DNA of 64,000 nt from Collinsella aerofaciens ATCC 25986 (GTDB lineage Bacteria; Actinomycetota; Coriobacteriia; Coriobacteriales; Coriobacteriaceae): contig NZ_CP048433.1 in NCBI RefSeq assembly GCF_010509075.1, positions 1,922,001 through 1,986,000 on the forward strand, in the 5' to 3' direction. A model generated the notes under the pieces. It was not told the DNA's origin. It did no database searches and worked only from the letters and a program-made list of their open reading frames with translations. The stretch's first letter is position 1, and each line of letters starts with the position of its first letter. The translations under genes and the position numbers were made by a program. Shown one piece after another: positions 1 to 64,000 of the stretch.

Positions 1-1
1 C

Positions 2-376
2 GATCGTATGGTCAAGGACGCCGAGGCTCATGCCGAGGAGGACAAGAAGCAGAAGGAAGAGGTCGAGGTCCGCAACCAGACCGACAGTCTGTGCTACTCC
101 ACCGAGCAGACCCTCAACGAGCTGGGCGACAAGGTTTCCGCCGACGTGAAGTCCAAGGCCGAGGCCGCTATCGCCGACGCCAAGAAGGCGCTCGAGGGCT
201 CTGACGTCGAGGCCATCAAGGCCGCCGGCGAGTCCCTGCAGTCCGTGGCCTACGAGCTGGCCCAGGTTGTCTATGCCGACGCTCAGCAGCAGACCGACGG
301 TGCCGCTGGCGCCCAGCCTGCCGACGATGACGTTGTCGACGCCGACTACGAGGTTGTGGACGACGAGGACAAATAA
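2..376 (+). CDS. dnaK: Chaperone DnaK (Hsp70), C-terminal end only
   Basis: The window opens inside this gene; the frame is open from base 2 and gives 124 residues. The start matches the well-known DnaK lid region ([14 protein letters not shown]), followed by the helical lid and an acidic, Ala/Gln-rich tail ending VVDDEDK. The ATPase domain and most of the substrate-binding domain lie outside the window. DnaK is the ATP-dependent cytoplasmic chaperone served by GrpE and DnaJ. grpE starts 2 nt after the stop codon, so the two genes are cotranscribed and probably translationally coupled. Identity is strong because the fragment and its grpE-dnaJ-hspR context agree. Confidence 0.95.
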
Positions 377-378
377 TC

Positions 379-1221
379 ATGTCCGCCCGTAAAGCTCGCA
401 CGGAGGCGGCCGCCGTTGGTGCCGCCCCCGTTGACTCTGAGGAGAAGGACGTGAAGATTCCCGTAGAGGCCGCAGACGTTACCGAGGCCAACGAGGCCCC
501 GGCCGCCGAGGCTGCCGAGAACCAAGTAGAGGATTCCAACAAGGAGGCGACGATGACCGAGGACGAGATGGTGGAAGCCGCTATCCGCGCCGGTGAGGAA
601 GCCGCCGACAACGACTTTAAGCTCAAGTTCGAGCAGGCTCAGAAAGAGCTTGCCGACGTGCGCAATGAGCTCGATGCTGCGGCAGAGGCTCAGAAGGCCG
701 CCGAGGACAAGGCAAAGGACGCCACCGAGCGCACCGCCCGTCTGCAGGCCGATTGGGAGAACTTCCGTCGCCGCACCGCCAACGAGCGCATCGCCGAGCG
801 CGAGCGCGCGACCGAGAAGCTCGTCACTGCGCTGCTGCCGGTGGTTGACGATATCGAGCGTGCAATCGACCATGCCCGTAGCCAGGAGCTTTCCGACGAT
901 TTTAAGCAGTTCGTCGATGGCGTTGACGCGGTGCATGCCAAGCTGCTTGATGTGTTTGCGCACGAGGGCGTTGAGCCCATCGACCCCAAGGGCGAGGCGT
1001 TCGATCCGCTCGAGCACCAGGCCGTGGGGCGTGTCGAGGACGCATCGCAGTACGACGAGACCGTCAACGACGTGTACCAGAAGGGCTACCGCATGGCGGA
1101 CCGCATCCTGCGCTCCGCGATGGTGACGGTGACCTACGGTGGCGATAAGCGCCCCGCACCGGAGCCCGAAGCGGCGCCCGAGGATGCCGCGGCCGATACG
1201 GCCGAGAGCGCCGAGGAGTAA
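379..1221 (+). CDS. grpE: Nucleotide exchange factor GrpE
   Basis: A 280-residue protein that releases ADP from DnaK. After an acidic, Ala/Glu-rich N-terminal extension of about 60 residues comes a long coiled coil (about residues 75-125), then the GrpE core with WENFRRRTANE and LLPVVDDIERAI, then the C-terminal beta domain (GVEPIDPKGEAFDPLEHQAV). The usual family length is 180-220 residues; both the N-terminal extension and the acidic C-terminal tail are longer than normal. An internal ATG at 553 after a purine-rich stretch could give a shorter form. It lies 2 nt after dnaK, and a strong terminator follows at 1227-1256, so dnaJ is partly insulated. Confidence 0.97.
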   Translation: MSARKARTEAAAVGAAPVDSEEKDVKIPVEAADVTEANEAPAAEAAENQVEDSNKEATMTEDEMVEAAIRAGEEAADNDFKLKFEQAQKELADVRNELDAAAEAQKAAEDKAKDATERTARLQADWENFRRRTANERIAERERATEKLVTALLPVVDDIERAIDHARSQELSDDFKQFVDGVDAVHAKLLDVFAHEGVEPIDPKGEAFDPLEHQAVGRVEDASQYDETVNDVYQKGYRMADRILRSAMVTVTYGGDKRPAPEPEAAPEDAAADTAESAEE

Positions 1222-1226
1222 TTGAG

Positions 1227-1256
1227 AAGGGCCCCGGGGCAACACCCGGGGCCCTT
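1227..1256 (+). terminator. Rho-independent-type hairpin after grpE
   Basis: Perfect 12-bp arms (aagggccccggg / cccggggccctt) around a 6-nt loop, followed by a short T-containing stretch. It sits 5 nt after the grpE stop and may attenuate read-through into dnaJ. Confidence 0.8.
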
Positions 1257-1329
1257 TCTGGCCTAGTGCCATATGAAAGCATGAGCCGCCGTCCGCAGGG
1301 GCGGCGGATATAACAGGAGAGGAGCTACG

Positions 1330-2295
1330 ATGGCTGCAGGCAAAACCTTCTATGACATCCTGGGCGTATCCAAGAGCGCCTCCGACAAAGAGATCAAGAG
1401 CGCGTTTCGCAAGCTCGCGCAAAAATATCACCCCGATGCCGGCGGCGACGAGGCCAAGTTCAAGGAGATCAGCGAGGCCTACGAGACGCTTTCGGACGAG
1501 AAGAAGCGCAAAGAGTACGACCAGATGCTCATGTTTGGCGGCATGCCGGGCGCGGGCGGCGCGTATGGCGGCGGCTACGGTGCCGGCGCAGGCGCCAGCG
1601 GCTGGGGCGATATCTTCGACAGCATCTTTAGCGGCAACGGCGCCTGGGGCAGCGATTGGGGCTCGGGCTTTGCCGGGGCTGCGGGCGCTGCCGGTGCCGG
1701 CGCGGGCCGCAGCCGTGCTCGCAAGGGCGGCGACCTGTCGTTGACCGTCGATGTTTCGGCCGAGGACGCGTTTCGCGGCGTGACGCACAAGGTCACCTAC
1801 CGCATTCCCTCGACGGGCGAGCAACAGACAATTACGGTCTCAGTGCCTGCGGGCGCGGTCGACGGTGGCAAGCTGCGCTACAAGCGTCGCGGCGAGTACG
1901 GCGTTGCCGGCGGCGAGCGCGGCGACCTGGTCGTGACCACGCACGTGGAGGAGCATCCGCTGTTTAAGCGTAAAGGTGCCGACGTGACTATGGAGGTACC
2001 GGTCTCGGTCTACGAGGCGGCGCTCGGCTGCACGGTGGACGTGCCGACGCCCGGCGGTGCGACGGTTCGTCTGAAGGTGCCCGCGGGTACCCAGACGGGC
2101 AAGAAGTTCCGCTTTAAGGAGATGGGGGCGCCCGACGTTAAGCACCGTGGCCGCACAGGCGCGCTGCTCGTCGAGATCAAGGTGCAGGTCCCCACGAACC
2201 TATCCGATGATGAGCGCGACGCCATGACCAAGTTGCGTGAGGCCGACACGCGCGACTATCGCGAGAAGGTCAACCGTTACAAGGCGACGTACTAG
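1330..2295 (+). CDS. DnaJ-family co-chaperone without zinc finger (CbpA-like)
   Basis: A 321-residue Hsp40 protein that stimulates DnaK ATPase and delivers substrates. The J domain is at residues 6-70 with the HPD motif at 34-36. A Gly/Ala-rich linker follows (about 75-135, with [10 protein letters not shown]), then two C-terminal beta domains with the substrate-binding [18 protein letters not shown] start. The four CxxCxGxG zinc repeats of canonical DnaJ are absent, so it is a type II (CbpA-like) J protein, although its place after dnaK-grpE is where type I DnaJ is often found. A purine-rich RBS (aacaggagaggagc) precedes the ATG. hspR follows 72 nt later. Confidence 0.93.
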
Positions 2296-2367
2296 GGCGG
2301 TCGTGGCGCACGCCCGCGCCCGCGGGCTTATGATGGACGATAACGAGACGGAAAGGGGTCAGGTAGC

Positions 2368-2784
2368 ATGGCCGAGGACAATAGGAACAAACCGCTGTAC
2401 ATGATCAGCGTGGCGGCCGAGCTGACCGGCATGCATCCGCAGACTCTGCGCGTCTACGAGTCCAAGGGCCTGGTGAACCCCCAGCGCTCGGGTGGCAACA
2501 CGCGTCTGTATTCGCGTGCCGATATCGAGCGCCTGGAGCTCATCAACCAGCTGACTGACGAGGGCATCAACCTTGCCGGCGTGGTGCGCATTCTCGATAT
2601 GAAGGAGCGTGCCGAGGAGCGCGAGCGCGAGAACGAAAAGCTCCGCGCCCGCGTGCGCCAGCTCGAGGACGAGCTGCACGAGTACAAGATGCAGAAGAAG
2701 ATTACCGCCCTGGCCCCGCGCGACGGCTCAGTCAACCCCGAGCAAGTCATGCGCAAGCTTTTGGGCGCAGGCGGGGATCTGTAG
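2368..2784 (+). CDS. hspR: HspR, MerR-family heat-shock repressor
   Basis: A 138-residue MerR-family regulator. The N-terminal winged helix covers about residues 10-75 (MISVAAELTGMHPQTLRVYESKGLV, split here only for reading; NTRLYSRADIERL in the wing), followed by a coiled coil rich in Glu/Arg (about 80-115). Position at the end of a dnaK-grpE-dnaJ cluster is characteristic of HspR in actinobacteria, where it represses the dnaK operon and clpB, using DnaK as co-repressor. I found no clear HAIR operator inside the window; the dnaK promoter is outside it. RBS aaaggggtc precedes the ATG. Terminator at 2854-2894. Confidence 0.93.
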   Translation: MAEDNRNKPLYMISVAAELTGMHPQTLRVYESKGLVNPQRSGGNTRLYSRADIERLELINQLTDEGINLAGVVRILDMKERAEERERENEKLRARVRQLEDELHEYKMQKKITALAPRDGSVNPEQVMRKLLGAGGDL

Positions 2785-2853
2785 TTACGCGGTTTTACCA
2801 AACCGCGTAACGGGCCGACGCTGCTCGCCGCCCAGGGCGACAATTTGTCATTC

Positions 2854-2894
2854 AAAAGGCGAGGCATGACCAGAAGGTCAATGCCTCGCCTTTT
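2854..2894 (+). terminator. Terminator after hspR
   Basis: A hairpin with perfect 14-bp arms (aaaaggcgaggcat / atgcctcgcctttt) and a 13-nt loop, ending in a T run. It closes the chaperone operon. Confidence 0.9.
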
Positions 2895-3172
2895 TCATGC
2901 CAACTTGTTCGCTCTGGACGTCGCTCGCTGTCCGTCCTCTACCTGCGGCGTTGCCTTGCTCCGGATGCGGTAGTCATTGGGGACGTTCTTAAATGACTAG
3001 TCGAGAGGGACGCTCTTGCACCAAATCTTCCGACCCACACTGGGTTCGTCCTTTACTTTACTGAGATAAAGTGAACGTGTAGATTCGTAACCCACTCGCA
3101 ACCGTTCTATGGCACGATATTGAACGAATGTATGCTATGCGCCCAAATCTTTTGGGCAGAGTGGGAGACAGT
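2895..3172. other. Non-coding region upstream of the hydratase
   Basis: About 280 bases with no convincing gene. At 2971-3000 a piece reads attggggacgttctt followed by aaatgactag, resembling the GGGGACGTTCC repeat family seen again at 55.4 and 61.2 kb. At about 3052-3071 there is a short imperfect palindrome (ctttactgagataaag). The promoter of the hydratase gene must be here, but I see no clear -35/-10 pair. Confidence 0.5.
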
Positions 3173-5473
3173 ATGGTCAAGCTGTACGAGGACGGCGTCT
3201 ACCTGCGCGGCGGCAGCGAGGTTGTGCCTGCGGCCGAGGCTGCCGAGCGCGGTATTACGCAGACGCCCGAGGATGCCAAGCGCGGCACCATCGCGTATTC
3301 GATCCTCCAGGCACACAACACGTCCGGAGATCCCGAGGCGCTCAAGATTCGCTTCGACGCCATGGCGAGCCACGACATCACCTTTGTCGGCATCATCCAG
3401 ACGGCGCGCGCCTCGGGCATGGAGCAGTTCCCGCTGCCCTACGTGCTCACCAACTGCCATAACTCCCTGTGTGCCGTGGGCGGCACCATCAACGAGGACG
3501 ACCACGTCTTTGGCCTCTCGGCTGCCAAGAAGTACGGCGGCATTTTCGTTCCGCCGCACATCGCCGTCATCCACTCCTTTATGCGCGAGAACTTCGCCGG
3601 TTGCGGCAAGATGATCCTGGGCTCCGACTCGCACACCCGCTACGGCGCCCTGGGCACCATGGCCGTGGGCGAGGGTGGTGGCGAGCTGGCAAAGCAACTG
3701 CTGCGCGACACCTACGACGTCGCCTATCCCGGTGTCGTCGCCATCTACCTCACGGGCGCCCCGCGCCCCGGCGTCGGCCCGCACGACGTGGCGCTCGCCA
3801 TCATCCGCGCCGTCTTTGCCAAGGGCTACGTTAAGAACAAGGTCATGGAGTTTGTGGGCCCCGGCATCGCGAGCATGACGACCGACTACCGCAATGGCGT
3901 CGATGTCATGACCACCGAGACCACCTGCCTGTCGAGCATCTGGGCCACCGACGAGGACACGCACGCGTTTTTGACCATGCACGGCCGCGGCGACGACTAC
4001 CGCGAGCTCAAGCCCGCCGATGTTGCCTACTACGACGGCTGCGTCGAGGTCGATCTGTCGAGCATCAAGCCCATGATTGCGCTGCCATTCCATCCTTCCA
4101 ACGGCTTTGAGATCGACGAGCTCAACGAGAACCTCGAGGACATCCTGCGCGAGGTGGAGCTCGAGGCCGCCAAGATCGGCGAGGGCAAGACGCACTTTAG
4201 CCTGCTCGACAAGATCATCGACGGCAAGCTGCACGTGCAGCAGGGCGTTATCGCCGGCTGCTCGGGCGGCAACTACGACTCCGTGGTCCAGGCTGCCCGC
4301 GTGCTCAAGGGCGCCAACACCGGCTGCGGCGAGTTCTCGCTGTCGGTCTATCCCACGAGCCAGCCCGTGGCACTCGAGCTTACACGCCGCGGCTACATCT
4401 ACGACCTTATGGAGGCCGGCGCGATTGTGCGCACGGCGTTCTGCGGCCCGTGCTTCGGCGCCGGCGACACGCCCGCCAACAATGGCCTTTCGATCCGCCA
4501 CACCACGCGCAATTTCCCCAACCGCGAGGGTTCCAAGCCGGGTAATGGCCAGCTGAGTGCCGTAGCCCTGATGGACGCCCGCTCCATTGCGGCGACGGCT
4601 GCCAACGGCGGCGTCCTGACGCCGGCGACCGACCTGCCCGAGGAGACTTGGGACGAGGCCTGCGAGTACACCTTTGACGACGCGCCGTACAAAAAGCGCG
4701 TGTACTGGGGCTTTGGCAAGGCGGAGCCTGCCGACGAGCTGGTCGAGGGCCCCAACATCAAGCCGTGGCCCGCGATGGAGCCTCTCGGCGACGACATCCT
4801 GCTCAAGGTGTGCTCCAAGATCATGGACCCGGTCACCACGACCGACGAGCTCATTCCCTCGGGCGAGACGAGCTCCTTCCGCTCCAACCCGCTGGGCCTG
4901 GCCGAGTTTACGCTCAGCCGCCGCGACCCGGCCTACGTGGGCCGCTCCAAGGAGGTCGACGCCGTGGAGAAGCGCCGCGTTGCCGGCGAGGCCGCGGGCG
5001 ACCTGGCGGCACTCGATGCTGAGCTTGCCAGCGTGTTTGAGGCACTGGCCGGCGCGGGTGTCACGGCCGATGCCAAGGCGACCGAGTACGGCTCTATGCT
5101 CTATGCCAAGAAGCCCGGCGACGGTTCCGCCCGCGAGCAGGCCGCGAGCTGCCAGCGCGTGATTGGCGGCCTGGCCAACATCGTCCACGAGTACGCCACC
5201 AAGCGCTATCGCTCCAACGTGATGAACTGGGGCATGGTGCCCTTCCAGATGGAGGCGGAGCCCAACTTTGAGGTGGGCGACTACGTCTTTGTGCCGGGTA
5301 TCCGTGCCGCGCTCGATGGCGACCTGAAGAACATCGCTGCCTACGTGGTGCGTGCCGACGGTGCGGTTGAGCAGATTGAGCTCTACATTGCCGATATGAC
5401 GGCAGAGGAGCGTGCCATCGTCAAGGCCGGCTGCTTGATCAACTACAACAAGTTCAAGGCCGCTGCCGAGTAA
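3173..5473 (+). CDS. Aconitase-family hydratase
   Basis: A 766-residue member of the aconitase/3-isopropylmalate dehydratase superfamily, cytoplasmic Fe-S dehydratases that isomerise hydroxy-acids. Family features are [20 protein letters not shown] near residue 150, GCSGGNYDS near 365, and [12 protein letters not shown] near 425, which would supply cluster-binding cysteines, and a C-terminal swivel-type domain. Overall layout resembles the YbhJ-type proteins annotated simply as hydratase rather than AcnA or AcnB; substrate is not established. I chose the ATG at 3173 because ggga lies 7-10 nt upstream; an in-frame ATG at 3128 without an RBS would add 15 residues. It appears monocistronic, with a strong hairpin downstream. 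Confidence 0.88.
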
Positions 5474-5488
5474 CGCACTTAATTGTCC

Positions 5489-5562
5489 GCCCGGGGCTTA
5501 CCCTTTCCCGCCCGCTCACGCGCTTCGCGAAGGTCGCGTTCGGGAAAGGGTAAGCCCCGGGC
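5489..5562 (+). terminator. Very long hairpin after the hydratase gene
   Basis: Perfect 22-bp arms at 5489-5510 and 5541-5562 (starting gcccggggcttaccc) flank a 30-nt loop that itself contains gcgcttcgcga, a smaller palindrome. It lies 15 nt after the stop codon. There is no long T tract, so it may be a processing or stability hairpin as much as a terminator. Confidence 0.65.
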
Positions 5563-5618
5563 TACATTTCTGCGTTCTCGTTGGGTCTTGAGGGACGCTA
5601 AAAATAGACTTGCTTGAT

Positions 5619-5650
5619 GCCGCCTCTGTTGTCGGGGCGGCTTCTTTTTG
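5619..5650 (+). terminator. Candidate terminator
   Basis: A short GC stem (gccgcc with ggcggc) with a loop of about a dozen bases, followed by ttctttttg. It is a conventional rho-independent signal on the plus strand, downstream of the hydratase. Confidence 0.6.
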
Positions 5651-5700
5651 TCGAAAACCGCCACAAAGGGGGCAGACATCTTTGTGGTGGTCCGCGGTTT
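5650..5700. repeat. Intergenic palindrome, family A copy 1
   Basis: A copy of the element with core CCACAAAG ... CTTTGTGG preceded by tcgaaaacc. This copy is less perfect than the others: the right arm carries an extra tccgc before ggttt. Confidence 0.7.
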
Positions 5701-5707
5701 GTCTTGT

Positions 5708-5750
5708 TCTGTAACAGGTAGACCCTTATTTGCCGAGTAGTTGTTACAGA
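5708..5750. repeat. Intergenic palindrome, family B copy 1
   Basis: Arms tctgtaaca (5708-5716) and tgttacaga (5742-5750) are perfectly complementary across 25 nt. Three further copies occur at 5781, 7576 and 7656. Confidence 0.75.
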
Positions 5751-5780
5751 TTTAGATAAACGGAAACTGCTGAACATTTC

Positions 5781-5837
5781 GTCTCGATCTGTAACATCTG
5801 AGGTCCAAAACGGCAGCTAGGTGTTACAGATCGAGAC
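5781..5837. repeat. Intergenic palindrome, family B copy 2
   Basis: The best copy: perfect 16-bp arms gtctcgatctgtaaca (5781-5796) and tgttacagatcgagac (5822-5837), with a 25-nt loop. Confidence 0.8.
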
Positions 5838-5851
5838 AGTTGAGCGCCAGA

Positions 5852-5893
5852 GTCGAAAACCACCACAAAGGGGCCTGTCCCTTTCGTGGTGGT
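5852..5893. repeat. Intergenic palindrome, family A copy 2
   Basis: Arms accaccacaaagg and cctttcgtggtggt, with one extra or changed base in the right arm, and loop ggcctgtc. It follows family B copy 2 by 14 nt. Confidence 0.8.
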
Positions 5894-5947
5894 GGGGGGC
5901 GAGCTCGATGCTGCCGTGCTCGCTGAACGACATTCTAATGAGCGTCT

Positions 5948-6616
5948 CTACAGGATTTCATCTGGGCTGGCGGGCTTGATTGTTTTGGGGATGCCGAGTT
6001 TGGATGACGCGAAATCGTCAACATTGTCCTTAATTCCGTCTTTGGTGTAGACAGTGACCATATAGGTGCTGTGTCCGAATTCGCCCTTGTCGCGTGTTGC
6101 CCAGGCATCCCAGTAGGCGGCCCCGTTTCGCCCTTTGATTTTTCCGACACGGCGGAGTTCTGTTCGCTTTAATTTCTGGTTGCTATAGATGGTTCGACCG
6201 GCTTCCGCGGTGAGCCCGCACTGTCCAAGCAGCTTGTCGAGGACTTGGTTCATGTGGCGCTCATCGGTGTTTGGTGCGTAGTCGTAGGCGAGGGTGATGG
6301 AGTCGAGTGGCTGGTCGTCGATCAGATAGTTTAGCGCCTGAGGTTCAAGGCAGAAATAGGGGGAGCATCCGTCGACCTTGCCGAGCAACGGTAACTTGGA
6401 CTGCCAACTTCCGGTGGGAATTGCATATTCGTAGAACACGCCACGGCAGACAAAGGAGAGCGAGGTGGCACGCGAGCCGGCGTCGATCATCCCGCAAAGA
6501 TCGAAGGGCGAGGCGATACCAAAAGAAAAGGGCGTGATGACGATAAGGAAGAGCATCACGATGGGTATGGCGAGAATGGCGATGACGTTGCGGCCGGTGG
6601 AATGAGACGGCTTCAT
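5948..6616 (-). CDS. Unknown membrane-anchored protein
   Basis: I do not recognise this 222-residue protein. It has one strong hydrophobic segment near the N-terminus (about residues 9-34, AILAIPIVMLFLIVITPF), compatible with a signal anchor, followed by a soluble, probably extracytoplasmic domain with several cysteines. Start: the ATG at 6616 has gaggag 5 nt upstream; an upstream ATG at 6634 would add six residues without an RBS. It is divergent from the next gene across a region holding a family A palindrome. Base composition is less GC-rich than neighbours, and it is flanked by repeats, which suggests acquired DNA. Confidence 0.7.
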   Translation of the reverse strand: MKPSHSTGRNVIAILAIPIVMLFLIVITPFSFGIASPFDLCGMIDAGSRATSLSFVCRGVFYEYAIPTGSWQSKLPLLGKVDGCSPYFCLEPQALNYLIDDQPLDSITLAYDYAPNTDERHMNQVLDKLLGQCGLTAEAGRTIYSNQKLKRTELRRVGKIKGRNGAAYWDAWATRDKGEFGHSTYMVTVYTKDGIKDNVDDFASSKLGIPKTIKPASPDEIL

Positions 6617-6719
6617 ATGCGCTCCTCGAGACAAAGATCTGTTGAGGATAGGCAGAAATGGATATGTTCAGAGAACAATTCAAGTTTAATCTCATGGCGC
6701 GAGATGGTCGACCGTTAGC

Positions 6720-6761
6720 GTCGAAAACCACCACAAAGGTGCCTGTCCCCTTTGTGGTGGT
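6720..6761. repeat. Intergenic palindrome, family A copy 3
   Basis: Perfect 13-bp arms accaccacaaagg (6727-6739) and cctttgtggtggt (6749-6761), loop tgcctgtcc, preceded by gtcgaaa. It lies between two divergent unknown genes. Confidence 0.85.
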
Positions 6762-6835
6762 GAGGAGCGCGCGGCTCCTTTAGGTAATAGTGCTGGCTGG
6801 CGATATCATTAGTGCAGGTGGTGAAGGCTTGCATT

Positions 6836-7522
6836 GTGAGGTGCTTTGCTGTGAGAAGTCCTGCCCGTATTGGATTGATTGTTTTGGCGCTTGCGATCGC
6901 TGTGGTTGGCGCGGGCGCTGTCGGTATGGCATTTCTACCTGCTGCGGTGACGGAGCCGGTGGTCAAGCCTGTGACTCAATCTGTCGAACTTCTGACCGGC
7001 GACGACAAGCCCGAGACCATTACCGTTGATTTTGATGAGCAGCCGGCTGTGCTGGGTATTAGCAATTATCCGCGTATTCAGCTTGGGGCCATGCGCTATA
7101 CCACGGATACAAGCCTGATCGATAGGGCGTCCGAGCTACTCAAGGGCAAAACATTTAAGCGCTGGTACGGATATGCGTCCTATCGGGCAAAAGCGAACGA
7201 CATGGTTGGCGGATGCCACTCTTCTATCGAGCTGGACACTGCAAACGGCGCAAAGTTATGTGATGTCTCGTACGATCCGGGCTACGAGGGCAATGAGGGT
7301 CCGGGCATCTACATCATGGACGGCGATGTCGCCTATGTCATGGAGGGCGACCAGACCGAGCTCAACGATTTTATGGATCAGTGTATCCAAGATGCCTATG
7401 AACAGACCTGCTTGCCTGACCCGCAGACTGCACGCGATAGTGGGTCTGCCCGTACATGGCTGTTCGAGGATGAGATGCCCTGGACCGTCGAATCGGGAAG
7501 TATGGGTTCGGCGAAGGAGTAG
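6836..7522 (+). CDS. Unknown membrane-anchored protein
   Basis: A protein of about 228 residues with no recognised family. Residues about 9-32 form a hydrophobic segment (IGLIVLALAIAVVGAGAVG), then a region starting TEPVVKPVTQ, and a domain of about 170 residues with three cysteines, probably outside the membrane. The start is uncertain: I prefer the GTG at 6836 with gaagg upstream; in-frame GTGs at 6812 and 6818 would add up to eight residues. It resembles the divergent neighbour in size and layout but I see no sequence similarity between them. Confidence 0.65.
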   Translation: MRCFAVRSPARIGLIVLALAIAVVGAGAVGMAFLPAAVTEPVVKPVTQSVELLTGDDKPETITVDFDEQPAVLGISNYPRIQLGAMRYTTDTSLIDRASELLKGKTFKRWYGYASYRAKANDMVGGCHSSIELDTANGAKLCDVSYDPGYEGNEGPGIYIMDGDVAYVMEGDQTELNDFMDQCIQDAYEQTCLPDPQTARDSGSARTWLFEDEMPWTVESGSMGSAKE

Positions 7523-7530
7523 AGACCGCG

Positions 7531-7570
7531 ACCACCACAAAGGTGCCTGTCCTCTTTGTGATGGTTTTCG
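7531..7570. repeat. Intergenic palindrome, family A copy 4
   Basis: Left arm accaccacaaagg at 7531-7543, loop tgcctgtcct, right arm ctttgtgatggt with one change, followed by tttcg, the complement of the cgaaa that precedes other copies. Confidence 0.8.
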
Positions 7571-7575
7571 GTCTG

Positions 7576-7630
7576 TCTCGATCTGTAACATCTTGGCCGC
7601 TAAAAGTGGGCCTGGTGTTACAGATTTAGA
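7576..7630. repeat. Intergenic palindrome, family B copy 3
   Basis: Left arm tctcgatctgtaaca (7576-7590), right arm tgttacagatttaga starting at 7616. The outer part of the arms has diverged. Confidence 0.75.
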
Positions 7631-7655
7631 TTTTTGATCCGGGTGTTTTCTGTTC

Positions 7656-7712
7656 GTCTCAATCTATAACATCTGGAGCCATAAACAGTCGCTAGATGTT
7701 ACAGATTGAGAT
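7656..7712. repeat. Intergenic palindrome, family B copy 4
   Basis: Left arm gtctcaatctataaca (7656-7671) and right arm tgttacagattgagat (7697-7712), nearly perfect, with a loop of 25 nt as in copy 2. Confidence 0.75.
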
Positions 7713-7775
7713 AGTAAGGGGACGAGGGCGCAGCGGGTGAGCGCACCTGCTCCCTATCTCTTAATCACTCAGAAA

Positions 7776-7811
7776 ATCTTATATATAGAGACTTAGATTT
7801 GTGTATAAGAT
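7776..7811. promoter_or_regulatory. Inverted repeat upstream of clpB
   Basis: Perfect 8-bp arms ATCTTATA (7776-7783) and TATAAGAT (7804-7811) with a 20-nt spacer, in an AT-rich island about 80 nt before the clpB start. This is a plausible promoter/operator region. It does not match the HAIR consensus of HspR. A second hairpin (gccgccc with gggcggc, about 7852-7868) lies just before the clpB RBS and could affect translation. Confidence 0.45.
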
Positions 7812-7889
7812 CGCGCAAAGCTGGCAACAATACTTCTCGAACAACGTGAAGCCGCCCCGTAGGGCGGCCACCCCAAGAGAGGTGATTCC

Positions 7890-10517
7890 ATGAGAATCGA
7901 TAAGCTAGCAATGACGTCGCGCGAGGCGCTGCAGACCGCCATGAGCACGGCTGCCGATGCGCAGGCCGGCGCGGTGGAGCCGATTCATCTGCTGTCTGCC
8001 CTGCTCGGTGCCGGCGAGCGCAATATCTCCGTGATCATCGAGCGCATCGGTGCCGACCCGGCTCAGCTCGCACGCTCCACACAGGATGCCATCGACCACG
8101 CGCCCAAGGTTTCGGGCGAGGGCCAGCAGATGGGCCTGTCCAACGAGCTCGTCCGCGTCATCGAAAAGGCCGAGAAGAAGGCCACCAAGATGGGCGACAG
8201 CTTTGTGGTGACTGAGCATCTGCTGATGGCGCTTGCCGAGGACAAGGGCGAGGCGGGCCGCGTACTGCGCGACGCCGGCGTCACCAAGGAGCGCATCGAG
8301 CAAGTCTACGAGGAGCTGCGTGGCGATGACCGCGTGACGTCTGCCGAGGACAAGACTCAGTTTGAGGCACTGGAGCAGTACGGTCGCAACATCTGCGATC
8401 TGGCCCGCGCCGGCAAGCTCGACCCGGTCATCGGCCGTACCGATGAGATTCGCCGCACCATCCAGGTCCTGTCCCGTCGCACCAAGAACAACCCCGTGCT
8501 CATCGGTGAGCCGGGCGTCGGCAAGACGGCCATCGTCGAGGGCATCGCCCAGCGTATCGTGGCCGGCGACGTGCCGAGCACCCTGCGCGACCGCGACCTT
8601 ATCGAGCTCGACATGAGCGCGCTGGTCGCCGGCGCCAAATACCGCGGCGAGTTCGAGGACCGCTTGAAGGCCGTGCTCAAGGAAGTGCAAAAGTCCGAGG
8701 GCAAGGTCATCCTGTTCATCGATGAGCTCCACACCATCGTGGGCGCGGGTGCCACCGAGGGCTCCATGGACGCCGGCAACATTCTCAAGCCGGCGCTTGC
8801 CCGTGGCGACTTGCACGCGATCGGCGCGACCACGCTCGACGAATACCGCAAGTACATCGAAAAGGATGCGGCGCTCGCGCGTCGTTTCCAGACCGTGATG
8901 GTGAGCGAGCCTACCGTCGAGGACACCATCTCGATCCTGCGTGGCCTCAAGGAGAAATACGAGATCTTCCACGGTGTGCATATCACCGATAGCGCGCTCG
9001 TGGCAGCTGCCGACCTCTCCGATCGCTACATCGCCGACCGCTTCCTGCCCGACAAGGCCATCGATTTGGTCGATGAGGCGGCAAGCCGCCTGCGCATGGA
9101 ACTCGACAGCATGCCGGTCGAGATCGACGCCACCACGCGTCAGCTCACTCAGCTGCAGATCGAGGAACAGGCGCTCATGAAAGAGACCGATGACGCCTCC
9201 AAGGAGCGTCTGGAGGCCCTGCGCCAGGAGATTGCCGAGGTCCAGGAAAAACTCAACGTGCAAAAGGCCGGCTGGCTCAACCAGAAGAACGCCATTGACC
9301 ACGTGCAGGAGCTTAAGAGCCAGCTTGACGAGGCCAAGAGCGAAGAGGAGCGCGCGACGCGTAACGGCGACCTGGGCCGTGCGTCCGAGCTGCGCTATTC
9401 CGTGATCCCGGGTCTGCAGCAACAGATTCAGGATTCCGAGGCTGCGCTCGAGGCACAAAAGCAGCAGGACGGCGAGGGCCTCAACGAGCAGGTGACCTCC
9501 GATGAGATCGCCGAGGTCGTGAGTGCCTGGACCGGCGTGCCCGTGTCCAAGATGATGCAGGGCGAGCTCGACAAGTTGAAGGGCTTGGAGGGTGAGCTGC
9601 ATAAGCGCGTCATCGGCCAGGACGAGGCCGTCTCCGCCGTCGCCGCAGCTGTGCGCCGCAGCCGTGCGGGCCTCTCCGATCCGGACAAGCCCATTGGCAG
9701 CTTCTTCTTCCTGGGCCCCACCGGCGTGGGTAAGACCGAGCTCGCCAAGGCTCTAGCCGAGTGCCTGTTCGATGACGAGCGCGCACTCGTGCGTATCGAC
9801 ATGTCCGAGTACATGGAGAAGTTCAGCGTCCAGCGTCTGATCGGTGCGCCCCCGGGATACGTGGGATACGACGAGGGCGGCCAGCTCACCGAGGCCGTGC
9901 GCCGTCGTCCGTATTCCGTGATCTTGCTCGACGAGATGGAGAAGGCTCACCCGGATGTCTTCAACGTGCTGCTGCAGGTGCTTGACGACGGCCGTCTGAC
10001 CGACGGTCAGGGTCGCCAGGTATCCTTCAAGAACACGATCATCATCATGACGTCTAACGTGGGCTCCAAGGCTATCGCTGAGCTTTCCGGCAAGGACGAG
10101 GAGGAGATGCGCCATCAGGTCGACGCGGCCATGGCTCAGACCTTCCGCCCCGAGTTCCTCAACCGTATCGATGATATCGTGGTGTTCCATCCGCTCGGTA
10201 TGGCGCAGATCGAGAAGATCGTCGGCATCCAGCTCGCCGACGTCCGCGCGCGTCTGGCCAAGGAGCGCATGACGCTTGCCATCACCCCGGCGGCCAAGCA
10301 GATGCTCGCCGTGGGCGGCCTGGACCCGGTCTTTGGCGCCCGTCCGCTCAAGCGTCTGGTGCAGCGTGAGGTTGTCGATGCCATCGCGGCCGCTATCATC
10401 GACGGCACGGTGCGCGAGGGCGATCAGGTGACGGTCGATGTCGACAAGGACGGCGGCTTTACCGTCGTGTGCGACAACACGCCGGCGGCCACCTACGAGG
10501 TTCCCGATGCCGAGTAG
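7890..10517 (+). CDS. clpB: ClpB protein disaggregase
   Basis: An 875-residue Hsp100 AAA+ chaperone that extracts polypeptides from aggregates together with DnaK. Order: Clp N-terminal repeat domain (about 1-150), first AAA domain with Walker A GEPGVGKT at 206-213 and [12 protein letters not shown], coiled-coil middle domain (about 405-520), second AAA domain with Walker A GPTGVGKT at 609-616, and the C-terminal D2-small domain. Length is typical. The middle domain distinguishes it from ClpC and ClpA. RBS agagagg lies before the ATG. It is monocistronic, ending in a terminator at 10561-10596. Confidence 0.97.
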
Positions 10518-10560
10518 ATTTTGGGCATGCCTTAAAATCTACCAGCCGTCTCTAAACGCC

Positions 10561-10597
10561 AAGGGCGGCGGATCCAATTGGGTCCGCCGCCCTTTTT
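10561..10597 (+). terminator. Terminator after clpB
   Basis: Stem aagggcggcggatcc paired with gggtccgccgccctt around aatt, followed by a run of five Ts. Confidence 0.9.
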
Positions 10598-10649
10598 CGT
10601 GCGACAATCGATGGTGTTGAACGTGAGCACATGGCAAGGAGCTATGCAG

Positions 10650-10844
10650 ATGAAAGACGAGAACAAGACGAACACGCCGGCGACCGATGCCGCACCCGCC
10701 GCACCCAAGCCTGCGCCCAAGCCGGCACCCAAGCCGCGCGACCCTTACATCCGTGCCGAGAACGAGGACGATGACGGCTACGATCCCTACAGCGATCGCC
10801 GCCCCGAGCGCGAGCCAATGTTCGAAGCCGACCCCTGGCGCTGA
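10650..10844 (+). CDS. Small Pro/Ala/Lys-rich acidic-tail protein
   Basis: A 64-residue protein of unknown role. The first part has a KPAPKPAPKP repeat after an Ala-rich stretch; the second part is acidic and Tyr/Asp-rich (ENEDDDGYDPY), ending FEADPWR. No signal peptide or membrane segment is seen, so it is probably an intrinsically disordered cytoplasmic protein. The start at 10650 has aaggag 8 nt upstream; the ATG at 10644 is too close to that RBS. It stands alone between the clpB terminator and a palindromic repeat. Confidence 0.6.
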   Translation: MKDENKTNTPATDAAPAAPKPAPKPAPKPRDPYIRAENEDDDGYDPYSDRRPEREPMFEADPWR

Positions 10845-10869
10845 GTGCCACCAAAAAGGCCACCAAAAA

Positions 10870-10934
10870 GTTGCGGTGAAATAGGGACTGTTTTGCGGTT
10901 TGACCAGCAAAAACAATCCCTATTTCACCGCAAC
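10870..10934. repeat. Intergenic palindrome, family C copy 1
   Basis: Perfect 18-bp arms gttgcggtgaaataggga (10870-10887) and its complement (10917-10934) with a 29-nt loop. A second copy lies at 19498-19562. The remainder of the 10845-11165 gap holds only the ATPase promoter region. Confidence 0.85.
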
Positions 10935-11097
10935 TGCGTTAGGGATTTTTCTACAGGGGGACGGTAGTCAAAAAAGCCCCGTCCCAAATCGACTGTCCAG
11001 GGAGTCGCATTCGGGCTTGGTTGTCCTCTCAGCCACTCGGCATCCTTCGAGCAGTAATAGTGAAAAAACTTGCTTAAGTGTTAATCAAGTCAGACAT

Positions 11098-11157
11098 AAT
11101 CTTGCTCTCTAATTAATCAAGAATCGCTATAATTTTGATTAGCTAGAGAGCAAGATT
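11098..11157. promoter_or_regulatory. Long palindrome over the ATPase promoter
   Basis: Outer arms are perfect over 14 bp (aatcttgctctcta at 11098-11111, tagagagcaagatt at 11144-11157) and continue inward to about 23 bp with two mismatches, around a 14-nt centre. The centre contains tataat (11128-11133), a candidate -10 box. The right arm ends 8 nt before the ATPase ATG. This is a strong candidate operator or RNA attenuator for that gene. Confidence 0.65.
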
Positions 11158-11165
11158 GGAGAATC

Positions 11166-12518
11166 ATGGCATTCAACGACTTGATCGCCCAGAAAATAAA
11201 GGACTTTGAACAGCAGGGGGTTCCGCAGGTCTTTGAGCGAGACCTTGATCTAGGAAACCCACAGGAGCCAAAGCGCGACAACATCGTAAATGTGATTGTG
11301 GGGGCCCGCCGTTGTGGAAAGACGTATCGCCTGTATCAGGAGATGCGGCGGCTTCAGAGCCGGGGCGTCGAGCTTGACCGGATGCTTTACTTCAATTTTG
11401 AGGATGAGCGCTTGCGCCCGTATGAGCCATCGCTGCTGGCGGACGTGCTCGACACGTTCTATGCACTGTATCCTGTTGCTCGAACCGAGGGCGCTTACAT
11501 TTTCTTTGACGAGATCCAGGAAATTCCCGAATGGGGTGCGTTTCTGCGGCGTGTAGTCGATACGGAGAAAGCGACCGTCTATGTGACGGGATCTTCTTCC
11601 AAGATGCTGTCCTCAGAACTTAAGAGCGAGTTCAGGGGTCGTTCTCTTGTGCGAGAGCTTTTTCCGTTGAGTTTTTCGGAATACGTTCGATATAAGACGG
11701 GGAGCGTCCCCGAGCCAGATGCGACCTTTTCCCCGAGCGATGCAGCGCTGCTTCGACATCATCTGATCGGGTATCTTGAACAAGGGGGATTCATCGCGAC
11801 ACTTGAGCAGACGCCTGCAGACGCGATTCAGCTGCTACAGGAATATGCTTCGCGAACGGTCGCCATGGACGTCGTTGAACGTTACGACGTCAAGAACCCT
11901 CGCCTGGCATCGCTGTTCTTGACGCGGTGTATGGCATCTTCGGGACGAGAGCTGTCAGTGAACAAAGTGTACAACGAGTTCAAGAGCAGACAGATACCCG
12001 TCAGTCGTAATTCGCTCAGCGATTTACTTGAGTATTATGAGGACGCCTACCTGTTATTTTCTGTGCCGGAGTTCACGCGTTCACTGGCAAATAACATGCG
12101 GTCTGCGTCTAAGGTCTACGCTGTCGACCCTGCGATGTTTGGAGCATTCTCTCCCGCATCGGCATTGGACCAGGGCCAGAGGCTCGAGACCGCAGTGTTC
12201 AATGCGCTAAGAAGAAGGACTCCCGCGGTGAGGACCGGCTCGGTCTGCCGCCTGCTAATCAAAGAGAAGAGCAAAAGCCATGAGGTAGACTTTGTGGCTG
12301 GGGACGCGCTTCTCATGCGGGCTTATAGCCTGATTCAGGTGAGTGCGGATATGGCAAGTGAGAAAACGCGCGAGCGCGAAATTGCCGCGCTTGATGCCTC
12401 GATGGCCCAGTTTGATCTTGGCGAGTCGGCAATCGTTACCATGGATGAACAGACCGATATTCCATGCGAGCACGGTGTGGTACACGTTATGCCCGCATGG
12501 AAGTGGCTCCTTGCCTAA
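11166..12518 (+). CDS. AAA-family ATPase with DUF4143 domain
   Basis: A 450-residue protein. An N-terminal P-loop ATPase domain has Walker A GARRCGKT at residues 46-53 and Walker B-like IFFDEIQEI at 112-120, followed by the arginine-rich VTGSSSKMLSSE motif. The C-terminal half matches DUF4143 (roughly 210-440), with the helix-turn-helix-like SVNKVYNEFKSRQIPVSRNSL and a nuclease-fold-like end (KSKSHEVDFVAG). Such proteins are common in anaerobes; their role is unknown and sometimes suspected to be DNA- or toxin-related. It is a single gene, less GC-rich than its neighbours, behind a long palindrome. Confidence 0.85.
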   Translation: MAFNDLIAQKIKDFEQQGVPQVFERDLDLGNPQEPKRDNIVNVIVGARRCGKTYRLYQEMRRLQSRGVELDRMLYFNFEDERLRPYEPSLLADVLDTFYALYPVARTEGAYIFFDEIQEIPEWGAFLRRVVDTEKATVYVTGSSSKMLSSELKSEFRGRSLVRELFPLSFSEYVRYKTGSVPEPDATFSPSDAALLRHHLIGYLEQGGFIATLEQTPADAIQLLQEYASRTVAMDVVERYDVKNPRLASLFLTRCMASSGRELSVNKVYNEFKSRQIPVSRNSLSDLLEYYEDAYLLFSVPEFTRSLANNMRSASKVYAVDPAMFGAFSPASALDQGQRLETAVFNALRRRTPAVRTGSVCRLLIKEKSKSHEVDFVAGDALLMRAYSLIQVSADMASEKTREREIAALDASMAQFDLGESAIVTMDEQTDIPCEHGVVHVMPAWKWLLA

Positions 12519-12591
12519 TCATCTATGGGCCTGTGGGGTCAGGACCTCCTGGCTCCTTCATCACGATTGGGGAGCACGTTGCTGCGCCAGG

Positions 12592-14088
12592 CTAGTCCTG
12601 GGCTTTGATACTCGGCAGCAGGATCTGCGCGAGGTAGTCGGTCTCGAGTTTGGTGGCGGCGTCTGCGTTGCCGTCTTTGCCAACCAGGTCGTTCTTGATC
12701 TGGCTATACGTATAGCGGTTGCCGGTCGTCAGCTCGACAAGCTCAATGGCCGTGTCCATGGGGTAGGTTGACACGGGATTCTGGGTGCGCCCGTTGATAG
12801 TCTGGGGCACCACGTGCGGATAGACGGGGCCGCTGGCATAGACGGTATAACCGTTGCCTAGGCTGACCGTGCCCAAAACCGTATCGCCGTCATCGGGCGT
12901 AAAGGTCTCGCCATCGCGCACGGCGACGAGCGTCACGAGCGGCGTATTGGCGTCGTCGCCCAGATAGATGCATAGCGTGCTGCCATTCTGCCAAGTCTCG
13001 ACCTTGCCGTACCACTCGACGGGAATATCGAGCTGGTAGAGGTCAGTTGCCTTGTGGCGAGCGTCAGCATCACGGGATGCCTGTGCCTTTTGCGCGCTCA
13101 CGGCATTGACGGCGGCGTCGCGCCGCGCGATTGCTGCCTGCTGGAGCACTTTGGCAGCCGCGGCGGAGCTCGCACCGCCCTCTTCGGCATACTTGGCGGC
13201 GGCATCGATCTGGTCGTCAGTCACTGTGTCGGCCGAAGGCACCTTGAGCTTAAAGGTGGCCTGGGCACTTAAATCCTGTCCATCGCTCTTAACGGTGACC
13301 TGCGTCTTGGTGGTCGGGACGGTATAGATGGTGCCGTCGGCCGCGATGGGGGAGGCAGCGATGGAGAGCGTGTAATCGCCGGGCAGCAGTTTGATGCCGC
13401 GGCCGTGCTCGTCAACATAGAGCGTTTCGCTCACGGAGGAGCCGTCAGAATCCTGACCGCTCACCTGTACGGGAATCTTGGAGCCAGTGGAACAGTCGAG
13501 GCCCGCGGCATGCGCGCCAATCTGCACCGACATCATCGTGTGGGCATTGGCGGCGACAGCGGCAGCCTGCTCTTGCTGATATCCGTTCCAGGCAGCATAG
13601 CCTGCACCGCCGGCGACGAGCGCGACGGCCACGACACCGGCGACCATCAGATTGCGGCGCTTGGGCGACATCTTGCGATGGCGGACCTCGGCCTCGCGTG
13701 CCGAGGGAACGGACGGCAGGGGAATATCGCCCATGGCGATGGTCTCGTCCACGGCAGGAGCGGAGCCCAGGCCGGGAAGCTCGCGGGTCAGCGAATCTTC
13801 GGCCGGCAAGCTGTCGAGCAAGATGGTTTCCTCGCTCGTGTCGGATTCGGGCTGGTCGTCGGCCTCGCATTCGGTGTCTTCGTGATCTGCCTCATCTTCG
13901 GCAGGCTCAACGTCGTCTGCATCCTGATCATCGGACTGCGCCTCGGCTTCCGACTCATCCTGCACATCAACGCCCGAATCGTCAAACGCAATCTCATCAA
14001 GTGAAATCCGGTCTAGGCTCTCCAGGGCTTCGGCACACGCTTCTGCATCTTGGGCCGCATCCTCTTGGCCCATCGTCTCATCATTCAT
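12592..14088 (-). CDS. Membrane-anchored protein of unknown function with acidic cytoplasmic part
   Basis: A 498-residue protein. Residues 1-140 are very acidic and disordered (Asp/Glu/Ala-rich); a basic stretch RHRKMSPKRRN precedes one membrane segment at about 146-167 (LMVAGVVAVALVAGG). The rest, about 330 residues, is probably outside the cell, starting with a helical Ala-rich region and a carboxypeptidase-regulatory-like beta region (DEHGRGIKLLPGDYTLSIAA). The start at 14088 has a gggggatgt RBS; upstream codons in frame lack one. The layout resembles substrates or partners of the Ser/Thr kinases elsewhere in the window, but this is only an analogy. Confidence 0.65.
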   Translation of the reverse strand: MNDETMGQEDAAQDAEACAEALESLDRISLDEIAFDDSGVDVQDESEAEAQSDDQDADDVEPAEDEADHEDTECEADDQPESDTSEETILLDSLPAEDSLTRELPGLGSAPAVDETIAMGDIPLPSVPSAREAEVRHRKMSPKRRNLMVAGVVAVALVAGGAGYAAWNGYQQEQAAAVAANAHTMMSVQIGAHAAGLDCSTGSKIPVQVSGQDSDGSSVSETLYVDEHGRGIKLLPGDYTLSIAASPIAADGTIYTVPTTKTQVTVKSDGQDLSAQATFKLKVPSADTVTDDQIDAAAKYAEEGGASSAAAAKVLQQAAIARRDAAVNAVSAQKAQASRDADARHKATDLYQLDIPVEWYGKVETWQNGSTLCIYLGDDANTPLVTLVAVRDGETFTPDDGDTVLGTVSLGNGYTVYASGPVYPHVVPQTINGRTQNPVSTYPMDTAIELVELTTGNRYTYSQIKNDLVGKDGNADAATKLETDYLAQILLPSIKAQD

Positions 14089-14223
14089 ACATCCCCCAAG
14101 CTCAATATCGGGACAACACTGTACCCAAAAACGGGACCCCATAGAGCCGCCGCATGATTTGAAATCCGATTTTATATGTGCGCGTGTTTTTGAATAGATG
14201 ATGATTAGAGACGCAACGACAAA

Positions 14224-14260
14224 AGCCCCCGGAAAGCGAGTGAAACGCTTTCCGGGGGCT
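14224..14260 (-). terminator. Terminator downstream of the DUF5692-like gene
   Basis: Perfect 15-bp arms agcccccggaaagcg / cgctttccgggggct around agtgaaa. On the minus strand it is followed by tttt, so it ends transcription from the gene at 14328-15335. Confidence 0.85.
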
Positions 14261-14327
14261 CTGCGAGACATTGGATTGAAAATCTGGCAGGCGGGCCTAT
14301 GCCCAGGTGCCAACAGCGACCAACATG

Positions 14328-15335
14328 TTACTCGGCGTGTGCGTAATCCACCTTGGCGCGGCGAGCGGTAGCCTTCTCCCAATCGCTGGTGCCCTCAAAG
14401 ACATCCTGCTTGTAGGGATTGCGGCCGAGCTTTTTGGCGCGGTGGGCGATGTAGATGATCGCGGCGACGTTGGCGATCAGTGCGGCGATCGAGACCGCGG
14501 TAGCGGCGCCGGGGTCGAGCGTGGAGTGGGTCACAAAGACGGACTCCTCCTGGAAGTACGGGAACACCTGGGCAAACATGCACCAAATGGCCAGCGTAAA
14601 GGCGCGGTTCTGGATCCAGCCGCCCTTGTTCCAGATAAAGGCGGCGACGGTGGGCGCCAACAGCAGCGCAAAGCCGCAGAACCAGGAATGGGTGGGCAGG
14701 CAGTTGTAGGTGTAGCAGAAGTTCCAGATGTCGTAGGCGATGATGTAGACCCAGGTCATGTCGGGCCACAGCATGTCGGTTTGATCCTCGGAGGCGTAGA
14801 CGCTCCACCAACCGGTCATGCAGAAGATGTTGATGATACCGGCGATGCCGTTGAACACGTTGTTCCAGCCGGCCAGCTGCGTAGCACCTTCGGAGGTGAC
14901 CCAGGTGGACTCGCCCAGGACAAAGAAGTGGTAGGCGCTCTCGAAGTCGGACACGACGGCAATCATGATGTTGATGGCGACGATCACAAACGGCCACGCA
15001 CGGAACCAATGCGCCTTGCCGATCTTTCCCCACTGGTACTTAATGGCAATGAAGCCCCAGCAACCGGCCAGCGCAGCGTATACCTTGGCGTAGTGGAACC
15101 AGCTGTTCTGGTACACATGGGTGGGGTTGGTGAGCGCCCACTCGGCACCCTGCGAAACGCCGATGGCGATGGCGACGCAGTAGATGGTCATGGCCAGCGG
15201 AGCCACGCCAAAGATGATTGCCGCGCCCAGCTTAGTGCGGCGGCCGACCTCGTTGAGCACGATCAGGCCAATAAAGACCATGGCCCAGCCGGCCCAGTGG
15301 ATAAGGGTATCGCTACCCCAAACATCGAACAGCAT
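14328..15335 (-). CDS. Multi-pass membrane protein, DUF5692-like
   Basis: A 335-residue integral membrane protein with about nine hydrophobic segments, rich in Trp and aromatic residues (WNNVFNGIAGIINIFCMTGWW cut short here; SWFCGFALLLAP; TWVYIIAYDIWNFCYTYNC), and a basic, cytoplasmic C-terminal tail. I associate it with the DUF5692 family of Coriobacteriia from memory; this needs a profile search. RBS aaggagag lies just before the ATG. It is followed by a terminator and preceded, in the same direction, by the TetR gene, 63 nt away. It may be a transporter or a membrane partner of the oxidoreductase controlled from the same regulatory region. Confidence 0.7.
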   Translation of the reverse strand: MLFDVWGSDTLIHWAGWAMVFIGLIVLNEVGRRTKLGAAIIFGVAPLAMTIYCVAIAIGVSQGAEWALTNPTHVYQNSWFHYAKVYAALAGCWGFIAIKYQWGKIGKAHWFRAWPFVIVAINIMIAVVSDFESAYHFFVLGESTWVTSEGATQLAGWNNVFNGIAGIINIFCMTGWWSVYASEDQTDMLWPDMTWVYIIAYDIWNFCYTYNCLPTHSWFCGFALLLAPTVAAFIWNKGGWIQNRAFTLAIWCMFAQVFPYFQEESVFVTHSTLDPGAATAVSIAALIANVAAIIYIAHRAKKLGRNPYKQDVFEGTSDWEKATARRAKVDYAHAE

Positions 15336-15398
15336 GCTGCTCTCCTTTCACACGCCCGCGGCCCCTCTTCTGATCGCGGGCAGTTTGGCCAAATGTCG

Positions 15399-16061
15399 TC
15401 AGTTCTGGGGCTTGCGCTCCGGATACTTGGCGGTATAGCCATCGATGTGGAGTGTCGAGGCGATGATTTCCTTGACCGTTTCGTCGGGCACATCGGGGTG
15501 CGTGCGGATATACATCAAAAGACCCATGATGAGGGTGTAGAACGTCTCGTAGACATGGTCGATGCGTAGCTCATGATGGGCGACAAAATCCACTACGGTG
15601 GTGTCGCAGATATACTGCGCCACGCGCTGGACCACGTTGTGCAAAAAGCCGCCGTAGAGCGCGCCGCTGCTCGAGGTAAGCGTGCTCGGCAGCTCGTGGC
15701 CGCTGGCGACCAGGCGCTTAAAGAGCGGGGCGACGGTGTCGAGCGCGCCCTCGATATCACCGACGGTGCGGTCGGCGTTCCACCGCTCGAGTTCGGAGAT
15801 AAAGCCGTCGATCGCCTCGTCCATAACGGCGGTGACGGCGGCGTCCATGTCGGCGAAGTAGTGGTAGAACAGCGAGCGCGTGCAGCCGGCTCGCTTGGTC
15901 ACGGCCGATACCGATAGGTGGGACACGCCCAGCTCGGAGCTTACGGTGCGCACGGCATCGAGGATCTCGCGACGGCGTTCGTCGCCCGTCAGGCGCTTTG
16001 CCGCGCTATCGGATGCGGGGACGGCATCGACCACAGAGGTACCTGCTGTGTTGTTGCCCAT
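15399..16061 (-). CDS. TetR-family transcriptional regulator
   Basis: A 220-residue regulator. The N-terminal HTH is clear (about residues 28-75: RREILDAVRTVSSELG, then LSVSAVTKRAGCTRSLFYHYF), and the C-terminal helical domain would bind an unknown ligand. It is divergent from the large oxidoreductase at 16249, and two palindromes of TetR-operator type lie between the two starts. It probably represses itself, the downstream membrane protein and the divergent oxidoreductase-hypA pair. Confidence 0.92.
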   Translation of the reverse strand: MGNNTAGTSVVDAVPASDSAAKRLTGDERRREILDAVRTVSSELGVSHLSVSAVTKRAGCTRSLFYHYFADMDAAVTAVMDEAIDGFISELERWNADRTVGDIEGALDTVAPLFKRLVASGHELPSTLTSSSGALYGGFLHNVVQRVAQYICDTTVVDFVAHHELRIDHVYETFYTLIMGLLMYIRTHPDVPDETVKEIIASTLHIDGYTAKYPERKPQN

Positions 16062-16118
16062 GTTTTGCCGCCTTCATCCTCTTTTGCCTGACCGTTCGCC
16101 TAACAGTCTTGAATATTG

Positions 16119-16156
16119 TTGACGGTTCGTCAATACTATTTTTGACACAATGTCAA
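16119..16156. promoter_or_regulatory. Twin operators for the TetR-family regulator
   Basis: Two palindromes of the same 6-3-6 design: TTGACG-N3-CGTCAA at 16119-16133 and TTGACA-N3-TGTCAA at 16142-16156. Their centres are 23 bp apart. They lie between the divergent tetR and oxidoreductase genes, 58-95 nt from the tetR start. The TTGAC parts could also serve as -35 elements, so binding would block both promoters. Confidence 0.75.
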
Positions 16157-16248
16157 CAATGGCGGGTGAACGGCATGGGGCATGCCCGGCCTGCAAAAAA
16201 AGAGGGGCGCTGCGGCCTCGTCGGGCTGTGGCAAGAGAAGGGACAACC

Positions 16249-19026
16249 ATGATTCTCAACGGACCGGGGATTAGCTACACCGAGCCCGACATCGGTTCGG
16301 AGTTCGTGCCGCCGCTGCCGGAGCATCCGCGCGAGGCCATCGTCAAGCTGTGCGAGCACTGCACCAACCGTCTGCTGCATCGCGACGAGCTGTTGGGCTA
16401 CGAGTACTGGTCGTTTGCCGAGGCCGCGACCGACGAGCAGGCCGAAGTGCTCTGCAAGATGAAGATGCGCCGTCCCTATACGCTGCCCGAGATGGCCAAG
16501 CTCACCGGCATGCCCGAGGCCGATATCGAGAAGATGCTCGACGACATGAGCTACACGGGTCTGCTCGAGTACAACTGGGAAAACCCCGAGCGCGCCAAGC
16601 AGTGGGTGCTGCCCATGCTGGTGCCGGGTTCCGCTGAGTTCCTCAACATGCGCGTGAGCCAGCTCGAGGAGCACCCGGTCTATGCCAAGTTCTTTGAGCA
16701 GGCGTCCAAGGGACCGCTGTCCAAGGCCACGCCGATGGTGCCGCCCGGAGGCGCCGGTATCGGCATGCATGTCATTCCGGTCGAGAAGGCTATCGATGCT
16801 TCGAGCACCTCGGTGCCGATCGAGCATATCGAGCATTGGCTCGACAAATACGATGGCAAATATGCCGCTAGCACCTGCAGCTGCCGCGCGAGCCGTCGCG
16901 TGATGGGTGAGGGCTGCGCCGACGACCCGGCCGATTGGTGTATCGCCGTGGGTGATATGGCCGACTACGTGGTCGAAACCGATCGTGGCCATTACGTGAC
17001 CCGCGACGAGGTTTACGACATCCTGCGCCAGGCCGAGGACAACGGCTTTGTGCACCAGATCACCAATATCGACGGCGAGAACAAGATCTTCGCCATCTGC
17101 AACTGCAACGTCAACGTGTGCTACGCCCTGCGCACCTCGCAGCTGTTCAACACGCCCAACCTGTCGCGCTCGGCCTATGTCGCCAAGGTCGAGAAGGACA
17201 AGTGCGTGGCCTGCGGTCGCTGCGTTGAGGTGTGTCCGGCCGGCGCCGCCAAGCTGGGCCAGAAGCTCTGCAGCAAAAAGGCCGGCGGACAGGTGCCCGA
17301 GTATCCGCGCCAGGAGCTGCCCGATGCCACCAAGTGGGACCACACCAAGTGGTCGCCCAACTACCGCAACGACAACCGCATCGAGACGCATGAGTCCGGC
17401 ACCGCTCCCTGCAAGACGGCCTGCCCCGCGCACGTTGCCGTTCAGGGCTATTTGAAGCTCGCGGCTCAGGGTCGCTACGACGAGGCCCTAGCACTCATTA
17501 AGCGCGAGAATCCGCTGCCCGCTATCTGCGGCCGTGTGTGCAACCGCCGCTGTGAGGATGCCTGCACTCGCGGCCGTGTGGACGCCGCCGTGGCTATCGA
17601 CGAGGTCAAGAAGTTCATCGCTCAGCGCGATCTGGATGCCGCGACCCGCTATGTCCCGCACGTGGTGACGCCGACGCGCGCTGGCGGTTTCGATCAGAAG
17701 ATCGCCATCATCGGTGCCGGTCCGGCCGGCCTGTCCTGCGCTTTCTACCTGGCCGAGAAGGGCTACAAACCTGTCGTGTTCGAGAAGAACGAGCGCCCGG
17801 GCGGCATGCTCACCTACGGCATTCCCAGCTTTAAGCTGCAGAAGGACGTCATTGAGGCCGAGGTCGAGGTCATTCGCCTGATGGGTGCCGAGTTTCGCTA
17901 TGGCGTGGAAGTCGGTCGCGACGTGACGCTCGACGAGCTGCGCGCGCAGGGCTTTAAGGCCTTCTACGTTGCCATTGGCTGCCAGGGCGGCCGCCTTGCC
18001 GGCATTCCGGGCGAGAGTGCCGAGGACGTGACCGTGGCCGTCGACTTCCTTCGCGAGGTTAACAGCGGCAAGATCGATACCCTGTCCGGCTGCACCATTG
18101 TGGTGGGCGGCGGCAACGTGGCCATCGACGTTGCCCGCAACGCCTGCCGTCTGGGTTCCGAGCACGTTGAGATGTTCTGCCTGGAGAGCGAGGCCCAGAT
18201 GCCCGCGAGCGAGGAGGAGCGTCGCGAGGCCATCGAGGATGGCGCGCACATCAGCTGCGGTTGGGGCCCCAAGGAAGTTCACCTGGACGAGGCCGGTCGT
18301 GTGTGCGGCATAACCTTTAAGCGCTGCACGCGTGTCTTTGACGACGAGGGCCGTTTTGCGCCCGAGTACGACGAGAACGATCTGCGCCGTGTCGATGCCG
18401 ACCGTGTCGTCATGTCGATTGGCCAGTCCATTGTGTGGGGCGACCTGCTGGCTGGCTCCAAGGTGGAGCTCGGCCGCGGCCAGGGTGCCCTTGCCGATCC
18501 CCAGACCTACCAGACCGCCGAGCCAGACATCTTTGTGGGCGGCGACGTCTACACCGGTCCGAGCTTTGCCATCGATGCCATCGCCGCCGGCCACGAGGCC
18601 GCCGTGTCCATCCATCGCTTTGTGCAGCCGGGATCCACGCTCACCATCGGCCGCAATCAGCGCCGCTACACCGCGCTCGACCGCGACGACGTTGTGCTCG
18701 AGAGCTACGACAACGCGAGCCGCGAGGTTGCCCACGTGGACCGCGAGCGCGAGAAGGCCGCGCCGTTTAGCGAGTATGTTGAGACCTTTACCGAAGAGCA
18801 GGTGCGCGCCGAGACCGCCCGCTGCCTGGGTTGCGGTGCCTCGATCGTCGACCCCAACAAGTGCATCGGCTGCGGCCTGTGCACCACCAAGTGCGCGTTC
18901 GACGCCATCCATCTGGATCGCGACCGCCCCGAGTGCTCCACGATGGTCAAATACGAGCAAAAGCTCCCAAGCCTCGGCAAGTACGCGCTCAAGCGCGCCA
19001 TCAAGATTAAGTTCGGTCGCAAGTAA
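16249..19026 (+). CDS. Fe-S/FAD oxidoreductase with GltD-like core
   Basis: A 925-residue fusion. Residues 1-310 are an unusual N-terminal domain with CEHC, a winged-helix-like stretch (YTLPEMAKLTGMPEADIEKM) and cysteine clusters (CSCRASRRVMGEGC; CNCNVNVCYALR). A [4Fe-4S] ferredoxin motif CVACGRCVEVC starts at 319. Next comes the GltD-type core: CKTACPAHV, ICGRVCNRRCEDAC, FAD site GAGPAGLSC at 489, NADPH site GGGNVAIDVAR at 620. A second ferredoxin motif CIGCGLCTTKC starts at 872. It probably moves electrons between NAD(P)H and another carrier; substrate unknown. Start at 16249 follows gagaaggga; an ATG at 16150 would overlap the second operator. Confidence 0.87.
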   Translation: MILNGPGISYTEPDIGSEFVPPLPEHPREAIVKLCEHCTNRLLHRDELLGYEYWSFAEAATDEQAEVLCKMKMRRPYTLPEMAKLTGMPEADIEKMLDDMSYTGLLEYNWENPERAKQWVLPMLVPGSAEFLNMRVSQLEEHPVYAKFFEQASKGPLSKATPMVPPGGAGIGMHVIPVEKAIDASSTSVPIEHIEHWLDKYDGKYAASTCSCRASRRVMGEGCADDPADWCIAVGDMADYVVETDRGHYVTRDEVYDILRQAEDNGFVHQITNIDGENKIFAICNCNVNVCYALRTSQLFNTPNLSRSAYVAKVEKDKCVACGRCVEVCPAGAAKLGQKLCSKKAGGQVPEYPRQELPDATKWDHTKWSPNYRNDNRIETHESGTAPCKTACPAHVAVQGYLKLAAQGRYDEALALIKRENPLPAICGRVCNRRCEDACTRGRVDAAVAIDEVKKFIAQRDLDAATRYVPHVVTPTRAGGFDQKIAIIGAGPAGLSCAFYLAEKGYKPVVFEKNERPGGMLTYGIPSFKLQKDVIEAEVEVIRLMGAEFRYGVEVGRDVTLDELRAQGFKAFYVAIGCQGGRLAGIPGESAEDVTVAVDFLREVNSGKIDTLSGCTIVVGGGNVAIDVARNACRLGSEHVEMFCLESEAQMPASEEERREAIEDGAHISCGWGPKEVHLDEAGRVCGITFKRCTRVFDDEGRFAPEYDENDLRRVDADRVVMSIGQSIVWGDLLAGSKVELGRGQGALADPQTYQTAEPDIFVGGDVYTGPSFAIDAIAAGHEAAVSIHRFVQPGSTLTIGRNQRRYTALDRDDVVLESYDNASREVAHVDREREKAAPFSEYVETFTEEQVRAETARCLGCGASIVDPNKCIGCGLCTTKCAFDAIHLDRDRPECSTMVKYEQKLPSLGKYALKRAIKIKFGRK

Positions 19027-19056
19027 GTAGCCATAACGGGAACGGCGGAAGAAAAA

Positions 19057-19485
19057 GTGCATGAATTGGGGATCGTTTACCACATCATTCGCGATGTCGA
19101 GAACGTGGCGCGCGCTCATGGCGTGCGTCGCGTTTCGAGCGTGACGTTGCTGCTGGGCGAGGTCTCGGGCGTCGTTCCCGACTTGCTGCTCGACGCTTGG
19201 CGCTGGGCGGTAGATAAAAAGCCCATCGCGCAGGGCGCGGAGCTTGTTGTGGAGCCCGTCGAGGCTGTGACGCATTGCGAGGCGTGTAGCTGCGACTACG
19301 CGACGGTCGAGCACGGCAAGACCTGTCCCCATTGCGGTAGCGGCGAGACATACCTGCTGCAGGGCCAGGAGGTCATGATCAAGCAGATCGAGACCCCCGA
19401 CGAGGACCCGGCAGACGCTGTCCCCGACGGTCCTTCCGACGTCCCCGACGCCGTCGACGCCGCCAACCCCCTCCACATCGCCTAG
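19057..19485 (+). CDS. hypA: HypA-like nickel metallochaperone
   Basis: A 142-residue protein starting with GTG and the HypA hallmark MHELGIV, whose His2 and Glu3 bind nickel. The zinc site is CEAC ... CPHC (about residues 72-95). The family is normally about 115 residues; here an acidic Asp/Pro/Ala tail of about 25 residues is added. It starts 30 nt after the oxidoreductase stop, so the two are probably cotranscribed. HypA inserts nickel into NiFe hydrogenase or urease, but no hydrogenase or other hyp genes are seen nearby. Confidence 0.88.
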   Translation: MHELGIVYHIIRDVENVARAHGVRRVSSVTLLLGEVSGVVPDLLLDAWRWAVDKKPIAQGAELVVEPVEAVTHCEACSCDYATVEHGKTCPHCGSGETYLLQGQEVMIKQIETPDEDPADAVPDGPSDVPDAVDAANPLHIA

Positions 19486-19497
19486 GATTCCCTATAA

Positions 19498-19562
19498 GTT
19501 GCGGTGAAATAGTTCCTAAATTCAGCCTTCTGGCTCTTAAACAAGAACTATTCCACCGCAAC
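19498..19562. repeat. Intergenic palindrome, family C copy 2
   Basis: Arms of 18 bp (gttgcggtgaaatagttc at 19498-19515; complement at 19545-19562) with one mismatch and a 29-nt loop, the same loop length as copy 1. It lies 12 nt after hypA. The rest of 19563-19890 is AT-rich and holds the PTS promoter region. Confidence 0.85.
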
Positions 19563-19814
19563 TATTTTGAGTGGTTTCATAAATCATAAGTCACGAAAAT
19601 AGTCAAGCCATGTCTGTTTAAACAAAATAGCGGCAGTACAAGCGCATTCGCGCTTGCCTAAAATCGATATTAATGAACAGCCTGCTTGTATCTGTAAAAT
19701 GCATGGCTTGATGAGCGACGCCTTGTCGTGTAATGAGTCAAAAAGCAGTAACGTAATCAACTTGTAACAAACCTAGACGTTTAAACAAATAATCCAACCT
19801 TTTGCGGATTTAGC

Positions 19815-19820
19815 TATAAT
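19815..19820 (+). promoter_or_regulatory. Candidate -10 box of the mannose PTS operon
   Basis: A perfect TATAAT lies in an AT-rich region 71 nt before the first PTS gene. No good -35 hexamer is present 16-18 nt upstream, which would suit an activator-dependent promoter. No sigma-54 type -24/-12 pair was seen. Confidence 0.4.
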
Positions 19821-19890
19821 TCCACAAACCAAACAGCTATACTCCTTTCATGTCGTGTAGGAAATACGTAGACAAAAAGGAGGTTATGTG

Positions 19891-20880
19891 ATGGTAAGTA
19901 TTGTTCTTGCTAGCCACGGGGACTTGGCAGCTGGAATCAAGCAGACGGGCTCGATGGTCTTTGGCGATCAGCCGTCTGTTGCCGTGGTCTCGCTCGAGCC
20001 GAGCATGGGGCCCGACGACTTCCGTGCCAAGGTCGAGGAAGCAATCGCTTCCTTCGAAGACCAGGAGCAGGTGCTCTTCCTCGTTGATCTGTGGGGCGGC
20101 ACGCCGTTCAACCAGATCAGCGGGCTCATCGAGGGCCACGATTCCTGGGCTATCGTCACCGGTGTCAACCTGCCTATGCTCATCGAGGCATATTCGCAGC
20201 GCTTTGACGCAAAGAACACTGCACATGCGATCGCAAAACATCTCGTGACTGAGGCTAAGGCTGGCGTGCGTGTCAAGCCCGAGTCTCTGGAGCCCGAGGA
20301 GAAGAAGCCGGCTGCGGCCGCCGCTGCTCCTGCAGGCGCCATCCCTCCGGGAACGGTCATCGGCGATGGGCACATCAAGATCGCCCACGTCCGTATCGAC
20401 ACCCGTCTGCTTCATGGTCAGGTGGCCACCACGTGGACCAAGCAGATCAACCCCAACCGCATCATCGTGGTTTCCGACGGCGTTGCTCACGACGAGCTCC
20501 GCAAGACCATGATCGAGCAGGCTGCCCCTCCGGGAGTCCATGCCAACGTCGTGCCCATCAAGAAGATGGCCGAGGTCGTCAAGGACACGCGCTTTGGTGA
20601 CACCAAGGCCATGCTGCTCTTTGAGAACCCGCAGGATCTGCTCAAGGCCATCGAGGCCGGTGTCGACATCAAGGAAGTCAACATCGGTTCCATGGCTCAC
20701 TCCAAGGGCAAGGTCGTCGTCACCAACGCCGTCGCTATGGGCGATGATGACGTCAAGACTCTCGAGGCCCTCAAGGCCAAGGGCGTCAAGTTCGAGGTCC
20801 GCAAGGTTCCTTCGGATTCCTCCGAGGATCTCGACGCCATGTTGAAGAAAGCTAAGGCCGAACTGGCCGCTCAAGCATAG
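19891..20880 (+). CDS. manX: PTS mannose-family EIIAB component
   Basis: A 329-residue cytoplasmic phosphotransfer protein. The EIIA domain (about 1-130) carries the phosphorylated His9 (VLASHGDLAAG). An Ala/Pro-rich hinge (about 132-155) leads to the EIIB domain with its phosphorylated His175 (RIDTRLLHGQV). Fusion of IIA and IIB with a flexible linker is typical of mannose-type systems. Excellent RBS aaaggagg; I prefer the ATG at 19891 over the adjoining GTG. It is followed by IIC after 18 nt. Sugar specificity cannot be read from sequence; mannose, glucose, glucosamine or related hexoses are possible. Confidence 0.95.
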   Translation: MVSIVLASHGDLAAGIKQTGSMVFGDQPSVAVVSLEPSMGPDDFRAKVEEAIASFEDQEQVLFLVDLWGGTPFNQISGLIEGHDSWAIVTGVNLPMLIEAYSQRFDAKNTAHAIAKHLVTEAKAGVRVKPESLEPEEKKPAAAAAAPAGAIPPGTVIGDGHIKIAHVRIDTRLLHGQVATTWTKQINPNRIIVVSDGVAHDELRKTMIEQAAPPGVHANVVPIKKMAEVVKDTRFGDTKAMLLFENPQDLLKAIEAGVDIKEVNIGSMAHSKGKVVVTNAVAMGDDDVKTLEALKAKGVKFEVRKVPSDSSEDLDAMLKKAKAELAAQA

Positions 20881-20898
20881 TAAAGGAGGGTCCGATAC

Positions 20899-21717
20899 AT
20901 GTCTGCAATCACTATTCTGCTTGTTGCGATTGTCGCGTTGCTTGCCGGTATGGAAGGCATTCTGGATGAGTTCCAGTTCCATCAGCCGCTCGTGGCATGC
21001 ACGCTTATCGGTCTCGTAACCGGTCACCTTCAGGAGGGCATCCTCCTGGGCGGTTCGCTCCAGATGATGGCCCTTGGCTGGGCTAACGTCGGCGCCGCTG
21101 TCGCGCCTGACGCCGCTCTGGCCTCGGTCGCTTCTTCGATCATCATGGTGCTCGCCCTCAACGGTGGCGCCACCGATTCGGCCAAGGCCGTTACCACCGC
21201 TATCGCCGTCGCCGTCCCGCTGTCGGTCGCTGGTCTGTTCCTGACCATGATCTGCCGTACCATTGCTACCGCTATCGCTCACGCCATGGACGGTTGCGCC
21301 GAGAAGGGCGACTTCTCCGGCATCGAGCGCTGGCAGTATGCTGCCATCCTCATGCAGGGCCTTCGTATCGCCATCCCGGCAGTGCTTCTGTGCGTCATCC
21401 CGGCCGAGGCCGTTACCAACGCGCTTAACGCTATGCCCGACTGGCTGTCCGGCGGCATGGCTGTCGGCGGCGGCATGGTCGCTTCCGTCGGTTACGCCAT
21501 GGTCATCAACATGATGGCCACCAAGGAGACCTGGCCGTTCTTCGTCCTCGGCTTTGTCCTTGCTGCCATCCCTCAGCTCACGCTGATCGCCCTTGGTCTC
21601 ATCGGCATCTCCCTTGCCCTCATCTACCTTGGCCTTAAGGATCTGGCCAAGCAGGGTGGCGGCATGGGCGGTGGCTCCGGCGACCCGCTCGGCGACATTC
21701 TGAACGATTACGAGTAG
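20899..21717 (+). CDS. manY: PTS mannose-family EIIC component
   Basis: A 272-residue membrane permease subunit with six or more hydrophobic segments and the family signature near residues 50-75 (GGSLQMMALGWANVGAA). It forms the sugar channel with EIID. RBS aaaggaggg lies upstream. It sits 18 nt after EIIAB and 16 nt before EIID in one operon. Confidence 0.95.
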   Translation: MSAITILLVAIVALLAGMEGILDEFQFHQPLVACTLIGLVTGHLQEGILLGGSLQMMALGWANVGAAVAPDAALASVASSIIMVLALNGGATDSAKAVTTAIAVAVPLSVAGLFLTMICRTIATAIAHAMDGCAEKGDFSGIERWQYAAILMQGLRIAIPAVLLCVIPAEAVTNALNAMPDWLSGGMAVGGGMVASVGYAMVINMMATKETWPFFVLGFVLAAIPQLTLIALGLIGISLALIYLGLKDLAKQGGGMGGGSGDPLGDILNDYE

Positions 21718-21733
21718 GAGGGGAGTGATACAT

Positions 21734-22654
21734 ATGGCAGAGAACAAGATTCAGCTCACCAAGGCTGACCGCAAGAAGGTTTGCTTCCGTCATCAGTTCC
21801 TTCAGGGCTCGTGGAACTACGAGCGTATGCAGAACGGCGGCTGGTGCTTCGCAATGATCCCTGCGATCAAGAAGCTCTACACCAGCAAGGATGACCAGAT
21901 TACCGCTCTTAAGCGCCACCTGGAGTTCTATAACACCCACCCCTATGTTTCCGCCCCCGTCATTGGCGTTACCCTCGCTCTCGAGGAGGAGCGCGCCAAC
22001 GGTGCCCCGATTGACGACGTCGCCATTCAGGGCGTCAAGGTCGGTATGATGGGCCCGCTCGCCGGCGTCGGCGACCCCGTCTTCTGGTTCACCCTTCGCC
22101 CGATTCTGGGCGCTCTGGGCGCTTCCCTGGCCATGTCCGGCAGCATCGTCGGTCCGCTGCTGTTCTTCTTCGCGTGGAACATCATCCGTTACGCTTTCCT
22201 GTGGTACACGCAGGAGTTTGGCTACAAGGTCGGCTCCTCCATCGCCAAGGACCTCTCCGGTGGTCTGATGGGCAAGGTCACCGAGGGCGCTTCCATCTTG
22301 GGTATGTTCATCATCGGCGCCCTGGTCGAGCGCTGGGTGTCCATTTCCTTCACCCCGATCGTCTCCACGGTCAAGCAGTCTGCTGGCGCCTTTATCGACT
22401 GGGCTAGCCTGCCCTCCGGTTCCGAGGGTATCAAGGAAGCGCTGACGATGTACAACTCCGTCGGTGCTACCGCCCTTGATCAGATGAAGGTCACCACGCT
22501 TCAGGCCAACCTCGATCAGCTCATCCCCGGCCTTGCCGCCGTGTGCCTGACCCTGCTGGTCTGCAAGCTCCTCAAGAAGAAGGTCAGCCCGATCGTCATC
22601 ATCCTGGCTCTCTTCGCCGTCGGCATCATCGGTCGCTTCTGCGGCTTCATGTAA
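21734..22654 (+). CDS. manZ: PTS mannose-family EIID component
   Basis: A 306-residue membrane subunit unique to the mannose family. It begins with a long cytoplasmic N-terminus (FRHQFLQGSWNYERMQNGGW, typical of EIID), followed by GPLAGVGDPVFWFTLRPI and several membrane segments, ending near the membrane (VGIIGRFCGFM). RBS aggagggg precedes the ATG at 21734; an in-frame codon at 21725 is too close to it. Last of the three PTS genes. Confidence 0.95.
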   Translation: MAENKIQLTKADRKKVCFRHQFLQGSWNYERMQNGGWCFAMIPAIKKLYTSKDDQITALKRHLEFYNTHPYVSAPVIGVTLALEEERANGAPIDDVAIQGVKVGMMGPLAGVGDPVFWFTLRPILGALGASLAMSGSIVGPLLFFFAWNIIRYAFLWYTQEFGYKVGSSIAKDLSGGLMGKVTEGASILGMFIIGALVERWVSISFTPIVSTVKQSAGAFIDWASLPSGSEGIKEALTMYNSVGATALDQMKVTTLQANLDQLIPGLAAVCLTLLVCKLLKKKVSPIVIILALFAVGIIGRFCGFM

Positions 22655-22710
22655 GCACGCTTCGGCTTAAGACCGAGAATTGCTAGGCAAGGGCTTTTGA
22701 GCCATTGAAA

Positions 22711-22747
22711 CGGACCGCACCCGGTGGGTACACTGGATGCGGTCCGA
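22711..22747 (+). terminator. Terminator or attenuator between EIID and the DUF956 gene
   Basis: Arms cggaccgca / tgcggtccg with a 19-nt loop, followed by attgtttta. It would lower expression of the following gene relative to the PTS genes. Confidence 0.7.
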
Positions 22748-22774
22748 TTGTTTTATTTGGAGGGCGAGGCGCGC

Positions 22775-23173
22775 ATGGCGCAATCTCAGAACAGCACGGT
22801 CGATCTGGCAACGCCGGCAACCTGCCTGATGGGGCTTACCAGCCACGGTAACGTGATGGTGGGCAATAAGGCGTTCGAGTATTACAACGAGCGCAATCCC
22901 GAGGATTATATTCAAATCCCGTGGGACGAGGTCGACTATATTGCCGCCGAGGTTTTACGCGGCACCAAGAAGATCACGCGTTTTGCCATCTTCACCAAGG
23001 ACAACGGTCACTTTACGTTTTCGACGCGCGACGACAAAGAGACGCTTCGTGCTGTCCGTAAGTACGTCGACGAGGATAAGCTCGTGCGTTCGCCCGACTT
23101 TATCGATGTGACTGCCAAGGGCGCCAAGAGCATCCCCTCCGTTATCAAAAACCTCTTCCACAAAGGCAACTAG
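22775..23173 (+). CDS. DUF956 (ManO-like) protein
   Basis: A 132-residue protein matching the DUF956 family, which regularly follows mannose-type PTS genes and is often called ManO. Recognisable parts are DLATPATCLMGLTSHGNVMVG, given here only as its start DLATPATC, and IPWDEVDYIAAEVL; the fold is probably PH-like. It is thought to have a regulatory role in the PTS operon. Strong RBS ggagggcgagg. The hairpin before it suggests differential expression. Confidence 0.85.
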   Translation: MAQSQNSTVDLATPATCLMGLTSHGNVMVGNKAFEYYNERNPEDYIQIPWDEVDYIAAEVLRGTKKITRFAIFTKDNGHFTFSTRDDKETLRAVRKYVDEDKLVRSPDFIDVTAKGAKSIPSVIKNLFHKGN

Positions 23174-23192
23174 TCGTTGGGTAGTCGTTGGG

Positions 23193-23375
23193 GAAATATC
23201 ATCCCGGTTTGAGCGCCTATTCTGGGATGCAGTTTCCGGAACAGGCTCAATTGGGAAACCATATCCCGTTTCGAGCTCAAATTCCGGGCCGTAGTTTCCT
23301 AGAGAGGCCCCATCCGGAAAGCCCGTCCCAGATTTCGTCTGGATAGTGGGACACGCTTTCCGGAAGGCTGTTCCA
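23193..23375. repeat. Three tandem degenerate palindromic units, family E
   Basis: Units start at 23193, 23253 and 23315, a period of 60-62 bp. Each begins ggaaa and contains a complementary tttcc about 40 bp further on; the first two also share atcccg, tttgagc/tttcgagc and gtttcc. Similarity between units is moderate. They lie between the ManO-like gene and the tRNA. Confidence 0.65.
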
Positions 23376-23442
23376 CCGTAACTTCGAAGAGTGGCTATGC
23401 GCTGCATGGCGGTGGCGCAAATCTGCTACACTAGTACAACAT

Positions 23443-23518
23443 GCCTCCGTAGCTCAGGGGATAGAGCACCGCTCTCCTAAAGCGGGTGTCGTGCGTTCGA
23501 ATCGCACCGGGGGCACCA
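23443..23518 (+). tRNA. tRNA-Arg (anticodon CCT)
   Basis: A 76-nt cloverleaf with encoded CCA. Acceptor gcctccg/cgggggc (one G-T pair), D arm gctc/gagc, anticodon stem ccgct/agcgg with loop ctcctaa (anticodon cct), T arm gtgcg/cgcac with loop ttcgaat. It reads AGG codons. The 3' half from the anticodon loop onward is the attachment site of the mobile island. Confidence 0.97.
23474..23491 (+). other. attL core of the tRNA-Arg island
   Basis: The 18 bases ctcctaaagcgggtgtcg, in the anticodon loop and stem of tRNA-Arg, are repeated exactly at 35740-35757. Beyond the core, the tRNA 3' end continues to match the right copy imperfectly up to cgggggcaccagaag. Confidence 0.9.
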
Positions 23519-23527
23519 GAAGAAATT

Positions 23528-23559
23528 GCAGGTCAGACGGTATAAATCGTCTGACCTGC
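23528..23559 (+). terminator. Terminator after tRNA-Arg
   Basis: Perfect 12-bp arms gcaggtcagacg / cgtctgacctgc around gtataaat, followed by ttctgtat. It lies just inside the island, so the element carries the terminator for the restored tRNA. Confidence 0.8.
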
Positions 23560-23591
23560 TTCTGTATAAATAGGGCTAAATAGACGATAGA

Positions 23592-23666
23592 GGGGTGAAA
23601 AAGGGGTGAAAGAAAGTTCTATGATGAAAACAGCTCGCCTACATATTTCACTCCGATATTTCACCC
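23592..23666. other. Left-end GGGTGAAA boxes (candidate integrase arm sites)
   Basis: ggggtgaaa occurs at 23592 and 23603, and inverted forms tttcactc at 23646 and tttcaccc at 23659. Related boxes lie near the right end at 35579-35632. The remainder of 23667-23913 has no visible gene. Confidence 0.5.
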
Positions 23667-23913
23667 AAATATCCGGTTTCCAACCCTTCCCACAGCCTAC
23701 GGGCTTATAAGAAGCCCTTCGGCCATGGAAAGCGTTGAAAACCTAGGGTGACGTTGCTGTGAGATGGGCGAGTTTCCAACAGCCCCCGGCGTCTTCGGGT
23801 TTCGCCTGGGACCCTGCGACACCGTGGACCGTTGAAAACTCGCCCTTCCGCTTGGAAGAGGGCTTTTACCCCTTAAAATTGTCCGAAAGTGACAACGACG
23901 CAGGAGGTCCGGT

Positions 23914-26742
23914 ATGCCTGCCAGCAAGAAAGAGGCAAAGGAGTTCGTCAAACGGTGGAAGAAGCGCCTCGGTGCCATCCCCGCAGGCTCCAACAACGAG
24001 CAGCAGGATACGCAGAAGTTCTGGGTCGACCTGCTCATCAACGTCCTGGGCATCCCGTCCAACACCATAGACAGCTTCGTTGACTTCGAGCGGAAGGTGA
24101 GAGGCCGTCGCATCGACGTGTTCGTCTCCGACCACAACTTCCTCTGCGAGCAGAAGTCGTGGGGCATCGACCTCGACAAGCCCGAACCCAGGAACGGCGG
24201 CATGGAGACGCCGCTTCAGCAGGCCATGTGGTACGCGCGGCACCTGCCGTACTCTGAGCGCCCCCGCTGGGTGATGACGTGCAACTTCGGGACCTTCCGT
24301 CTATACGACCTCGACAACGAGCGGCCCGAGGACACCGTGCAGGAGTTCTCCCTCGAAGAGCTCCCGGACAGTCTGTATCTTCTGTCCTTCCTGACCTCCA
24401 ACGAGACGAGCCGTCTGCACAAGGAGCAGCAGCTCTCCATCGAGGCCGGGGCCTACGTCTCTAGGCTCTACGATGCCCTCGCCAAGCAGTACCACCACAT
24501 CGAGGAGAAGGACGAGCGCGCGCAGGAGGAGCAGCGCTCCCTCAACGTGCTCATCACCCGAATCATTTTTCTGCTCTACGCCGAGGACGCCGACCTCCTG
24601 CAATCGCACCAGGCGTTCGGTAGGTACTGCGAGGGTGACCCTGCCAAGCTCCACCGCAAGCTGGTGGACCTGTTCGAGGCGATCGACACGCCCCTGGACA
24701 AGCGGGACGAGTACATGGACGAGGACCTCGCGGCCTTCCCCTACGTGAACGGCGGTCTGTTCGCCGACTCCTCCATCATCGTCCCGCAGATGACCCCGGA
24801 GATCCTCGAAGCCATCACCGACGCGTCCCAGGACTTCGACTGGCGCGAGATCTCGGGCGTCATCTTCGGCGGCGTGTTCGAGGGCACGCTGAACCCCGAG
24901 ACGCGCCATGCCGGGGGCATGCACTACACGAGCGTCGAGAATATCGAGCGCTGCCTCAGGCCGCTCTTCCTCGACGAGCTGTGGGATGAGCTGCACGAGG
25001 CCGAGGGCGAGAGGACGGCTGCCAAGCGCAAGCAGGCCCTGGCGAGGCTGCACGACAAGGTGGCCTCCATCACCATCGGCGACCCGGCATGCGGCTCGGG
25101 CAACTTCCTTACCGAGGCGTACCGGCAGCTGCGCACCATCGAGAACCGAATCATCGAGGACGAGCTCAGCGAGGAGACCGGCAACGCGGGGCAGACATCC
25201 CTCGTCATTGCGCAGGATAGCCCCGTCCGCGTTTCTCTCGATCAACTGTACGGCATCGAGATTAACGACTTCGCCGTCTCGGTCGCAAAGACCGCCCTTT
25301 GGATCACCGAGGAGCAGATGCTCCGAAAGACGCAGGAGATATACGTCGGTTATGACTTCGACTTCCTGCCGCTCAGGAGCCTCAGCAACCTCCATGAGGG
25401 CAACGCCCTCAAGACCGATTGGTCCGAGGTGTTCCCCGATGACCTTACTTATCTTGTGGGCAACCCGCCGTTCCTGGGTGCTCGCAACCAATCCAAGGAG
25501 CAGAAGGCAGAGCTCCTTGAGGTCTTCGATGGAGCGAAGAACGCAGGCAACATCGACTACTGCGGGGCCTGGTACATGAAGGCCGCGAGGTTCACGCAGG
25601 GAAAGCGTACGCGCTGCGCCCTGGTCTCTACCAACTCGATATGTCAGGGCGAGCAGGTCGCCAACCTCTGGAAACCCCTGCATGACATGGGCATCCATAT
25701 CGATTTCGCACACAACACCTTCCGCTGGGACAACGAGGCGGCGGACAAAGCACACGTGTTCTGCGTCATCGTCGGGTTCTCCCGCGAAGCGGGGAACAAG
25801 ACGCTCTTCTATCATGCGACGCCCGATTCTGACGAAGACCGGATTGCCGTTCCTCGGCTCAATGCCTATCTGAAGAACGCGCCCGACGCTTTCATCTGGA
25901 ACAGAAGCAAGCCTTTGTCGGACGTGCCCGCTATCGGTATCGGCTCTCAACCGATTGATGGCGGCAACTATCTGTTCACACCGGAGGAGAAGGCGGCGTT
26001 CCTTTCGAAAGAGCCCGCGGCTGAGAAGTACTTTCATAAATGGCTTGGATCGCAGGAGTTCATACGGGGTATTGAGAGATGGTGCCTGTGGTTGGGGGAG
26101 GCCTCGTGGGCCGATCTCAAGGGCCTTCCTTGTTGTAGGGAGAGAATCGAGAACGTTAGAAACTATCGCCTGAGTAGCTCGAGGAAGCAGACCTTGAAAG
26201 CAGCCGAGAGGCCGAACCATTTCGGTACCGAAATCATTCCTAATTCGACTGCCATCATTGTCCCCAAAGTCTCGTCAGAGCGTAGAAGGTATATCCCTAT
26301 GGGGTTTGTCGGGTCTGAGACGTTGTGCAGTGACTTGGTGTTTCTAATACCCAATGCGACGCTCTATCACTTTGGCGTCCTTCAGTCACAGCTCCACAAC
26401 GCATGGATGCGCACGGTCGCGGGGCGGCTCAAATCCGATTACCGCTATTCCGGCGGAATCGTCTACAACAACTTCGTCTGGCCCGAGCCCAGTGAAGAGC
26501 AAAGGAACGAGGTTGAACGCTGCGCCCAAGCCGTGCTCGACGCTCGGGATGCCCAAGAAGGTGCGACGCTCGCGGACATGTACGATCCCAAGAACGAGAC
26601 GTTCTTCCCCGAGCTGATGGCAGCGCACAAGGCGCTCGACGCCGCCGTCGAAGCCGCCTATGGCGTCGACTTCGGTGGGGATGAGGAGAAGATAGTCGCC
26701 CATCTCTTCAACCTGTACGCCGAGAAGGTCGGTGAACTATAG
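23914..26742 (+). CDS. Single-chain MmeI-like restriction-modification enzyme
   Basis: A 942-residue protein with the type IIL/MmeI layout. The N-terminal endonuclease domain has D68 ... E79-Q-K81, a PD-(D/E)XK motif. A helical connector follows (about 150-330), then a gamma-class adenine methyltransferase with the SAM motif DPACGSGNF starting at residue 390 and catalytic NPPF at 517-520. The C-terminal 330 residues should contain target recognition (YRYSGGIVYNNFVWPEP). It would methylate one strand of its site and cut at a distance. Start at 23914 follows gcaggaggtccgg. The next gene overlaps by 1 nt. All key residues appear intact. Confidence 0.88.
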   Translation: MPASKKEAKEFVKRWKKRLGAIPAGSNNEQQDTQKFWVDLLINVLGIPSNTIDSFVDFERKVRGRRIDVFVSDHNFLCEQKSWGIDLDKPEPRNGGMETPLQQAMWYARHLPYSERPRWVMTCNFGTFRLYDLDNERPEDTVQEFSLEELPDSLYLLSFLTSNETSRLHKEQQLSIEAGAYVSRLYDALAKQYHHIEEKDERAQEEQRSLNVLITRIIFLLYAEDADLLQSHQAFGRYCEGDPAKLHRKLVDLFEAIDTPLDKRDEYMDEDLAAFPYVNGGLFADSSIIVPQMTPEILEAITDASQDFDWREISGVIFGGVFEGTLNPETRHAGGMHYTSVENIERCLRPLFLDELWDELHEAEGERTAAKRKQALARLHDKVASITIGDPACGSGNFLTEAYRQLRTIENRIIEDELSEETGNAGQTSLVIAQDSPVRVSLDQLYGIEINDFAVSVAKTALWITEEQMLRKTQEIYVGYDFDFLPLRSLSNLHEGNALKTDWSEVFPDDLTYLVGNPPFLGARNQSKEQKAELLEVFDGAKNAGNIDYCGAWYMKAARFTQGKRTRCALVSTNSICQGEQVANLWKPLHDMGIHIDFAHNTFRWDNEAADKAHVFCVIVGFSREAGNKTLFYHATPDSDEDRIAVPRLNAYLKNAPDAFIWNRSKPLSDVPAIGIGSQPIDGGNYLFTPEEKAAFLSKEPAAEKYFHKWLGSQEFIRGIERWCLWLGEASWADLKGLPCCRERIENVRNYRLSSSRKQTLKAAERPNHFGTEIIPNSTAIIVPKVSSERRRYIPMGFVGSETLCSDLVFLIPNATLYHFGVLQSQLHNAWMRTVAGRLKSDYRYSGGIVYNNFVWPEPSEEQRNEVERCAQAVLDARDAQEGATLADMYDPKNETFFPELMAAHKALDAAVEAAYGVDFGGDEEKIVAHLFNLYAEKVGEL

Positions 26743-28511
26743 TGCAAAACTCCATCTATAACCCCATATCGCTGGAGGTTGGTAACATCCTGAAGGACGT
26801 ACAGACGGGCAAGATCGGTCTGCCCGATCTGCAACGACCCTTCGTGTGGGGCAACGAAAAGGTCCGCGACCTGCTTGATTCCATGCTCCGCGGATACCCT
26901 ATTGGCTATGTGATGCTGTGGGACTCTCCGAGCGACAACGCGGGCAAGAAGACCGCCATAGGCTCGAACCAAAAGGTGTATACCGTCCCCAAGTCCCTTG
27001 TCATCGACGGACAGCAGAGACTCACTGCCCTTCTGAGCTCCCTGTACGGCGTGTCCGTGCGAGACAAGAACTTCAGGGAGCGAACGGTGAAGGTCGCCTA
27101 CGATCCCATCGCACGCTCATTCAAAAATGCCGACGCCTCGACCGAGAAGGATTCGCGCTATATGCCGGACGTATCCGAGGCCTTCGCGGCGAACCACGAT
27201 AACAAGCTGAGCGCCTATCGCAGGGCGTTCATCAAGCGCCTTAACGAGGCGAACGCCAAAAAGGGAGAACCCGAACTCGACGATGACGGCGAGGATGCCG
27301 TCGAGAGCGGGCTCAACGCATTACTCGGGCTTGAGCGTTATCTTCTGCCGACGCTGGAGATTTCCGAATCGGCTGACGAGGAGACCGTATCGGACATCTT
27401 TGTGCGTGTGAACTCGCAAGGGCAGGCGCTTAAGCAGGATGACTTCATCATGACCCTGCTTTCGGTCTACGAACCTGCCATGAGGGAGCGTATAGAGGAG
27501 TTCTGCGCCATGAGCCATGCGCCCGCAAAGGGCACCTCGTACAACCCGCTCATGACCGTCTCGCCGACGCATATCATTCGCGCCACGGTGGGCGTGGGGT
27601 TCAAGAGGGGTCGCCTACGTTATGCCTACCAGATTCTTCGTGGGCGAGATCTCAAGACAAAGGAAACGACGCCCGAGACGCGAGCCGAGAACTTTGCCAC
27701 GTTCGGTCGCGCCCTCGATCTCGTGCTTGACTTGAACAACTGGCATGCCTTCATCAACACGCTGGCGGAGGCGGGCTACGTCTGCTCCGACCAGGTGGGG
27801 TCGGGCAACGCGCTCATGTTCTGCTATGCGTTCTACCTTATCGGGCGCTATGAGTTCGACATGGAGCCACTGGCTGTGCGCGGGCTCGTGCGGCGCTGGT
27901 ATTTCGCCGCAGCCATAACGGGGCTCTATGTGGGATCCTTCGAATCCGAGTTCGAGCAGCAGCTTAACGACGTCTCGCGCCTTGATACTGCCGACGAGTT
28001 CCAGGCGTACTTCGATCGTAGGCTCGCCGCCATCATGACGGACGATTATTTCTCCATTACGCTGCCCAGCTCCCTCGATGCAAACGAGGCGACGGGTCCG
28101 ACCTGGTGGGGCTTCGTCGCAGCTCAGGTTGTGCTCGGTGCCAAGGCGCTGTTCAGCACGGCCCCGCTGTCCCAGCTCCTGCTCATGGGCTCGTCGGGCT
28201 CGAAGAAGGCGCTGGACAAGCACCACCTGTTCCCGGACAACTACCTGAAGTCCAGGGGCTACCTCTCGCAGCGTAGCAACAGGGGCAACTTCACCCTCGT
28301 GGACTACCAGAACAACATCTACATCTCGGACGACGCCCCGAGCGAGTACGTCAGGAAGTACCGCGACTCGCTGGGGGAGGACGAGTACCGCCGCAACTGC
28401 GAGGAGCATGCCCTGCCCATAGGGTTCGAGGACCTCGATTACGAGGAGTTCCTCGGCAGGCGCAGGCGTCTCATGGGCGAGCTGGTGAAGAGGGCGTACG
28501 AGCAGTTGTAG
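26742..28511 (+). CDS. DUF262 protein with C-terminal HNH-type domain (GmrSD-like)
   Basis: A 589-residue protein. The N-terminal DUF262 domain (about 1-230) has LQRPFVWG and the ParB/Srx-like nucleotide motif DGQQRLT at 89-95. A long helical middle part follows. The C-terminal DUF1524/HNH-like end has KHHLFP with His494-His495 and N-rich RGNFTLVDYQNNIY. This arrangement is that of GmrS-GmrD and BrxU-like modification-dependent nucleases. It starts with GTG overlapping the TAG stop of the methyltransferase gene, so the two are translationally coupled. It may cut modified foreign DNA or act as partner of the MmeI-like enzyme. Confidence 0.85.
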   Translation: MQNSIYNPISLEVGNILKDVQTGKIGLPDLQRPFVWGNEKVRDLLDSMLRGYPIGYVMLWDSPSDNAGKKTAIGSNQKVYTVPKSLVIDGQQRLTALLSSLYGVSVRDKNFRERTVKVAYDPIARSFKNADASTEKDSRYMPDVSEAFAANHDNKLSAYRRAFIKRLNEANAKKGEPELDDDGEDAVESGLNALLGLERYLLPTLEISESADEETVSDIFVRVNSQGQALKQDDFIMTLLSVYEPAMRERIEEFCAMSHAPAKGTSYNPLMTVSPTHIIRATVGVGFKRGRLRYAYQILRGRDLKTKETTPETRAENFATFGRALDLVLDLNNWHAFINTLAEAGYVCSDQVGSGNALMFCYAFYLIGRYEFDMEPLAVRGLVRRWYFAAAITGLYVGSFESEFEQQLNDVSRLDTADEFQAYFDRRLAAIMTDDYFSITLPSSLDANEATGPTWWGFVAAQVVLGAKALFSTAPLSQLLLMGSSGSKKALDKHHLFPDNYLKSRGYLSQRSNRGNFTLVDYQNNIYISDDAPSEYVRKYRDSLGEDEYRRNCEEHALPIGFEDLDYEEFLGRRRRLMGELVKRAYEQL

Positions 28512-28995
28512 GCTCGCGCCATGGACCCGCCCCTGAGGGTCGAGGCGTAGCAATCGGCCTTGCGGCCGATGGGTCCCGCTCATGGGCGGGCCCCCGCGAC
28601 GCGAGGCGTCGCTCTCGCTGCGGCTCCCTGCAACGCTCCCCATGGGTCGCGTTTCGTCCGCCTCCGCTCACGCCGGCCCCGCCCGCCGAACGGCTGCGCT
28701 CGATGGCTTCCGGAAGTCGCCATCGCTACGCCGTGGTCGCCGGGCGGGGCCTCTCGCGCCGGGTCGCCAAGCGCCGTCGTACGACGCTCCCCAGGGTCGT
28801 GTCTCCTCGGCGTCGGCTCAGCCGGCGCTCACCCGCCCGGGCTCGCGTTGCCCCTGGCAAGTGGCTCGCTCCGTGCGGGCAAGATATGGATTCCGTTGCA
28901 CGGAATCATCTTGCCGCCTGCGGCGGGGGCGAACCGCTCCGAAGTCGCTCTCGCCAAAAGGGGCCGGGACGCCTGTTGCGTCCCGGCCCAAATGC
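28512..28995. other. GC-rich non-coding stretch with hairpins, candidate oriT region
   Basis: About 480 bases between the convergent defence and mobilisation genes, very GC-rich, with no convincing start or RBS. It contains many short inverted repeats, the clearest being gcaagat...gattccg (28879-28895) against cggaatcatcttgc (28901-28914), a hairpin with a 3-nt bulge. Its place beside the relaxase gene fits a transfer origin, but no nick-site consensus was recognised. Confidence 0.4.
28962..28988 (-). terminator. Terminator after the relaxase gene
   Basis: Perfect 11-bp arms ggccgggacgc / gcgtcccggcc with a 5-nt loop. On the minus strand it is followed by ccttttgg, so it ends transcription of the mobilisation genes. 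Confidence 0.75.
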
Positions 28996-29934
28996 TCAGT
29001 CCCCTCGCCCGTTCTGGTTCTCGAGCGCCTTGCGCTCAAGCTCCCAGAACGCCCTCATCGCCGTCGCTATCCCGCGCAGCGTGAAGCGGACGACGAGGCC
29101 GGTCGAGTGGTCGACCGCGAAGCCGAGCCTGCCGCCGTTTACCTTCCGCACAGCCCCGAGGGCCTTCGAGAAGAATCGGTACTGAAGGCTCCCGCCCTTC
29201 GACCTGGCGAGCTCGATGCCGTCCCGCCTGAGCCGCCGCTCAAGCTCGCCCATCCGGTCGGGGCAGTCGCGCATGCGCCCGACCTCCTCGATCCGGCGGG
29301 CGACCGCGACGCGGATGCGGGCGTTCTCCGAGCGCTCGGCCTGCCCCTTTCGGGCCATGTCGCGCTCTTCCGTGCCGGGTTGCCTCGCGTGGACGCGCGA
29401 GTTGGCCTTGCCGCGCTCAAGCTGCCTGAGTCCATACCTCTCGTCCAGGGTACGGACGGTCTTCACGCGTGATGCCGCCGCCTTTCGGGCGGGGCCCTCG
29501 TCGAGCCTTCGGCCGGTTTCCAGATCACTGCGGTTGATGCCGAGGTGCACGGCGTAGCGGTCAGTGGCGTCCGCGCGGCAGCGCTCGCGGTGCAGCACCA
29601 TCACGACCTCCTGGTTGGGGTAGCGCTCGGCCACGTACTCCCTCGCATAGCGCATGCACAGCTCCGGCGTCATCTTCCCGCCGTTGAGGTCGCACTCGTC
29701 TGGGAGGAACCCGAGTATCTGGTGCTGCATGTAGGTACACTTGGCACCGGCCTTGCCGGGCCTGTCGTGACCCATGGCCGCCCTCGTGTCCGCCATCTCC
29801 TGAAACCAGCGGTCATCGTCGATGATGTTCTGCGTGCCGTGGGCGAGCGCCTTGTCGCGGTCCCAGGAGAGGTAATCCCTGAGTCTCGCGAGGTGCCTCT
29901 CGCTGCAGACGCTCGTCTGCTTTATCGCCGTCAT
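28996..29934 (-). CDS. Relaxase / mobilisation nuclease-like protein
   Basis: A 312-residue protein. The first half shows relaxase traits: a KCTYMQHQILGF strand, an acidic stretch, then VVMVLHRERCRADATDRYAVHLGINRSD split here as VVMVLHRERC and DRYAVHLGINRSD, giving the metal-binding histidine pattern of mobilisation nucleases. The C-terminal half is basic and Arg-rich. It would nick one strand at the origin of transfer and stay attached to it. It starts 10 nt downstream of the coupling-protein stop, with ggaggcg as RBS. The exact MOB class is not clear; it is smaller than most relaxases. Confidence 0.7.
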   Translation of the reverse strand: MTAIKQTSVCSERHLARLRDYLSWDRDKALAHGTQNIIDDDRWFQEMADTRAAMGHDRPGKAGAKCTYMQHQILGFLPDECDLNGGKMTPELCMRYAREYVAERYPNQEVVMVLHRERCRADATDRYAVHLGINRSDLETGRRLDEGPARKAAASRVKTVRTLDERYGLRQLERGKANSRVHARQPGTEERDMARKGQAERSENARIRVAVARRIEEVGRMRDCPDRMGELERRLRRDGIELARSKGGSLQYRFFSKALGAVRKVNGGRLGFAVDHSTGLVVRFTLRGIATAMRAFWELERKALENQNGRGD

Positions 29935-29944
29935 GGTCGCCTCC

Positions 29945-31867
29945 CTAGTCGAGCGAGAGCCCGCTGAATTTGCCGCCCGGCTTGCTCCCGTTCTTCTTCT
30001 CCGGCTCGGGCCACTTTGGGCACCAGGTCGAGGCCTCCTCGCGCATCTTCCCAGCAGCTGACTCGTCGAGGCGGCGCTGGTAGGCGCGACGGTTCTCCGC
30101 CTCGTGCTCGGGGGTCCCGAGGTCGAAGTGCTCCCTTGTGGGTGTGTTGGTGCAGTCGGTGACGGGGGAGCGGAAGACGCCGGCTCGACATGCGGGCATA
30201 CCGTTGTCCGCGTGCTTCACGACGATGATCCCGTCCCGGTCCGGGGCCATGCCGCGCCACTCCCAGGGGTGTATCACGTCGTCGGCGCTCTCGCTGTAGG
30301 ACGTCGAGGATGACGTGCCCGACGCGGCCCTGCCGTTGCTCGTGCCCTGCGTGTGGCGCGTGGTCTTGCCGATGAGCTCGGTGAAGTACCGGCGGTCCTC
30401 CTCCTCGGCGAGCTTCATCGCAATCTTGACCCCGCAGTTCGCGAGGATCTTCCTGCGGCCGTCTCTCTCGCCATACTTGTTGAGCTGGGATACGTCCTGC
30501 GTCGCTCCGACCCAGAACGTCCCGCACCCGCGCCCGAGACTGAGGAGGGCGGGCAGGCACTCGACGCGGGGCAGGTTGCCCCACTCGTCGCCGAGTATCT
30601 GCACGGGGCGGGGGAGCCTGCCGCCGTTCACGTCCGCGACCGCCTGGACCGAAGCCCAGAGCTGCGAGAGGAACATCGCCGCGATGCAGTTGTAGGGGGA
30701 GCCCTCGTCGAGCACGTGGAGGAAGACGGCGCTTTTCTCCGTGAGTACCGTGTGCGGGTCGATGTCGGAGCCGGAGGTCATCCAGGCGACCGGGGCGGAG
30801 GAGAACGGGCGCAGGGCGACCTTGAGCGTCGAGAGGATGCTCCTGAGCTCGTTGCCGCCCGAGGAGACGAACTGCGACGCCCTGCCCTTGGCGGGGTGGC
30901 CGCTCGGCAGAGCGCGGAAGACGGCCTTCAGGGGCTCGGACGGGTCGTCTCCCTCGGCCTCGGTGCCGCGGTCCAGGACCTCGCAGACGGTCGCGAGGTG
31001 CTTTGATTCCTCGGGACACTCGTCGGACATGGAGACCAGCAGGACCAGGGCCGAGAGCAGGCCCCTGGCCGAGGCGGTCCAGTGCGAGCCCTTGTCTTTC
31101 TCGTCGTCCTGCACCACGAGCTCCGCGATGGCGTCCGCCGCCTGCTCGGCCTCCTGGTCGCGTCCCTCGGCATGGAGGTCGAGCACCTGCTTGAGCGGGT
31201 TGAACCTCTGTCCCCTATAGGGGTGCTGCGTGTCGAGAAGCAGGACGCGATAGCCGCGACGGGCCAGCTCGTCGCCCGTGAGTTCTATGAGCTCGTTTTT
31301 CACGTCGGAGACGATTAGGGTCGCGGGCTCGGATCCGTTGGAAGCGCCGCCGTAGCTGAGCAGGTCGATTGAGGGGAGATAGAGGAAGCGACTCTTACCT
31401 GACCCGGTGGCCCCTGACACGAAGGCCATCTTCTTGGGCTCGTAGAGATAGCAGGGTTTGCCGTGATACTTGGTGAACCCATAGACGAACCCACGTGACG
31501 AGGGATTCGTCGAGCCGTCCCAGGTCATGGACCCTTTTATGACCTCGCGACCCGTCTTGACGTGGGCGTCGCCGAGCACGCCGCCGTCCTCGGCCCTCGC
31601 GTTGAGGGTGGTCGAGTAGGCGATGAGAGTGCAGATGCAAAAGGCGAGGAGGAAGGTCAGCAGGGTTCCGAGCGGGCAAGCAGTGAACCCACCCGTGAGC
31701 CACCAGCCGAGGACGGTATCCACGCCGAACGACGACGGAATCGCAGCCGCGCCTAACGGTGTCCCGGCGACGAAATCGTCGACGGGGACGGCGAGGACGG
31801 GGCATGCGAGGATCGCTAGGAGAAGAGATGATATGAGCGCTGTGGGCATCTTGGTTTTCATGATCAT
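29945..31867 (-). CDS. VirD4/TraG-type coupling protein
   Basis: A 640-residue inner-membrane ATPase that hands the relaxase-DNA complex to a secretion channel. Two N-terminal membrane segments (about 8-28 and 52-82) precede the ATPase: Walker A GATGSGKS at 152-159, and the TraG/VirD4 signature VQILGDEWGNLPR with WVGATQDVSQL further on. The C-terminus is Lys/Gly-rich. The ATG at 31867 overlaps the stop codon of the MobC-like gene (ATGA), showing translational coupling; a second ATG at 31861 is possible. No other secretion genes are in the island, so it must borrow a channel. Confidence 0.92.
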   Translation of the reverse strand: MIMKTKMPTALISSLLLAILACPVLAVPVDDFVAGTPLGAAAIPSSFGVDTVLGWWLTGGFTACPLGTLLTFLLAFCICTLIAYSTTLNARAEDGGVLGDAHVKTGREVIKGSMTWDGSTNPSSRGFVYGFTKYHGKPCYLYEPKKMAFVSGATGSGKSRFLYLPSIDLLSYGGASNGSEPATLIVSDVKNELIELTGDELARRGYRVLLLDTQHPYRGQRFNPLKQVLDLHAEGRDQEAEQAADAIAELVVQDDEKDKGSHWTASARGLLSALVLLVSMSDECPEESKHLATVCEVLDRGTEAEGDDPSEPLKAVFRALPSGHPAKGRASQFVSSGGNELRSILSTLKVALRPFSSAPVAWMTSGSDIDPHTVLTEKSAVFLHVLDEGSPYNCIAAMFLSQLWASVQAVADVNGGRLPRPVQILGDEWGNLPRVECLPALLSLGRGCGTFWVGATQDVSQLNKYGERDGRRKILANCGVKIAMKLAEEEDRRYFTELIGKTTRHTQGTSNGRAASGTSSSTSYSESADDVIHPWEWRGMAPDRDGIIVVKHADNGMPACRAGVFRSPVTDCTNTPTREHFDLGTPEHEAENRRAYQRRLDESAAGKMREEASTWCPKWPEPEKKNGSKPGGKFSGLSLD

Positions 31868-32208
31868 TCTCGATTCTTGGAGATGAGGTTCGATAGCTGC
31901 GAGGCCGTGCCCGATACCAGACGGACGGCCTCCGCGAGCTGTTGGGCCGTCTGCGTATCCACGCCATAGGCGTTTGCGGTGCGAACGGCCTGGTTGAGGT
32001 TTCCGCCCTGCTTCTTCATCTGATGAAGAAGCTGCCGCAGCGTCGCCTCGTCGGCGATCCTGACGGGCTTCTCACCGATGAGGAGGGCGGCTTCGCGCAT
32101 GAACGTCGATGGGGCCATACCAAAAGAGGAGGAGCGCACCGTGATGGCGGCACGCTCCTCCTCGGTCATGCGGACGTTTATATGCGCGGTCTTGGCTTTG
32201 CCACGCAT
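31864..32208 (-). CDS. MobC-like relaxosome accessory protein
   Basis: A 114-residue protein with an N-terminal ribbon-helix-helix (AHINVRMTEEERAAI, then SSFGMAPSTFMREAAL) and a MobC-type helical end with GGNLNQAVRTANAYG. Such proteins bind next to oriT and help the relaxase. It begins 3 nt after the ATPase gene ends and overlaps the coupling-protein start. Confidence 0.85.
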   Translation of the reverse strand: MRGKAKTAHINVRMTEEERAAITVRSSSFGMAPSTFMREAALLIGEKPVRIADEATLRQLLHQMKKQGGNLNQAVRTANAYGVDTQTAQQLAEAVRLVSGTASQLSNLISKNRE

Positions 32209-32211
32209 GGG

Positions 32212-33108
32212 CTAGCCCCTGTCGTGGAAGGTGGCGCGCGCACCGTCGAAGTCGAGTCGGGACTCGCCCAGCGTGCCGTAGCGGTTCTTGAGGGCGACGA
32301 GCTTGAGGGGCGTGCCGGTTGCGGGAGACTCGTAGGGCCACTCGGGCTTGTCATTGTCATCGGCGAGGTAGAGCACCGAGTCAAAGCCGTACTCGACAGC
32401 GGAGGAACCACCGAACATGGCGAGGTTGGGCCTGGCCGACTTCCCGGAATCGTAGGACTTGCGAGTGGTCGAGCTCAGTGCGATGACGGGAGAGCCATAG
32501 AGGTTCGAGATTTCGCGGAGGCCCTTCACGCATGCTGTGATAGCCAATCGCTCGTCGATGAACTGCTGGTCCGCCGTGACGCCGCAGGCGAGGAGCTGGA
32601 GGTAGTCAATGAAGACGATGGGAACCTCGCCGCGCTCGCGTGTTACCAGCCCGACGAGGTTGGAGAGCTCCACGGTGTTGAGCGGGCCGGTGATGCAGAG
32701 ATTGGGGGCGATCTGGGTGCGATATTTGTCGAGTGCAGCCTCGAAAGTCGTGTGCTTAGGGTGATTCTGGGTCGCGCAGCTGGAGACCTCGGACAACGCG
32801 ACTTTGCCGTCGCTGAGACGCGCCAGACTCTTCTCGATCAGCTTGTGCGCGGGAAGCTCGGCGGAAACGTAGATTACCGGGTGCCCGTCTGCCGCGAGCT
32901 TGTCGGCCTCCTGGAGTGCCAGTGTCGTCTTGCCCTTGCCCGGGGCGGTCCCGATTGCGTAGTTGAGCCCGGGGTAGACACCGCCGAGGATGCTGTTGAG
33001 TGCGTCGAGCCCGAAGGAGGCGATGGGTTTGTCTTCCTGAAGGGCGTGGACGTGCTCGTCGAGCACATCAAGCTCGAAGACGAGGGGATTGACGTTCGGG
33101 CGCTGCAT
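32212..33108 (-). CDS. DnaB-like helicase-domain ATPase
   Basis: A 298-residue RecA-fold ATPase equivalent to the C-terminal domain of replicative helicase DnaB, without the N-terminal domain. Walker A is APGKGKTT near residue 55; Walker B is VFIDYLQLL; the DnaB-type VIALSSTTRKS and a C-terminal KNRYG motif (arginine-finger region) follow. It may unwind the excised circle during replication or transfer. It begins in a TAATG overlap with the small gene upstream, so it belongs to the same operon as the mobilisation genes. Confidence 0.85.
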   Translation of the reverse strand: MQRPNVNPLVFELDVLDEHVHALQEDKPIASFGLDALNSILGGVYPGLNYAIGTAPGKGKTTLALQEADKLAADGHPVIYVSAELPAHKLIEKSLARLSDGKVALSEVSSCATQNHPKHTTFEAALDKYRTQIAPNLCITGPLNTVELSNLVGLVTRERGEVPIVFIDYLQLLACGVTADQQFIDERLAITACVKGLREISNLYGSPVIALSSTTRKSYDSGKSARPNLAMFGGSSAVEYGFDSVLYLADDNDKPEWPYESPATGTPLKLVALKNRYGTLGESRLDFDGARATFHDRG

Positions 33109-33350
33109 TACTCGCTCGCCCCCTCTGCCAGCTTGTGGAAGTAGTCGAACAGGTCCTCTTCCATGACGAAGTACTGGTTGGCGATGCTAAAGCAGTGGTG
33201 GGTGGACTTCATGAGCTTGATGGCGCTGGATTGTCCGATGCCGGTGAGGATCTGAACGTCCAGGCGGCTCATGATGCGCTTGGTGCCGACATGGCGCAGG
33301 TTGATGCCTGCGGAGATGGCGTCGGTCTTGGGGTCATCTGCAAGATGCAT
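33108..33350 (-). CDS. Small putative DNA-binding (excisionase-like) protein
   Basis: An 80-residue protein. Its centre (about 28-52, LDVQILTGIGQSSAIKLMKS) could form a helix-turn-helix, followed by a strand with QYFVMEEDLFDYF, a wing-like feature of excisionase or MerR-type folds. RBS aaaggag precedes the ATG. It is first in the operon leading to the helicase and mobilisation genes, and could control excision or these genes. Family assignment is tentative. Confidence 0.6.
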   Translation of the reverse strand: MHLADDPKTDAISAGINLRHVGTKRIMSRLDVQILTGIGQSSAIKLMKSTHHCFSIANQYFVMEEDLFDYFHKLAEGASE

Positions 33351-33442
33351 GATAAACTCCTTTAGTAGGGCGCTCGGCTCCTCTTCGATGTTTGGCGACA
33401 GTGAGAGGAGTCGGGTGCTTGTTTATAAAATGGTTTTATCGA

Positions 33443-34129
33443 CTAATTAGCCCCTTTCTTCTCGTATTCGTCGATAAGGTGCAGAAGACTGATTCGAGCT
33501 TCTGCGGGCTCGCTGTATCCCTTGCGGGATGATCTGCCGATGTTGGCGAAATCGAGCAGAGCACGGTAAGTGCAGGAATAGCCCTTGATGTGCTCCCATG
33601 CGTTGAGAATGTATGAGACCAAAGGTGTAACGGCGAGCAACGCTGTAGGGTCTTGCAGGGTAGTTTCGAGTTCACGGCCGGTCTTAGCCTGGATACGTGC
33701 GTCGAGGTTGCACTCGGGCATCTTTGCAGCCTCTTCCATAATGAGGCAAATGCTGTCCCAGTTAGTGCGGAGATGATGAACGCGCTCGCTCGTGGTGTCG
33801 ATGCAGATCCTTGCTTCATGACAGTAGTCAAAAAAGCCTTTGATGACGTCGCGGCAATCATTTTCTGGCTGGATTGCGCTCCAGTCCTCGAACATGCCCT
33901 CGAAGGCGTCGAGACAGCTCCCATCCTCAGCATAGATGAGCTGCGCGGCCCACCTGCCTAGATCCGAGCTCGTCAGCTGCTCCATGGGAAGCCTCGCTAG
34001 GAGCGCGGACGGGGTGAGACCCCTTGCCGCGGCGAGGTCAGCGCTGGAGCGCTTGAAGAGTACCTGCTCATCCTTTGAGTTGAATAGGATTGTCGAACGC
34101 AGCTTGCTGCTCGCAGTGGTAAGTGCCAT
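33443..34129 (-). CDS. Unknown protein of the island
   Basis: A 228-residue, mainly helical, soluble protein that I cannot assign to a family. It has no signal peptide or membrane segment, a Leu-rich N-terminal third and scattered cysteines. A strong RBS gaggaggtt confirms that it is translated. It lies between the integrase and the operon of the small DNA-binding protein, in AT-richer DNA than its neighbours. Candidate roles are element regulation or accessory cargo. Confidence 0.65.
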   Translation of the reverse strand: MALTTASSKLRSTILFNSKDEQVLFKRSSADLAAARGLTPSALLARLPMEQLTSSDLGRWAAQLIYAEDGSCLDAFEGMFEDWSAIQPENDCRDVIKGFFDYCHEARICIDTTSERVHHLRTNWDSICLIMEEAAKMPECNLDARIQAKTGRELETTLQDPTALLAVTPLVSYILNAWEHIKGYSCTYRALLDFANIGRSSRKGYSEPAEARISLLHLIDEYEKKGAN

Positions 34130-34193
34130 TGATAACCTCCTCTCTGTTTGGCCTTATTTGCAGTATACATCTGGTGACACAATTATGAGAGTA

Positions 34194-35501
34194 TTAATTT
34201 TCATTACCTTCAGATAATTTTTCGAAGACTTCGGCAGCGTTGCGGTCGTTGGCTCTGATTGCGTGGGTGTAGAAATTGGCCGTCGTACTCGCTGATGCGT
34301 GTCCCATCCGCGCCTGAACGGTCTTCAAATCGACGTTGTTTGCGACGAGCGCCGTCGCTGCCGTGTGTCTCAGTCCGTGGGGGATGAGACCCGAGTATCC
34401 GGTGCCGCGTGTGTGCAGCTTGCCGTTGCGCTCGAACTGGCTTGTCACGTTGGCGTACTCGCCATAGCCGTTGTCGACGCAGAAGTCCCTGAACCAGCGT
34501 GAATAGTTGTGTCCATCGGGTCGGGTGATACTGACGTGAAGGTTGCCGTTTTCGTCCTTATGCGGGCTGAGGGCGTGAACGATGGGGTCAGAGTTTCTCT
34601 GTCTTAGCCCGCGTTGCTCGAATAGGTTGCGCTGCCGCATCTTCCAGTCGTTTAAATACGCGGCTAGCGAAGAGTCTATAGACAGGATCCGCCTGCTCAT
34701 TTCCGATTTGGGTGCCCTGAGCGTTTTGTCATTGGTGTACTGGTGGACGATTCTGATTTCCATCGCCTCGGGGTCGTAGTCTTCCCAACAGAGCCCCAGG
34801 GCCTCGCCTTTTCTGAGTCCTAGGTGGAATATGAGCATGGTGCAGACGGTCATCGGCCCCATGGGTTCGGATAGCAGGCATTTGGTGAATCGGGGCAGTT
34901 CGTCGGGTGGGAGGAAGTTGCGCACTCTAAGGTCTGGCTTTGGGAGTTTGACGCTGATGCATGGGTTGCGCCCGATTAGCTCATTCTCCAGTGCGTCCTG
35001 CATGACCTGTTTGAGCTTGACGTGGATACGACGAATCTCGGCCTCTGTGAATCTTCCGGTTGAGATCGCTTCGGCATACGCCCGTTTGATCTCGTCGGGT
35101 CTCAGCGCACCGAGGGGCATGTCGCCGAACAGCTCGCGTATATGGCGCACGTCATATTCCTCTCTTTGGAAAGAAAGAGGGGAGCCGAAGGAGCTTTCTC
35201 GGAGCCGATGGAAATCCTCGGCGTATCCGGAAACAGTGGTCGGCATGTCGCCAGCCGGTTCATAGGTCTCCAGCTCCTTCCGGTAGGCATCGAGCGCATT
35301 CGCAACCTCACCGGGCCAGTTCCTCGGGTTTTTGCTCTTGCAATGGATGGTTCTCTTGGGTGTCTTTAGGTATCTGACTCGTTTCCCGTTCTTGCCGGAT
35401 TCGGGGTCGCGACCGAGAGAGAAGTAGATGCGGAAGGAACCGGGTTTTCCCTTGATCGGTTCGGAAGTGCCTTTGGCTGTGGGTTTGATTCTGGTTTCCA
35501 T
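34194..35501 (-). CDS. Tyrosine-recombinase integrase of the island
   Basis: A 435-residue phage-type integrase. An N-terminal arm-binding domain (about 1-80, with GSFRIYFSLGRDP) and a SAM-like core-binding domain (about 85-185) precede the catalytic domain with Arg230 (HLGLRKGEALGL), His375 and Arg378 (HGLRHTAATAL), His401 (MGHAS) and the nucleophile Tyr411 (NFYTH). All catalytic residues are present, so it is probably active. It lies 240 bp from the right attachment site and reads away from it. A hairpin at 35524-35574 lies just upstream of its start. Confidence 0.96.
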   Translation of the reverse strand: METRIKPTAKGTSEPIKGKPGSFRIYFSLGRDPESGKNGKRVRYLKTPKRTIHCKSKNPRNWPGEVANALDAYRKELETYEPAGDMPTTVSGYAEDFHRLRESSFGSPLSFQREEYDVRHIRELFGDMPLGALRPDEIKRAYAEAISTGRFTEAEIRRIHVKLKQVMQDALENELIGRNPCISVKLPKPDLRVRNFLPPDELPRFTKCLLSEPMGPMTVCTMLIFHLGLRKGEALGLCWEDYDPEAMEIRIVHQYTNDKTLRAPKSEMSRRILSIDSSLAAYLNDWKMRQRNLFEQRGLRQRNSDPIVHALSPHKDENGNLHVSITRPDGHNYSRWFRDFCVDNGYGEYANVTSQFERNGKLHTRGTGYSGLIPHGLRHTAATALVANNVDLKTVQARMGHASASTTANFYTHAIRANDRNAAEVFEKLSEGNEN

Positions 35502-35523
35502 GGGTCTCCAGGGGTGGTGCGTT

Positions 35524-35574
35524 GGGTTAGCCTCGGGGGCGGGGCTTTGAGGGCCTCGCCCCCGAGGCTAACCC
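35524..35574. other. 18-bp hairpin upstream of the integrase
   Basis: Perfect 18-bp arms (gggttagcctcgggggcg at 35524-35541, complement at 35557-35574) around 15 nt. It lies 22 nt upstream of the integrase start and could be a regulatory hairpin or a terminator shielding integrase from outside transcription. No T run follows on either strand. Confidence 0.6.
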
Positions 35575-35578
35575 AAAA

Positions 35579-35632
35579 ATTTCACCCCTGCAAGTCAAAA
35601 TGAAGGGGTAAAGGGGTGTAAAAAGGGTGAAA
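35579..35632. other. Right-end GGGTGAAA boxes (candidate integrase arm sites)
   Basis: atttcacccc at 35579, then ggggtaaag, ggggtgtaa and agggtgaaa in a tandem array at 35605-35632. They mirror the boxes near the left end and would be natural arm-type binding sites for the integrase. Confidence 0.5.
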
Positions 35633-35739
35633 TAGCAAACTAATCAAGAAGAGCAAAAACGGCATAATAGCTAAATTACCTGCGGAAACAGAGATATTGA
35701 TGAAAATGAAAAACCGCAGGTAGGGTAATAGCTCATGAC

Positions 35740-35757
35740 CTCCTAAAGCGGGTGTCG
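35740..35757 (+). other. attR core of the tRNA-Arg island
   Basis: An exact copy of the 18-bp attL core. The following 31 bases align without gaps to the tRNA 3' end, with the last 15 (cgggggcaccagaag) identical, but the T stem has decayed. This is the displaced original 3' end of the tRNA gene. Confidence 0.9.
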
Positions 35758-35910
35758 ACGGTCCGAATCCGCCCGGGGGCACCAGAAGATTATGACGGCG
35801 TCGCGAGAGCGGCGCCGTTTCTGGTTTGTGGGGACCGCCGGCGGATTCGGACCGTCGACACCCGCGTCACCAATTTCCCCGCGGGGGGGTCGAATCCGCC
35901 CGGAGCACCA
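35748..35910. pseudogene. tRNA 3'-end remnants with a 26-bp inverted repeat
   Basis: The segment 35748-35773 recurs as an exact inverted copy at 35840-35865 (26 bp). A further fragment at 35888-35910 (gtcgaatccgcccggagcacca) looks like a T arm, acceptor 3' strand and CCA. None has a full cloverleaf. They suggest earlier rounds of integration at this tRNA. Confidence 0.55.
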
Positions 35911-35918
35911 GAGATTTG

Positions 35919-35954
35919 TCGAGCCCGGTACCGCTACGGTGCCGGGCTCTTCTG
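35919..35954 (+). terminator. Candidate terminator right of the island
   Basis: Stem gagcccggtaccg / ggtgccgggctc with loop ctac and one G-T-type mismatch, followed by ttctggtt. It would end plus-strand transcription coming from the tRNA/island side. Confidence 0.65.
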
Positions 35955-35978
35955 GTTCAATGCCATGTCAAAAACGAA

Positions 35979-36009
35979 GCGCCCGCTTGCTGGGGGAGCA
36001 AGCGGGCGC
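35979..36009 (-). terminator. Terminator of the kinase/cell-wall operon
   Basis: Perfect 13-bp arms gcgcccgcttgct / agcaagcgggcgc with a 5-nt loop; on the minus strand it is followed by ttcgttttt. It closes the operon that ends with the PASTA kinase gene. Confidence 0.9.
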
Positions 36010-36061
36010 CTGTGAGCGAATATGTTTGCGGCGAAAGCCGCGATAAGCGGTGGGGTGGCGA

Positions 36062-38023
36062 CTAGTTGGTCGTACCGGAATCGTCGCCCGTGCTCGTGCC
36101 CGAGCCCGAGCCCGAACCAGAAAGTGCGACCGTCAGCGTAATCGTGCTGTCGGTGGACTGCTTGCCAGTGGGGGAGACGCCCGTAACGGTGGCATCCTCG
36201 TTACCGCTTACGGGATTGCCGTTCTGGTCACAGAAGCCAATGTTATAGAAACCGGCGTTGTTGAGCGCGGTAACGGCGGCGGAGATGCTCTTGCCGTACA
36301 GGTTGCCCGGGACGGTGGCCTTGCCGGACTTCTTGGCAATGACGACGGTAATCGTGGCGCCGGGCTTCTGCTTGCCGCTGGGGTTCCAGCTGATCACGGT
36401 GCCCTCGGTAACCGAGTCGTTCTCCTGGTAGCTCACGTCGACGCCAAAGCCTGCCATATCGAGGGCGTTGCGCGCCTGGGCCTCGGTCATGTCGGTCAGG
36501 TCGGGGACGGACGTGGTATCCGGGCCGCTCGAGACCTTGTACGAGATGGTCGTGCCCTTCGCGACTTCCTTACCGGCTTCGGTGCCCTGCTCAAAGACCT
36601 GGCCCTCATCAGCCTCGTTGGCCTCCTCGGAGGCGTTGCCCTTCAGGCCAACGCTTGCCAGTGCGGCTTCTGCTTGGTCCTTGGTCAGGCCGACAAGTTT
36701 GGGAACCTCAACCTTTTCGGAGGGCTTGGGGCCCTTGGAGATTACCAGGTTCACCTTGGTGCCCTTGGTCTTCTTGGTGTTGCCGTTGGGCGTCTGCTCG
36801 GCGACCTTGCCCTCGTCGACATCGTCGTTGTAGCTTTGGTCGATGGTGCCGACCTCGAGGCCGGCTTCCTTGATCAGCTCGACGGCAGTCTGCTGGTCCT
36901 TGCCCAGCACATCGGGCACGGTGACCTGCTCGCCGCCAAAGAGTCCTGTGGCAAAGGCCACCACGATGCCGATGACGGCAACCGCTGCCACCACGGCGGC
37001 GATGATCTTGTTCTTGTTGGATTTGGGCTCTTCGACCTCGTAGGAGCCGGTGGATCCCGAAACCGAGCTACGGGCGGTATTCTGGCCGCTCACGCCCGAG
37101 ACGGGACGCACCATGGCGCGCGTCTGATCGGAAAGCTCGCGAGTCTTGGTGGCGCCCAGTTCACCGGGGGCACCGATGATGCGCGTGGGCTCCGAGACGT
37201 TGACGGCACGGCCCGACAGGTAGCTGTTGAGCACCTGACGCAGCTCGTCGGCGGTCTGGAAGCGGTTTGTGGGGTCCTTCTCCATGCACTTGAGGATGAT
37301 GCGCTCAAGGTCGGCGTCGACACCGGAGTTGATCTGGCTCGGCGGAATAGGCAGCTCGTTGACCTGCTTGAGTGCGACCGAGATAGCGTCGTCACCGTCA
37401 AAGGGAACGCGGCCGGTGGCGCATTCATACATCACGACGCCCAGCGAGTAGATATCCGAGGTGGGGCCGAGGTCCTGACCACGGGTCTGCTCGGGGCTGA
37501 CGTAGTGGGCAGTTCCGAGCACGTTATTGTCTTGCGTGAGGTGGCTGTTCTTGGCGCGCGCGATGCCAAAGTCCATCACCTTGATGTTGCCGTCGGGCAG
37601 CACCATGATGTTCTGCGGCTTAATGTCGCGGTGGATGATCTCGTGCTTGTGGGCGACCGAAAGCGCAGAGCTGATCTGCGAGCCGATCTGGGCGACCTTC
37701 TTGGGGTCGAGGGCGCCGTGGCTCTTGATGCCGCTCTTAAGGTCGGTGCCGCGCAGGTACTCCATGACGATGTAATAGGTGTCGCCGTCCTTGCCCCAAT
37801 CGTAGACGCCCACGATATAGGGGGAGGAGAGACCGGCTGCTGCCTGGGCCTCCTGCTTAAAGCGTGCGGCGAAGGTTGCGTCGCCAGCATACTGCGGCAG
37901 CATGATCTTGACGGCTACCGTGCGGTCGAGGACCTGGTCCTGTGCACGGTAGACGGTCGCCATGCCGCCTGTTCCCACCTTATCCTTGAGGAGGTATCTT
38001 CCCCCGAGGACCCTCTGTTCCAT
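36062..38023 (-). CDS. pknB: PASTA-domain Ser/Thr protein kinase (PknB-like)
   Basis: A 653-residue transmembrane kinase. The kinase domain (about 10-270) has G-loop GTGGMATV, Lys39 (AVKI), HRD at 131-133 and DFG at 151-153. A juxtamembrane stretch leads to one membrane segment (about 340-362), then four PASTA domains that sense peptidoglycan fragments or lipid II, and a Ser/Gly tail. It phosphorylates cell-wall and division proteins, including FHA partners. I chose the start MEQRVLGGRY because aggag lies 5 nt upstream. It is the last gene of the operon, about 130 nt after the RodA-PBP fusion gene. Confidence 0.94.
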   Translation of the reverse strand: MEQRVLGGRYLLKDKVGTGGMATVYRAQDQVLDRTVAVKIMLPQYAGDATFAARFKQEAQAAAGLSSPYIVGVYDWGKDGDTYYIVMEYLRGTDLKSGIKSHGALDPKKVAQIGSQISSALSVAHKHEIIHRDIKPQNIMVLPDGNIKVMDFGIARAKNSHLTQDNNVLGTAHYVSPEQTRGQDLGPTSDIYSLGVVMYECATGRVPFDGDDAISVALKQVNELPIPPSQINSGVDADLERIILKCMEKDPTNRFQTADELRQVLNSYLSGRAVNVSEPTRIIGAPGELGATKTRELSDQTRAMVRPVSGVSGQNTARSSVSGSTGSYEVEEPKSNKNKIIAAVVAAVAVIGIVVAFATGLFGGEQVTVPDVLGKDQQTAVELIKEAGLEVGTIDQSYNDDVDEGKVAEQTPNGNTKKTKGTKVNLVISKGPKPSEKVEVPKLVGLTKDQAEAALASVGLKGNASEEANEADEGQVFEQGTEAGKEVAKGTTISYKVSSGPDTTSVPDLTDMTEAQARNALDMAGFGVDVSYQENDSVTEGTVISWNPSGKQKPGATITVVIAKKSGKATVPGNLYGKSISAAVTALNNAGFYNIGFCDQNGNPVSGNEDATVTGVSPTGKQSTDSTITLTVALSGSGSGSGTSTGDDSGTTN

Positions 38024-38155
38024 TCCTGCTCCTAACATAACTATTCGCTCAACGATGTGTGTAGTACCTACGATGTGGCCGCTGGGGCCGTGTGGCGCGT
38101 TGCCGCTAACTCTTCGGCCGCGGCGCGCCTCGGGTGTCCGATTCAATCATGGGCA

Positions 38156-41026
38156 TCACGCTCCCTGTGCGGCAAGCGCCGCGGTCAGGACGATACCGGC
38201 GATCTTGGCGGCCTTGACGTCATGCTTGTCGAAATCCTCCAAGGCCACCGAGATAGCGACCGTGGGTGAATCGTAAGGTGCAAAGCCAACGAACATCGAG
38301 TTGACGTTGGTGCCGCCGGTCTCGGCCGAACCGGTTTTGCCGGCGACCTTGACGCCCGGAATCTGGGCATCGGTACCGGTACCGGACTGGACAACCGCGA
38401 GCATAGCCTGCTTGACCTGGTCGGCCGTGGCGGAGCTGACGGCCTGACCAAGCGAGCGGGACTGCGTGGTCTTGACCACGGTTCCGTCCGGGGCGAGTAC
38501 CTGGGCTACAAAGTACGGGTCCATGACCACGCCGCTGTTAGCGATGGCGGCGGCAATCACGGCGTTTTGCATGACGGTGGTCTGCGGGCCGGGCGTGTGG
38601 TCCATGCCGACAGGCTGGCCGGCGCCGGCCCAGGCGGTCTCCCACTCGGTCATGAGCGACGGGTCGGCCATGATGGAGGCCGCGGAGGTCAGGTCCTGGC
38701 CGAGCTTTTGGCCGTAGCCAAAGGCGTTGGCAAACTGCACGAGCGTGTTTGCGCCAACTTCGTTTGCCACCTGGCCGAAGACGACGTTGGAGGACACGGC
38801 AAAGGCCTGCTGCAGGCTGATGGTGCCGTAGCTCTCGTTGGCATCGTTGGTGACCGGTGCGTTGCCGATGTCCATGGAGCCGGGCGCCTGGTAGGTGCTG
38901 GTAAGGCTGGCGGTACCGGTCTCGAGTGCCGCGGAAAGCGTAACGACCTTAAACGTTGAGCCCGGCGTGTACAGCGCGTCCATGGCGCGATTGTACATGG
39001 AGCCGTCCTCGCCGCCGCCCGTCTGCAACAGGGCATCGATGTTGGTGTTGTCGTAGGTGGGCGAGCTGGCACATGCGAGCACCGCGCCGGTACGCGGGTC
39101 GATGACCACTACAGCGCCCTTAAAGCCCTTGAGCGCCTGCTCGGCCGCCGTCTGGATACGCGAGTCGATGGTGAGCTTGGCGGTGTTGCCCGGCTGGGTC
39201 TGGCCCGCGAGCGACGCGATGGCGTTGTTCCAGCTGGAGTAATCCTTAGAGCCGGTGAGCGTGTCGTTCATGACGCTCTCGATGGCGGTGGTGCCATACT
39301 GCTGGCTCACGTAGCCAACCACGTGCGCTGCTAGGTTACCGTTGGGGTAGGAGCGTACGTAGGTGCCGTCCTCCTGCTGCAGCGACTCGGCCAGCGTCAC
39401 GCCGTCGGACGTGATGATGGAACCGCGCTGGATGTACTTGGAGCGGGCGATGGTGTGGTTGTTGGTCGGCATGTCCTGATAGTCCTTGGCCTTGATGACT
39501 TGGACATAGGTGAGGTTGCCGATAAGGATGGCGAACAGCGCCGTAAAGGCGAGCACCGCACGAGTTAGACGGTTGGCAAGCGCAACGCGGCCGAGCACAC
39601 CGGATTCAGGCGTGTCGAGCAGGCGACGGCGCATGCGCGAGCCGACGGAATGGCTACCGCTGCCGTAGGAAGACGAGGTGGCAAAGCGCGTGCCCGTCGG
39701 GGCGGCGGCCGATGCGACCTGATCATCGGTGATGGCGGCCATGGTGCCGGTGCCGGTAAGCTCTGCCTCGCGTCCGGTCGCCTCGTCACCGGCGCGCAGC
39801 AGGAGCGCGACGATGATAAAGCTTGCCAGCAGAGAGGAGCCGCCCTGACTCATAAAGGGCAGGGTGACGCCGGTCAGCGGAATCAGGCGGGTTACGCCGC
39901 CAACGATCAAGAAGGCCTGGAAGCTGATGGCGGCCGTAAGGCCCGTGGCGCTAAAGGCGGCGAGGTCGGATTTAGCGCGGGCAGCTGTGGTGAGGCCACG
40001 CACGGCAAAGAGCATAAACAGGATGAGCACGGCGCCGCCGCCCAAAAGACCCATCTCCTCGCCGATGGCCGAGAAGATAAAGTCGGACTCGACGACAGGG
40101 ATGTTGTTGGCCATGCCGTTGCCGATGCCAACACCGACCAGACCGCCATCGGCAAGCGAGAAGAGCGACTGGACGATCTGGTAGCCCTGGCCCTGGGCGT
40201 CCTTAAACGGATCGACCCAAACCTGGAAACGCACCTGAACGTGCGATAGGAACTTGTAGGCGCCCACGGCTCCGACAGCTAAGAGCGCAAGGCCGATAAC
40301 GACATACGAAAAGCGCCCCGTGGCAACGTAGAGCATCAGCAAGAAGATGGTGTAGAACAGCACGGCCGAACCCAGGTCGCGTTCGAAGACGACGACGAGC
40401 AGGCACACACCCCACACGGCAAACAGCGGCAGCAGCAGTCGCAGGCGAGGGATCTTAAAGCCCAGGATCTTGCGGTTGGAGATGGAGAGTAGCTCGCGGT
40501 TCTCGGCCAGGTACCCGGCCAGGAACAGCACGATAAAGACCTTGGCGAACTCGCCAGGCTGGATGGTAAAGCCCGCGATGCGAATCCACAGCTTGGAGCC
40601 CGAGATCGTGGTGCCGATAAAGATAGGCAGCATCAGCAGAATGATGCCGATGATGCCAAAGGTGTACTTGTAGCGCATGACCACGTCGAGGTTTTTGACT
40701 AGTGCAAGCGTTCCCACCATGAGCGCCACCGAGACAAACAGGATGATGAGCTGTGAGATGGCGAGAGCGGGGGCGAGACGCGTCACGAACGTGATGCCGA
40801 TGCCCGAAAGTATAAATACGATGGGCAGGATGGCGGGGTCGGCACCGGGCGCCAAGATGCGCACGGCAATGTGGGCCGCGGCAAAGGCGGCAAAGAGGCC
40901 GATCGGTACGGCGAGCGTCTCAAAGGAGATGGCAGCGCCCGCGGTGAGGACGTACATCGCATACAGCAGGATGACGGGGAACGCCGAGGCGATGAGCAAG
41001 AGCAGCTCGGTGTTGCGGCGACTCAT
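38156..41026 (-). CDS. Fused RodA/FtsW-type SEDS glycosyltransferase and class B PBP transpeptidase
   Basis: A 956-residue protein joining two enzymes normally encoded by neighbouring genes. Residues 1-425 are a SEDS protein with about ten membrane segments and family motifs (GSKLWIRIAGFTIQPGEFAK, VVVFERDLGSAVLF, LTGVTLPFMSQGGSS). A linker of about 60 residues leads to one membrane segment (about 500-520) and the transpeptidase: SxxK S690-T-F-K693, SSN 745-747, KTG 897-899. Together they polymerise and cross-link peptidoglycan. Start at 41026 follows aaaggga 9 nt upstream. It sits where rodA and pbpA lie in other actinobacteria, between pstP and pknB. Confidence 0.95.
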   Translation of the reverse strand: MSRRNTELLLLIASAFPVILLYAMYVLTAGAAISFETLAVPIGLFAAFAAAHIAVRILAPGADPAILPIVFILSGIGITFVTRLAPALAISQLIILFVSVALMVGTLALVKNLDVVMRYKYTFGIIGIILLMLPIFIGTTISGSKLWIRIAGFTIQPGEFAKVFIVLFLAGYLAENRELLSISNRKILGFKIPRLRLLLPLFAVWGVCLLVVVFERDLGSAVLFYTIFLLMLYVATGRFSYVVIGLALLAVGAVGAYKFLSHVQVRFQVWVDPFKDAQGQGYQIVQSLFSLADGGLVGVGIGNGMANNIPVVESDFIFSAIGEEMGLLGGGAVLILFMLFAVRGLTTAARAKSDLAAFSATGLTAAISFQAFLIVGGVTRLIPLTGVTLPFMSQGGSSLLASFIIVALLLRAGDEATGREAELTGTGTMAAITDDQVASAAAPTGTRFATSSSYGSGSHSVGSRMRRRLLDTPESGVLGRVALANRLTRAVLAFTALFAILIGNLTYVQVIKAKDYQDMPTNNHTIARSKYIQRGSIITSDGVTLAESLQQEDGTYVRSYPNGNLAAHVVGYVSQQYGTTAIESVMNDTLTGSKDYSSWNNAIASLAGQTQPGNTAKLTIDSRIQTAAEQALKGFKGAVVVIDPRTGAVLACASSPTYDNTNIDALLQTGGGEDGSMYNRAMDALYTPGSTFKVVTLSAALETGTASLTSTYQAPGSMDIGNAPVTNDANESYGTISLQQAFAVSSNVVFGQVANEVGANTLVQFANAFGYGQKLGQDLTSAASIMADPSLMTEWETAWAGAGQPVGMDHTPGPQTTVMQNAVIAAAIANSGVVMDPYFVAQVLAPDGTVVKTTQSRSLGQAVSSATADQVKQAMLAVVQSGTGTDAQIPGVKVAGKTGSAETGGTNVNSMFVGFAPYDSPTVAISVALEDFDKHDVKAAKIAGIVLTAALAAQGA

Positions 41027-41042
41027 AAGCGGCACTCCCTTT

Positions 41043-42977
41043 CTAATTCTTATCGGAGGCTTCGGCCTCGGCGGACTGTTCGGCGGTTTTCTCGGAATCT
41101 GATTCGGAGGTCGATCCCTGATTGGTGTTGTCGCGAATCGTTTGCGCGTCGATCACCTGGCGGGTCTGCTCCTCGTCGATCTGGTGGCGGTACTTGGATA
41201 TCGTGTCCTGCGCATCGTCGACACTTGTTTGCGGAATGCCCGCCTTGAGGCGGTTTTGCGTGTCTTCGGGCAGGTCGGACAGCTTGATGCTGGTTTCGCT
41301 TTCGAGCCAGTGGAGCTTGAGTCCGAGTGGCTTGCCGGGCAGGCCGCGCCAGACGGCGACATTGCCCTGGTAGGTACCCAGGTAGTACGAGCCGGTGACA
41401 CCCGTGTAGGCCCAGATGCCAGCTGCCAGCACAAAGACGAGGGCCAGGATGGCGGCGATAGTAACGTTGCGGCGACGCACGCGTTGCGCCTCGCGCATGA
41501 CGCCATCGTCAACCAGGTCAACGACTACTACGGTCACGTTGTCGTGGCCGCCGGCGGCAAGCGCCGCGTCCACTAGGTTGTCGACGCAGATTTGCGCGGT
41601 TGAGGACTGCGTGGCGATGTTCTCGATATCGCTATCGGGAATCATGCTCGAGAGGCCGTCGGAGCACAGGATCAGGCGGTCGCCTTCCTCGATATGCAGA
41701 GTGAAGTGGTCGGCATACATGGCGGGGTCCGAGCCCAGTGCGCGGGTGATGACCGAACGGTTGGGGTGGACGCGAGCCTCGTCTGCCGTGATCTCGCCGG
41801 CGTCCACGAGCTCCTCCACGTAGGAGTGGTCGCGGGTCACGCGGATGAGCGTGCCCTCGTGGAGCAGATAGGCGCGAGAGTCGCCCACGTGGGCGATGGC
41901 GAGCGTGTCGTTTTCGATGTAGGCGCAGGTGGCTGTGCAGCCCATGCCGGGCTTGCCCAGGCCGTTCAGGGCCGCCTCGATTACGGCGGCGTTAGCGGCC
42001 TCGACGGCTGCGGCCAAGCGTGCTGCGTCGGCGGACTGCGGGGCCGTTTTGGCAATAGTCTCGACGGCGATAGAAGAGGCTACCTCGCCGGCGGCGTGAC
42101 CGCCCATGCCGTCGCATACGCAAAAGAGCGGCGACTGCACCAGGTAGGAATCCTCATTGTGCGGGCGCACACAGCCAACGTCGGAGCGGGCGCCCCACAT
42201 GAGTTGCGTGGTGGTGCCGGCATCATAGGTCGAGTCGGTCTCGATGCGCTCCTCGGTCAGGGGCTCAAAGCTCATGGTTGAGCCGGGGTCTTTGAGCTTG
42301 GCCTCAACGGCGGCAACGTCGATCTCGGCTGTGTCACCGGGAGAGACGGTGTCGGTCTCGGCGTTTGATTCGGAATTGTCGGTGTCCGGGGAGTCGGGCT
42401 CCTCGGACACGCGGGCGGTCGACTCGTCGTCTTGCGGGCTGACGTCTATAGGCTCGGGCGTCGCAAAGTGCGACGGCGCGGGCGTGTTTTGCGACTGGGC
42501 GGCGGGCTCGGCCACGGCATCGGACTCGCTTGCGGGCGCAGGCTGCGGGGTCTTGGGTGCAGGGCCGTCCTCGGGGGATGTCCCTGCCTCGGGCGCCGGC
42601 GTAGACGCGGGCGCAACCTCGGACGCCGGGGCCATGGGAAACGCCGGCGCGGCGGGCTCGGGTGCCGCAAACACCGCAGCGCTCTCGTTGATTGCCGCGG
42701 CGACGGGCTCTGCAAAGTGAGCCGGCGCCGGGGTTGCTTCGGGCGCTGTGGGCTGTTCCGCAGCATGTGCGCCGATGGGCGCTGCTGCGGCATCCTCTTC
42801 GCCCTCGTTATCGGCGAGATCCGAAATATCATGCGTTACATGCGAAAGAGGCAGGGAGAACACGGTGTCCTCGGGCTCCACGGGTGTGGAGTCCGCCGGA
42901 GCGGCGTGGGCCGGTGCAGCTACGGCGGCAGCCGGTGCCTCGGTCATAGTTGCGGACTTGTTCTCCTCGTCGATCAT
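41043..42977 (-). CDS. pstP: PP2C-family Ser/Thr phosphatase (PstP-like) with long N-terminal extension
   Basis: A 644-residue phosphatase that reverses the kinases of this operon. Residues 1-245 are acidic, Ala/Pro-rich and probably disordered, an extension absent from typical PstP. The metal-dependent PP2C domain (about 255-490) has RPHNEDSY, CDGMGGHAAGE, AHVGDSRAYL, LCSDGLSSMI and GGHDNVTVV. One membrane segment (about 505-527) and an extracytoplasmic tail follow. The ATG overlaps the FhaB stop codon (ATGA), giving tight coupling. A segment separated by 16 nt from the RodA-PBP gene confirms one operon. Confidence 0.93.
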   Translation of the reverse strand: MIDEENKSATMTEAPAAAVAAPAHAAPADSTPVEPEDTVFSLPLSHVTHDISDLADNEGEEDAAAAPIGAHAAEQPTAPEATPAPAHFAEPVAAAINESAAVFAAPEPAAPAFPMAPASEVAPASTPAPEAGTSPEDGPAPKTPQPAPASESDAVAEPAAQSQNTPAPSHFATPEPIDVSPQDDESTARVSEEPDSPDTDNSESNAETDTVSPGDTAEIDVAAVEAKLKDPGSTMSFEPLTEERIETDSTYDAGTTTQLMWGARSDVGCVRPHNEDSYLVQSPLFCVCDGMGGHAAGEVASSIAVETIAKTAPQSADAARLAAAVEAANAAVIEAALNGLGKPGMGCTATCAYIENDTLAIAHVGDSRAYLLHEGTLIRVTRDHSYVEELVDAGEITADEARVHPNRSVITRALGSDPAMYADHFTLHIEEGDRLILCSDGLSSMIPDSDIENIATQSSTAQICVDNLVDAALAAGGHDNVTVVVVDLVDDGVMREAQRVRRRNVTIAAILALVFVLAAGIWAYTGVTGSYYLGTYQGNVAVWRGLPGKPLGLKLHWLESETSIKLSDLPEDTQNRLKAGIPQTSVDDAQDTISKYRHQIDEEQTRQVIDAQTIRDNTNQGSTSESDSEKTAEQSAEAEASDKN

Positions 42978-43390
42978 CGACGGTTCACCTTCATGACCAC
43001 GTCGCCAATCTGGACTTCGTCGCCCTCGCGCAGCGTTGCGGGCTCCACGAGCTGGCGGCCGTTGACGAGCGTGCCGTTAAGCGAGTTGAGGTCCTCGATG
43101 ATGAGTGCCGGGCCCTGCAGCGAAAAGCGCGCATGCGAGGCCGAGACGAACGGTTCGTTGATGCAGATGTCCGAAGATGGCGAGCGACCGACGATGACGG
43201 GGCCGAGCATGTCTACGTGGATGCCGCGGATACCGCGCGGACCCTTGTCCACATCGATCGTCCAGATAGCCGAGTCGCGGCGCTGTCCACGCACAAGTCC
43301 CACGCCGGTCTTCATGACGGCGAACAGGAAGATATAGAGCAGGGCGACCAGGACGATGCGGCCTGCAAAAAGGACGATATCGATGTTCAT
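42974..43390 (-). CDS. fhaB: FhaB-like membrane-anchored FHA protein
   Basis: A 138-residue protein with one N-terminal membrane segment (about 5-27) and a C-terminal FHA domain (about 58-136) with the phosphothreonine-binding residues in VIVGRSPSSDI, SASHARF and LNSLNGTLVNG. In actinobacteria, FhaB (FipA) links PknA/PknB phosphorylation to cell-wall synthesis. It starts 6 nt after FhaA ends and overlaps PstP by 4 nt. Confidence 0.93.
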   Translation of the reverse strand: MNIDIVLFAGRIVLVALLYIFLFAVMKTGVGLVRGQRRDSAIWTIDVDKGPRGIRGIHVDMLGPVIVGRSPSSDICINEPFVSASHARFSLQGPALIIEDLNSLNGTLVNGRQLVEPATLREGDEVQIGDVVMKVNRR

Positions 43391-43396
43391 AAGCGA

Positions 43397-44410
43397 CTAT
43401 CCCCTAAATTCAAAGGTGCTCAGGCCAAACGTCAGCAGATCGCCGTTGCGCAGCGGGCAGCGCGTAATGCGGCGGTTGTTGACGAGCGTGCCGTTGGTGG
43501 AATTGAGGTCCTCGATCGACCAATCCGAGCCCGTAAAGGTGAGCTGGGCGTGGCGGCGCGACACGTTGGGGTCGCGCAGGGCAATGTCGGAAACTGAGCG
43601 CTCGCGACCGATGGTCACCTGTGCGGAGGTGATGCTATGGCTCTCGCCGCTCACGACGTCGACGAGCTGGGCGAGCGGGCGCTGCGGGGCGCGAGTGCTC
43701 GCCATGTTGGAGGCGATGCCGGCTGCGGCGCCTAGGCCCACGGCGGCACCGGTCGCGGCGGCTCCGCCCATGCCGGCAAGCGCGTCGCGCGAGACGGTCT
43801 GAGGCACCGGGATGGGTGCGGCGGCGGGGTCGGGGACGCTAGGCGCGAAGGGGTCTGCCACGGCAAGCGGGTCGGGAGCGGCGGCGCGAGGCGTCGGCTG
43901 CTGCTGGGGCATGGCGGCGGGGCGCTGCTGCTGCGGGGCAGCAAACTGCTGCTGGCCGGCGCGCGGGGCGCTGGCGGCACGGCTTGCCGCGGAGTTGTTC
44001 TGGCCCAGGCCGTTCTGATAGGCGCGCTCTTCTTCGTACAGGCGGCCGAGCGTGGGGGCATCGACGTTCTCGGCAAAGACCGAGAACTTGCCGGCGCGCA
44101 GCTGCGGATCGATCATAAAGCGCACGAGGGGCTCGCCGACAAAGACATAGCGGCGCTTTTCGGCCTGCGCCTTCACGAACTCGCGGACCTCGCGCGAAAG
44201 CTCGGGGTAGAACGGGGCGAGCATGGGATCGTCGTCGGCGGCGATCAGGATGGTATAGAGTGCCGGCGCCGTGTTGACGCCGTTGATCACCAGAGTCTGA
44301 TCCTCCATGTCGCGAGCGGCCTGCTTGGCAAGCTTCTTAAAGGAGAACGGGGCACGGGTGGCACCGAAGATGCCGGCCACGTGGTCCTCGAAGATGTTCA
44401 GGAAGTTCAC
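43397..44410 (-). CDS. fhaA: FhaA-like protein, DUF3662 plus FHA domain
   Basis: A 337-residue cytoplasmic protein. The N-terminal DUF3662 domain (about 1-125, MNFLNIFEDHVAGIFGA) is the part known in FhaA; a Gln/Pro/Ala-rich linker follows (about 140-240), then an FHA domain (about 255-335; VTIGRERSVSDI, SRRHAQL, LNSTNGTLVNN). FhaA binds phosphorylated MviN-type proteins and PknB in related bacteria. It overlaps the end of the upstream kinase gene by 4 nt. Confidence 0.94.
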   Translation of the reverse strand: MNFLNIFEDHVAGIFGATRAPFSFKKLAKQAARDMEDQTLVINGVNTAPALYTILIAADDDPMLAPFYPELSREVREFVKAQAEKRRYVFVGEPLVRFMIDPQLRAGKFSVFAENVDAPTLGRLYEEERAYQNGLGQNNSAASRAASAPRAGQQQFAAPQQQRPAAMPQQQPTPRAAAPDPLAVADPFAPSVPDPAAAPIPVPQTVSRDALAGMGGAAATGAAVGLGAAAGIASNMASTRAPQRPLAQLVDVVSGESHSITSAQVTIGRERSVSDIALRDPNVSRRHAQLTFTGSDWSIEDLNSTNGTLVNNRRITRCPLRNGDLLTFGLSTFEFRG

Positions 44411-46260
44411 GAAAGATCACTCTCCGTATAAGTTCTTTGGTATCCGAGCAAATATAGGCATATCCCAACGATTATAGAGGATAGGATTCCCGCAACCGCC
44501 GCCTTGGCGATGACCGCGGCTGCAAGGCTGGCAATTTCCATATGGTGTGCAAGACAGGACGCCGCTGCGCAGCCGATGCCGGTGACAGCGATGGCGGCGA
44601 TTGCGGCAAGGTTTGAGCCCTGATTGGCACGCTTGGCATGGACATTGAGCAGCGCAGATGACGCCGCGGCAGTTGCCGCGACCAGCACAAAGGCAGCCCA
44701 AAGGAGCGGGTCTCCCAGCGCTGCGGCAACGTTACCGAGCCCCAGCACGCCTCCGGCTGAAAGCGCGACCGTGGCCAGACGGGCAAAAAGCGCGCCCATG
44801 CCCGTTGCCGCGGCGGCGCTTGCCGGGCCGAGCCAAAATGACGCGACGCCGGCGGCGACCCCAGCTGCCAGGAAGGTATTGCCGGTCAGACAGCCAAGCG
44901 CGAGTGCACAGGTGAGCGTGGCGCTCGCGGCAGTCTCGGTGCGACCCCAGGCGATCCACCAACCGGACATGGCGGCGGCAAAGATCACCGCGACGGGCAG
45001 CATCGACAGGATGCCCTGTGCCTGCATGGTGGCGTTGGCCATGAGCACCAAAAAGCCCACAGCCGAGATGGCCGAGCCAATCTGGGGGGCCAGGCCAGCC
45101 GCCGCTCCGATCGCGATAGCCGCAATGACCAGGCCGGGAAGCGCCGCGACCCCGGCCGTTTGCATCAGCAAAAAGCTAAAGGTGCCGCACGTTAGCGCCG
45201 AGATAGTGCGCATGGTGTAGTCGCGCGCATGGCTCCAGCGCGTGCCCGCCCAGCCGAGTGCGGGGTCGACCTCGATGGCGTCGTCCTCGTAGTGCGACGG
45301 CTCGATATCGTCGAGCTCCTGCTCGTCATCCGAAAGCTCGCCAACCATTTGCTCCAGGCTGCGACGGCCTTCGCGCACGCTGCCCAGACCGGCAAGGAGC
45401 TGGTCGCAAAATGCCTCGATGCTGTTGGGGCGGTCCTGCGGCATGGGGGAGAGCGCGCTCATGAGCGCGCTCTCGGCTCCCGGGGGAAAGTGTGGTATCA
45501 GCTCGCTGGGATAGGTGGCGCCGCCGATGATGTGGCCGAGCGAGTCGGCGGGCGTGGCCGCCATAAAGGGGGCGCTGCCACACAGGCCCTCGTAGATCAC
45601 ACAGGCAAGGGCAAAGACATCAGCGCGTTCGTCGACCGTGCCGGTCTCGATATCGAGCTGCTCGGGCGGCATGTAGCCGATGGTGCCGCCGCGCGAACCG
45701 CCAAAGCCACCGGCGGACGACAGTCGCGCCATGCCAAAGTCGGTGAGCTTTACATTGCCCGAGTGGTCGATGAGCACGTTGGCGGGCTTAATGTCCAGGT
45801 GGAGTACGCCATTACTATGGGCGAAGGTGAGCGCCTGGCCCAGGGCATCGGCAATAGCTGCGGCCTCGTCAAAGGTAAGTGAGTGGCCGTCCACGCGGTG
45901 CAAAAACTCGGCCAGCGACATGCCATCGACATACTCCATGACTAGGTAGGCATAGGCTGTGTCGTGCGTAAAGTCGATGACCTGCACGATATTGGGATGT
46001 TGAAGCATGGCGGCGGTGTGCGCCTCGCGCAGGACATCCATGATGTCGCTGGCGGGCATGCCAGCACCGTTGATAAGGGGGATACGCTTAATGGCGACGC
46101 GGCGGCGCAGGTGCGTGTCGCGGCAGATCTCGATGGAGCCAAAACCGCCGGTCGCAAGTGTCTCGAGCGGCTGGTACCGCTTGAGCAGCTCGCGAGAGCT
46201 GGTGCCCTCCAAAGGAACGTCCGGCGAGAACCGGGCGGTATGTTGCGAGAAAAGCGGCAT
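44407..46260 (-). CDS. Ser/Thr protein kinase with multi-pass membrane domain
   Basis: A 617-residue kinase, first gene of the operon. The kinase domain (about 29-290) has ATGGFGSI, Lys58 (AIKR), DFG at 174-176, and the catalytic loop HLDIKPAN at 154-161, where the Arg of the usual HRD is replaced by Leu, a non-RD kinase. Unlike PknA or PknB, the C-terminal half (about 365-610) is a run of eight to ten Ala/Gly-rich membrane segments and no PASTA domain is present. Start at 46260 has gaggg upstream. It takes the place of pknA in the operon; the membrane part may sense something or act as an anchor. Confidence 0.88.
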   Translation of the reverse strand: MPLFSQHTARFSPDVPLEGTSSRELLKRYQPLETLATGGFGSIEICRDTHLRRRVAIKRIPLINGAGMPASDIMDVLREAHTAAMLQHPNIVQVIDFTHDTAYAYLVMEYVDGMSLAEFLHRVDGHSLTFDEAAAIADALGQALTFAHSNGVLHLDIKPANVLIDHSGNVKLTDFGMARLSSAGGFGGSRGGTIGYMPPEQLDIETGTVDERADVFALACVIYEGLCGSAPFMAATPADSLGHIIGGATYPSELIPHFPPGAESALMSALSPMPQDRPNSIEAFCDQLLAGLGSVREGRRSLEQMVGELSDDEQELDDIEPSHYEDDAIEVDPALGWAGTRWSHARDYTMRTISALTCGTFSFLLMQTAGVAALPGLVIAAIAIGAAAGLAPQIGSAISAVGFLVLMANATMQAQGILSMLPVAVIFAAAMSGWWIAWGRTETAASATLTCALALGCLTGNTFLAAGVAAGVASFWLGPASAAAATGMGALFARLATVALSAGGVLGLGNVAAALGDPLLWAAFVLVAATAAASSALLNVHAKRANQGSNLAAIAAIAVTGIGCAAASCLAHHMEIASLAAAVIAKAAVAGILSSIIVGICLYLLGYQRTYTESDLS

Positions 46261-46408
46261 GGCCAACCCTCGTGCGTTTAAAGTTCGTTTGCGAGCGGCG
46301 GGCGCGGAGCCGAGCCGTTCGCGGTGGCATAGATGCTGCTAGTGTAGCACGCGCAGGTGGGCGACATTCAATTTAAGCTCCGTCTGGGGTCTGGACCTTG
46401 CGTCCGGC

Positions 46409-47125
46409 CTAGCGCTTTTTCTTGTTCTTCTTCTGCTTGCGCTGCTTGCCCTTGGTCTCCTGGGGCTTGTCGCCCTGCTTGGCCTCGACGGCGGCCTTTT
46501 CTGCCTTCATCTTCTTGCGTTTGGTCTCGATGCGGAGTTTTTTGTTGATGCGGGCCTTGAGGAAGGGACCGAACTGCTCGGCATCGCCGCGGACAAAGGT
46601 GTCCTTAGGGATCGTCACGCCCTGGTCGGCGAACATGGCCACAAAGATGCGCTCGCCGTCGAGCACGTGGTCGAGCTTTTCAAACGGGAAGAACTGTGAC
46701 TTGCCGCTCTTGCCCCAAACCATCAGGCCGTCCTCGTTGGCGGCGACGCGGCGATAGCGGCCACCCATGGACTCGTCGGCCTCAACGGCGTCGATAAAGT
46801 CGCGGGCGAGGGTGTGGTGCAGGTTTTTGCTCCACCAGGCCAAAAAGGCGCCGAACACGATCAGGACGACGCCAAACTTGATCCAGTTGCCGCCGGCCAC
46901 CAGCATGCCAATGCCGAGCAGCGCGGCAAATGCCGCGGCGACATACAGCGAGCCGCGACGCCTGGGCGAGGCGACCAGGCGGGCGAAGTCGGTGACCAGG
47001 TCGTTTTCGTACTGGTACTCGTTGAGGTACAGGATGCCGTCGTCGGCTGCGGCCTGCTCCTCGAGCGCGACCTCGACCTGGTCGGCTGCTTCGGAGGGGA
47101 CGAGGTTGCTCTCTGCGTCTGCCAT
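46409..47125 (-). CDS. YcxB-like membrane protein
   Basis: A 238-residue protein. A soluble N-terminus of about 60 residues precedes two adjacent membrane segments (about 60-98: LYVAAAFAALLGIGMLVAGG, then FGVVLIVFGAFLAWW). The C-terminal part resembles the YcxB domain (GLMVWGKSGKSQFFPFEKLD), and the tail is extremely Lys-rich. Function is unknown. The RBS aggagt supports the start at 47125. It is divergent from dnaX and about 150 nt from the kinase operon, on the same strand as it. Confidence 0.75.
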   Translation of the reverse strand: MADAESNLVPSEAADQVEVALEEQAAADDGILYLNEYQYENDLVTDFARLVASPRRRGSLYVAAAFAALLGIGMLVAGGNWIKFGVVLIVFGAFLAWWSKNLHHTLARDFIDAVEADESMGGRYRRVAANEDGLMVWGKSGKSQFFPFEKLDHVLDGERIFVAMFADQGVTIPKDTFVRGDAEQFGPFLKARINKKLRIETKRKKMKAEKAAVEAKQGDKPQETKGKQRKQKKNKKKR

Positions 47126-47240
47126 GCTCTTTGGACTCCTATCGCGGCGGGCTCGCCGTACGGGTATTATGGAATGCAGTATGCCGTGCGACCGCATGGC
47201 CGCCGCGGCAACAAGACTCAGTATACCCGGGGGAGCACCC

Positions 47241-49718
47241 ATGGAATCGTTGTACCGAAAGTATCGCCCGCTCACCTTCGACTCCGTGGTGGGCCAGCAG
47301 CATATCGTCTCGACGCTCGAGCACGCCATCACCGAGGGGCGCCTGTCCCACGCGTACCTATTCTGCGGACCGCGCGGCACGGGCAAGACCACCATGGCGC
47401 GCATTCTGGCCAAGGCGCTGCTGTGTCGCAATGCCGAGGCGGCGCGCGCCGAGGGTGCAAGCGGCTGCTTGCCCGACGGTGCTTGCGAGGAGTGCGAGCT
47501 CATCGCCGAGGGCAACCACCCGGATGTCTACGAGCTCGATGCCGCAAGCCGTACCGGCGTGGACAACGTGCGCGAGGAGATCATCAACTCCGTCAACTTT
47601 GCCCCGGTGCGCGGCAAGTACAAGATCTATATCATCGACGAGGTCCACATGCTCACGACGGCGGCGTTCAACGCGCTGCTCAAGACGCTTGAGGAGCCGC
47701 CGGCGCACGTGATCTTTGTGCTGTGCACCACCGACCCGCAAAAGATTCTGGAGACCATCCTCTCGCGCTGCCAGCGCTTCGATTTCCACCGCATCGGCAA
47801 CGAGGATATCGAGCATCGCCTGTCCTACGTGTGCGAGCAGGAGGGCTTCGATTACGACGACGAGGCACTCGCCATTGTGGCGCGCCATGCCAAGGGCGGT
47901 ATGCGCGACGCGCTTTCCACGCTGGAGCAGCTGAGCGTCTTTGGCAACGGTTCTGTGCATGCGGACGACGCCCGCTCGCTTTTGGGCGAGGTTTCGGACC
48001 AGATTCTGGGCGAGTTTTCCCGCGCCATTGCCGATCGCGATGTTGCCGAGCTCTATGGACTGATCCGTGCGCAGGTCGAGGAGGGCAATGACCTGCTGGA
48101 GCTGACGCGCGACCTGGTGGCGCATGTGCGCGACGTGTACGTTGCCTGCGTTGCCGGTGCCCGTGCCGAGCTGTTTGAGGGCGGCTCCGAGCAGGCCGAG
48201 GCGCTTGCTGCCGAGGCCGCTGCCTTTGGCGAGCATCCTGCCGACCGCCTGGCCCGCGTGCTGACGGTGCTCGACGATGCCGCACTGGAGATGAGGGGCG
48301 CGAGCGACGTGCGCCTGGTGCTCGAGATTGCCTGCACGCGTCTGGCGCGTCCCGAGGCCGATTTAACGATTGAGGCATTGGCCGAGCGCGTGGCACGCCT
48401 GGAGGCCATGATTGCCAACGGCGCCGTGCCGGCGAGCGTGGCTGCTGCTCAGGCCGCCGCGCCTGCAGCATCCGTACCCGCTGCTGCCCAACAGCCGACG
48501 CTCATTTCGGGCGCTCGTGCTGCCGCTCCGGCGGCATCCGCTGCCCCCGCTGCTACGTCCGCGCGCCAGGGCGGTATGCCTTGGGACCGCGGCGCTGCTG
48601 TTCCGGCTGCCCAGCCTGCGCCCAAGTCCGCGGCTCCTGCGCCGGCGCCCAGACCTGTAACGCCTGCACCTCAGCCCGTTGCGGCTCCGGCTTCCGCGCC
48701 TGCTGCATCGACCGTGTCGGTGTCCAAGCCCAACAACGCCGCCCAGGTTGCCGCCGCCGGTGCTGCCGAGACCCCCGCGGTTGAGGACGCCGGCGAGCTC
48801 CAGCGCAAATGGGCCGAGGTCGTCGAGCGCGTCAAGGCTCGTCAGGCCTCCTACGCAGGGCTTTTGCTCAACGCCCGCGCCACGGCCGACGACGGCTCCA
48901 AGCTCACGGTCTCGTTCCCCGCGGGTTCGACTTTTGCCATCAAGATGCTCGGTCGCGCCGATACGCAGTCGGTGGTCCTGCCGACGGTCTGCGCGGTCTT
49001 CGGTCGTCGTACCGTCGACTATGTCCTGGATGGGGGTGGCACGCCGGCTCCTCAACATGAGGAGCATTCTCCATCTGCACGGGCTGCGGTATCTGCGGAC
49101 CCGCAACCCGTGTCCTCGGTGCCCCCTGCATCCTCGAGCGCCAGCGCGACGCAGCCAAAAGCGGCGCCGGTAGCGGCACCGACCCCGTCGGCGCCTGAAC
49201 CCGCTGCGCCCAAACCGGCTGCTCCGATCCCCGCGCCCAAGTCCGCTGCCGCGCCTGCGCCCAAGTCATCCGACCTGGCCAAGGCCCCTTGGCTGCGCTC
49301 CGACAACCCTGCCGGTGCTCCTGCCACGGGCAAGCTCCCGACCGAGCCCGCGCCCCGAGCGCCCGAGCGCGCGTCCGTCCCCATGGCTCAGCCGCCTGCG
49401 CAGGCTGCGCCATGGGAATCCGAGCAGGTGCCCTACGACGATGCTATGGTCGGTGGTTTTGCTGCCGATGCCGGCGGGGACGATCTGCCCCCGTTCGACG
49501 TGTCGGGTGCGGCGTCCGCGACCAAGGCCGCTGCTGTGGCACCCGCAGCCTCTGCAAACGACGACGTCCCCGCCGCTCCCTGGGAATCCAATCCCGGTGC
49601 TGGCAGCCCCTTCGGCCATCAGGGCGCAGCCCCGAGCATCCCGCAGACCGAGGACGAGGCCAAGGCCCTCATCCGCAGCGTCTTTGGCCAGGCCACCATC
49701 TTCAAGCCGGTGGAGTAG
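47241..49718 (+). CDS. dnaX: DNA polymerase III subunit gamma/tau
   Basis: An 825-residue clamp-loader subunit. The AAA+ domain (about 1-230) has Walker A GPRGTGKT, four zinc-ligand cysteines (LLCRN, GCLPDGACEEC), Walker B IIDEVH and the sensor 1 region LCTTDPQK. The domain III collar follows (to about 370). The remaining 450 residues are an Ala/Pro-rich linker plus a short folded part (about 515-590, WAEVVERVKARQASYAGLL), making it longer than most homologues. Start follows ggggagc. ybaB and recR downstream complete the classical dnaX-ybaB-recR order, here interrupted by an unrelated minus-strand gene. Confidence 0.96.
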   Translation: MESLYRKYRPLTFDSVVGQQHIVSTLEHAITEGRLSHAYLFCGPRGTGKTTMARILAKALLCRNAEAARAEGASGCLPDGACEECELIAEGNHPDVYELDAASRTGVDNVREEIINSVNFAPVRGKYKIYIIDEVHMLTTAAFNALLKTLEEPPAHVIFVLCTTDPQKILETILSRCQRFDFHRIGNEDIEHRLSYVCEQEGFDYDDEALAIVARHAKGGMRDALSTLEQLSVFGNGSVHADDARSLLGEVSDQILGEFSRAIADRDVAELYGLIRAQVEEGNDLLELTRDLVAHVRDVYVACVAGARAELFEGGSEQAEALAAEAAAFGEHPADRLARVLTVLDDAALEMRGASDVRLVLEIACTRLARPEADLTIEALAERVARLEAMIANGAVPASVAAAQAAAPAASVPAAAQQPTLISGARAAAPAASAAPAATSARQGGMPWDRGAAVPAAQPAPKSAAPAPAPRPVTPAPQPVAAPASAPAASTVSVSKPNNAAQVAAAGAAETPAVEDAGELQRKWAEVVERVKARQASYAGLLLNARATADDGSKLTVSFPAGSTFAIKMLGRADTQSVVLPTVCAVFGRRTVDYVLDGGGTPAPQHEEHSPSARAAVSADPQPVSSVPPASSSASATQPKAAPVAAPTPSAPEPAAPKPAAPIPAPKSAAAPAPKSSDLAKAPWLRSDNPAGAPATGKLPTEPAPRAPERASVPMAQPPAQAAPWESEQVPYDDAMVGGFAADAGGDDLPPFDVSGAASATKAAAVAPAASANDDVPAAPWESNPGAGSPFGHQGAAPSIPQTEDEAKALIRSVFGQATIFKPVE

Positions 49719-49739
49719 CTGCGCAGGCGGGTATACTGC

Positions 49740-50213
49740 TCAAGAAGAGGACCCCTTGTCCGGGCGCATCTGTATTTCGGACATGTGTAGTGTGGTGCCG
49801 CGTATGTCGCATTTGAGCAGACAGGTGCGTGACGGTCGGCCTAGGATGCTGAGGTCGATACGATACGTCGCATGGCTGTCCGTGTACTCGACTTGCTCGG
49901 CGTTAATGGTTGCTCCGATTGCCAAATAAACGCCTAGCTCGGCATCGACAATCTTGAAGTCCTTTATCTTGACCTTGAACTCTTGATAGAGGGACGGGCT
50001 GTTGTAGTAGACGGTTCGGGTTCCGTCGGTGCACTCATCGGTCGTCTCCCATTTGACGACGGGCTGGTCCGAGCTGGCTATCAGCAGTTCTGCTCCAAAA
50101 GCTATGGCATGGGTGATGACAACCAGCAATGCCCAGCCGACAAAGAGATAGAGAACCACATATGCAACGGGGTGTTTTGAGCGGATGTTTTGGAGCGCGT
50201 TGGGGGCATTCAT
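49740..50213 (-). CDS. Unknown single-pass membrane protein
   Basis: A 157-residue protein with one N-terminal membrane segment (about 16-46, VAYVVLYLFVGWALLVVITH) and an extracytoplasmic beta-rich domain with three cysteines. RBS ggaggt gives the start. It is inserted, in opposite direction, between dnaX and ybaB, which are normally adjacent, and is less GC-rich than either, so it is probably a later arrival. No family recognised. Its stop lies 22 nt from the dnaX stop (convergent). Confidence 0.65.
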   Translation of the reverse strand: MNAPNALQNIRSKHPVAYVVLYLFVGWALLVVITHAIAFGAELLIASSDQPVVKWETTDECTDGTRTVYYNSPSLYQEFKVKIKDFKIVDAELGVYLAIGATINAEQVEYTDSHATYRIDLSILGRPSRTCLLKCDIRGTTLHMSEIQMRPDKGSSS

Positions 50214-50355
50214 GGGGCACCTCCAAATTACTATCTATGGCAATCAAATTATACCCTGCCGCCATGTGCGCCGCCTCGAGCAGCGGTTCGGCATTTAGCT
50301 ATTTAGTGGCGCACATGAAATGCCGGATTCGGCTCTACTAGATTGAGTGTGCGAT

Positions 50356-50390
50356 ATTATGCAACCTTGCATAATTCGACCTTGCATAAT
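50356..50390. repeat. TTGCATAAT palindrome and repeat
   Basis: ATTATGCAA-cc-TTGCATAAT (50356-50375) is a perfect 9-2-9 palindrome, and TTGCATAAT recurs at 50382-50390. It lies in the 339-bp gap between divergent genes (unknown at 50213 and ybaB at 50553). It may be a repressor site or overlapping promoters (cataat as -10). The rest of this gap shows no gene. Confidence 0.5.
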
Positions 50391-50552
50391 CTTTGAGTGC
50401 GGTTTGTATTGGAGGACATGTATATCGACTGAGGTAACACGTCCGCCCCGCTCTCTCGCCGCGCGCCGTGGTACGATTTTTGAGTTTGAAAGTCCCGCCG
50501 TGCTCCGGCTGCCCTTGCAGCTCGGCGTGCGGCCGCACGTAAAGGAGCCATC

Positions 50553-50873
50553 ATGGCCGGTATGAACATGCAGCAGATGATGAAGCAGGCTCGCAAGATG
50601 CAGGAGCAGCTTGCCGCCGCGCAGGAGAACCTCAAGTCCCAGACCGTCGACGCCTCTGCCGGCGGCGGCATGGTCAAGGTGACCGTTAACGGCGAGATGG
50701 AGCTCGTCAACCTCACCATCGATCCCGATGCGCTCGATCCCGAGGACGTCGATATGCTGCAGGATATGATCATGGCTGCCGTCAACGAGGCCGTCCGCGG
50801 CGTCAACGAGCTCGCCAACAAGCAGATGGGCGCCATCACCGGCGGCCTCAACATCCCGGGCATGCCGTTCTAA
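50553..50873 (+). CDS. ybaB: YbaB/EbfC nucleoid-associated protein
   Basis: A 106-residue protein: Met/Gln-rich helix ([17 protein letters not shown]), then the three-stranded core with [18 protein letters not shown] and a C-terminal helix. It forms dimers that bind DNA and is usually coexpressed with recR, which follows after 13 nt. RBS aaaggagcc. Confidence 0.96.
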
Positions 50874-50886
50874 GACACGCATATAT

Positions 50887-51483
50887 ATGAGTGCCAACCA
50901 CAGTCTGCAAAAACTGCTCGATGAGCTGGGCCGTCTGCCGGGCATTGGTCCCAAGTCGGCCCAGCGCATCGCCTATTACCTGTTGGAGGCCGACGCCGAG
51001 GAGGCGCGCCGCCTGGCCGAGGCCATCCTGGAGGTCAAGCAGGAGGTCCACTTTTGCAGCCGCTGCTTTAACTACGCCACGGCCGACGAGTGCTCCATCT
51101 GCCAGGACCCGATGCGCGATACCACTCGCATTTGCGTGGTGGGCGAGCCGCGCGATGTCCAGGCGATCGAGCGCACGGGCAGCTACCACGGCCTCTACCA
51201 CGTATTGGGCGGCGTGATCAGTCCCATGGACAAGATTGGCCCCGAGCAGCTGCACATTCGAGAGCTGCTGGCACGCTTGGGCCACGAGGACATCCACGAG
51301 GTCATCATCGCCACCAACCCCAATATTGAGGGCGAGACCACGGCGAGCTATCTGGCCCGTACCATCAAGCCGTTGGGCGTCGAGGTGTCGCGTCTGGCAA
51401 GCGGCCTTCCCGTGGGCGGCGACTTGGAGTATGCCGACGAGCTTACGCTTGGCCGCGCCATCGAGGCCCGCCGCGCGATTTAG
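50887..51483 (+). CDS. recR: Recombination mediator RecR
   Basis: A 198-residue protein of standard length. Helix-hairpin-helix ([17 protein letters not shown]), a zinc finger of four cysteines (CSRCFNY ... CSIC), a Toprim domain ([14 protein letters not shown] ... [16 protein letters not shown]) and the C-terminal Walker-like end ([20 protein letters not shown] cut to [12 protein letters not shown]). With RecO it loads RecA on gapped DNA. It forms an operon with ybaB. Confidence 0.97.
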
Positions 51484-51728
51484 GTGGCGAGCCTGCTCCT
51501 GCCGTATGTTTTCCTCGCGACGCACGGGGTAGTCATAATTTCCCCGTGCGACTGTGAGTTTGTTGTGCAACAAAGATGCTTCGTATCCACTTATCGCATG
51601 GATGCTTCCGCTCGCATCCTTAATTTGTCCATTCGTTGCGCAACCTTTTTGGTTCGCTGATACACTCAAATATGGATTCGAATGAATGCGCCGCTCCCGA
51701 GCGGCGTGTTTTTGTTGGAGGAGAACGC
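51484..51728. other. Gap before the second kinase cassette
   Basis: About 245 bases without a credible gene. It must hold the promoter of the next operon. A tTTGttgcgcaacc-like stretch (51633-51647) and gtgcaacaaag (51567) are short related motifs with ttgtTGCGCAAcc being a small palindrome. No clear promoter was identified. Confidence 0.35.
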
Positions 51729-52634
51729 ATGCGGCCCGGTGGCACTCAGACAAAGCGCGGCGCCGCGGTGCGCATACGACGCCGACTGGGCTTGGCGTCG
51801 CGGGCGTACGCACTGCTATCGTGCTCGCTGGTGCTGGTCATAGCTGGCGTTTCTGCCTATGGCATGACCGTGCCGTCCATGATGCAGGCGCATGCCGCAC
51901 GCGAACCGCGCGTGGGGCATGAGGTCAAAAGCGATCTGGGCACCACGACTGGATATGCTTGGGCAAGTGTGGTCGGGCATATTGTGTTTGGCACCGACGA
52001 TGCGGACGGCGCCGAGGCCCCGGACAACGAAGTCACGCTTGCCAATGGCAAAACCATCGTGCTCACCAACACCAAGATCATCGATCGATTGTCCAACAAT
52101 AGCGTGGCGGCAACGGTGAATAAGGTCGAGCAGCAAAAGGAGCAGGACGCCCAGCAGTCCGGAAAGCCCGGTAGCTCGGATACTTCTGGCTCCGGCTCGG
52201 ATTCATCGAGTTCGGGCGGCGGCTCTGGGTCGGGTTCCTCTACCGGAGGGCCTGGAAACGGCGGCTCGACGGGCGGCAACACTGACAACGATGCAAACTC
52301 CGGCGGCCTTTCCGCTGCTGAGGAAGAGAGCATTCACAGTTGGCTTGTGACCAAGTACAACATGCTCGACGGCTATGTTTCTCGTGCCAATGACGTGGTC
52401 TCGACCTATAACTCTACGGGAGATCCCAGGCCGTGCGACAGCCTGGTCGGGGAGATGTTTGTCATTCGAGCCGAGTTCGGTCGTCAGACATTCTCGCCCC
52501 GGTCAAGGTGGTATCAGCAGTATGCCAATCTGTGGGGCTGTTACACCAACCTATGTCAATGGGTCGGCCATTACGGCGATGATGACGTCGCGCTCGGTAA
52601 CTTCAACAATAACGTGGCGGCGCTTGCCCTATGA
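51729..52634 (+). CDS. Exported/membrane-anchored protein of the kinase-FHA cassette
   Basis: A 301-residue protein of unknown family. A basic start (KRGAAVRIRRRLG) and one hydrophobic segment (about 26-48) make a signal anchor. An Ala/Asp-rich region with VTLANGKTIVLTNTK follows, then a Ser/Gly-rich linker of about 60 residues (about 145-205), then a helical C-terminal domain with three cysteines (PCDSLVGEMF, WGCYTNLCQWVG). Start at 51729 has ggagg upstream; a longer frame to 51636 lacks one. Its TGA overlaps the kinase start (ATGATG), showing translational coupling. Confidence 0.75.
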   Translation: MRPGGTQTKRGAAVRIRRRLGLASRAYALLSCSLVLVIAGVSAYGMTVPSMMQAHAAREPRVGHEVKSDLGTTTGYAWASVVGHIVFGTDDADGAEAPDNEVTLANGKTIVLTNTKIIDRLSNNSVAATVNKVEQQKEQDAQQSGKPGSSDTSGSGSDSSSSGGGSGSGSSTGGPGNGGSTGGNTDNDANSGGLSAAEEESIHSWLVTKYNMLDGYVSRANDVVSTYNSTGDPRPCDSLVGEMFVIRAEFGRQTFSPRSRWYQQYANLWGCYTNLCQWVGHYGDDDVALGNFNNNVAALAL

Positions 52635-54475
52635 TGACCGATCTTGCATCCACCACACCACAATCGCTCGGTCGCGATCCCATGGTCGGCCTGCGCCTGG
52701 CGCGTGTCGACGGGTTTGAGCCGGCCATTGCGCTCGGTCAGGACGAACTGCCTGCCTATCTGCGTCGTTTTACGATACTGTTTGCCGACGATGCCACCAT
52801 GCGCCGTGGCGGTATCGGCCGCGTGACGCGTGCTGTCAACGCCCAAGGCGAGGACGTAGCACTCAAACAGCTCATCTTGCCGACGCGCGATGAGTTTGAC
52901 GACGATGCCGCCCATGAGTCGCTGGTCGCCAAGTTCAAAGCGGCATTTCGCGAGGAATATGAATGCCATCGCGCCCTTTCGGGCCTTAAGGGCTTTCCCC
53001 GCCTCTATGGCTGGGGCGAGGTTGACGGTGTGCCTGCAATTGTCATGGAATGGGTCGAGGGCGAGACGCTCGCCCGCTTGCGCTCGCGACTCGCCGTGGA
53101 CGATGCCGGACGCCTATCGCCGCTTGTGGCGGCGCGTCTGGGTCGCGACCTGTTCGATCTGCTCTGCCGTATGAGCCTGGTGGGCGAGGGCTTTGTCCAT
53201 CGCGATATCTCGCCCGCTAATATTATGGTGCGTACGGCGCGCCTGCCGCTTGACCGACAGCTTGCCGAGGGCACCTTTGACCTGTGCCTGATCGACTTTG
53301 GCTCGTCGCTGGCGCTTGAGCCTGCGTCGGCCGTGGCCGGTACCGGCGGCAAGGCGTCGTTTACGGAGCGTTATGCCACGCTGCGTCGCGCGACGGTTGC
53401 CTATGCCCCGCCCGAGATGCTCACCGACGATATTCCCGACCTGCGCGCTTTGCGTATGTCGCCGGCGATTGACGTCTATGCCGCGACAAGCACGGTTTAC
53501 GAGCTCATTGCCGGCGTCGTGCCATACGAAGCCGCGCCGAGCACTTCGGGCACCTCGGGTTCGCGCAAAAAGACGCGCGACATTGCCAGCCCCTACCGTC
53601 TCAAGACGGACACACGGCCCGACTATCCCATTGGTGCCCATGCGCCCGGTTGTGATTTGACTCAGCTGCTTCGTCGTGAGCCCGATGTGGCGCTCGCCGC
53701 GGCCGAGCAGGCCCAGCAGCTGGGGCTTGAGCCGGATTCCGAAGAGCTACGCGATGCGCTGGCGTTTGTCGATGCCCAGCTGTTCGACGTGGTGATGGCC
53801 TGTCTGTCCAGTCATCAAAAAGATCGTCCCGAGCCGGCGGCGGTCGAGGCGGCGCTCTCGGCGTTTTGTGACCACTATGCGCAAAATGTCGGTCGTTCGC
53901 TTCGCGGCGAGCCGCTCACGCCGTGCCCCATGGATGCGTCTGGCCGCGCGGTTCGTCGCGCGCTGATGGTCGGCGCGACGGTCGTCTGTGGCGTGGTTTG
54001 GGCTGTGGTCGTGGTTTCGGCCGCGCTGCTGGCGTCGGGCGCCCGCGTGACGGCGACTTTGGGATCGCTCGTGTGGTCTGGGTCGCTACCGAGTATTATT
54101 GCCGCACTGGCGTTGGCGCTGCCAGGCATAGCCGGCGTTACCGCGGGGGCACTTGCGCGCAATCGGCGCTCGGGGTTCCTGCAGGGTGTGCTTGCGCTTT
54201 CTGCCTGCGAGGTTCCGGTGCTGGTTGTGGCTGCATGTAGCGTATTTTCCCAACGCGCCGTGATGGGCGGCCTTGTTGCCGCTCTGGTTGCAACCTATAC
54301 GCTTACGTGGTTTTTGCTTGCGATGGGCTTTGCCTTTGAACTTCCCGTTTCGGCACCACGACGCACAAAAGCCCAGATGGCGACTCCGCTTGCCGGTGGA
54401 GCCGCAGCTGCCCGTACTTTTGGCGGACCTGTCGAAGTATCGTCCGATTCTATTTCTACGACCAAGGAGGCCTAG
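52631..54475 (+). CDS. Ser/Thr protein kinase-like membrane protein
   Basis: A 614-residue protein. An N-terminal region of about 45 residues precedes a kinase domain (about 48-420): Lys79 (VALKQ), HRDISPAN at 190-197 and DFG at 222-224, with an APPEML-type P+1 region (YAPPEML). The G-loop is atypical (MRRGGIGRV), but the catalytic residues are present. About 40-60 residues rich in Arg/Pro follow, then three to four membrane segments (about 455-590) and a short cytoplasmic tail. It differs from both kinases of the 36-46 kb operon. It overlaps the gene before by 4 nt and precedes an FHA gene. Confidence 0.85.
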   Translation: MMTDLASTTPQSLGRDPMVGLRLARVDGFEPAIALGQDELPAYLRRFTILFADDATMRRGGIGRVTRAVNAQGEDVALKQLILPTRDEFDDDAAHESLVAKFKAAFREEYECHRALSGLKGFPRLYGWGEVDGVPAIVMEWVEGETLARLRSRLAVDDAGRLSPLVAARLGRDLFDLLCRMSLVGEGFVHRDISPANIMVRTARLPLDRQLAEGTFDLCLIDFGSSLALEPASAVAGTGGKASFTERYATLRRATVAYAPPEMLTDDIPDLRALRMSPAIDVYAATSTVYELIAGVVPYEAAPSTSGTSGSRKKTRDIASPYRLKTDTRPDYPIGAHAPGCDLTQLLRREPDVALAAAEQAQQLGLEPDSEELRDALAFVDAQLFDVVMACLSSHQKDRPEPAAVEAALSAFCDHYAQNVGRSLRGEPLTPCPMDASGRAVRRALMVGATVVCGVVWAVVVVSAALLASGARVTATLGSLVWSGSLPSIIAALALALPGIAGVTAGALARNRRSGFLQGVLALSACEVPVLVVAACSVFSQRAVMGGLVAALVATYTLTWFLLAMGFAFELPVSAPRRTKAQMATPLAGGAAAARTFGGPVEVSSDSISTTKEA

Positions 54476-54478
54476 GTC

Positions 54479-55417
54479 ATGGCATCTCAAGTTGAGCTCA
54501 CCCCATGCGGGGCCATGTTTGACATCTTTAAGCGCGCGGCGCATCTGAGCCATATCGAGCTGTGCGGCTTGGTGCTTTCGTCCCGTCCGCTCGCCGACGG
54601 CCGCAGCCCGCAGAGCCGAGCCGCCGATCGCTCTTGGGTTTCCCGCTTTATCGTTCGCGCGCCGGTCGGCACGCTTCAGCAGCGCTACTTTGCCGAATAC
54701 GGTACCTCGGCTGCGCGTATTATGTCGCAACTGGCCCTGCGCCAGCGCAATCCCATGGACTCCACGGCTGTGATCAATATGGTGTGCGGTCCTGCAGGTG
54801 AACCGATGGTACGCGCGCTCGAAGAGTGCCACCAGGACACGAATCTCTATCGCAACGCGCTCGATCGCCTGTCCCAGGCGGCGGAACTCATGCCCGCCGA
54901 GCGCGCCGAGGCCGTGCTGGTGCTGTTTGTCGCCGTCGGTTGTTCGGCGGATGTGCGGTCCTCGGTGAACTATTCCATCGACTACGCGCACGCGACCTGT
55001 GGCGGAGGCACATCCACGCCGCGTTCGCTTGGCATGTCGCTGACTGCGGGCGAACGCGAACCCGCCCCGGCGCACCCCTTGGGCTTGCTGCGCGTGCAAA
55101 ACAGTTTTGTCGTGAGCGCCCCGCGCTGGATTCAGCCGAGTGAGCAGGGTGTTGAGATTGGCGCGCTGGCCACTGGTGAGGGCGATATTACCGACGTCGG
55201 CGACGATGTCTCGGCCCGCCATGCCCATATCTGGTGCGATGCTCAAAATATCTGGCACGTCGAGGACTTGTCGTCCACCAACGGAACCGTGGTGGTAAAC
55301 GGGGCCACGCGCGTCTGCATTCAGGTCGAGCCCGGCCGTTCCGCCCAACTCAATCCCGGCGACGAGCTCAAGCTCGGCGAATCCACTACCTACGCCATCC
55401 TCTTCGGTGCTCTCTAG
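54479..55417 (+). CDS. FHA-domain protein of the second kinase cassette
   Basis: A 312-residue cytoplasmic protein. The C-terminal FHA domain (about 220-312) has DVSARHAHIW, EDLSSTNGTVVVNG and LNPGDELKLGES. The N-terminal 200 residues, starting SQVELTPCGAMFDIFKRAAH, form a helical domain that I do not recognise. It would read the phosphorylation of the upstream kinase or its targets. RBS aaggaggcc overlaps the end of the kinase gene; the start is 3 nt after its stop. Confidence 0.87.
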   Translation: MASQVELTPCGAMFDIFKRAAHLSHIELCGLVLSSRPLADGRSPQSRAADRSWVSRFIVRAPVGTLQQRYFAEYGTSAARIMSQLALRQRNPMDSTAVINMVCGPAGEPMVRALEECHQDTNLYRNALDRLSQAAELMPAERAEAVLVLFVAVGCSADVRSSVNYSIDYAHATCGGGTSTPRSLGMSLTAGEREPAPAHPLGLLRVQNSFVVSAPRWIQPSEQGVEIGALATGEGDITDVGDDVSARHAHIWCDAQNIWHVEDLSSTNGTVVVNGATRVCIQVEPGRSAQLNPGDELKLGESTTYAILFGAL

Positions 55418-55420
55418 CCG

Positions 55421-55466
55421 GCAGATAGGGACGTTCCTTTTCTGCCGGCACTTGGGGACACTCCTC
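55421..55466. repeat. Intergenic repeat, family D copy
   Basis: gccggcag ... ctgccggc hairpin enclosing atagggacgttcctttt, followed by cacttggggacactcc. The same pieces in another order occur at 61178-61228. It lies directly after the FHA gene. Confidence 0.65.
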
Positions 55467-55868
55467 GGCGCGCCAGAGCCGGTCGCCTGGGGATGGAGAG
55501 GCCATTTTGGCCCTTGGCAGTCACCCAAGGTAAACCTTTACCGCCCGCCTATATTTGCCGAAATTACACTTGAAGGCGGGGTACAATAAACCCGCATGCG
55601 GATTTCCGTTGCGGGCGCTTCCCATCGCCGGGGCGTGCCCGGGAGCATCCGGCATGCGGCCTTTGCGGCGCTCGGTCATGTGCAAGACGGGCGGTCGGGT
55701 CTGTGGGGCGCATCAGCTGTCCCTCGCCTCGGCATGTCTTCTCTCCACGCCACGTACCTGCTGCTGAGCCTGCCTGCCAGATGATTGGAAGCAACAGCGT
55801 AAATCCCATCACGCCAACATCCCGGCGATCGCCGGGGCCTGTATACCTATATGAGAGGAGAGGGGTAT
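55467..55868 (+). promoter_or_regulatory. Promoter and long leader of the pyruvate oxidoreductase gene
   Basis: About 400 bases without a gene. A candidate -10 tacaat lies at 55582-55587, after a palindrome cccgcc ... ggcggg (about 55541-55580). If used, it leaves a leader of about 275 nt that is GC-rich with several possible stems, e.g. cccggcgatcgccgggg just before the RBS. No known riboswitch was recognised. Confidence 0.4.
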
Positions 55869-59408
<3,540 letters not shown>

Positions 59409-59418
59409 GTCTCCCACC

Positions 59419-59543
59419 GCAGGATCTGAGGGCTGACCTTCGCGGACGTCCTCGGACATGAAAGAACCCCCGCTGCGCACTACGTGCGGCGGGGGTTCTT
59501 TCGTCCTGCGGAATGTCCGCGAAGGTCAGCCCTCAGATCCTGC
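59419..59543. terminator. Nested hairpins after nifJ
   Basis: An inner terminator (aaagaacccccgc at 59461-59473 with its complement at 59489-59501, T-rich end) sits inside an outer, perfect 29-bp inverted repeat: 59419-59447 and 59515-59543, beginning gcaggatctgagggctgacc. The inner part is a normal terminator; the outer arms are far longer than termination needs. Confidence 0.85.
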
Positions 59544-60092
59544 TACGACTACGTCCTCGGATTGTGTGGCTGAATGAAGGACGTGGTTGTGGGGGCCTTT
59601 AGTCCCCTTCGCTGTTTCGCGGCTTTGCCGCGAAACAGCGCGCCACTCTGGGGATGGATGGAGTTTTGGCTGTTGCCGCCTTCTATCCCCGTGCTTTGGG
59701 GCTGGTTGCCTTTTTGGAGCTCATCTTTATTCCTTATGCTGAATGAAAAGCCCCATGTTTTTGCAGGGGTGCATACTCGTCTTATTAATGCATAGAATCT
59801 CGTATAGTGCGAGTAAGATATTACGTTGTCTGTTTTGTGTTTAGTGGAGATATAGTTTGCATAATCTAGTCTAATCCCTGCTCTATTAAAATAAAGTTGC
59901 ACGTAAATGGCGTAGATATACCTAAGCTGGGCTTCTTTACGCTGAGCGGGTAAAAATGACCGTTCACCGTTCAACTGTTTTCAAAATGAATAAAATGAGC
60001 GATAAAGAGAATATAAACCTTAATAAACTCGCGTATCGCACGGACACGGGTTATTAATGGGTTGTAGGTCTTTTACAGAAGGGATTCCAGCA
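59544..60092. other. Gap between nifJ and the carbamate kinase gene
   Basis: About 550 bases without a convincing gene. At 59610-59640 is a perfect 14-bp hairpin (cgctgtttcgcggc / gccgcgaaacagcg, loop ttt). From about 59740 it is strongly AT-rich and must hold the arcC promoter; tttgcataatct (about 59858) repeats the TTGCATAAT motif of 50.4 kb, and tataaa occurs near 60012. Confidence 0.5.
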
Positions 60093-61055
60093 ATGTCTAA
60101 GCCTCTTGGCAAGCCCGATCGTATTGTCGTCGCCCTTGGCGGCAACGCCCTCGGCAACAACCCCGTCGAGCAGATCGAGGCCGTGAGCAACACCGCCCAC
60201 GCTCTCCTTGGTCTTATCGAGCAGGGTAACGAGATCATCATCACCCACGGCAACGGCCCGCAGGTCGGCATGATCCAGAACGCCTTCGCCGCTGCCCACG
60301 ACGCCATCGGCACCCCCGAGATGCCGCTGCCCGAGTGCGGCGCCATGTCCCAGGGCTATATTGGTTATCACCTGCAGCAGGGCATCGGCCGCGAGATGCA
60401 CAAGCGCTATAAGCGTTGGCACGCCGCCACCGTCGTCACCCAGATCGAGTGCGACCCGGATGATCCCGCGTTCAAGAACCCGACCAAGCCGATCGGCCCC
60501 TTCTACACCGAGGAGCAGGCCAAGGAGTTCATGGCCGAGGATCCCTCCAAGGTCTTCGTCGAGGATTCCGGCCGCGGCTGGCGTCGCGTCGTCGCTTCCC
60601 CCGATCCCAAGAAGATCGTCGAGGCTGACTCCATCCTCAACCTGCTCGACAACGAGTTCATCGTCATCGCCTGCGGTGGCGGCGGCATCCCCGTCGTCCG
60701 CGACTACGAGAACAAGGGCTGCTACAAGGGCGTTCCCGCCGTCATCGACAAGGACCTGGGCGGCGAGCTGCTGGCCGAGGACTGCGACGCCGACGTTCTG
60801 TTCCTGCTGACCGCCGTTGAGCATGTCGCCATCAACTTTGGCAAGCCCAACCAGGAGGAGCTCGAGGACCTCACCGCCGACGAGGCCGAGCGCCTGGCCG
60901 ACGAGGGCCAGTTCGGCAAGGGTTCCATGGAGCCCAAGGTCCGCGCTGCCATCAAGTTCGCCCGTTCCCGCAAGGGCCGCACCTGCATCATCGGCGCCCT
61001 GGACAAGGCCGCCGAGACCATGGCCGGCCTCTCCGGTACCCGCATTCACGAGTAG
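60093..61055 (+). CDS. arcC: Carbamate kinase
   Basis: A 320-residue enzyme making ATP and carbamate from carbamoyl phosphate and ADP, the last step of arginine-deiminase, agmatine or purine/allantoin catabolism. Family motifs: ALGGNALG at the start, THGNGPQVGM, ACGGGGIPVV, DKDLGGELLA and FLLTAVEHV. Length is typical. RBS agaaggga before ATG 60093. No arcA or arcB is adjacent; an amino-acid permease lies 1.7 kb downstream. AT-rich upstream DNA suggests regulated expression. Confidence 0.96.
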   Translation: MSKPLGKPDRIVVALGGNALGNNPVEQIEAVSNTAHALLGLIEQGNEIIITHGNGPQVGMIQNAFAAAHDAIGTPEMPLPECGAMSQGYIGYHLQQGIGREMHKRYKRWHAATVVTQIECDPDDPAFKNPTKPIGPFYTEEQAKEFMAEDPSKVFVEDSGRGWRRVVASPDPKKIVEADSILNLLDNEFIVIACGGGGIPVVRDYENKGCYKGVPAVIDKDLGGELLAEDCDADVLFLLTAVEHVAINFGKPNQEELEDLTADEAERLADEGQFGKGSMEPKVRAAIKFARSRKGRTCIIGALDKAAETMAGLSGTRIHE

Positions 61056-61120
61056 TCTCTACTCTGTTGCCTCTCTCGTGGGCGCCAGGCAAAGCGCCCA
61101 CAAACTAGCCTCTCTTCATG

Positions 61121-61154
61121 AGCCCCGCAGTCCGCTCCGACTGCGGGGCTTTTG
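61121..61154 (+). terminator. Terminator after arcC
   Basis: Perfect 12-bp arms agccccgcagtc / gactgcggggct with a 6-nt loop and ttttgct after it. A smaller hairpin gtgggcgc / gcgcccac lies at about 61078-61101, just before it. Confidence 0.9.
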
Positions 61155-61177
61155 CTATTGAGGTAGCTGTTCATGAA

Positions 61178-61364
61178 ACCCGGCACTTGGGGACGTTCCC
61201 TTTCTGCCGGCAGCTTGGGACAGTCCTTAAAGGTAGCTCCTGACAGCTGGGAATGGGCCTATTCGTCCGCCCATGAGCGGCATCCGCAAGGGCTGTCCAC
61301 AGTGGCTGGTCATTTATGTCTGTCCCCAATGACCACTCATTCAAGTCTGTCCCCAATGACTAGT
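61178..61364. repeat. Intergenic repeats, family D
   Basis: cggcacttggggacgttccctttctgccggcag is present in two overlapping parts: cggcacttggggacgttcc and ctttctgccggcag. Further on, gtctgtccccaatgac occurs twice (about 61318-61334 and 61347-61363), preceded by tcatt or tcaag. Similar pieces occur at 2.97 kb and 55.4 kb. Confidence 0.6.
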
Positions 61365-62361
61365 AGTAGGCCCACATGGCTTCGACTTCGTTGAGGACCT
61401 CTACGACGCCCCAGCGACGGGCGCTGCGGCTGGCCGAGTTGGGGTCGTAGACGCCAATCTGGTCGGCATCGTCGATGCCGTAGAGCACGATGTAGTGGCC
61501 TACGTTGGTAAACGTACCGGGGCGCACTGCGGCGATGACGGGCGCACCCGAGCGAAGTGCTTGAGTAATCGATTCGCGATCGTTATAGAGCTGTGTTCCG
61601 TTGAGCCCCAGCTGCCACGCACCGCCTGTCATAAACGACCACTCGGTGGCACCAGTGGGGGCGTAGTTGCCGGCTTCGGCCAGCGCGCATATATCGACCG
61701 GCGTCTTATCGGTATGGCCGGTCTTAAAGATATAGACCATGGTGAGGCAGGTAGGACCGCAAGCGTTTTCGCGAATAGTGCCACCGGCATAGGGCAGCTC
61801 CGACCATGCGGGGTCAATTTGGTAGATGTGGGGCATGGTGCCGGCCTGCCATTGCGAGCGTGGGGTCGAGAACGCAAAGGAGTAACCGGGCGCGACGGGA
61901 GCTTTAAGCAGCTTGTCCTCGGCAGTGGGCTCAAGACCGGCTGATCCGTGGGAGATACAGGATCCCAAAAACACAAAGACGAGGCAGGCGGCGATGGAGC
62001 AAAGCGCAAGGCGTAGGCGGCGGGCCGGAAGCGCGTGGCTTGTGGTGTGCGACGCGGGGTGAGGGGAGGAATTGCCGCGATCGCGTTGAGGTCGCGAAAA
62101 GGAACGCTTGACGTAGTAGTCGGTCTTACGGCGATCGTAGCGGCGTGGCTGCGATGTGTCGGTCTGACGTTGGCGTGTGCTCGTACTCACGCGGTCTGAC
62201 TGCTGCACGGTACGGCTTTGCTGCCGCGAAGAAGCCCCGGGCTGCTCTTGGGGGCGCTGCGGGTTGTCGTTGTCGGAGGTGCTTCTGGGCGTTGGCGTGG
62301 TGCGGCCGGCAAGGCGCACGCTTTGTGGCCGTTGGTCGCCGTCATTGTATCCGTATGCCAT
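61360..62361 (-). CDS. Membrane-anchored C39-like cysteine peptidase
   Basis: A 333-residue protein. Residues 1-112 are basic, Gln/Arg/Ser-rich and disordered; one membrane segment is at about 115-136. The extracytoplasmic domain (about 175-333) matches the Peptidase_C39_2 fold: Cys201 (ENACGPTCL), His289 (GHYIVLYG) and Asp306 (VYDPNSA) as catalytic residues. The substrate is unknown; related domains process peptides or act on the cell wall. Start at 62361 follows aaggtg. It is convergent with arcC and divergent from the permease gene. Confidence 0.83.
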   Translation of the reverse strand: MAYGYNDGDQRPQSVRLAGRTTPTPRSTSDNDNPQRPQEQPGASSRQQSRTVQQSDRVSTSTRQRQTDTSQPRRYDRRKTDYYVKRSFSRPQRDRGNSSPHPASHTTSHALPARRLRLALCSIAACLVFVFLGSCISHGSAGLEPTAEDKLLKAPVAPGYSFAFSTPRSQWQAGTMPHIYQIDPAWSELPYAGGTIRENACGPTCLTMVYIFKTGHTDKTPVDICALAEAGNYAPTGATEWSFMTGGAWQLGLNGTQLYNDRESITQALRSGAPVIAAVRPGTFTNVGHYIVLYGIDDADQIGVYDPNSASRSARRWGVVEVLNEVEAMWAYY

Positions 62362-62715
62362 TCGAATCACCTTGCCTCATGTGTAACTTGTCTATCCTAC
62401 ATAAAAAGATGCACGACACATGGGTATGTGCGCCAAAAGCCTGACAAATGGTATGAACGTTGCCGCGCCGCGCGCCAAGCGTCACGGCAACAGGTCTTCA
62501 AAAGCAGACAAGATGAAAGCGTCCAAGACGAATGACGTCTCCCGCCGTTCGTCCCAAAAACGGTGCCGCTCGTTTTGCAGTTCTGCCTTCGGTCGAGCTG
62601 CGAGCGGCGCTGCTGCGCCAAGGCCGTATCTTAAAGCCATGGAATAAAAGCGCGCGGCAAAACGGACCGCGCAAGGGGTGACGCCAAGGGCGTCAAAAAG
62701 GAAAGGAGGGGAACA
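62362..62715. other. Gap between the peptidase and permease genes
   Basis: About 350 bases without a recognisable gene. It includes a few short stems: gcgcggcaaaacggaccgcgc (62649-62669) and tgacgccaagggcgtca (about 62679-62695), both close to the permease RBS, as well as cgagcgg-type stems near 62600. The permease promoter must lie here but is not obvious. Confidence 0.45.
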
Positions 62716-64000
62716 ATGGCGGACAAGAACGCAGAAGTTGCAGTCGAGGATAACGGCGGCATGAAGAAAACGCTCTCGCTCTGGAACTTCTTCACCATCG
62801 GCTTTGGTGCCATTATCGGTACCGGTTGGGTTCTGCAGGTCGGCGACTGGATGGTCGTGGGCGGCGGTCCCGTTCCCGCTATGATCGCATTCCTCTTGGG
62901 TGCAATCTTCCTCGTGCCCGTCGGAGCTGTTTTCGGTGAGCTCACGGCCGCTATCCCCATCTCGGGCGGCATCGTCGAGTATGTCGATCGTAGCTTTGGC
63001 CGTACGCTGAGCTACATCACCGGATGGCTTTTGGCCCTGGGCAACGGCATCCTGTGCCCGTGGGAGGCCATTGCCATTTCGACTCTCGTGTCCGAGATGT
63101 TCGGTAGCCTGCCCGGCCTTGAGTGGCTGCGCGCCGTCAAGCTCTACACCATCCTGGGGGCCGACGTTTACCTGTTCCCGACGCTGATCGCGCTCGGCTT
63201 TGCAGTTTACGTCATCTTCCTCAACTTCCGTGGTGCCAGCTCGGCCGCCAAGCTTCAGGCCTTCCTGACCAAGGCTCTGCTCTGCGGCATGCTGCTCGCC
63301 ATGGGCGTCTCGCTGTTCACCGGCTCGCCGGACAACGCCATGCCCGTGTTCTCCCAGGTCGCCGGCGCTGGCGGCGGCAAGGCCGCTACCGAGAGCTCCA
63401 GCCTGTTTGCCGGCATCGTGTCGGTCCTGGTTCTGACCCCGTTCTTCTACGCCGGCTTCGACACCATTCCTCAGCAGGCTGAGGAAGCAGCCGAGGGCCT
63501 CAACTGGAACAAGTTCGGCAAGATCATCTCCTTGGCTCTGCTGGCCGCCGGCGGCTTCTACATGGTCTGCATCTACTCGTTCGGCACCATCCTCGACTGG
63601 CATGAGTTTGTTAAGAGCCCGGTTCCCGCGCTCGCCTGCCTCAAGGGCATCAACATGCTCCTGTACCTGGCCATGCTCGTCATCGCCACGCTTGGACCCA
63701 TGGGCCCGATGAATTCCTTCTACGGCGCCACGAGCCGCATCATGCTCGCCATGGGCCGCAAGGGCCAGCTGCCCGAGCAGTTCGCCGAGGTCGACCCCAA
63801 GTCCGGCGCTCCCAAGCTCGCCTGCGTCGTTCTGGGCGCCATCACCGTCGTCGGTCCGTTCCTGGGCAAGAACATGCTCATCCCTCTGACCAACGTGTCG
63901 GCTCTCGCCTTCATCTTCTCCTGCGGCATGGTCGCCCTCGCTTGCCTGCGCATGCGCTTCACCGAGCCCGACCTGCCTCGTCCCTACGAGGTGCCCGGCG
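62716..64000 (+). CDS. APC-family amino-acid permease, 3' end cut by the window
   Basis: The first 428 residues of a multi-pass transporter of the amino acid-polyamine-organocation family. The first membrane segment has the family motif GFGAIIGTGWVLQVG; GELTAAIPISGGIVEYVDRSFG is typical of helices 2-3 (shown here only in part: ELTAAIPISGG). Further segments follow to the window end. RBS aaaggagggg is strong. Substrate cannot be told; nearness to arcC suggests an amino acid or amine. Confidence 0.9.
   Translation, partial: MADKNAEVAVEDNGGMKKTLSLWNFFTIGFGAIIGTGWVLQVGDWMVVGGGPVPAMIAFLLGAIFLVPVGAVFGELTAAIPISGGIVEYVDRSFGRTLSYITGWLLALGNGILCPWEAIAISTLVSEMFGSLPGLEWLRAVKLYTILGADVYLFPTLIALGFAVYVIFLNFRGASSAAKLQAFLTKALLCGMLLAMGVSLFTGSPDNAMPVFSQVAGAGGGKAATESSSLFAGIVSVLVLTPFFYAGFDTIPQQAEEAAEGLNWNKFGKIISLALLAAGGFYMVCIYSFGTILDWHEFVKSPVPALACLKGINMLLYLAMLVIATLGPMGPMNSFYGATSRIMLAMGRKGQLPEQFAEVDPKSGAPKLACVVLGAITVVGPFLGKNMLIPLTNVSALAFIFSCGMVALACLRMRFTEPDLPRPYEVPG

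Follow-up and report, generated by a model that had tools for sequence, protein, structure and literature searches.

On its minus strand the window, by which we mean the whole analysed stretch of 64,000 nucleotides from Collinsella aerofaciens ATCC 25986, carries a row of kinase, FHA and phosphatase genes, within which a single open reading frame encodes both a SEDS polymerase and a class B penicillin-binding protein (class B PBP, bPBP). The features of this region are as follows.

36062..38038, minus strand: PASTA Ser/Thr kinase gene (PknB type), next downstream of the fusion gene, with a putative start codon at 38038
38156..41026, minus strand: SEDS-bPBP fusion gene (RodA-PbpA type), 956 aa, ATG at 41026, stop codon at 38158-38156
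38213..39118, minus strand: transpeptidase domain PF00905 (Pfam), residues 637-938, with S690xxK693, SSN745-747 and KTG897-899
39185..39427, minus strand: PBP_dimer_2 domain PF21922 (PbpA type, Pfam), residues 534-614
39494..39577, minus strand: hydrophobic stretch, residues 484-511, predicted from hydropathy to be the single transmembrane helix of the PBP half
39578..39784, minus strand: linker, residues 415-483, predicted to be cytoplasmic, containing T472 in a TPESGVLGR motif
39785..40831, minus strand: SEDS polymerase domain PF01098 (FTSW_RODA_SPOVE, Pfam), residues 66-414
40082-40084, minus strand: catalytic Asp D315 of the SEDS half, from the alignment to E. coli RodA
41035..41042, minus strand: Shine-Dalgarno-like AAAGGGAG before the fusion start, duplex energy -8.1 kcal/mol
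41043..42977, minus strand: PP2C phosphatase gene (PstP type, Pfam), next upstream, ending at 41043
42974..43390, minus strand: FHA-domain protein gene (FhaB type, Pfam)
43397..44410, minus strand: gene for a protein with FhaA_N and FHA domains (FhaA type, Pfam)
44407..46266, minus strand: second Ser/Thr kinase gene (Pfam) at the head of the gene row, C-terminal half of the product hydrophobic by eye

The 956-aa translation of 38156-41026 has no internal stop, and both Pfam domains are present in it. This is in good agreement with the sequence-only reading of the locus, which had given correct coordinates but no strand and had proposed one polypeptide with complete SEDS and transpeptidase domains, encoded between the phosphatase and the PASTA kinase genes; the motifs S690xxK693, SSN 745-747 and KTG 897-899 lie at exactly the residues it had named, and Pfam places PP2C upstream and the PASTA kinase downstream. 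The PF01098 match scores 250.2 bits (cut-off 26.4) and covers profile positions 13-352 of 356. In the SEDS half, where a SEDS protein would have ten transmembrane helices, the hydropathy stretches merge and individual helices are not separable. In the alignment to E. coli RodA (chain 8tj3_B), D315 falls on position 262, which is the named catalytic Asp in the available part of Nygaard et al. 2023 (PMC10449877). The PBP half is of the PbpA subtype, as PF21922 scores 85.9 bits against a cut-off of 27. D315, S690, K693, S745, N747, K897 and G899 are invariant in 116 aligned rows, and T898 is a Thr in 115 of them. Class A PBPs likewise combine polymerase and transpeptidase in a single chain, but their polymerase is GT51 (PF00912), which is not among the Pfam matches of the fusion protein.

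The 22 named matching loci belong to Collinsella aerofaciens or Collinsella sp., except for one Olsenella record, and many are 96-100% identical to the window protein. As to structures, the SEDS and transpeptidase domains are homologous to those of E. coli RodA-PBP2 (8tj3) and, for SEDS, T. thermophilus RodA (6pl5); the natural genes of RodA and PBP2 are separate. The PBP half matches 3un7 and 3lo7, PDB chains that bear the name Penicillin-binding protein A, and its closest solved relatives are 4jbf, 4ra7, 4n1x and 4mnr ('Peptidoglycan glycosyltransferase'). These four chains of 453-482 aa match from query residue 510-516 onwards and lack the SEDS half. A segment of 4mnr is 98% identical to a locus of the same order (L157) whose SEDS and PBP parts share one frame.

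The operon fha-pstP-rodA-pbpA-pknA/B is of the mycobacterial type. The order FHA-FHA-PP2C-SEDS-PBP-kinase was found in the window, in seven out of seven class loci and in seven out of seven outgroup loci, so that the gene order of the mycobacterial-type rodA-pbpA operon is matched in the outgroup loci examined, and the PBP subtype PF21922 is common as well. The outgroup RodA and PbpA are encoded by two abutting or overlapping genes, with an extra kinase gene before the PASTA kinase in four of the seven loci (L245, L249, L250, L251), whereas the fusion is one chain. The second kinase of the window has a match at the same place in five of the seven class loci; the other two stretches end soon after FhaA. 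No tRNA was detected by ARAGORN at 28-48 kb of the window. Judged from the operon, the neighbouring kinase, phosphatase and FHA proteins probably control the fusion.

How widely the fused frame is kept in the class was addressed with several searches. From 134 loci taken in, four were left out that show one half only, all from G016, an assembly in which contigs break off within the linker. In each of the other 130 class loci, which have both sides of the junction visible and represent 114 distinct genomes and 19 families (by family code), the SEDS and PBP halves are in a common frame; a frameshift or stop in the linker, set beforehand as the refuting finding, was thus seen in none of them. With the whole protein as query, 19 of 29 relatives match in one piece and eight in two pieces within open frames of equal length, leaving G016, divided between two contigs, and G024, which has no strong match. 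A PF21922 profile search yielded any match in 292 of 296 class genomes and a strong one (best E at most 6.4e-16) in 281, the 11 weak matches being within the range of other PBPs. Among the matches listed, frames are at least 917 aa long except in G016 (528) and G237 (652). To the question raised beforehand of how broadly Coriobacteriia carry the fusion, these 281 genomes give the answer, and no unfused pair turned up. It is a trait of most sampled class members, wider than one gene.

Class genomes beyond the matches listed were searched again in two sets. Strong PF21922 matches occur in 67 of 80 genomes of the first of these, 64 of them in a frame of at least 889 aa; the frames of the remaining three (G049, G055, G058) are short and reach contig ends, and the junction is in frame. 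In the third set, 70 of 73 genomes have a strong match and 64 a frame of at least 915 aa. All six short frames (G025, G028, G056, G161, G262, G282) are in frame at the junction; that of G161 reaches a contig end, and those of G025 and G028 lie near contig starts. Frame changes within a domain break the fusion gene in G056 (L183), G237 (L186), G262 (L184) and G282 (L185), reflecting either real decay or assembly error. In these four as well as in G049, G055, G058 and G161, the end of the SEDS part and the start of the PBP part are in a common frame (8/8).

A separate PbpA-type gene was not seen among the class genomes searched. Strong PF21922 matches are missing from 15 of the 296 genomes plus G024, and from 13 of 80 and three of 73 in the second and third search; there the gene is absent or located in unassembled parts. 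Six genomes of this kind are 90-99% complete (G024, G090, G094, G118, G124, G152) and have probably lost the fusion, which suggests that the protein is dispensable in some members of the class. Both sampled members of family f20 (G094 and G124) lack a strong match to the PbpA domain.

In the outgroup genomes checked, the two genes are separate. Among the matches listed for 198 phylum genomes, 181 of them from outside the class, strong PF21922 hits lie mostly in frames of approximately 450-650 aa, too short for both halves. In all 24 outgroup genomes with long frames, picked among the matches listed, the SEDS and PBP open frames differ in length and hence are different reading frames. We measured the junction in 26 distinct outgroup genomes (29 loci, three of them repeats): from the SEDS stop to the nearest possible PBP start, a candidate start codon, the distance is -8 to +1 nt in 26 out of 26, and a 4-nt stop/start overlap is available in 21. 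We infer that the outgroup genes are translationally coupled. The pairs are in different frames in 25 of the 26 genomes, and in G380 they are in one frame with a TAG between. At this locus (L118), where only TAG and then ATG separate SEDS and PBP, the arrangement is close to a state from which the fusion could arise. Among six further loci from the genus of G349, four have both genes in different frames and two show no PBP. A fusion in other actinobacterial classes was therefore rejected for the checked cases (24 of 24 long-frame suspects and four of four further pairs unfused); phyla other than Actinomycetota were covered through plasmid records only.

For the phylogenies, 36 of 72 other representatives were chosen by eye and joined with the window protein. 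In these quick trees without bootstrap, in which long branches such as L235 are not securely placed, the 37 class rows form one clade for the SEDS halves (SH-aLRT 99) as well as for the PBP halves (SH-aLRT 96). The SEDS tree groups the fusion with outgroup SEDS genes adjoining pbpA, apart from the ftsW/rodA paralogues. As each half is one clade, the simplest reading is that the coupled genes fused a single time, in the common ancestor of the Coriobacteriia. The sequence-only reading had assumed two adjacent genes (rodA, pbpA) of one operon in related bacteria, which is borne out by separate frames and shared synteny in the outgroups checked, and its interpretation as a gene fusion is supported by domain hits, synteny, trees and the separate outgroup frames.

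The genome has three SEDS genes and four PF00905 genes. One SEDS gene passes the FtsW cut-off and clusters with mraY, murD and ftsZ; the PBP adjoining it is under all equivalog cut-offs and is labelled FtsI by position only. Another SEDS gene adjoins a PBP2 gene (above its cut-off) near mreC and mreB; its score exceeds the threshold of the RodA_shape subfamily (NF037961) and stays below that of TIGR02210. The fusion itself is under the NCBIfam cut-offs with 195.3 of 336.7 bits for TIGR02210 (RodA), 243 of 337.5 for TIGR02614 (FtsW) and 267.9 of 455 for TIGR03423 (PBP2). Since separate ftsW and rodA-PBP2 genes are present, the fusion is a predicted third SEDS-bPBP synthase beside FtsW/FtsI and RodA/PBP2. 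A domain search found GT51 in six of six genomes searched from the window's family, so class A PBPs coexist with the fusion. The earlier proposal that the fusion joins a complex known to work as a pair needs qualifying: the gene is one of three SEDS genes and is not the canonical elongasome or divisome pair. Likewise, the fusion stands as proposed, while little may be gained from fixing the ratio at 1:1, given that the stop and start codons of the separate outgroup genes already touch or overlap.

The linker behaves as coding sequence. In a comparison of 17 Collinsella strains, most of which are too close to be informative, the linker of L017 against the window gives pS 0.353 and pN 0.065, that is, synonymous changes prevail; pN exceeds that of either half (0.011 and 0.019). 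Purifying selection acts on the linker. Four internal start candidates (ATG, GTG) in the linker show Shine-Dalgarno duplex energies of -1.1 to +1.7 kcal/mol, whereas the gene starts of the fusion, phosphatase and two FHA proteins reach -4.8 to -8.1 kcal/mol. Separate production of the PBP half by internal initiation was rejected on these weak energies, itself a weak test because the TTG gene start at 46266 also scored badly (+0.4 kcal/mol) and the 5th percentile across all positions in the fusion gene is -5.2.

By hydropathy, the linker follows the last hydrophobic stretch of the SEDS half and precedes the only one of the PBP half. The topology of SEDS proteins and class B PBPs is known and places a SEDS-to-PBP linker in the cytoplasm, and for this reason we take the linker to be cytoplasmic. 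The stretch matching residues 406-505 measures 54-55 aa in class members from other orders. Within the order it has 79-115 aa in the window's family, whose additional residues look low-complexity, and 56-115 aa in the remaining families. TPESGVLGR is the best-kept portion of the long linker and lies on the PBP juxtamembrane side. Across 116 rows, near-identical strains among them, L478 is invariant and G479 and R480 each occur in 115; T472 is a Thr in 63 of the 65 rows having the position, again partly near-identical strains. One might think of the lengthened linker in the Collinsella family and neighbouring families as a switch in which the adjacent PASTA kinase phosphorylates T472, the FHA proteins recognise the modified site and the phosphatase returns it to its initial state. 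We regard this as rather unlikely; if true, one phosphosite would tune polymerase and cross-linker together in a chain unable to swap partners.

Taking the evidence together, we are confident that the locus encodes a single-chain synthase of a SEDS protein and a PbpA-type class B PBP that goes back to one ancestral fusion, acts as a third synthase and is probably controlled from its kinase operon. The single frame, the intact active-site residues in both halves, the conservation, the clade structure and the operon are established. As predicted from the domains, the RodA-type SEDS half would polymerise lipid II and the PbpA-type class B PBP half would cross-link the strand, the cytoplasmic linker joining the SEDS glycosyltransferase to the penicillin-binding protein; the chain is predicted to be enzymatically active, and the halves may dock within the molecule as RodA and PBP2 do. 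The source would be the rodA-pbpA pair of the actinobacterial fha-fha-pstP-rodA-pbpA-pknB operon, and a small frame change or stop loss may have put the overlapping stop and start of the coupled genes into one frame. This presumably occurred once, in the Coriobacteriia ancestor, and has been retained since, with the product serving as a third SEDS-bPBP synthase, probably governed by the neighbouring kinase, phosphatase and FHA proteins.

Several other explanations were weighed against this single-chain synthase. Spurious long frames do occur, as the 24 long-frame outgroup suspects, each consisting of two frames, demonstrate, and one may ask whether an error of sequencing or assembly produced the fusion, or whether two genuine genes are read through by chance. 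The in-frame junctions (130 of 130 loci in 114 genomes), the selection on the linker and the conserved L478-G479-R480 refute this, and its probability is vanishingly small. Hardly more credible is that the fusion represents the canonical elongasome RodA-PBP2 or divisome FtsW-FtsI of the genome in fused form. The fusion does match the RodA, FtsW and PBP2 models of NCBIfam, but the matches listed (25 of 27) are all under the curated cut-offs; moreover, a separate ftsW cluster and a SEDS gene beside PBP2 exist, and the SEDS tree sets the fusion with the outgroup genes next to pbpA, apart from the paralogues. This identity is refuted by the presence of the other pairs.

More of a case can be made for a chain that is made whole and then cut in the linker, giving a classical two-subunit complex: the stretch matching residues 406-505 is longer in the window's family, with an extra part that looks low-complexity, than the 54-55 aa outside the order. 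However, in other orders of the class the linker has hardly any additional residues, and the best-kept part of the long linker sits at the PBP juxtamembrane side, which makes cleavage quite improbable. A further view concerns why the fusion persists and not what it is: it may confer no advantage and simply be inherited, one indel or stop loss having fused an overlapping pair whose product still works, with re-splitting improbable. The tight outgroup junctions (26 of 26 within -8 to +1 nt, 21 with the 4-nt overlap), the in-frame G380 pair with its TAG and the widely differing linker length among lineages speak for it; no re-split was found in 130 loci, which counts somewhat against it, though such a ratchet also predicts retention. 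We give this view nearly, but not quite, an even standing.

Single-ORF SEDS-PBP fusions are already known as a kind, and the Coriobacteriia fusion adds a member. According to the available part of Nygaard et al. 2023 (PMC10449877), single ORFs encoding such fusions exist, for which the Rhodococcus RHA1 genome paper is cited. We find two on Rhodococcus plasmids: L235:4497-7148 (883 aa), beside PP2C and FHA genes, and L236:4743-7583 (946 aa), with PF03717. In the alignment an Asp occupies the catalytic position of each, and the SxxK, SxN and KTG motifs are present; both lack PF21922. In the SEDS tree, L236 is a long branch placed with the ftsW/rodA paralogues. Whereas the Coriobacteriia fusion is chromosomal, spread over the class and has PF21922, these are plasmid-borne; as they carry other PBP types, they look like separate fusion events. 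The surroundings of L235 resemble a small copy of the chromosomal kinase operon. Artificial counterparts exist as well: in the accessible text of PMC10449877 the E. coli RodA-PBP2 complex was made as a synthetic fusion with an 8-residue linker and was active in lipid II polymerisation and bocillin binding, and that of PMC6207328 describes partial rescue of E. coli rod shape by a similar synthetic RodA-PBP2 fusion. The available portions of PMC8262863 and PMC10257715 contain no mention of natural SEDS-PBP fusions, and searches of openly licensed papers, at the top of the longer results, gave no description of a class-wide fusion in Coriobacteriia.

The fusion is real and old, and its component parts and likely job are familiar. 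Whether SEDS proteins and class B PBPs stay together or exchange partners during synthesis is, to our knowledge, an open point. This class has apparently kept the partners in one covalent chain ever since it arose, which suggests that the pair can function when permanently coupled 1:1; the fixed coupling and the descent from abutting genes also allow clean tests. As natural single chains whose pairing is fixed, these proteins lend themselves to structural and coevolution work and are one-chain targets in common human gut bacteria.

Two minor observations concern the locus and its surroundings. ORFs at 31864-35501 of the window, near the kinase operon, resemble a mobile element by eye, with a 435-aa integrase-like protein and smaller neighbours. 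In the comparison of the window (38156-39601) with L016 and L214, pS is 0.254 in the PBP half and 0.106 in the SEDS half; the fusion gene thus looks mosaic in some Collinsella strains, perhaps due to recombination.
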